From positions 1 to 21,003 of the IMG/VR virus record IMGVR_UViG_3300044620_000081: a DNA stretch of 21,003 bases; one strand, 5' to 3'. The notes below the pieces were generated by a model. That model ran no database searches and was not told the origin of the DNA. It saw only the letters and a list, made by a program, of their open reading frames with translations. The first letter of the stretch is position 1, and each line of letters begins with the position of its first letter. The position numbers and the translations under genes are program-made. Shown one piece after another: positions 1 through 21,003 of the stretch. Source of the DNA: a virus.

Positions 1-334
1 TGATTAGTGTTTCAAAGTCAATAACTTCATCTTCACCATCAACATACTTTTCAGCATCACGGCTTGTTAATGCTCGTTGATATGCTTCTAAGTATTTTTG
101 AAAATATTTGCGACGGATCTTTCGCAATTTAATATTAAGAAAATTCAATACAGCTTCAATTTCTTGTAGCTGATTGAATCTGTGTTCTGTGATTCCGGGT
201 AATGCGGCAATGTTCTTTTCAACATTACCGTATACCTTTACATCTTTTTTTGCCTCAAGTAATTCAGCATCGTAGTGTGTAATGAAATCTGGTATCACAG
301 TCAAATCATTTGAGATTCGTGTATACCAGTTCAT
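1..334 (-). CDS. Possible UvsY-like recombination mediator (partial, C-terminus outside window)
   Basis: The gene starts at the ATG on 334-332 and runs off the window edge, leaving 111 visible residues that begin MNWYTRIS. The central part is strongly charged and likely helical, with a basic stretch (KLRKIRRKYFQKYLE) followed by RALTSRDAEKYVDGE. The visible part has no Cys and no membrane segment. It starts three bases after the stop of the small acidic gene at 338-586 and is in the same transcript as uvsX. In T4-like phages UvsY loads UvsX onto gp32-coated single-stranded DNA, and a basic helical protein beside uvsX fits that role. The assignment rests on position and general character; I cannot align it with T4 UvsY by eye. 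Another replication-associated protein is possible. Confidence 0.45.
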   Translation of the reverse strand, partial: MNWYTRISNDLTVIPDFITHYDAELLEAKKDVKVYGNVEKNIAALPGITEHRFNQLQEIEAVLNFLNIKLRKIRRKYFQKYLEAYQRALTSRDAEKYVDGEDEVIDFETLI

Positions 335-337
335 TTA

Positions 338-586
338 TCACCACTCGTCATCATCAGATTCAGCATCATTTTCATATTCTTCATATTCTTCTTCAACTTG
401 ATCTGTATACTCTTTTAAAGCAACGATTACTTCTTTGTCACCTCTGAACGCCTCTTTGATATCAGTTGCTTCATAGTCATTGTCAATTAGTAAATTGACT
501 AATGTGTCTGCCGCATCACTTCTATCATTCAAGTCAATATGGGAACTTAATGCTTCCCATACTTCAGCTACGAAATCTAAACTCAT
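338..586 (-). CDS. Small acidic conserved phage protein next to uvsX, unknown function
   Basis: An 82-residue protein whose start overlaps the uvsX stop by four bases (ATGA at 586-583), with a strong ribosome site (GAGGAGG near 594-602) inside the end of uvsX. The N-terminal two thirds look folded and helical (MSLDFVAEVWEALSSHIDL, then DAADTLVNLLIDNDYEA). The last 20 residues are almost all Asp, Glu and Tyr, ending DDDEW. The acidic tail recalls DNA mimics or the acidic tails of single-stranded DNA binding proteins, but this is only an impression. Translational coupling to uvsX suggests a part in recombination or replication. I recognise the general type from T4-like phages but know of no assigned function. 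Confidence 0.85.
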   Translation of the reverse strand: MSLDFVAEVWEALSSHIDLNDRSDAADTLVNLLIDNDYEATDIKEAFRGDKEVIVALKEYTDQVEEEYEEYENDAESDDDEW

Positions 587-1653
587 ACTGTATCCTCCTC
601 CTCAGTGTTAGATACAGTACTTAGCATAGGTTTAGATTTTTCAGCGTATTCAGCCATAACTTTGTCAAGACAACCGTCAACGTTTGCTTCCCATGCTTTA
701 CGGAACTTCTTAATGATTTCACCATCAAGTGTTGTGTAGACTAGGCTGTTGCCTTCTTTCTTAACAAGTTCAGCTTTCTCAATCATGTCAAGCATACCTG
801 AGTATGGACTCATACCTGTTTCATAAGGAATCTTAACTTGAACACTTTCGAATGGCTTAGCATAACGAGTCTTCATGATTTTGCAGGCAGCACGAATACC
901 ACGAACATCACTAATCTTATTGCCGTCTTCGTCTTCTTTCAGTTTCAGTTTCTTCATAGCAACTAGAATACTAGATGCATACACGAAACCTTGACCGCCT
1001 GATACTTTGTCGTCAGGATCGAACATATCTTGTGAAGCATAAGTGTGATTAGTTGCAACCATGCCGATGCCTAAACTACCAAACATGTTAACGCAGTTAC
1101 GAACAAGTGCGGCAAGTGCTTTAGGCTTACGACCCATGTCACCCTTCATGTCACCTGCTTCAAACTGATTAACGTCAGTAGGTGTCAACAACATACCCAA
1201 TGAGTCAACTACGAACAAGACCTTAGGACGATCTTCTTCTGGTAGTGCTTTATATTCTTTCACGAACTCACTGATTGTTTTAGCAACGTCATCAATCATT
1301 GCCATATTAAGCTTCAACAACTTGCTGTCATCAGTACTTACACCCAATGCATGTAGCCATGCTTCGTCAAGTGCGTTCTCTGAGTCAATCAATACAACAA
1401 AGATACCTTGCTCTTGTGCGTGACGAACCAAGTTACCTGAACAGATGAAACTCTTACCAGAGCCTGATTCACCCGCGAATACAGTTACTTTACCTAGTGG
1501 TACACCCTTATTAAAATCACCACTGATAAGATAGTTCAATGCATAGTTGCCTGTACTGATCCAGTCAGTGGGATCGTTGAATCCAATTGAAAGTCCTTCG
1601 ATAGACTTTGTGATACTTTTTCTAAATTTACTTACGTCAAATGGTTTAGCCAA
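583..1653 (-). CDS. uvsX: UvsX, RecA-like recombinase
   Basis: A 356-residue RecA/Rad51-family recombinase, close in size to T4 UvsX. It forms ATP-dependent filaments on single-stranded DNA for strand exchange and recombination-dependent replication. The Walker A motif GESGSGKS is at residues 61-68 and the Walker B strand VLFVVD at 145-150. TNHTYAS at 201-207 corresponds to the sensor region, and the following DKVSGGQG (about 215-222) fits the DNA-binding loop L2. The C-terminus is acidic (NTEEEDTV). The start is TTG at 1653-1651, preceded at six bases by AGGAG; no better ATG exists because the next Met is well inside the ATPase core. A sigma-70 promoter lies 38 bp upstream inside the preceding gene, so uvsX can be expressed separately from the upstream genes. 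Confidence 0.95.
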   Translation of the reverse strand: MAKPFDVSKFRKSITKSIEGLSIGFNDPTDWISTGNYALNYLISGDFNKGVPLGKVTVFAGESGSGKSFICSGNLVRHAQEQGIFVVLIDSENALDEAWLHALGVSTDDSKLLKLNMAMIDDVAKTISEFVKEYKALPEEDRPKVLFVVDSLGMLLTPTDVNQFEAGDMKGDMGRKPKALAALVRNCVNMFGSLGIGMVATNHTYASQDMFDPDDKVSGGQGFVYASSILVAMKKLKLKEDEDGNKISDVRGIRAACKIMKTRYAKPFESVQVKIPYETGMSPYSGMLDMIEKAELVKKEGNSLVYTTLDGEIIKKFRKAWEANVDGCLDKVMAEYAEKSKPMLSTVSNTEEEDTV

Positions 1654-1665
1654 GATGTTCTCCTA

Positions 1666-1902
1666 TTATTTTTGTGCTACGTTTAAGTACATTCTATCAG
1701 AGAACGAAATTTTGTCAAGAAACTCTGGACAATCATCCGCGATACGTTCTAATTCATAATCGCTAGGATAGTGTCGTAGTACTCCTCTAGCTCTGTCTCT
1801 GACTAATGCAGGTACCCTAGGTGTCTTACCCGGGTCGCATAGTTCTTCCAACAATTTTTTACCTTGCTTTAGGGCGCGGTAACGTTCGTCTGGTAGTGTC
1901 AT
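1666..1902 (-). CDS. BPSL0761-like small protein
   Basis: A 78-residue, Arg-rich soluble protein beginning MTLPDERYRALKQGKKLL, with a middle block PRVPALVRDRARGVLRHYPSDYE. This MTLPDERxRA start and the RARxxLRHYPS block match my memory of small bacterial proteins annotated as the BPSL0761 family, which have no established role. Those proteins are mostly chromosomal in Proteobacteria, so this copy may have come from a host. It has a good ribosome site (TAGGAG, seven bases before the ATG) and sits between gp32 and uvsX. Its 3' part contains the uvsX promoter. Because of the position I suspect a link with DNA metabolism; nothing in the sequence shows a catalytic site. Confidence 0.85.
   Translation of the reverse strand: MTLPDERYRALKQGKKLLEELCDPGKTPRVPALVRDRARGVLRHYPSDYELERIADDCPEFLDKISFSDRMYLNVAQK
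1691..1718 (-). promoter_or_regulatory. Sigma-70-type promoter of uvsX
   Basis: TTGACA (1718-1713) is followed after 16 bp by TAGAAT (1696-1691), with TGA directly before the -10 (extended -10 form). It lies inside the 3' end of the BPSL0761-like gene and faces uvsX, which starts 38 bp further on with its own ribosome site. The motif match is seen; activity is inferred. Confidence 0.6.
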
Positions 1903-1918
1903 ATTATTCTCCTAAACA

Positions 1919-1942
1919 TTAAAGGGGCCGAAGCCCCTTTAA
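1919..1942 (-). terminator. GC-rich hairpin with C(UUCG)G tetraloop after gp32
   Basis: On the minus strand GGGGC-UUCG-GCCCC forms the core of a 10-bp stem extended by A/T pairs. It begins immediately after the gp32 TAA codon. UUCG closed by C-G is an exceptionally stable loop. The following T-tract is weak (TTTAATGTTT), so partial termination or protection of the gp32 mRNA 3' end are both possible. Confidence 0.65.
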
Positions 1943-2953
1943 TTACTTCGCTTGTCTAGCACGAATCATCGCTAGGATGTCTTGTGCTTTATCGCTTGAT
2001 GGAGTCGCTGTAGGCATTGTTACAGGCGAACTAGCTGTTGCTGGTTCATCATCCCAAGGTGCAGTCTCTGTAGTTGCAGGTGCGCTAGTTTCAGTAGTCG
2101 CTTTTGGTTGAACTGCTTGTGCAGGAGCTGATTGAGTTTGAGTACCAGTAGGTGCATCAACACCCCATGGTCTGTAGTATGCGCCCCAACGCTCAGTGTC
2201 GTAAGGCTGACCATCAACTGATGCATCAAACATTTCTTTGATGATACGCAATTCTGCTTCACCAGGACGCTTTGGCAAGAAGTCAGCAAGGTTATACAAA
2301 CCATGTGATTCAATTGCTGTTTGCTCTGCTTCTGTCAATGGAGACTCTTTACGTGCCCAAGTACTAGTTGAGTAGTCAGCATAACCACCTTTGCTTGTTT
2401 TCTTGATGTTCAAATCAAGACCACGTTGGTAGTCAGTTGGCAATTCATCCAACTCAGGATCCATCAAACTAGCTTTGATGATAGTAAAGATTTGTGGACT
2501 GATGATGAATCTACGAATAGGATTCGCAGGTGTAGTGTCATCGCCGATTGGGTTTTGACGAACAAAACCTTGGAACAAGTAACTACGCTTCTTCCAATAC
2601 TTATTTGCCAACTCTTTAAGAGTTTCATCTTTGTACCAAGGGCGAACCTCAGTCAAGATTGGGCACTGTGCTTTTGGATCATACATTTCTACACAAGGTA
2701 CTTGAACCTCAACACGCTTTGCGTTAGGGTCACCTTTGATACCGTTGAATGGAAGCTTGATGATTTGACGTTCAACCCAGAAGTAAGGGTTCTTACTATC
2801 TGCGTCTGGCAATAGACGTAGTGAGGCTGTAGTGCCTTCGTCCATGTTCCAGTGAGGGTAGATTGAATTGTCTGATTGTTTCGGTGTGTTGTTACCGTTT
2901 GACTTGTTTTCTTGTGCCGCGATACGAGCACGAATTTCTGCTAATGATGCCAT
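1943..2953 (-). CDS. 32: gp32-type single-stranded DNA binding protein
   Basis: A 336-residue protein starting MASLAEIRARIAAQE, which coats single-stranded DNA during replication and recombination and works with UvsX. The reading frame opens at 3001, but the ATG at 2953-2951 is preferred: AAGGA lies about nine bases upstream and the N-terminal helix is the usual gp32 start. The core (residues about 30-240) is rich in aromatic and basic residues, as expected for an OB fold. Only two Cys are seen (87 and 97, CVEMYDPKAQC), so the T4 His-Cys3 zinc site is not complete. Residues about 260-325 are a Thr/Ala/Pro-rich linker with an acidic WDDEP patch, and the protein ends DILAMIRARQAK. It has its own early promoter and a late box, and a UUCG hairpin directly after the stop codon. 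Confidence 0.9.
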   Translation of the reverse strand: MASLAEIRARIAAQENKSNGNNTPKQSDNSIYPHWNMDEGTTASLRLLPDADSKNPYFWVERQIIKLPFNGIKGDPNAKRVEVQVPCVEMYDPKAQCPILTEVRPWYKDETLKELANKYWKKRSYLFQGFVRQNPIGDDTTPANPIRRFIISPQIFTIIKASLMDPELDELPTDYQRGLDLNIKKTSKGGYADYSTSTWARKESPLTEAEQTAIESHGLYNLADFLPKRPGEAELRIIKEMFDASVDGQPYDTERWGAYYRPWGVDAPTGTQTQSAPAQAVQPKATTETSAPATTETAPWDDEPATASSPVTMPTATPSSDKAQDILAMIRARQAK

Positions 2954-2996
2954 GATATTTTTCCTTATAAAATTGAGATGGTCTCTTTTAATATTC

Positions 2997-3015
2997 GACA
3001 CTACCTATTAGTGTC
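2997..3015 (-). promoter_or_regulatory. Hairpin in the gp32 mRNA leader
   Basis: A 7-bp stem (GACACTA/TAGTGTC) with a five-base loop lies between the predicted early start site and the gp32 ribosome site. T4 gp32 represses its own translation through a structured mRNA leader. Whether this hairpin has a similar role is inference. Confidence 0.4.
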
Positions 3016-3028
3016 TAACACAAGTGTA

Positions 3029-3057
3029 AGTATAGCAAATGCTTTCACTCATGTCAA
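3029..3057 (-). promoter_or_regulatory. Sigma-70 promoter of gp32
   Basis: TTGACA (3057-3052), 17-bp spacer, TATACT (3034-3029). Eleven of twelve hexamer bases match consensus and spacing is optimal. The predicted start, about 3022, gives a leader of about 70 bases before the gp32 ATG at 2953. Confidence 0.75.
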
Positions 3058-3060
3058 TAG

Positions 3061-3068
3061 TATTTATG
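3061..3068 (-). promoter_or_regulatory. Late-type box upstream of gp32
   Basis: CATAAATA followed by C matches the T4 late consensus TATAAATA at seven of eight positions, and the NATAAATAC form found before other genes in the window. It lies just upstream of the sigma-70 promoter, giving gp32 a possible second, late start. Confidence 0.4.
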
Positions 3069-3079
3069 CCTAATGTGGT

Positions 3080-3107
3080 AAACCTCACCTTTTAAGTGAG
3101 GTTTTTA
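3080..3107. terminator. Terminator-like hairpin between the 644-residue gene and gp32
   Basis: A 9-bp inverted repeat (AAACCTCAC/GTGAGGTTT) with a seven-base loop follows the stop of the 644-residue gene. The T-run is better on the plus strand (five T) than on the minus strand (three T), so it is probably a weak terminator or mRNA-end structure for the minus-strand transcript. Confidence 0.5.
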
Positions 3108-3122
3108 AGAGTTCATTTACCC

Positions 3123-5057
3123 TTATCTGTTAATGATTCTTAGCATAGCAGCCAGATCATCATGACCTTCTTTGACTTTTTCTTTTTCTTTTTGTCTTTG
3201 GTCTAGTTCTTTACCGTATGCTTGTACTTTCTTACGGAAATCCTTTTCCTGTTCAGGAGTAGTTTCTCCTTTGGAAGTTGATTTACGAGCATCGTACTCA
3301 CCAGTATCTACTTCAGTAACAACAGCTTGGTCATCAGTGTTGATAAAGTTTTCACCAACTAGATCGCCAATCTTTGCAGGACCACCAGTTGGACCCCATT
3401 GCCCTGCACGTTTCTGGTCAGCATCTAATTCCTCGTCAACCTTCTCAACATCACTGTGAGCCATACTTGGCTTACCGTTTTCAGGGTTGCGAACGCCGGC
3501 TCTCTTTTTCAAGTCTTTCAACAAGTCTTCGTCACTACCGTGACCTAATTTGTTTAATGCTTTTTGACCAACATCTTTAATCTTGTCAATGATACCTTCA
3601 TCAACAGGGGAATCGGCTAAGCCACGCTCAACCTGTTTGATCCAACCGCTAACATCACTTGAACCAATTTCGTCAACATCACCTACAAAGTCAGCTACAT
3701 CACCGATTGCGTTAGAGACTTTCTCTGGACCGTACTTTGATAATAAGTCTAGACGTTGCATTAAGATTCTACGTAGAATGGCACTAGCAACAGGACTATC
3801 AATATCGTCACCACCGTCTAATCTTCCTTCAGGAATACCTTGTGGGTTTAATGCAGTCTGACCACCGTCACCTTCTTCGGCTAATCCAAATGCTTTTAGA
3901 TTGCCGGCTTCTGTTTTTTCATTGTGAGCTAGTGTTTCTGCGCCGGCAGCTTCGTTGATATCATCATCTACATCTTCTGCTCCGCCTTCACCTGCATCAC
4001 CTGCAGTATCACCGTCGGTTTCTTCACTAGCTTCGCCACCATCGCCACCTTCAAGTAAGCTATCAGCCCACTCAGCTAGTTCTGTAACTTCAGTCATTTC
4101 ACTAATGTTCTTAGAAAGTTTAGCTAAGATTGGCATTGCAGATTCAATGCGAGGATCAACTGTTTCTTGCACAAACAATTCGTTAACAGCAGTCGTATCA
4201 CTATCGTCTTCCATCAATGATGGAGTCCATGATTCAAAGTATGCTTCGTATCCACGCTTACCAGACATACGTGATAATGTTTCACGCAATGAATTATAAT
4301 GGTTTACACCTTCATTAATTAGTTTTTGACTAGATTCATTGAACTGACCATTACGTGTAGCACGAACAAAGCCTGCCATCTTTGAATATTCTTCAACTAA
4401 GCCTTTGATGTGTTGACCACGATCATCATAAGGTGTACCGCCTTCAGCAATGTGACGAGCATAAACACGTGCAATGCCAGGCTTTGTGGTGTTCAATAAG
4501 AAACGCTCACCATTTGCATTCTCTACGAAAATACGATTGATGTTACGGTAGCGTTGTTCACCTTCTTCAATCTTGCGTGAGTGTTCGATAACGATTTTAA
4601 CTGAAGGTACAGCATCGCTATAACTAGCACTTTTACCCATTGGGTAATAACCCTCTGATACTCTTTCTTTCTTGTCCATATGTTCCCTTTGTGCCATGTC
4701 GGCTTCTAAATGATTCTCGTTGCGTAATTCAAAACTTAATTGTCTACGTTGTGCCCAGTTCTTAAGATGACTGATTAGTGCTGTCCAACTGTCAGAATAA
4801 GGTGTTCCTGATGTGTTGTCGCTTGGGCTACTAGATACACTATCACCGTAGTAAATCTTTAACTTTTTAGATCCGTCAATAGAAATCCAAACTTTACCGT
4901 AATTTTCGCCATCTTTGATAAAATCAAATCTTATGACTGCGGCTTCTTCAGGAACAGGTGTGATTTTACCTGTAGCATCCATTGGTTTTGGATTGTAACC
5001 TTTATTGTCTAAAAGATCGTATAATTTTCGTTGTAAAGCTTCTGAATTGATTGACAT
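3123..5057 (-). CDS. Large acidic phage protein downstream of the terminase, unknown function
   Basis: A 644-residue soluble protein with no membrane segment or known catalytic motif. An N-terminal folded part (about 1-115, MSINSEALQRKLYDLLDNKG) is followed by a second block (about 150-290) with IVIEHSRKIEEGEQRYRNI and GIARVYARHIAEGG. Residues about 335-400 are a low-complexity Glu/Asp/Gly/Ala stretch (SLLEGGDGGEASEE). A helical block follows (PVASAILRRILMQRLDLLSK to SDVSGWIKQVERGL), and the charged tail ends LAAMLRIINR. The blocks recall conserved proteins of marine T4-like phages that are usually unannotated or called structural. The late-type box five bases upstream of the ATG and the position after gp17 support a late, virion-related role, which is inference. 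There is no clear ribosome site. Confidence 0.85.
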   Translation of the reverse strand: MSINSEALQRKLYDLLDNKGYNPKPMDATGKITPVPEEAAVIRFDFIKDGENYGKVWISIDGSKKLKIYYGDSVSSSPSDNTSGTPYSDSWTALISHLKNWAQRRQLSFELRNENHLEADMAQREHMDKKERVSEGYYPMGKSASYSDAVPSVKIVIEHSRKIEEGEQRYRNINRIFVENANGERFLLNTTKPGIARVYARHIAEGGTPYDDRGQHIKGLVEEYSKMAGFVRATRNGQFNESSQKLINEGVNHYNSLRETLSRMSGKRGYEAYFESWTPSLMEDDSDTTAVNELFVQETVDPRIESAMPILAKLSKNISEMTEVTELAEWADSLLEGGDGGEASEETDGDTAGDAGEGGAEDVDDDINEAAGAETLAHNEKTEAGNLKAFGLAEEGDGGQTALNPQGIPEGRLDGGDDIDSPVASAILRRILMQRLDLLSKYGPEKVSNAIGDVADFVGDVDEIGSSDVSGWIKQVERGLADSPVDEGIIDKIKDVGQKALNKLGHGSDEDLLKDLKKRAGVRNPENGKPSMAHSDVEKVDEELDADQKRAGQWGPTGGPAKIGDLVGENFINTDDQAVVTEVDTGEYDARKSTSKGETTPEQEKDFRKKVQAYGKELDQRQKEKEKVKEGHDDLAAMLRIINR

Positions 5058-5062
5058 AGATG

Positions 5063-5070
5063 TATTTATC
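5063..5070 (-). promoter_or_regulatory. Late-type box abutting the 644-residue gene
   Basis: GATAAATA followed by C, with only five bases between the box and the ATG. In T4 the box spans about -13 to -6, so transcription would start at or next to the start codon. No ribosome site is seen. Confidence 0.55.
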
Positions 5071-5078
5071 TTTGTATG

Positions 5079-6638
5079 TTAATTCAATACAGCAAAGAAG
5101 GGCAACGGGGCAATGTATTCCTCATGGTCTCGCATATGATTCTCAAGGTTATAGTGATAATCACTCAGAACCTGCAAAATACGTACAATCAATAAGCTAG
5201 CCATGACCAAATCGTCAGTATCGCCTATTTTTGCCGCATAACTTCCCCCGGATGCTACAAATGCTTTTAATTCTGAAATTAATCCAAAGCTATGAATAGT
5301 CATCTTTTTGCTCTCTACTAGTGTTTTAAACTTAGCACAGGCTGCGAGTTTGCTCTTGTTAGTAGTGTTGAATCCCCTACGATTCTTCCCGGCTTCGCTC
5401 AAAAAGATACCAGGAATATTACTCTCACCGTATTCATTTAACGAAACAATAGCTGCCTCACCGATACTGTTATTTTCTATTGAATAGTACAAACTGTTTG
5501 GTTCGTTCGTGCATTCAACAATGTATTTGTTAATTTGTGCAATCAATTTAATCTGTGTAGGAATATCTGTCTTGTTGTGCTTCCACTCACCTACTTGTGT
5601 AGTTGTATTTGCTTCAAAGATTTGAATAGCGGCTGGGTCACCACCTGTACCTAAGCTTGGGTCTAGTGCAACTGCATATATGTTCCCCTTCTCGGGCTTC
5701 TTATACCAACGAACTTGCCCCATCCTAGTTGCAGGCTCTTTACCTTCTAACATGATTAGTGTGTTTGGATTGATAAGTGTTTCATCAGCAATAATGAACT
5801 CACAACCAATCTCTCGATTGAAACGATCCTCACCAAGTTGAGCCTTCATTTCGTCAGCCCACTTTTGATCTCGTCCAGGTTGTTCGGTCCAATAAGCACG
5901 ATAGGATCTGAAACCGTTAACACCTATCTCTGTCTTGTTACCATACTCATCTTCTGTCTTGTTAGCACCCTTCCAGATCAAAGCAAACTGGTCTTCGTCA
6001 CTGTTTGGAGTACTTGTGATAATTGCTTTACCACCAGTTGACAATGTAGGCGTAATAGCAGTCCAGAATTCTGTCGCAATAGAAGGTCGCACGAACGCAA
6101 ACTCATCAAGATACAATAGTGAAATAGACATACCTCGACCTGTGTTTTCAGTAGTTGTAGCTGAAACAATACGTGAGCCGTTCTCAAAGTCTAATGAGCC
6201 TTTGTTGTATGTAGTAACACCGGCTTTAATGTGATCGGGACATGCTTCATATGCGTAACGAATACGTTGCATAATTTCCTGAGCACCTGTATACTTGTGA
6301 GCCGCAATAAGAATTGTACTATCGGGAACAAACATAGCATACCATAAGAGGTAGCCTGCAGCCGATGTTGACTTACCTGACTGACGAGGCATTAATGATA
6401 TAGAAAAACGATATCTATGATATGTATCAATTAATCGTTCTTGGTATTCCCATGGGTGATACAACATGCTACCGCGTGTTGGGTGCTGTATGTAAAAGAA
6501 ATTATCCATAAAGTACAGATAACCAGTATTAGGATCACAGCACTTGATAAATTCTTGCAGATCCTTATCAGTTTTAAATTGCGTCTTTTTATACGGATCT
6601 TTAACTAATGAAGGTGCGTTGTTGGTAGGTTTACTCAT
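5079..6638 (-). CDS. 17: Terminase large subunit (gp17-type packaging ATPase and nuclease)
   Basis: A 519-residue two-domain packaging motor that cuts concatemeric DNA and pumps it into the prohead. The ATPase domain has Walker A MPRQSGKST at 83-91, Walker B LLYLDEF at 174-180 with catalytic Glu179, and the coupling motif TSTPN at 208-212. The RNase H-fold nuclease has Asp326 (ALDPSLGTGGD), Glu388 (SIENNS) and Asp475-Asp476 (GDTDDLVMA), the usual acidic cluster. Length is slightly below T4 gp17 (610 residues). There is no Shine-Dalgarno sequence upstream; instead a late-type box (GCTAAATA) ends five bases before the ATG, and a second box lies 22 bp further up. The 91-residue gene upstream may be functionally linked. 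Confidence 0.96.
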   Translation of the reverse strand: MSKPTNNAPSLVKDPYKKTQFKTDKDLQEFIKCCDPNTGYLYFMDNFFYIQHPTRGSMLYHPWEYQERLIDTYHRYRFSISLMPRQSGKSTSAAGYLLWYAMFVPDSTILIAAHKYTGAQEIMQRIRYAYEACPDHIKAGVTTYNKGSLDFENGSRIVSATTTENTGRGMSISLLYLDEFAFVRPSIATEFWTAITPTLSTGGKAIITSTPNSDEDQFALIWKGANKTEDEYGNKTEIGVNGFRSYRAYWTEQPGRDQKWADEMKAQLGEDRFNREIGCEFIIADETLINPNTLIMLEGKEPATRMGQVRWYKKPEKGNIYAVALDPSLGTGGDPAAIQIFEANTTTQVGEWKHNKTDIPTQIKLIAQINKYIVECTNEPNSLYYSIENNSIGEAAIVSLNEYGESNIPGIFLSEAGKNRRGFNTTNKSKLAACAKFKTLVESKKMTIHSFGLISELKAFVASGGSYAAKIGDTDDLVMASLLIVRILQVLSDYHYNLENHMRDHEEYIAPLPFFAVLN

Positions 6639-6643
6639 ACAGT

Positions 6644-6651
6644 TATTTAGC
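6644..6651 (-). promoter_or_regulatory. Late-type box abutting the terminase gene
   Basis: GCTAAATA, with five bases to the terminase ATG, the same spacing as before the 644-residue gene. It matches the late consensus less well (six of eight positions). Confidence 0.4.
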
Positions 6652-6664
6652 AGTTAGAGTACTA

Positions 6665-6940
6665 CTATTTAGAAAATGGGTCTTCGCCGGTAAGATGCGG
6701 CTTAGCAAACATAACTTTGAACCACTCTTTATCACCCGGCTTAATATTGTTCTCACGCATGTACTGAGATTTCTTTGCCGCTAGCTCATGATTGGGAGTC
6801 ACTGAAGTTTCTCCTGTAATCTTACCTGACCCGCTTAAACGTTTCAATTCGTCAAGCGACATATCCTTCTCAGGGACTGTTACATCCTTGAGTTTAGAAT
6901 ATGCCGATTGAAGTTTACTTTGTTTAAATGGATCGAACAT
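6665..6940 (-). CDS. Small phage protein preceding the terminase, unknown function
   Basis: A 91-residue, charged, soluble protein beginning MFDPFKQSKLQSAYSKLKD. The C-terminal third, NIKPGDKEWFKVMFAKPHLT, is the most conserved-looking part; I recall PGxxxWFxxxF-type short modules in unannotated phage proteins. It lies directly upstream of gp17, where T4 has gp16 (small terminase), and could be a positional counterpart. However, it is much shorter than T4 gp16 (about 164 residues), and I see no clear DNA-binding helix or long coiled coil. The late box for the terminase overlaps its stop codon. Confidence 0.8.
   Translation of the reverse strand: MFDPFKQSKLQSAYSKLKDVTVPEKDMSLDELKRLSGSGKITGETSVTPNHELAAKKSQYMRENNIKPGDKEWFKVMFAKPHLTGEDPFSK
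6666..6673 (-). promoter_or_regulatory. Second late-type box upstream of the terminase
   Basis: TCTAAATA followed by G overlaps the stop codon of the 91-residue gene and would start transcription about 22 bases upstream of the terminase ATG. Weaker match than the GATAAATAC boxes. Confidence 0.35.
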
Positions 6941-6968
6941 TATACAATTGTACCAGTGTTAAATTTAA

Positions 6969-7631
6969 TTACACCGGGGTCACTGTGACAATGATACTTG
7001 GACTTGCTGGATATCCAATTATGGCATTTCCTGCTATAGTTGGAAAGCTAAACACAGTTGCACTGGCAGAATAGGCTATTTCATAGTAGTCACCGGAAGT
7101 TGCATTAGCAAGAATGTTATAACTTTGAACTACTTGAAGATTTTGGTCTAATGTGACAAATCCTGCGCTATCTGGAATAGCTGTGCCATTTTTCTTGAAC
7201 CATATGGTTGCTGAGGCAGTGGTGCCGCCACCAAGAGCCTTGTCCACTTGTGCGCTGAACTGAATATTATACAGTCCAGTTTGATTGATGATAATACGAC
7301 TATTGCTGGCACCTGTCCCCAACACTACATTGCTGGTCGGGTCAGAGTTGTTGAATGAAAACCGATATTCAGTATTAGCACTTGCTACAGTTTGTGAGGC
7401 ATTGCTCCAAAATTGTCCGTATGCCGAAGTGATGCCGCTACTACTAATTGCAGTAAGTTGGCCGGCATTATTACCAACATAAAGTGCAGGAGGATCAACT
7501 TCTAGATTGACAACTAATTCGCCTGGGCGAGCATTGCCGTCATAATTTACCAAAGTTTCTTGTGCGTTGTCTTTCATTGCGGCACGGGAGATGCCGGTAA
7601 TGTTTGCGTATGGTGGGGGTGGATTAGCCAT
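6969..7631 (-). CDS. Virion fibre or decoration protein with a C1q/TNF-like beta-sandwich
   Basis: A 220-residue protein rich in Asn, Ser, Thr, Gly and Ala. The N-terminal segment (about 25-65, NARPGELVVNLEVDPPALYV then GNNAGQLTAIS) is of the kind that attaches phage fibres or receptor-binding proteins. Residues about 70-220 (YGQFWSNASQTV, GLYNIQFSAQVDK, IWFKKNGTAIPDS, GDYYEIAYS) resemble the C1q/TNF-like jelly-roll domains common in marine phage structural proteins. There is no signal peptide. A trimeric surface protein is the likely role, inferred from family resemblance. Its only ribosome-site candidate (GAGAG) lies in one arm of a perfect palindrome overlapped by a late-type promoter box, so translation is probably timed. 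Confidence 0.8.
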   Translation of the reverse strand: MANPPPPYANITGISRAAMKDNAQETLVNYDGNARPGELVVNLEVDPPALYVGNNAGQLTAISSSGITSAYGQFWSNASQTVASANTEYRFSFNNSDPTSNVVLGTGASNSRIIINQTGLYNIQFSAQVDKALGGGTTASATIWFKKNGTAIPDSAGFVTLDQNLQVVQSYNILANATSGDYYEIAYSASATVFSFPTIAGNAIIGYPASPSIIVTVTPV

Positions 7632-7633
7632 AA

Positions 7634-7659
7634 AAATACTCTCTATATAGAGAGTATTT
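7634..7659. repeat. 26-bp perfect palindrome at the fibre gene start
   Basis: Two 13-base arms (AAATACTCTCTAT and its complement) with no spacer lie two bases upstream of the fibre-gene ATG. In RNA it forms a long hairpin in which GAGAG, the only ribosome-site candidate, is paired. The T-run after the stem could also give some termination. Confidence 0.85.
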
Positions 7660-7662
7660 ATC
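7655..7662 (-). promoter_or_regulatory. Late-type box overlapping the palindrome arm
   Basis: GATAAATA followed by C. By T4 spacing the start would be near 7649, inside the palindrome, so the late mRNA would lose the upstream arm. The box also overlaps the stop codon of the P-loop gene. Confidence 0.6.
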
Positions 7663-8389
7663 TAGTTTTTATATTTGGAAATCCTAGAGGAGGTTGTCCC
7701 CAAAGTGCAATTGTTTTTGGATCTAAAATATGAGTCATCCACTTCCACCACATTTCATGCAATTGGTCAGCGGCTTTTGGCAATTCTATTCCAAACTTAT
7801 CAGCTAACAACACACGTAGATTTTCGCTTCCATTTTTGGTAAAAAGATTTACGGTCTTAAACATGAAGCCGTTACTATCATCAATTTTTATGTAACTATC
7901 ATTGTGAATGCTACCTATTTCAGTAGGGAAATGATAATCTCTCATAGGGCTATGATATTCATAGGTTGTTATTCTATGATAGGGTAGCGTACCCTCTTCT
8001 GGATAATCCAAAATGATACCAACATAATCTTTACCCAACTCTTTCAATATTTCAGTATCGTATGCGTGGTAAAAATTAAAGATGTGCCCTTGAATCAATA
8101 GCTTTCTGTCATTATTCAATACTTGTTCTTTGGGGATATATTCATATAATCTATCTATATGATGTATGTCCTTACCAACATGAGCATTTACATATTTAGG
8201 GAAAGTTTTAGTATATGGAACTTTTTTGTATTGTTCTACAAGCCAAATAGGATAATCTTTATCCACCTCTACTCTAGGAGCAAAATCTTTACAGAGGCTA
8301 ATCATGTTACACACATGATTGCCACCGGTTGCTCCGGGATATATCACGTAGACATATTTTGCCTTTTGAAAGTTATCCCGGATAGTCAT
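7658..8389 (-). CDS. P-loop protein, possibly sulfotransferase-like
   Basis: A 243-residue protein with a glycine-rich loop VIYPGATGGNHVCNM near residues 15-29. It follows a short beta strand, as in the PAPS-binding loop of sulfotransferase-like folds or the Walker A of a P-loop kinase. Lysine is missing from the loop, so an ordinary NTPase is unlikely. Aromatic residues are frequent (YHAYDTEILK, LHEMWWKWM). The start codon overlaps the stop of the methyltransferase by one base (TAATG), so the two are translated together and may modify the same substrate, such as a glycan or a virion protein. The sulfotransferase idea is tentative; no downstream 3'-phosphate-binding motif was confirmed. Confidence 0.75.
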   Translation of the reverse strand: MTIRDNFQKAKYVYVIYPGATGGNHVCNMISLCKDFAPRVEVDKDYPIWLVEQYKKVPYTKTFPKYVNAHVGKDIHHIDRLYEYIPKEQVLNNDRKLLIQGHIFNFYHAYDTEILKELGKDYVGIILDYPEEGTLPYHRITTYEYHSPMRDYHFPTEIGSIHNDSYIKIDDSNGFMFKTVNLFTKNGSENLRVLLADKFGIELPKAADQLHEMWWKWMTHILDPKTIALWGQPPLGFPNIKTR

Positions 8390-9081
8390 TACTTAATATC
8401 TAATGGTCTCTGTTTAGTTGCCATGATGCAGAAATACTTTTCTTTCATAGTAACTTGCTCGCCTGTTTCTTGATTTGGCATACTGATATCAAATTCTAGT
8501 ACGTTAAAACTATTGATATCAAACCCGGTACGATGCAACAACGCTGCCAATTGATTCTGTCCTAAGATACTGTAGTGATTCAAGTTATATTCATGTCGGC
8601 GATCACAGTCAGGAGCGGGTACTTCAATATAAATCTTGCCACCTTGCTTCAACACACGATTGTATTCCATCAAGCTAAAAATAGGATATGGGCTATGTTC
8701 TAATGCATGACGCAAGAAGATGAATTCTACAGATTCATCATGGTAACCTTTTTCCTGCGGTAAGAATGTCAAGTCATATTTCTTAATAGTATGACCTTTC
8801 TTTTCACAAATGTCAACGTCACCCGGGCTCAATGTTACACCGGTTAAGTCAGTATAACCTCTAGTTTTCATTTCATCTAAGAAGTAACCAGGACCGCAAC
8901 CTAAATCTAAGATTCTAGTATTCTTGGGTAGATTTAACGGGTCAATATATGTTTTTACAACTTCACGTGTCATGTTCTCATGCATCGGGCTATCGCCCTC
9001 GTCATAGATATGGGCTGTGTATAGCCACTCGTTGTAAAATTTTAATTTGATTAGGTCGAGAGTGTTGTTGATATCAATCAT
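8389..9081 (-). CDS. SAM-dependent methyltransferase (class I)
   Basis: A 230-residue class I Rossmann-fold methyltransferase. Motif I, ILDLGCGPGYF, is at about residues 57-67; the acidic end of strand 2 is replaced by a GVTLSPGDVDIC segment. Motif IV-like FIFLRHALEHSP and the post-motif RVLKQGGKIYIEVPAPD are typical of the Methyltransf_11/23 group. The small-molecule type of fold suggests methylation of a sugar, lipid or small metabolite rather than DNA, but the substrate cannot be read from sequence. A CAGGA ribosome site lies before the ATG. A TATAAATT box lies 12 bp upstream. Coupled to the P-loop gene downstream. Confidence 0.88.
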   Translation of the reverse strand: MIDINNTLDLIKLKFYNEWLYTAHIYDEGDSPMHENMTREVVKTYIDPLNLPKNTRILDLGCGPGYFLDEMKTRGYTDLTGVTLSPGDVDICEKKGHTIKKYDLTFLPQEKGYHDESVEFIFLRHALEHSPYPIFSLMEYNRVLKQGGKIYIEVPAPDCDRRHEYNLNHYSILGQNQLAALLHRTGFDINSFNVLEFDISMPNQETGEQVTMKEKYFCIMATKQRPLDIK

Positions 9082-9093
9082 TGAGATTCCTGT

Positions 9094-9101
9094 AATTTAT
9101 A
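9094..9101 (-). promoter_or_regulatory. Possible late-type box before the methyltransferase
   Basis: TATAAATT matches the T4 consensus at seven of eight positions, 12 bp before the ATG. It lies in the loop of a small 6-bp hairpin. By T4 spacing the start would fall after the CAGGA ribosome site, which weakens the call. Confidence 0.3.
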
Positions 9102-9132
9102 GAATTACTTATTCTCAGAATAGACTGATAAA

Positions 9133-9510
9133 TTATTTTCTCTTGTAGCCCTTAAAAGGCTTAACTATACTGTGAGCATTTGTATCAGGTAGTTCTTCGC
9201 TGTCTAAATCACCGTTATTTAAATCTATATATTCCAAGCCGGCTGCTTTATATGCTAACTTCAGCATATCTTGTTCTTCTTTAGTGTAGGGGTGCGTAGT
9301 ATTGTGTTTACCTACCCAGCTTTCTGCAGGCATTTCAATTGGATTTATACCATCACTACTTGCGACAGCCATCATTAAACGATATAAATCATAGTTTCTA
9401 TCATAGCTATCTATTTTTTTTGAAAAAATATTTAACCCGCGGGTAGATTGTTGTTGACGTTTGGATATTTTACCCATCCTAGCTTCGGATATAAATTCAT
9501 TTGCTCTCAT
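9133..9510 (-). CDS. Small protein with T4 internal-protein-like capsid-targeting N-terminus
   Basis: A 125-residue protein starting MRANEFISEARMGKISKR. The block EFISEAR-G closely resembles the N-terminus of T4 internal proteins II and III as I remember it (MKTYQEFIAEARVG). There the first ten residues target the protein into the prohead and are removed by the gp21 protease after an (I/L)-x-E site; here ISE then Ala fits that rule. The middle has YDLYRLMMAVASSDG and ESWVGKHNTTHPY; the end is VKPFKGYKRK. Closely similar proteins are, from memory, frequent and unexplained in marine T4-like phages. It overlaps its paralog by ATGA. Packaging in the head and injection are inferred, not shown. Confidence 0.88.
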   Translation of the reverse strand: MRANEFISEARMGKISKRQQQSTRGLNIFSKKIDSYDRNYDLYRLMMAVASSDGINPIEMPAESWVGKHNTTHPYTKEEQDMLKLAYKAAGLEYIDLNNGDLDSEELPDTNAHSIVKPFKGYKRK

Positions 9511-9902
9511 TTTTTATATCCTTTAAAGGGCTTGAGAGTTGATTGTATATTGGTGTTAGGTATTTCATTACTATTAGCAGCGGTGACTAATTTTTTACCA
9601 GTCTTTCCTACTTTTTTCAAGGTTTTGTCAATAGTATTACCTAGGTCTTCATCGAATTCAGAAGAAACTAATTGATGCTCTCCCCAAGATGTTTCTGATT
9701 GAAATTCGTTTTTAAATTCATTTTGGACACCATCGTCTTGGCCGCCCTCGCCTCTGACGGCAGCAAACGCTACGCCAAATCTATATAACTCATAGAAATC
9801 ATTATTTTTTAAATCAGGCATGATATAGGTGTTGGGCAAAGAGTAAGATGCAACTGTTAGTCCATCTGTTCGTTGCTCAGTGATAAATTCTTTTGCTCTC
9901 AT
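9507..9902 (-). CDS. Paralog of the adjacent capsid-targeting-like protein
   Basis: A 131-residue protein starting MRAKEFITEQRTDG and ending LKPFKGYKK. It shares both termini with the 125-residue protein downstream, plus a middle block YELYRFGVAFAAVRG that matches YDLYRLMMAVASSDG. The remainder has diverged, with a Gly/Asp loop (GEGGQDDG) and a Lys-rich segment (KTLKKVGKTGKKLV). The ITE at residues 7-9 also fits the T4 gp21 cleavage rule, although Gln rather than a small residue follows. The start overlaps the stop of the 179-residue virion gene by one base, so all three genes are translated together and probably late. A head-internal or injected protein is my inference. Confidence 0.86.
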   Translation of the reverse strand: MRAKEFITEQRTDGLTVASYSLPNTYIMPDLKNNDFYELYRFGVAFAAVRGEGGQDDGVQNEFKNEFQSETSWGEHQLVSSEFDEDLGNTIDKTLKKVGKTGKKLVTAANSNEIPNTNIQSTLKPFKGYKK

Positions 9903-10441
9903 TACGCAGGCTGTTCAGTTGTTAAAGGAATGCTATTTTCAGTGCCTAATACATCACCGGAGAATCCTTCTAGACCTAGTGGCATTCCGAGTACTACTTC
10001 ATTGAAAGTAATTTGAGCCGATACAAAATGCTCTATGGTGGCATTTGCATTGGGGTTGACTAAAATTCTTACGTTACCACCCACTAAATCCATATTATAA
10101 TTGGATACCACATAGTTACCAAACATAGTAGTTGCAAATGCAGTAAACTTTACATTATTTGCGCCGTTATTAATTGCCGCATTGAGTGTGATGTTTTGAC
10201 TGTTTGCTGTATTTGGCAAGTATGAATTTATTTGAAAAACACCCTGAGTGAATATGTTTGCGTCAGTCTCAAAAATAACTTGATTAGCTGTATTTCCAGT
10301 AGTGATACCAAGATACGTGAATACACCAGTCGAAAATATTTCTGCAAAGTTGTTATTGATTTTTTGAAATGCTGTACGTAGCGGGTCACCTTCACCATCG
10401 TTGGGTAATGAGCCTATGTTAATTATTTCCGGGGTGGTCAT
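9902..10441 (-). CDS. Phage virion protein, fibre or baseplate type
   Basis: A 179-residue protein opening MTTPEIINIGSLPNDGEGDP and continuing LRTAFQKINNNFAEIFS. This NDGxGDPLRxAFxKINxNFxE motif is a hallmark of N-terminal attachment segments in fibres and baseplate-associated proteins of T4-like marine phages. Residues 45-150 are a beta-rich, Asn/Thr-rich region (QNITLNAAINNGANNVKFTA) without enzyme motifs, probably a small beta-sandwich or helix region. It has AGGAT as ribosome site and a canonical late box (GATAAATA) 22 bp upstream of the ATG. It leads the operon with the two capsid-targeting-like genes. Confidence 0.82.
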   Translation of the reverse strand: MTTPEIINIGSLPNDGEGDPLRTAFQKINNNFAEIFSTGVFTYLGITTGNTANQVIFETDANIFTQGVFQINSYLPNTANSQNITLNAAINNGANNVKFTAFATTMFGNYVVSNYNMDLVGGNVRILVNPNANATIEHFVSAQITFNEVVLGMPLGLEGFSGDVLGTENSIPLTTEQPA

Positions 10442-10463
10442 GCTAAAATCCTAATGTATAGTG

Positions 10464-10471
10464 TATTTATC
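10464..10471 (-). promoter_or_regulatory. Late promoter box of the virion operon
   Basis: GATAAATA followed by C, 22 bp upstream of the 179-residue virion gene, with AGGAT as ribosome site between them. The placement is the normal one for a late promoter. Confidence 0.6.
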
Positions 10472-10484
10472 AAAAGATGACCAA

Positions 10485-10514
10485 TTGACAAATGAGTGGT
10501 TAATATGCTATTAT
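10485..10514 (+). promoter_or_regulatory. Possible antisense sigma-70 promoter at the spanin locus
   Basis: On the plus strand TTGACA (10485-10490) is followed after 18 bp by TATTAT (10509-10514), with TGC directly before it (extended -10). It points into the antisense side of the o- and i-spanin genes. No plus-strand gene follows. Confidence 0.35.
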
Positions 10515-10774
10515 TTTGCAGAGTCAAATATCTTTTTTTGCTCAAGATACCACTCTTGCCACCCATCTATTTTAGTTGAACATTCATAGTACAAAGAATA
10601 GTTATGAACTACGACTTTTAACATGTCAGTTATAGACACCTTGTCACCTTCGACCTTCTTCAAGTCTTCGCATTTTTTCATTAATTCTGGTGCTGCATTT
10701 GGAAATTTTTGTGCGACAGGTACGACTGTGGTCGCACATCCCGAAAGAAATAGAACTATTAATATGTGTTTCAT
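10511..10774 (-). CDS. Outer-membrane lipoprotein spanin (o-spanin, Rz1-like)
   Basis: An 87-residue lipoprotein. A short signal sequence (MKHILIVLFLSGC) ends in the lipobox LSGC with Cys13 as the lipidated residue, leaving a mature part of 75 residues with a likely helix (PELMKKCEDLKK) and an aromatic C-terminal segment. Its ATG overlaps the stop of the two-membrane-span gene upstream (ATGA at 10774-10771). Lipoprotein plus coiled-coil membrane protein in this order is the classic two-component spanin layout, which joins inner and outer membranes to finish lysis of Gram-negative cells. The pairing is inferred from topology and context, since o-spanins are poorly conserved in sequence. Confidence 0.8.
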   Translation of the reverse strand: MKHILIVLFLSGCATTVVPVAQKFPNAAPELMKKCEDLKKVEGDKVSITDMLKVVVHNYSLYYECSTKIDGWQEWYLEQKKIFDSAK

Positions 10775-11268
10775 TTCTTGTCACCTTTGTTTAATTCAGC
10801 AGCCTGATTATGTATATCTACGAATTCCTTAGGTACAGGACAATTTTCAATGTATTTTATAACTTCTTCTCGTCTTACTCGTTCCGGACCTTCTACTTCT
10901 TTGATGATTTCTTTGGTGTTCCATTTATCGACATACTTGATAATGTCGTTGCCCTTTTCTTTGACTATCTTAGTTTTTTCTACTATTTTTTCTTGGATTT
11001 CAATGTTCTTCTCGCTAGACTTAGCTTCAGCCTGTGCAAGTTTTGCTTCCATCTCTTTGACTTTTAGCTGCCATTCTTTATTGTCAGCTAGCCCGCCCTC
11101 AAGATAAACTCCAAGAGTAAGTATCAATAAACTGATAACTTGTATAGCAAATTTATAAGCCCTGATAAAGGGGACAAAACCCAAGATGAACCCTGCTATA
11201 GTTCCCAGTACACCCACAGCAAAGATAGCGTGAGTGACCCATTCCGGCAGTACAGTTAATATCCACAT
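10771..11268 (-). CDS. Inner-membrane spanin (i-spanin, Rz-like) with two membrane spans
   Basis: A 165-residue protein with two hydrophobic spans (about 12-34 and 40-57) joined by a short basic loop (IRAYK). A long charged coiled coil (about 62-135, KEMEAKLAQAEAKSSEKNIE and onward) follows, then a conserved end VIKYIENCPVPKEFVDIHNQ. By the positive-inside rule the loop is cytoplasmic, so both the N-terminus and the coiled coil face the periplasm, as an i-spanin needs. Ordinary Rz proteins have one N-terminal span, so the extra one is unusual. A late-type TATAAATA box ends only eight bases before the ATG, and no separate strong ribosome site is present. Confidence 0.8.
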   Translation of the reverse strand: MWILTVLPEWVTHAIFAVGVLGTIAGFILGFVPFIRAYKFAIQVISLLILTLGVYLEGGLADNKEWQLKVKEMEAKLAQAEAKSSEKNIEIQEKIVEKTKIVKEKGNDIIKYVDKWNTKEIIKEVEGPERVRREEVIKYIENCPVPKEFVDIHNQAAELNKGDKK

Positions 11269-11276
11269 AGTACCCG

Positions 11277-11284
11277 TATTTATA
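11277..11284 (-). promoter_or_regulatory. Late promoter box abutting the i-spanin gene
   Basis: TATAAATA followed by C, a full match to the T4 late consensus, eight bases before the ATG. It lies in the loop of a hairpin with 6-bp arms AGTACC/GGTACT (11293-11288 and 11274-11269). Confidence 0.55.
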
Positions 11285-11292
11285 CTAGGTAC

Positions 11293-12354
11293 TCATTCTC
11301 CGAAGAATTCATCCACCTTCTCGGCTATATAATTGACTTCAGAATCAGTCAATTCCGGATAGATCGGTAAGCTAATAACGCCTCTTGATAGCATTACGCT
11401 TGTAGAAAGCATGTCCGGCTTTGTCATACCGTTAGTTGTAGGTAAGTCACCTAGCACATACTCATAATGACGTTTACAATCAATTCCGTTAACCATCATG
11501 TGAGTAAGCAATGAGTTACGATCAGGTAAGTACATTACAAACTTCTGATTGGCATGTGGATTATTTGTATCAGATAAGCAGGACAATGGTAACTCACTAA
11601 ATCGTTCGCACCAAAATTTAGCAATCGTTTGTCTACGTATCTGCCATGCATCAATATGTTTGACCCTGACCAACAGTTGAGCACAATCTTGCTCACTCAT
11701 CTTAGAGTTAGTGCCCACATCATAGAAATCAGGTTTGTTGTTGTCTCTATACCTTGCGGCATATAGATAGAGTTTTTCATCGTTTGTTACGATAGCACCA
11801 CCGTTGCCACTAGCATTTAGATTCTTAGTAGGGTCAAAACTTATTGCCATACCGCTACCAACGTTGCCGTCCGCTACTAACCAATGCTGTGCTCCGTCAA
11901 CTATAACACCGTGACTGTCTTCATATCTTGCTTCTGGCCATGGTCTACGTCCTGCAAATCCCATAAGACAATCATATATACCACTAGTTCGCGGTTCACG
12001 ATTCATTATACCATATTTGTCAGTGTCACCTAGTTCAACGTCCCACCCTGCAGTCAAAAATGCATTGAGTGTTGCAGGATAAGTTAAGTTAGGTAAACGA
12101 ACTTTAGGATTACCCTGCATCGTTTGTGTATGCTTAATCTTTTTGTAACGTGCAATAATCTCTAGTGCTTGTGTGCCTGAATGCACTGTTACTGCATACT
12201 TGGTTTTAGTTTTATGCTTCAACCATTCTTCGAACGAGCGGGTATAATGCCCGTTCATTAAAATGCCATCTTTTAATGCACGGTGTGTTGCATCTAGTAA
12301 TTCTTCACCGATGTTCTTATACTGTCTTACTAGACCGAAGTGTGGTATATTCAT
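11293..12354 (-). CDS. DegT/DnrJ/EryC1-type PLP sugar aminotransferase
   Basis: A 353-residue fold-type I PLP enzyme of the DegT/DnrJ/EryC1 family, which transaminates keto-sugar nucleotides. Ser59-Gly60-Thr61 in VHSGTQALE bind phosphate. VDGAQ (about 152-156) holds the Asp that pairs with the pyridine nitrogen and the stacking Gln. The Schiff-base Lys is Lys177 in SFDPTKNLNASGNGGAI. The C-terminal part ends at PIYPELTDSEVNYI, the usual family end. All key residues are present, so it should be active, and its partner is probably the adjacent epimerase/dehydratase. Start overlaps the radical SAM stop (ATGA). Amino-sugar synthesis is inferred from family and context. Confidence 0.9.
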   Translation of the reverse strand: MNIPHFGLVRQYKNIGEELLDATHRALKDGILMNGHYTRSFEEWLKHKTKTKYAVTVHSGTQALEIIARYKKIKHTQTMQGNPKVRLPNLTYPATLNAFLTAGWDVELGDTDKYGIMNREPRTSGIYDCLMGFAGRRPWPEARYEDSHGVIVDGAQHWLVADGNVGSGMAISFDPTKNLNASGNGGAIVTNDEKLYLYAARYRDNNKPDFYDVGTNSKMSEQDCAQLLVRVKHIDAWQIRRQTIAKFWCERFSELPLSCLSDTNNPHANQKFVMYLPDRNSLLTHMMVNGIDCKRHYEYVLGDLPTTNGMTKPDMLSTSVMLSRGVISLPIYPELTDSEVNYIAEKVDEFFGE

Positions 12355-13559
12355 TTAAGTTTGTATAGGTTGGGGTTAACATCATTTAATGATTGGCTTC
12401 GATGTTGATCCAATATGTCATTAAATTCAAAGTATTCTGTTAATTTTTCCGTGTAATCTACATCCTCAAAACATTTATTTTTTAGAGCAGATAATTTATT
12501 ATGAAATATAGGCTTTTGATATTTGCAGTTAGCACTTACCCATTGTTCAATTAATTCCCAAGACTTAATTTTAAAATCTAATGGTAAGTTTCTTGCGTTT
12601 AGATAATCAGGGTTCTCTAGTATGATAGGGAAAAGTTCGAACGCACATCGTTGTAGTTTTCTATTAATAGATTCAAAGTATTCAAATAATTCAGTGATTC
12701 TATTTAGATTCGTTATCTGTATCACTGGCGACAATCTAATACTAATATTGTTTCCTAGACTTAATAACGTTTGTAAGTTACTATCAATCTGTGACCACTT
12801 ACTTGGATATCTCAAGTACTCTTGCATATCATCGTATCCATCAATGCTTGCAAAGAATATAACAAACTTAAACTGTTTAATCATTGCATAGAATTTAGGA
12901 TTAGTGTTTGTCATATTGGTGTTAAGCATTAACACAATATTCTTGCTATAACCCAAGTCAATTAATTGTTCTAGTAATTCAAAGTTCTTTTGATTAATAG
13001 TGGGCTCTCCGCCGGTGACATACAGCATTTCAATATTATCTAGCTGTTTTTCTAAGTTATCAGAAAATGTTTGAGTTTCATACCATGAGTTAATATCTAC
13101 TTCAGTTAAATCATGAAACTTTGATATAGTAGTATGTGACAATTCATTAAATTCTTTTGCAAGTTGAGTGCTATTTCTAGGGTTGCAACTTCTACAGTTT
13201 AAATTGCACAAGTTACCAAACCGCAAGTCAAAGTAATGAATCTTTACATCAGCTACAGGTTCAGTGTACTGTCTGTTTTTCCACATGTCATTGTACATGA
13301 TACGTTGACTTGCACCGCCGATCTTTTCATGTTGATAGCATTGACTGCACCCATGTACTTCCTCCCCATTCAACATCTGTGTTCTTATGTTAATGAAGTC
13401 GGTACTGTTATATATTTCTTCAATAGTATCATAACCTAAATTGTATTTTGTTCCGTCATTTTTCTTGATAAAGTCCTGTGACACACAACAAGGTTTTATA
13501 CTACCGTCAGGGTCTACTGTTAGGTTAAGCCACGGCAAAACACAAAAAGTTTTAGACAT
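12351..13559 (-). CDS. Radical SAM protein with N-terminal auxiliary Cys region (twitch/SPASM-like)
   Basis: A 402-residue radical SAM enzyme. The cluster motif CNLNCRSC (Cys118, 122, 125, CxxxCxxC) follows a conserved FDLRFGN strand, and TGGEPTIN at 182-189 is the SAM-binding GGEP motif. Ahead of this is a Cys-rich region (Cys6, Cys24, Cys25, Cys71, Cys74) with the pattern FCVLPWLNLTVDPDGSIKPC, which in related proteins holds an auxiliary Fe-S cluster and occurs as a C-terminal SPASM/twitch domain. Phage and bacterial proteins of this form are called twitch-domain radical SAM proteins and have unproven substrates. It overlaps the epimerase gene by eight bases. The context suggests sugar or peptide modification; neither is shown. 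Confidence 0.9.
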   Translation of the reverse strand: MSKTFCVLPWLNLTVDPDGSIKPCCVSQDFIKKNDGTKYNLGYDTIEEIYNSTDFINIRTQMLNGEEVHGCSQCYQHEKIGGASQRIMYNDMWKNRQYTEPVADVKIHYFDLRFGNLCNLNCRSCNPRNSTQLAKEFNELSHTTISKFHDLTEVDINSWYETQTFSDNLEKQLDNIEMLYVTGGEPTINQKNFELLEQLIDLGYSKNIVLMLNTNMTNTNPKFYAMIKQFKFVIFFASIDGYDDMQEYLRYPSKWSQIDSNLQTLLSLGNNISIRLSPVIQITNLNRITELFEYFESINRKLQRCAFELFPIILENPDYLNARNLPLDFKIKSWELIEQWVSANCKYQKPIFHNKLSALKNKCFEDVDYTEKLTEYFEFNDILDQHRSQSLNDVNPNLYKLK

Positions 13560-14523
13560 TCTTCTTTGTCCAAAAATCAGAAGTACTTAACCAATCATAA
13601 TACTTTTGAAATCCTTCTTCTACATCTACCTTAGGATCGTAGCTAAAATCTCTACGAGCGGCATCAATGTTCAATGCCCCGCGACTTGGGAAGTCTGCGT
13701 CTTTATCTCGTACATTGATAGTACCTTTACCTGCTAATTTAACTGCAAGATTGGCTGCATCAAGTAATGTCCTACTATGTGATTTGGTAATATTGTAAGT
13801 CTTGTTTGCGGTATTATCAGATAGTGCGGCACCAACGATACCATCTGCGGCATCCTCTACATAAGTAAAGTCTAATGTCTCCCCGGCACCATTAACATTG
13901 AGAGTGCCACCACGCATCGCCGTAAGCATGAACTTAGCGATGACACGATCCTCAACATCAAGTGGACCATATACAGCACTAGGTCTAATAATTGTTCCAA
14001 CAAGGCCATCACGCCTGCAATAATCTCTAACAAGCCATTCTCCTGCTAATTTCATAATACCATATTGACCTTGAGGGTTACATACTACATCTTCTGTAAC
14101 ATCGTCAGTGAAGTCGCCATACACCATTGAACTACTGATATACACGAACTTGCGAACATCATATTTTTTGCTTGCTTCCAACAAGTTGAGCAACCCTTCG
14201 CTCATAACACGACTCCCCCATGCAGGATTCGCATTGACTACTTTTTGTCTTGGGAAGCTAGCCATATGAATTACAATCTCTGGCTGCTCTACATTGAACA
14301 CATGGTCAACTGCTTTAGCATCACAAATGTCTCTATCATGGATATAGCTATCTACTGCAATTTTCTTTCTACGTTCAGCCATCAAGTAATCAATTTCATC
14401 TTGGGGTATGATACCGTAGTTTGTTTGCGTATCCATAATAGATACTAGATGACCTCGGTCCTGCAGTCGCTTAACTACATTGTGACCTATGAGTCCCAAT
14501 CCGCCTGTTACTAAAATGTTCAT
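13552..14523 (-). CDS. NAD-dependent epimerase/dehydratase (extended SDR)
   Basis: A 323-residue extended short-chain dehydrogenase, the family of UDP-glucose 4-epimerase and dTDP-glucose dehydratase. The NAD-binding loop GGLGLIG is at residues 7-13, with MDTQ at the end of strand 2 favouring NAD. Catalytic residues are Ser130-132 (YISSSMVYGD) and the Tyr154-x3-Lys158 pair in QYGIMKLAGEW. The substrate-binding half contains RPSAVYGP and NVNGAGETLDFTYVEDAADG, typical for nucleotide-sugar enzymes. It probably makes the keto- or epimerised sugar for the DegT-type aminotransferase further along the operon. The exact sugar is unknown. Starts within ATGA of the 95-residue gene. Confidence 0.92.
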   Translation of the reverse strand: MNILVTGGLGLIGHNVVKRLQDRGHLVSIMDTQTNYGIIPQDEIDYLMAERRKKIAVDSYIHDRDICDAKAVDHVFNVEQPEIVIHMASFPRQKVVNANPAWGSRVMSEGLLNLLEASKKYDVRKFVYISSSMVYGDFTDDVTEDVVCNPQGQYGIMKLAGEWLVRDYCRRDGLVGTIIRPSAVYGPLDVEDRVIAKFMLTAMRGGTLNVNGAGETLDFTYVEDAADGIVGAALSDNTANKTYNITKSHSRTLLDAANLAVKLAGKGTINVRDKDADFPSRGALNIDAARRDFSYDPKVDVEEGFQKYYDWLSTSDFWTKKNV

Positions 14524-14807
14524 TTAAATTTCAATTCAAAAAATGTTATTTGCTCGTCAGTGAGGTCTGCTCTTATTTGATACTTGTAACCATATGTGCT
14601 TATGTCTGCGTGACGATGCCAACTTGGTTTATCATAAGCATTCTCCATCACCCAGCTACCTGCTTCGCTTCGTTCCCAATCAAATATTGGGCCGGCGGCA
14701 TATATATCAGGGTCATCTACATCGCTCAGTCTGAATTCATGAACGATGTGTGTTGATGTTATAATATCGCCCTTGTCAGACGGCCATATTCGCTTTGATT
14801 TGCCCAT
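14520..14807 (-). CDS. Small conserved phage protein between thyA and the epimerase, unknown function
   Basis: A 95-residue soluble protein beginning MGKSKRIWPSDKGD, with the core HEFRLSDVDDPDIYAAGPIF and SWHRHADISTYGYKYQI. The HEFRLSDVDDPDxYA block is one I associate with an unnamed family that is widespread in phages. It contains several His and Asp residues and two conserved Trp, but no motif I can assign. Its 5' end overlaps the 3' end of thyA by 32 bases in another frame, and its stop overlaps the epimerase start (ATGA), so it is expressed together with both. No membrane segment or signal. Confidence 0.85.
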   Translation of the reverse strand: MGKSKRIWPSDKGDIITSTHIVHEFRLSDVDDPDIYAAGPIFDWERSEAGSWVMENAYDKPSWHRHADISTYGYKYQIRADLTDEQITFFELKFK

Positions 14808-15675
14808 GACTCTCGTAGTTTTCTAAGTGAATGTCTTGCATTGTCATTTCAAAGATGTTGTTCTTTTGTGAGTTCAACATCAGTGTAGGTGCGGGGAATT
14901 CAGTACGTGACAACTGTTCTTTAACTTGCTCAACGTGGTCTTTGTATATATGAGTATCACCCGTACTAATAATCAACTCACCTACTTTCAAACCGCAGTG
15001 ATGTGCAATCAAATGAGTGAGTAAAGCGTAGCTAGATATATTAAAAGGTAAGCCAAGAAACACATCCACGCTACGCTGGTACATATGACAAGATAGTTCT
15101 TTATTTTTGTTGACATAGAATTGACTCATAACATGACAAGGAGGCAATGCCATTTGATCTAATTCACCAACGTTCCATGCACTCATAATATGTCGGCGAC
15201 CATTAGGATCTTTAATCAAACCCTCAAGTAAGTTTGAAAGTTGGTCTACTTCTGTGCGGTCAACTGCGAGGCGTGTGCCACCTTTATGTGCCGGACCCAT
15301 GTCTTTTTCAACCGTGTCTTTGTTCCAGTGACGCCATTGTACACCATAGACCCTGCCGAGATCACCCTCGAACTGCGCTTTTGGTTTCCAATACGGCGCA
15401 AGCGCATTCGGGGTCCAGATAGTAGTCTTTCCTTCACTTGTACCGTGGGTAAGTTCTGCCAGTCTACGTTCATCACTAGAGCCTTCAATAAACCAGAGAA
15501 GCTCACCGACGCAAGCTTTCCATGCAAGTTTCTTAGTAGTGATTGCGGGAAAGCCCCTACGCAAATCAAAGCGAAGATTACGGCCAAAAACACTATAGGT
15601 GCCAACACCAGTTCTGTCATCTTTAAGTTCTCCATTGTCTAGTATGTCTTGTAGTAAATCGTGATATTGTTTCAT
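14776..15675 (-). CDS. thyA: Thymidylate synthase (ThyA)
   Basis: A 299-residue folate-dependent thymidylate synthase (dUMP to dTMP with methylene-tetrahydrofolate), which raises the dTTP supply for phage replication. Key features: DDRTGVGT with Arg21 near the N-terminus, catalytic Cys180 in ALPPCHVMSQFYV, and the RSVDVFLGLPFNI block (201-213) that binds dUMP and folate, followed by STGDTHIY. The open frame extends to a TTG at 15687, but the ATG at 15675 is preferred: it gives the usual MKQYHDLLQDIL start and an ATGA overlap with the folA stop. Length is slightly above E. coli ThyA (264 residues) because of an insert near residues 85-105 and 120-140. It regenerates through the adjacent dihydrofolate reductase. 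Confidence 0.96.
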   Translation of the reverse strand: MKQYHDLLQDILDNGELKDDRTGVGTYSVFGRNLRFDLRRGFPAITTKKLAWKACVGELLWFIEGSSDERRLAELTHGTSEGKTTIWTPNALAPYWKPKAQFEGDLGRVYGVQWRHWNKDTVEKDMGPAHKGGTRLAVDRTEVDQLSNLLEGLIKDPNGRRHIMSAWNVGELDQMALPPCHVMSQFYVNKNKELSCHMYQRSVDVFLGLPFNISSYALLTHLIAHHCGLKVGELIISTGDTHIYKDHVEQVKEQLSRTEFPAPTLMLNSQKNNIFEMTMQDIHLENYESHGQIKANMAV

Positions 15676-16124
15676 TTTCTTTTCCAAATTTCATATGAGT
15701 GGTCGGTATGTTCTTCTTTAAACCAACACACAAATTCTTTTTCTAATTTTACTATATCTATAAAAGTATCACAAGTATATTTGGTAAACGTTCTTGATAA
15801 ATGTATTTCGTCTATTAGATGCCAACTACTGTTAACTAACTTTGCACCGCCGATAAGCCATACATCATGCAAATCCATAGTGTCTCTGGCTGGTAAACTA
15901 GTTAGTGTAGTGATTCCATCTATATGTTGACTAGTCACTACTACGTTAATGCGATTAGGTAAAGGTTTCTTAGGTAGGCTGTCCCAGGTGTTACGTCCCA
16001 TCAGTATTACTTTACCTGTAGTCAATGCCTTGAATCTTGGCAAATCGCCCTGAATGTTAGTCCAGGGCAATTTACCATCAAAGCCTATTCCTCCTTTAGG
16101 ATCACAAGCTATAATTAGTTTCAT
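15672..16124 (-). CDS. folA: Dihydrofolate reductase
   Basis: A 150-residue dihydrofolate reductase that reduces the dihydrofolate produced by thymidylate synthase. Trp21 and Asp27 (PWTNIQGDLPRF) are at the E. coli positions; Asp27 is the proton-donating residue. MGRNTWDSL at 42-50 and WLIGGAKL at 89-96 are the NADPH-binding motifs. The C-terminal part (IDEIHLSRTFTKYTCDTFI) is the expected beta-sheet. The protein is slightly short compared with the 159-residue E. coli enzyme but has all landmarks. The ATG overlaps the stop of the 98-residue gene, and its stop overlaps the thyA start, so folA and thyA are made in step. Confidence 0.95.
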   Translation of the reverse strand: MKLIIACDPKGGIGFDGKLPWTNIQGDLPRFKALTTGKVILMGRNTWDSLPKKPLPNRINVVVTSQHIDGITTLTSLPARDTMDLHDVWLIGGAKLVNSSWHLIDEIHLSRTFTKYTCDTFIDIVKLEKEFVCWFKEEHTDHSYEIWKRK

Positions 16125-16417
16125 AATTTATTCAATAACCTATCTGTCTCCGGCTGAACAGTCTCAGCAATACTTTGCACATCTAGTATAAACTCTACGC
16201 TAGTGACTTGGTCATCTAATTCATTTAGTTTTCTACTAACTGCTTCTTCTATTTGTTCTGGGTCAAGTCCTTGACTTAAAAACTTTTGGATGTTGATAGT
16301 TTGTTGTCGTTTACCTTCTAACTTGATTATCAATTTCTTAATAAACTGTATCGGTACCTTCTGCTTTTCAACGTCTTCAAGAATGTGTTCCCACTTCTGA
16401 ATAAATTCTGGGCTCAT
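16121..16417 (-). CDS. Small helical conserved phage protein, unknown function
   Basis: A 98-residue, mostly alpha-helical, charged protein beginning MSPEFIQKWEHILEDVEKQK. It has the repeated basic/acidic pattern FIKKLIIKLEGKRQQTINI and the ending IAETVQPETDRLLNKL. The block GLDPEQIEEAVSRKLNELDD resembles an unnamed protein I recall from T4-like marine phages; no function is known to me. It begins one base after the stop of the 221-residue gene (TAATG) and precedes folA with an ATGA overlap, so it belongs to the same translationally coupled set. There are no Cys, membrane spans or catalytic motifs. Confidence 0.85.
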   Translation of the reverse strand: MSPEFIQKWEHILEDVEKQKVPIQFIKKLIIKLEGKRQQTINIQKFLSQGLDPEQIEEAVSRKLNELDDQVTSVEFILDVQSIAETVQPETDRLLNKL

Positions 16418-17082
16418 TATGCACTAACTTTTACTTTTTTGTTATATGCTCTTTTTGCCTTAGGTGCTTCAACAACAGCTTGTACGGGATCCATAGCAGC
16501 CGCTTCTTTCAACAACCGTTGAGCTTCAGCCATCAAGCCTTTAGCCTCAGCACTCATCTTCTCAGCTTGCGCTCTAAAATTGTTTGCCAAGTCATTGTCA
16601 CCTAGCGCACCGTCTGATACTTTAGAAACAGGAGGCATCTTGTCACCGCGTAGTCTACGTGCAACATCAGCTGGGTCTTGCAACCCACGACTTGAATCTA
16701 GTTCAGCTAATCGCTTAACAGCGTCTTCACCCTGTTTCATTTCATTCAGAATCTTGTTCAATTCATCAAGCTTGATTCTAGTATTAGGTTGTGGTGTCAT
16801 GACGATTAAAGAAGTTTGAACTTTCTTCAACTGACCTTCAAAGTGTAGCGTCTGCAAGATGCCCTTGCCGTCTTGGGTGTATGTGCGATTCAATGCGTCC
16901 GCTAGATTTTCACTGTTCTGACCAATATCAGATTCAATACAACGAATCAATGGGTCATGAATGTGTTGATTTAGTGTCTCAGTATACGATACTAAACACA
17001 TGTGAGGTTCGCCCGGGACCTCTCTAAAAATTACTGCAACTTTACGGTCGCCGTGTTTGCCTACATGTCGTAAAAAACTCAT
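16417..17082 (-). CDS. Conserved phage protein of unknown function heading the folA-thyA operon
   Basis: A 221-residue protein. Residues 1-115 look like a folded alpha/beta domain (MSFLRHVGKHGDRKVAVIFR, PGEPHMCLVSYTE). Residues about 120-205 are helical and charged (NNFRAQAEKMSAEAKGLMAE), probably a coiled coil, and the tail is basic (KAKRAYNKKVKVSA). The basic tail could bind nucleic acid. The Shine-Dalgarno and start (TAGGAGAATAATATG) are identical to those of the BPSL0761-like gene, which may mean similar control. A late-like box (GTTAAATA) and a 9-bp hairpin are in the 63-bp gap upstream. No named family was recognised; I considered the translational repressor RegA, but the sequence does not match. 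Confidence 0.84.
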   Translation of the reverse strand: MSFLRHVGKHGDRKVAVIFREVPGEPHMCLVSYTETLNQHIHDPLIRCIESDIGQNSENLADALNRTYTQDGKGILQTLHFEGQLKKVQTSLIVMTPQPNTRIKLDELNKILNEMKQGEDAVKRLAELDSSRGLQDPADVARRLRGDKMPPVSKVSDGALGDNDLANNFRAQAEKMSAEAKGLMAEAQRLLKEAAAMDPVQAVVEAPKAKRAYNKKVKVSA

Positions 17083-17110
17083 ATTATTCTCCTACTAAGA
17101 TTTACAAAAG

Positions 17111-17137
17111 TATTTAACTAGATTTCTACTAGTTAAA
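17111..17137 (-). promoter_or_regulatory. Hairpin with late-like box upstream of the folA-thyA operon
   Basis: A 9-bp inverted repeat (TTTAACTAG/CTAGTTAAA, seven-base loop) follows the stop of the 84-residue gene. GTTAAATA followed by C (17118-17111) overlaps its downstream arm and lies 28 bp before the next ATG. It may be a weak late-type promoter, a processing site or both. Confidence 0.35.
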
Positions 17138-17145
17138 AAATTTAT

Positions 17146-17400
17146 TTACGACCAATATAATTCGTACAAAACTGCTTCCGCAGGATCTTCAAACGCAGGA
17201 AAATAACTGTCACCTGTTATAAAAAAGTCAGTAGAATCATCAGTGTATTGTACTATCGAGACTCTACCCGAAAGTTTTGTTATGATCCACAACTTAGACT
17301 CAGGAGTCAATAATGTTTTGGCTAAAACAAAATGTTTAGGGGTATATGGTAATTGTCTATCCCCAAACCAAACTTGTGGATTAATCTCATGCTCAATCAT
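17146..17400 (-). CDS. Small protein of unknown function, last gene of the vWA operon
   Basis: An 84-residue, beta-rich soluble protein starting MIEHEINPQVWFGDRQLPYT and ending DPAEAVLYELYWS. Several alternating hydrophobic stretches (KLWIITKLSGRVSIVQY) suggest a small beta barrel or sandwich. I do not recognise a family. Its ATG overlaps the stop of the 139-residue gene upstream (ATGA at 17400-17397). A 9-bp stem-loop follows the stop codon in the gap, but without the T-tract of a typical terminator. Confidence 0.75.
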   Translation of the reverse strand: MIEHEINPQVWFGDRQLPYTPKHFVLAKTLLTPESKLWIITKLSGRVSIVQYTDDSTDFFITGDSYFPAFEDPAEAVLYELYWS

Positions 17401-17816
17401 TTAGTAAGTGAATCCAGCATCTTGTATTTTTCGTATGCTTCAACTACTGCAGGAGTAGTATTACGATTGCTAGGTGCTACTTCCATCCACAATCCATCAC
17501 CATATTCGGCAGGATGACGGTAAGACCCACTGTATCCGTCCCCGACAAAAACCCGAGGTTGATGAATCTTGCCCGCATTATACAAACGAATTGCCAGATC
17601 CGTTACTTTCTCCAGCGGATAGTCCGTCAATACATATTGCTCAGGATTGCGTGAGTATGGATTGCCTTGTTTATGATATGCCTCTACTACTTTGATATAT
17701 CTATCAAAGTCAGGACAGTTAGTGCGAGTTACAATGAACATAACATCATCCTCGGACACTTCGCTACGCATGAGACTTGTTAAGCATCCACCAAGACTAA
17801 GACCAATAAGTTTCAT
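17397..17816 (-). CDS. Unknown 139-residue protein in the vWA operon
   Basis: A soluble 139-residue protein starting MKLIGLSLGGCLTSLMRSEV. The first strand-glycine-loop looks like the opening of an alpha/beta fold, though SLGG is not a confirmed nucleotide-binding loop. Later segments are VTRTNCPDFDRYIKVVEAYH, PEQYVLTDYPLEKVTDLAIR and PRVFVGDGYSGSYRHP. The order of short strands and helices recalls a Rossmann-like fold, but no family is recognised. It is coupled by ATGA overlaps to both neighbours, so it is expressed with the vWA protein. A nucleotide or phosphoryl-binding protein is possible; nothing proves it. Confidence 0.78.
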   Translation of the reverse strand: MKLIGLSLGGCLTSLMRSEVSEDDVMFIVTRTNCPDFDRYIKVVEAYHKQGNPYSRNPEQYVLTDYPLEKVTDLAIRLYNAGKIHQPRVFVGDGYSGSYRHPAEYGDGLWMEVAPSNRNTTPAVVEAYEKYKMLDSLTK

Positions 17817-18064
17817 TTTTTCAGCCTATAATATATTTCAACTTTTTCAAGCAAGTCATTTAGTGCAGGGTCGCTGTCAGCCATGAACACTGCTCCCTTA
17901 AGATTTGCCCAACGTACTTGTATCTCTTGTTCTTTTTGATATGCAGGATCAATACTGTGCAACGTGCGAGAGCTAGCAGGCTCTCCCGACTTACGGGAGT
18001 AGACTGTTTTGCCTCCATCAGGTGATTCGTAAATAACTATTTCTTCACTTGACTTAATCATCAT
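17813..18064 (-). CDS. Small protein of unknown function in the vWA operon
   Basis: An 83-residue protein beginning MMIKSSEEIVIYESPDGGKT. The open frame reaches back to a TTG at 18106, but that extension lies inside a small membrane-peptide gene. The tandem ATGs at 18064 and 18061 overlap that gene's stop and fit the coupling seen through the operon, so this start is preferred. The first half is beta-rich (IVIYESPDGGKTVYSRKSGE) and the second helical (DSDPALNDLLEKVEIYYRLK). Small proteins with this composition are frequent in phages and hosts; I know no function for them. The stop overlaps the next start by ATGA. Confidence 0.75.
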   Translation of the reverse strand: MMIKSSEEIVIYESPDGGKTVYSRKSGEPASSRTLHSIDPAYQKEQEIQVRWANLKGAVFMADSDPALNDLLEKVEIYYRLKK

Positions 18065-18173
18065 GGTGTTTAACAGCTTTGAATCCTGACCAGAGTACTT
18101 TACCAAATGCGTATAGTACTCCGATCACTGCCGCTAATAGAACGGCATAGCCTATTGTATACAATGCTTCCAT
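18054..18173 (-). CDS. 39-residue single-span membrane peptide
   Basis: A short gene from the ATG at 18173-18171 to the TAA at 18056-18054. It encodes a peptide starting MEALYTIGYAVLLAAVIGVL and ending FKAVKHHDD. About 20 hydrophobic residues (5-27) form one membrane span, followed by a basic, cytoplasm-compatible tail (GKVLWSGFKAVKHHDD). It has an AGGG-type ribosome site six bases before the ATG, two bases after the vWA stop, and its stop overlaps the tandem ATG of the 83-residue gene. It thus fills an otherwise unexplained 110-bp gap exactly. It could be a membrane anchor or partner of the vWA protein, or a small host-membrane effector. Function is unknown. Confidence 0.72.
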   Translation of the reverse strand: MEALYTIGYAVLLAAVIGVLYAFGKVLWSGFKAVKHHDD

Positions 18174-18175
18174 AA

Positions 18176-19465
18176 TCAACCCTTATCGTCATACAGAGCA
18201 TACGTACCGAATGGGGGATTCGGATCTGGGTCACCATGAATGATCCAAGTAGTATCACAGTAGTCTTTATCACCCCAAGAACCACAAGGGTAACCGTCAG
18301 TGAAACAGATTAGACGCTTGGGCACGTTGCCTACTTTCTTCAAGTAATCAAAGATAGCATCAAAGTCTGTACCACCGCCGCCCATTGGCTCATACGCATC
18401 AATAGTATCCATTGATTCGCTATTGAAATCTTGTGGATTATAAATGTCAGTGTCAAAGCAGAACACATGAACTTTGTAACCATCAAATGATTCCATCATG
18501 CCACCAATCTCACCCAAGAATGCTTGCGCTTGCTTGTTAGAGATAGAACCTGACATGTCAATAGCAACGACCACATCAATTTCTTCACCGGGAGTCATGC
18601 CGGGCATGATAGCATCCATGTGCCAACTACGGCGCGATGGTCGCATCCAAGAAAAGTCTGTACGAATTGCGCTGGTCAGATTAGTCTGAATCAGTTCACG
18701 CCAGGGCATGACTGGGTTAGTGTGTTGCTTAATAAGACGCTCAACACCTAGAGGCAAACTACCTGCTTCTGCGCTTTGTGCGGCATTGATAATTGCTTGC
18801 TTGACTTCCTGACGCACACGTTCACGTTCCTCAGGAGACATTTTAGGGCGGCCCTTGCCTTTGCCTTCTTGATCTCCGTCACCATCACCTTCACCATCTT
18901 CGTCACCGTCAATGTGATCGTCAATCATCTGGTCAATCAGACTGTTAATGTCAATCTTTTGAACGTTCTTCATGAGGTCATCATAGATTTCCTCAGCCGC
19001 TTTACCGTCATACTTTTGTTCGTACAAGCAAGGGACTGTAGTAATGAATTGACCAACTTTGTGTCGCTTCAAGTCTGCGTTAACTGCGTAGTCATCAGCA
19101 ATGTTCCAGATTTGAGGATCACGGTGATTACGGCGACCCATGTGATCGTACACCACGTGCAAGACTTCGTGACCCACAAGAAACTCAACCTCTTTGGGTT
19201 TGAGCATCATAATGAATCGGCTGTTGTAATAGAATTTCAAGCCGTCAGTTGCCGCAGTACTGCACCAGTCATCGGCATTAATCAATGTCAAACGGGTTGC
19301 AAGATTGCCGAAAAACGAATGACGCAATAGCAAACCGATACGTGCTGTTACCAATCGTTCACGTGCATCATGATCTACCTTTGGATCAGTAGGACCTACA
19401 AGTTTTTCAAACTTGTCGCTTCGTGTCTTTTTCTTAGACTTAGATTTATCAATTACTTCGCTCAT
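18176..19465 (-). CDS. vWA-domain protein with HExxH metallopeptidase-like domain (DUF2201-type)
   Basis: A 429-residue two-part protein. The N-terminal part (about 30-165) contains a zinc-type motif HEVLHVVYDH at 99-108, followed by IADDYAVNADL, as in the metallopeptidase-like domain of DUF2201 proteins. An acidic low-complexity linker (DGDEDGEGDGDGD) spans about 187-199. The C-terminal von Willebrand A domain (about 296-425) has a full metal-ion site: DMSGS at 303-307, Thr366 in GGGGTDFD and Asp390 in ICFTDGYP. Such proteins pair with MoxR AAA+ ATPases in bacteria as chaperone-like or metal-insertion machines, and a MoxR gene lies upstream here. Its own sigma-70 promoter matches consensus at every position. 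Confidence 0.92.
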   Translation of the reverse strand: MSEVIDKSKSKKKTRSDKFEKLVGPTDPKVDHDARERLVTARIGLLLRHSFFGNLATRLTLINADDWCSTAATDGLKFYYNSRFIMMLKPKEVEFLVGHEVLHVVYDHMGRRNHRDPQIWNIADDYAVNADLKRHKVGQFITTVPCLYEQKYDGKAAEEIYDDLMKNVQKIDINSLIDQMIDDHIDGDEDGEGDGDGDQEGKGKGRPKMSPEERERVRQEVKQAIINAAQSAEAGSLPLGVERLIKQHTNPVMPWRELIQTNLTSAIRTDFSWMRPSRRSWHMDAIMPGMTPGEEIDVVVAIDMSGSISNKQAQAFLGEIGGMMESFDGYKVHVFCFDTDIYNPQDFNSESMDTIDAYEPMGGGGTDFDAIFDYLKKVGNVPKRLICFTDGYPCGSWGDKDYCDTTWIIHGDPDPNPPFGTYALYDDKG

Positions 19466-19489
19466 ACATACTCCTTAACTGTTACTAAC

Positions 19490-19518
19490 ATTATAGCACA
19501 GCCTTGATTTATTGTCAA
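19490..19518 (-). promoter_or_regulatory. Perfect consensus sigma-70 promoter of the vWA operon
   Basis: TTGACA (19518-19513), 17-bp spacer, TATAAT (19495-19490): all twelve hexamer bases and the spacing match consensus. An AAGGAG ribosome site precedes the vWA start. This implies strong expression early in infection by the host polymerase. Confidence 0.85.
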
Positions 19519-19519
19519 A

Positions 19520-19792
19520 TTATTGCAAGGTGCGCTTAGGTAGATCAAGGACAGAAAGGTCCTCTTCTTCCAATTGCTCAATAGTACTTAGCAGGTCTTC
19601 TACATCTTCAACTGACAAGTCCTCAAGCAAGGATTCAATAGATACTGGATTAGACTTTTCAAAAAGACTTCCGTTCTCGGCGCTTTCGGTAATCTCTTTG
19701 ATTAGTTCATCTAGTTCTTCCTGGGTGCCTTCAAAACTATCGAAACAACCAGGTGCAAAAATGATTTCTAGTTTCTTCTTTTCCTCAGTCAT
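19520..19792 (-). CDS. Small acidic conserved phage protein, unknown function
   Basis: A 90-residue acidic protein beginning MTEEKKKLEIIFAPGCFDSF. The opening KKKLEIIFAPGCFDxFEGTQ followed by a Glu-rich helical region (QEELDELIKEITESAENGSL) is a pattern I know from several unrelated T4-like phages, with no known function. The C-terminal helix is Leu/Glu-rich (SIESLLEDLSVEDVEDLLST). A single Cys sits in PGCFD. The ATG overlaps the stop of the 50-residue gene upstream. The stop codon lies within the vWA promoter region, so the promoter starts directly after this gene. Confidence 0.85.
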   Translation of the reverse strand: MTEEKKKLEIIFAPGCFDSFEGTQEELDELIKEITESAENGSLFEKSNPVSIESLLEDLSVEDVEDLLSTIEQLEEEDLSVLDLPKRTLQ

Positions 19793-19941
19793 AGAGACAG
19801 TCCTCGGTATCCCGCATCAAATGCGATTCGTGCATAAGGTGCACCTGATTCAATACAGTACAAGGTCATACCTTGATCCTTAGTGAAACCTTTTGCCCGG
19901 GCACTTTGACCAAGAGCATAAAAATACTTTTTACCTGACAT
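19789..19941 (-). CDS. 50-residue phage protein, unknown function
   Basis: A small basic protein beginning MSGKKYFYALGQSARAKGFT and ending FDAGYRGLSL. The open frame reaches back to 19992, but that part is the terminator hairpin of the MoxR gene; the ATG at 19941 with AAGGA seven bases upstream is far more likely. Repeated aromatic residues and conserved-looking GxSARAxGFT-type spacing suggest a small folded domain. Family not recognised. Coupled by ATGA to the 90-residue gene. Confidence 0.75.
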   Translation of the reverse strand: MSGKKYFYALGQSARAKGFTKDQGMTLYCIESGAPYARIAFDAGYRGLSL

Positions 19942-19953
19942 AACAATCCTTAA

Positions 19954-19988
19954 TAAAAAAAGGGTGAGCATATTGCTACACTCACCCT
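19954..19988 (-). terminator. Intrinsic terminator of the MoxR gene
   Basis: On the minus strand, stem AGGGTGAG/CTCACCCT with a 12-base loop is followed directly by seven T. It begins 17 bases after the MoxR stop codon. Confidence 0.9.
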
Positions 19989-20005
19989 GCAAAGCTTAGT
20001 AACTA

Positions 20006-21003
20006 TTAGTTACCTGCCTCCACGATGTACTTACCGTACTTCTTGTGGAATTCGTCAAAGTTCTTCAATTGAGAAGGCTCAATCGGCAACTTGTATGTTT
20101 TCAGTGCAATCTTTGCACCCATCACAACCAACTCAGTTTCAAAATTCTTCATGATGTAGCTGAAAAAGTTGTCAGCCATAACGTGAAACTCTTTGCTATT
20201 GACTTTCTTGTTTTCAATAGAGTCACGCAATTCGTAGCACATAGAAATTGTCAACGAGTACATAGCCGAAATTTCTTTCACTGACAAGTCTGTGACTTTA
20301 CCAGAAAGAATGTCAGATGGCTCGGGCATACGACCTGCAATCTTACGGTGTGCTTGAAACTTAACAGCAAGACCCTCACCGACTGCACCTGCAACCAAGT
20401 TGAACAATGTATCATTGTCAACGTTGACCTCGTCATGCAACAAGTCAGACACGAAACACCAGCTACGAGGTGTAGCAAAAGCACGTGATGCACTCTTAGC
20501 ATCAAAGTCGTACAAGTCTTGTTTTGCAAAAGACAAGTAACCAACAACGTCTTTGTGAATGCCTTTGTTCACAGCCCAGTTCTGCCAAGAAGCAAAGTCG
20601 GCTCGCATTTCAACGTGAACGAAACGATTAGCGAGGGGCATTGGCATGCGATATGTCACACCTTTGTCAGAGTCACGATTACCTGCCGCAACAATCACAA
20701 CGTTATTGGGAAGATTGTACTTACCAACACGACGGTTCAGAATCAACTGATAACCTGCAGCCTGCACTGCTGGGGGTGCCGAGTTCATTTCATCAAGGAA
20801 CAACACAACGATAGGATGCTCGGCGGCAAATTCTTTGCTCGGCAAGTCAACAGGCTCAGCCCAGTCCATCTTGTTGATATCTTTGTTGAAGTATGGAATA
20901 CCGCGAATGTCAGTAGGTTCCATCTGTGCCATACGCAAGTCAATCACCGGGCCGTTCAGTTCAGCGGCGACCTCAGCAACCACATCAGACTTGCCGATGC
21001 CGG
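20006..21003 (-). CDS. MoxR-type AAA+ ATPase (partial, N-terminus outside window)
   Basis: A C-terminal fragment of at least 332 residues; the frame is open to the window edge, where the Walker A loop (GIGKSD) is half visible. Walker B is VVLFLDEMNSAPPAVQAAGY, sensor 1 lies in VVIVAAGNRDSDKG and the arginine-finger region in MPLANRFVHVEM. The arrangement matches MoxR/dynein-related ATPases, which use ATP to remodel protein partners, typically vWA-domain proteins. The 3' gene for a vWA protein lies 540 bp downstream across two small genes, with a separate promoter. A strong intrinsic terminator directly follows the stop codon. The first visible codons continue upstream, so GTG at 20983 is not the start. 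Confidence 0.92.
   Translation of the reverse strand, partial: GIGKSDVVAEVAAELNGPVIDLRMAQMEPTDIRGIPYFNKDINKMDWAEPVDLPSKEFAAEHPIVVLFLDEMNSAPPAVQAAGYQLILNRRVGKYNLPNNVVIVAAGNRDSDKGVTYRMPMPLANRFVHVEMRADFASWQNWAVNKGIHKDVVGYLSFAKQDLYDFDAKSASRAFATPRSWCFVSDLLHDEVNVDNDTLFNLVAGAVGEGLAVKFQAHRKIAGRMPEPSDILSGKVTDLSVKEISAMYSLTISMCYELRDSIENKKVNSKEFHVMADNFFSYIMKNFETELVVMGAKIALKTYKLPIEPSQLKNFDEFHKKYGKYIVEAGN

What the first reader, a model, noticed from the sequence alone, without database searches (positions are those of the whole stretch)
9133..9902. N-termini like T4 capsid-targeting sequences on two tandem small proteins
MRANEFISEARMG and MRAKEFITEQR resemble the T4 internal protein start MKTYQEFIAEARVG (from memory), including an I-x-E site expected for the gp21 prohead protease. 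T4 internal proteins are packed in the head and injected with the DNA, where some act against host defences. If the match is real, these proteins, and the many unexplained MRAxEFI proteins in other marine phages, would be head-packaged effectors.
Basis: partly seen in the sequence, partly recalled or inferred. Interest (0 to 1): 0.72.

Follow-up and report, generated by a model that had tools for sequence, protein, structure and literature searches.

The report
Head-packaging address tag in giant phages
Two small proteins of an uncultured giant T4-like phage start with a short tag closely like the one that T4 uses to load proteins into its head for injection, and the same tag sits on dozens of other, mostly dissimilar phage proteins, some of them toxin-like enzymes, so it may serve to read out what such phages inject into bacteria.

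Summary
ORFs 9133-9510 (MRANEFISEARMG) and 9507-9902 (MRAKEFITEQR), minus strand, are paralogues overlapping by 4 nt. Their N-termini match the capsid-targeting sequence (CTS) of T4 internal proteins, read from the T4 record. (1) MRAxEFIxE-type starts sit on 39 BLAST clusters of bodies (ADP-ribosyltransferase, GNAT, GH19 among them); a shuffled motif occurs 10 times in the viral collection. (2) A profile of tag residues 5-12 from 38 bodies, run over 278 T4 ORF starts, ranks IPII first and IPIII second. (3) All 21 tag-bearing records of 150 kb or more that I had encode a gp21-type protease, against 0 of 4 random large records; two tagged proteins carry a gp23-like junction directly after FIKE. 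Against it, 0 of 36 tag contigs of 30-100 kb have gp21, probably because tag and gp21 lie 36-225 kb apart. Packaging and cleavage after E9 are likely (about 0.8) but not shown. That these two proteins are counter-defence effectors is weakly supported: a conserved pair fits a constitutive internal head protein better. New variant of a known kind.

The parts
9484..9510 (-). Tag codons 1-9 of the first protein (MRANEFISE), with the predicted gp21 cut after E9 (next residues ARMG)
   Evidence: Sequence; match to IPII; in 194 MRAxEF starts not selected on these positions, residue 7 is I/V/L in 191 and residue 9 is E in 189
9133..9510 (-). Tagged protein 1, 125 aa; predicted mature part of 116 aa, basic (pI 8.77)
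   Evidence: ORF; 238 related stretches in viral contigs, 80 kept; pI
9876..9902 (-). Tag codons 1-9 of the second protein (MRAKEFITE), predicted cut after E9
   Evidence: Sequence; residue counts as above
9507..9902 (-). Tagged protein 2, 131 aa; paralogue of protein 1 with the same N-terminus and a KPFKGYK C-terminus; its stop overlaps the start of protein 1 by 4 nt (9507-9510)
   Evidence: ORF; 123 related stretches, 80 kept; both fall in one BLAST cluster
9902..10441 (-). Upstream neighbour, tail-fibre/baseplate-connector-like N-terminus
   Evidence: PHROG 677, 8.9e-8; same order in relative G001
8389..9081 (-). Downstream neighbour, SAM-methyltransferase-like by eye
   Evidence: same order in G001
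5079..6638 (-). T4-type terminase large subunit gp17: places the window among T4-like phages
   Evidence: 32% identity to T4; 50% to Pseudomonas phage PA5oct
3123..5057 (-). Head-associated virion structural protein
   Evidence: PHROG 13484, head and packaging, 5.9e-11

Best explanation
The first nine residues, M-R-A-x-E-F-[I/V/L]-x-E, are a capsid-targeting propeptide that works like the T4 CTS. Inferred mechanism: during prohead assembly the tag binds the internal core; the gp21-type protease cuts after E9; the mature proteins stay inside as DNA fills the head and leave with the DNA. The phage uses the tag as a general address label on many dissimilar cargo proteins. The two window proteins are the cargo most often seen here: a conserved tandem pair of constitutive internal head proteins rather than host-specific effectors. 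Shown here: the tag, its conservation at protein level, its presence on dissimilar bodies, its match to IPII/IPIII, gp21 in large tag-bearing records, a gp23-like junction after the tag in two proteins. Inferred: packaging, cleavage, injection, function after injection.
For: Profile scan of 278 T4 ORF starts: IPII 1st, IPIII 2nd. 414 tagged proteins fall into 40 body clusters, one a false positive; of 20 bodies scanned, six pass a Pfam cut-off (GH19 three times, GNAT, ADPrib_exo_Tox, ART-PolyVal) and two fall just under one (ParB_N, ART-PolyVal). Among 194 MRAxEF starts with no demand on later residues, position 7 is I/V/L in 191 and position 9 is E in 189; published T4 work puts processing at IPIII residues 8 and 10 and the gp21 rule as L/I-x-E. 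PF03420 in 27 of 37 tag records of 100 kb or more, 21 of 21 of 150 kb or more; 7 of 50 random records, 0 of 4 of 150 kb or more. Aligned His and Ser motifs of gp21 are kept in T4, PA5oct and five relatives. gp23 propeptides show LxE before the conserved junction in 27 of 28 hits, the other being cut short, and tagged L267 reads FIKE-NASVGATSSGSVAT against gp23 YLKE-NASAGSTSAGNIAT. Other tagged bodies are basic, as IPII and IPIII are: pI>8.5 in 25 of 38 against 46 of 220 G001 ORFs. Synonymous codons vary.
Against: No virion or protease data for any MRAxEFIxE protein. The window record lacks gp21. 0 of 36 tag contigs of 30-100 kb have gp21; explained, not proven, by distance (nearest tag 36-225 kb away, median 82 kb). 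7 of 50 random records have gp21 but none of the 50 has the tag, so gp21 does not imply the tag. T4 targeting residue 4 is aromatic; the aligned tag residue is Ala. Seven cultured relatives searched lack MRxxEF, and their looser matches (14) are not far above the reversed-pattern control (6). Protein 2 is acidic (mature pI 5.42). The large-record control is only 4.
Confidence: 0.8

Rival explanations
1. The tagged proteins are packaged and cut, but the two window proteins are structural or assembly accessories of the prohead core rather than injected effectors.
For: Tandem tagged pair of this spacing in 25 of 37 large tag records (that each is the window family was not checked one by one); homologues down to 34% and 43% identity in the chosen sets; T4 IPIII is linked to core assembly (passages). 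Weak: PA5oct EST35_0150, in the gp67 position, starts MKINDIITE and is annotated structural protein, ESI-MS/MS, but loose matches in PA5oct (3) barely exceed the control (2).
Against: Some other tagged bodies are enzymes with no evident assembly role; genes in the gp67 and gp68 positions already stand beside gp21.
Confidence: 0.45
2. The two proteins are injected counter-defence effectors, as the first reader proposed (like T4 IPI).
For: Same tag as ADP-ribosyltransferase and other polyvalent-type domains; polyvalent proteins are proposed to be injected (passages of PMC5512222).
Against: No match in phage records, PHROGs or solved structures that informs; conserved pair rather than a variable locus; no defence-like neighbours by eye (no defence library was searched).
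Confidence: 0.3
3. The tag is a localisation or stability signal unrelated to the head, and the T4 resemblance is convergence.
For: No virion data; 7 of 50 random records have gp21 yet no tag, though these seven are 38-77 kb pieces; 0 of 36 mid-size tag contigs have gp21.
Against: Retrieval of IPII and IPIII; gp23-like junction right after FIKE; gp21 in 21 of 21 large tag records.
Confidence: 0.12
4. All tagged proteins are one diverged family, so the shared N-terminus is plain homology.
For: The largest cluster holds 315 of 414 proteins and both window proteins; some of the remaining clusters (ARTs, GNATs) may be related to each other.
Against: Bodies match different Pfam folds; BLAST finds no similarity between the bodies of different clusters.
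Confidence: 0.04

Closest known systems
Capsid-targeting sequence of T4 internal proteins IPII and IPIII
   Same: N-terminal EFIxE with P3 Ile and P1 Glu, Lys/Arg at position 2, short propeptide on several dissimilar small, mostly basic proteins; gp21-type protease in large records
   Different: MRA- start, one residue shorter, Ala where T4 has an aromatic residue; many more cargo types; packaging and cleavage not shown
T4 Alt (head-packaged ADP-ribosyltransferase)
   Same: Tagged ADP-ribosyltransferase-like proteins (PF03496, PF18760) are found
   Different: Alt has a 7-residue propeptide (length from PMC9026906; its sequence was not compared here); the tagged ARTs found are 128-200 aa; the window proteins are not ARTs
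Polyvalent proteins (Iyer et al. 2017; passages seen)
   Same: Domain types overlap: ART-PolyVal, GNAT, ParB-like, metallopeptidase-like (HExxH by eye)
   Different: Mostly short proteins here, joined by a shared start rather than by fusion into one long chain
PA5oct EST35_0150
   Same: MKINDIITE start with P3 Ile and P1 Glu, next to the portal gene in the head-gene cluster with gp21; annotated structural protein, ESI-MS/MS
   Different: A likely core protein (gp67 position), not cargo; looser motif that is near chance level in that genome

Membership tests
T4-type capsid-targeting sequence (CTS) | Short N-terminal propeptide shared by otherwise dissimilar proteins | tested here: met
   414 tagged proteins in 40 body clusters, one a false positive, some perhaps distantly related; different Pfam domains
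T4-type capsid-targeting sequence (CTS) | gp21 cleavage rule L/I-x-E at the propeptide end | tested here: met
   Both window proteins have I-x-E; I/V/L at position 7 in 191 and E at position 9 in 189 of 194 starts not selected on these positions; rule from PMC9026906 section 2.5
T4-type capsid-targeting sequence (CTS) | Sequence similarity to known CTSs beyond chance | tested here: met
   IPII and IPIII ranked 1st and 2nd of 278 T4 ORF starts
T4-type capsid-targeting sequence (CTS) | Phage encodes a gp21-type (S77) prohead protease | tested here: inconclusive
   Not in the 21-kb window; present in G001 and in 21 of 21 tag records of 150 kb or more; 0 of 36 in 30-100 kb pieces
T4-type capsid-targeting sequence (CTS) | Targeting residues 4 and 7 of IPIII (Y4, F7) | tested here: inconclusive
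   The residue aligned to F7 is Phe; the residue aligned to Y4 is Ala with a one-residue shift
T4-type capsid-targeting sequence (CTS) | Tagged protein found in virions, propeptide removed | not testable with these tools
   Needs a cultured phage and mass spectrometry
T4 internal proteins IPI/IPII/IPIII (whole proteins) | Homology of the mature body | tested here: not met
   No tblastn match in 50,697 phage records at E up to 1; no PHROG
T4 internal proteins IPI/IPII/IPIII (whole proteins) | Injected with DNA; IPI blocks a restriction enzyme | not testable with these tools
   Needs infection experiments
Polyvalent proteins | Several disparate domains in one chain | tested here: not met
   Window proteins are 125 and 131 aa with no known domain

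The most novel reading that the evidence does not exclude
MRAxEFIxE is a general, readable head-loading address of a large uncultured group of T4-like giant phages: any protein that bears it is packaged, trimmed by the gp21-type protease and injected. Thus sequence alone lists the injected proteome, including new effector families, and predicts an unrecognised T4 member, gp61.1 (MKTFKEFIKED).
Probability: 0.6. Interest if true: 0.82.

Novelty: new variant of a known kind. Interest (0 to 1): 0.72.

Why it matters
What a phage injects with its DNA shapes the first minutes of infection, but I know of no sequence rule for spotting such proteins outside T4's close kin. If the tag is a head-loading address, one short motif turns many hypothetical proteins of uncultured giant phages into predicted injected proteins, among them ADP-ribosyltransferases, acetyltransferases and metallopeptidase-like proteins, and makes the prediction testable by one mass-spectrometry run. 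It would also show that T4's CTS is one case of a widespread cargo-loading scheme.

Tried and rejected
Chance match: rejected by the shuffled-motif scan and the T4 profile scan. That a motif match opens an ORF of 50 aa or more does not discriminate: 8 of 10 shuffled matches do so too, against 218 of 226 true ones.

Invariance of M1, R2, A3, F6 and E9 in the 71-row alignments is not used as evidence: the rows were drawn from a set selected by a tag expression that already demands F and E. One search is used instead.

Conservation at DNA level (a control element): rejected; Arg, Ala, Glu, Phe and Ile codons vary.

Small gp21-less phages as the source of the 30-100 kb tag contigs: considered after (0 of 36 with gp21). 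Disfavoured: of three such contigs whose ORFs I listed, G092 and G117 carry clamp-loader-like genes (G092 also a DNA-polymerase-like one) by eye, G102 shows none that I recognised; T4-type gp17 is in 20 of the 46 gp21-less tag records searched, 13 of 36 mid-size and 7 of 10 of 100-149 kb; and the nearest tag lies 36 kb or more from gp21 (linear distance, strict pattern) in 27 of 27 records holding both. The other 26 remain unplaced.

Structure: AlphaFold2 models of both proteins are poor (pTM 0.36 and 0.43), so no fold search was run. Profile searches of solved structures gave nothing better than E 0.06: not informative.

Cultured relatives of tagged bodies: related domains are found in cyanophages and others, but the proteins inspected in four records (S-SSM5, S-SRM01, MA01, Dfl-JY45) lack the tag. 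ART, L205 and L267 bodies have no match in the phage collection. ESI-MS/MS notes of PA5oct were read only for stretches of the genome; such notes also stand on FtsH, a DNA ligase and MazG there, so they are not strict proof of a virion part. Too few to count.

Literature: searches. One search listed 7 papers with MRAREF, MRAKEF, MRANEF or MRASEF as letters, none about phages by title. None of the six listings shows a report of this tag by title or abstract start. PMC9026906 was read in sections 2.5 and 2.6 plus passages; PMC5512222, PMC7824862 and PMC3037559 in passages; all others as listings.

Change made on re-check: confidence of the first rival lowered from 0.5 to 0.45, since the PA5oct match is near its control.

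Full report
What is there. The window is a 21,003-base virus record, probably a fragment. On its minus strand, ORF 9507-9902 (131 aa, MRAKEFITEQRTDG...) is followed by ORF 9133-9510 (125 aa, MRANEFISEARMGKISK...), overlapping by 4 nt. Both end in KPFKGYK and fall in one BLAST cluster, so they are taken as paralogues. Neighbours are a tail-fibre-like protein, a methyltransferase-like protein (by eye), a head structural protein and a T4-type gp17. The window's gp17 is 50% identical to that of Pseudomonas phage PA5oct and 32% to the T4 match: a distant T4-like phage whose nearest cultured kin are giant phages. Much of the same gene order lies in G001, a 249,606-base virus record whose second protein is 95% identical; identical copies of the second protein lie in two shorter contigs.

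The comparison with T4. IPII, IPIII and IPI were translated from the T4 record. IPII starts MKTYQEFIAEARVGAGK; the window protein starts MRANEFISEARMGKISK. To avoid picking T4 proteins by hand, a profile of tag residues 5-12 was built from one representative each of 38 body clusters (one is the window family) and scored on the starts of 278 T4 ORF entries (one gene counted twice). IPII came 1st (13.5), IPIII 2nd (12.3), gp61.1 3rd (11.4); the next scored 6.7. One of 45,386 internal T4 windows reached the best score. With the core EFISE alone, the next after these three is Inh, annotated as inhibitor of gp21. Work on IPIII as told in PMC9026906 (sections 2.5 and 2.6) says that the first 10 residues suffice for packaging, that residues 4 and 7 matter for targeting and 8 and 10 for processing, and that gp21 cuts after L/I-x-E. 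Residues 7, 8 and 10 correspond to F6, I7 and E9 of the tag. Residue 4 does not: T4 has Tyr, the tag Ala with a one-residue shift.

The tag is modular. From the tag and homologue loci, 414 tagged proteins form 40 body clusters by BLAST on residues 14 onward; 315 are in the window family, one cluster (MKLDFVAEVW) is a false positive, and some clusters may be related below BLAST's reach. Of 20 bodies scanned with Pfam, six pass a curated cut-off: GH19 (three, one cluster, one with LysM), GNAT, ADPrib_exo_Tox, ART-PolyVal. Two fall just under one (ParB_N, a second ART-PolyVal). The other twelve had no match or only weak ones. HExxH is seen by eye in cluster 2 and in L146. In G117, seven tagged genes stand in about 12 kb. 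Codons vary synonymously, so selection is on the protein. Among 194 unique MRAxEF starts with no requirement on later residues, position 7 is I/V/L in 191 and position 9 is E in 189. They come from the window, the homologue loci and pieces of tag-bearing records; most are of the window family, and some of the search seeds for that family lay in the tag.

The protease. PF03420 (gp21) is found in 27 of 37 tag records of 100 kb or more, plus T4, and not in the one shuffled-motif record tested. By size, 21 of 21 records of 150 kb or more have it; the ten without are 100-149 kb. Of 50 control records 7 have it, 0 of the 4 of 150 kb or more (Fisher p 8e-5; the control is small). Against this, 0 of 36 tag contigs of 30-100 kb have it, fewer than among the controls. 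The likely reason: in the 27 records holding both, the nearest tag lies 36-225 kb from gp21 (median 82 kb, linear distance), so short pieces seldom hold both; 13 of these 36 pieces carry a T4-type gp17 and two of three listed show T4-like replication genes by eye. The gp21 homologues of five relatives and PA5oct keep the His and Ser motifs aligned with T4's (LGExxHP, GVSSRG; that these are catalytic is recalled).

Link to the protease's expected site. In these phages the gp23 propeptide shows LxE before SSAGTTTAGNIATLN-like sequence in 27 of 28 hits; the 28th hit is cut short. Two small tagged proteins continue the tag with a sequence like this: L267 EFIKE-NASVGATSSGSVAT, L277 EFIKE-TASAGATTSGNIAV, against gp23 of L357 YLKE-NASAGSTSAGNIAT. 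So the tag's FIKE stands where gp23 is expected to be cut. Neither cut is shown. In PA5oct, EST35_0150 (MKINDIITE..., next to the portal gene, gp67 position) is annotated structural protein, ESI-MS/MS; a second loose match, EST35_0271, carries no such note. Loose matches in the seven cultured relatives (14) are not far above the reversed-pattern control (6), so this is weak.

What the two proteins do. They have no match in 50,697 phage records or PHROGs, no informative one in solved structures, and models are too poor to use. A tandem tagged pair 350-425 nt apart is in 25 of 37 large tag records (I did not check each pair's family). A conserved pair of small proteins, one basic and one acidic (mature pI 8.77 and 5.42), suggests a constitutive head component more than a variable counter-defence factor. 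Other tagged bodies are often strongly basic (25 of 38 above pI 8.5, against 46 of 220 G001 ORFs), as IPII and IPIII are (9.56, 9.65), which suits packing with DNA.

Verdict. It works like a T4 capsid-targeting sequence on sequence grounds; membership in the strict sense (packaged, cut) remains to be shown. The proteins themselves are not homologues of T4 IPs. The new part is the variant motif, its spread over many cargo types in uncultured T4-like phages, and the link from environmental tags to IPII and IPIII.

Noticed in passing
L570 267-431 (T4 AF158101 18966-19130, minus): T4 gp61.1, annotated hypothetical, starts MKTFKEFIKED and ranks third in the tag profile scan: it may be an unrecognised CTS-bearing T4 protein.
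   Followed up: partly
L206 12328-13001 (T4 inh): The gp21 inhibitor Inh starts MIDKDYIAEL; DYIAE resembles the tag core, as if the inhibitor mimics the substrate.
   Followed up: no
L267 11641-11838 minus; L277 7403-7597 minus: Small tagged proteins in which the tag is followed by a sequence like gp23 after its expected cut (phrog_17311, unknown function); G001 has a similar MKITQIISETTAGCVATVAMP start at 230077.
   Followed up: partly
L524 16660-19191 and L525 265-8544: G117 carries seven tagged genes close together, and near-tag starts (MRIKELLEAVE, MKIKDIISED, MRITELLEAVE), hinting at a looser form of the tag.
   Followed up: no
L145 3739-4026 minus: A 96-aa basic tagged protein whose body matches 488 phage records, mostly of cyanophages; in S-SRM01 it is the end of a longer untagged protein.
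   Followed up: partly
L341 752-1378: A homing-endonuclease-like ORF (GIY-YIG-like by eye) sits between gp21 and gp22 in G001.
   Followed up: no
window 11293-16124: By eye: a cassette of sugar aminotransferase, radical-SAM, NAD-epimerase, thymidylate synthase and dihydrofolate reductase genes.
   Followed up: no
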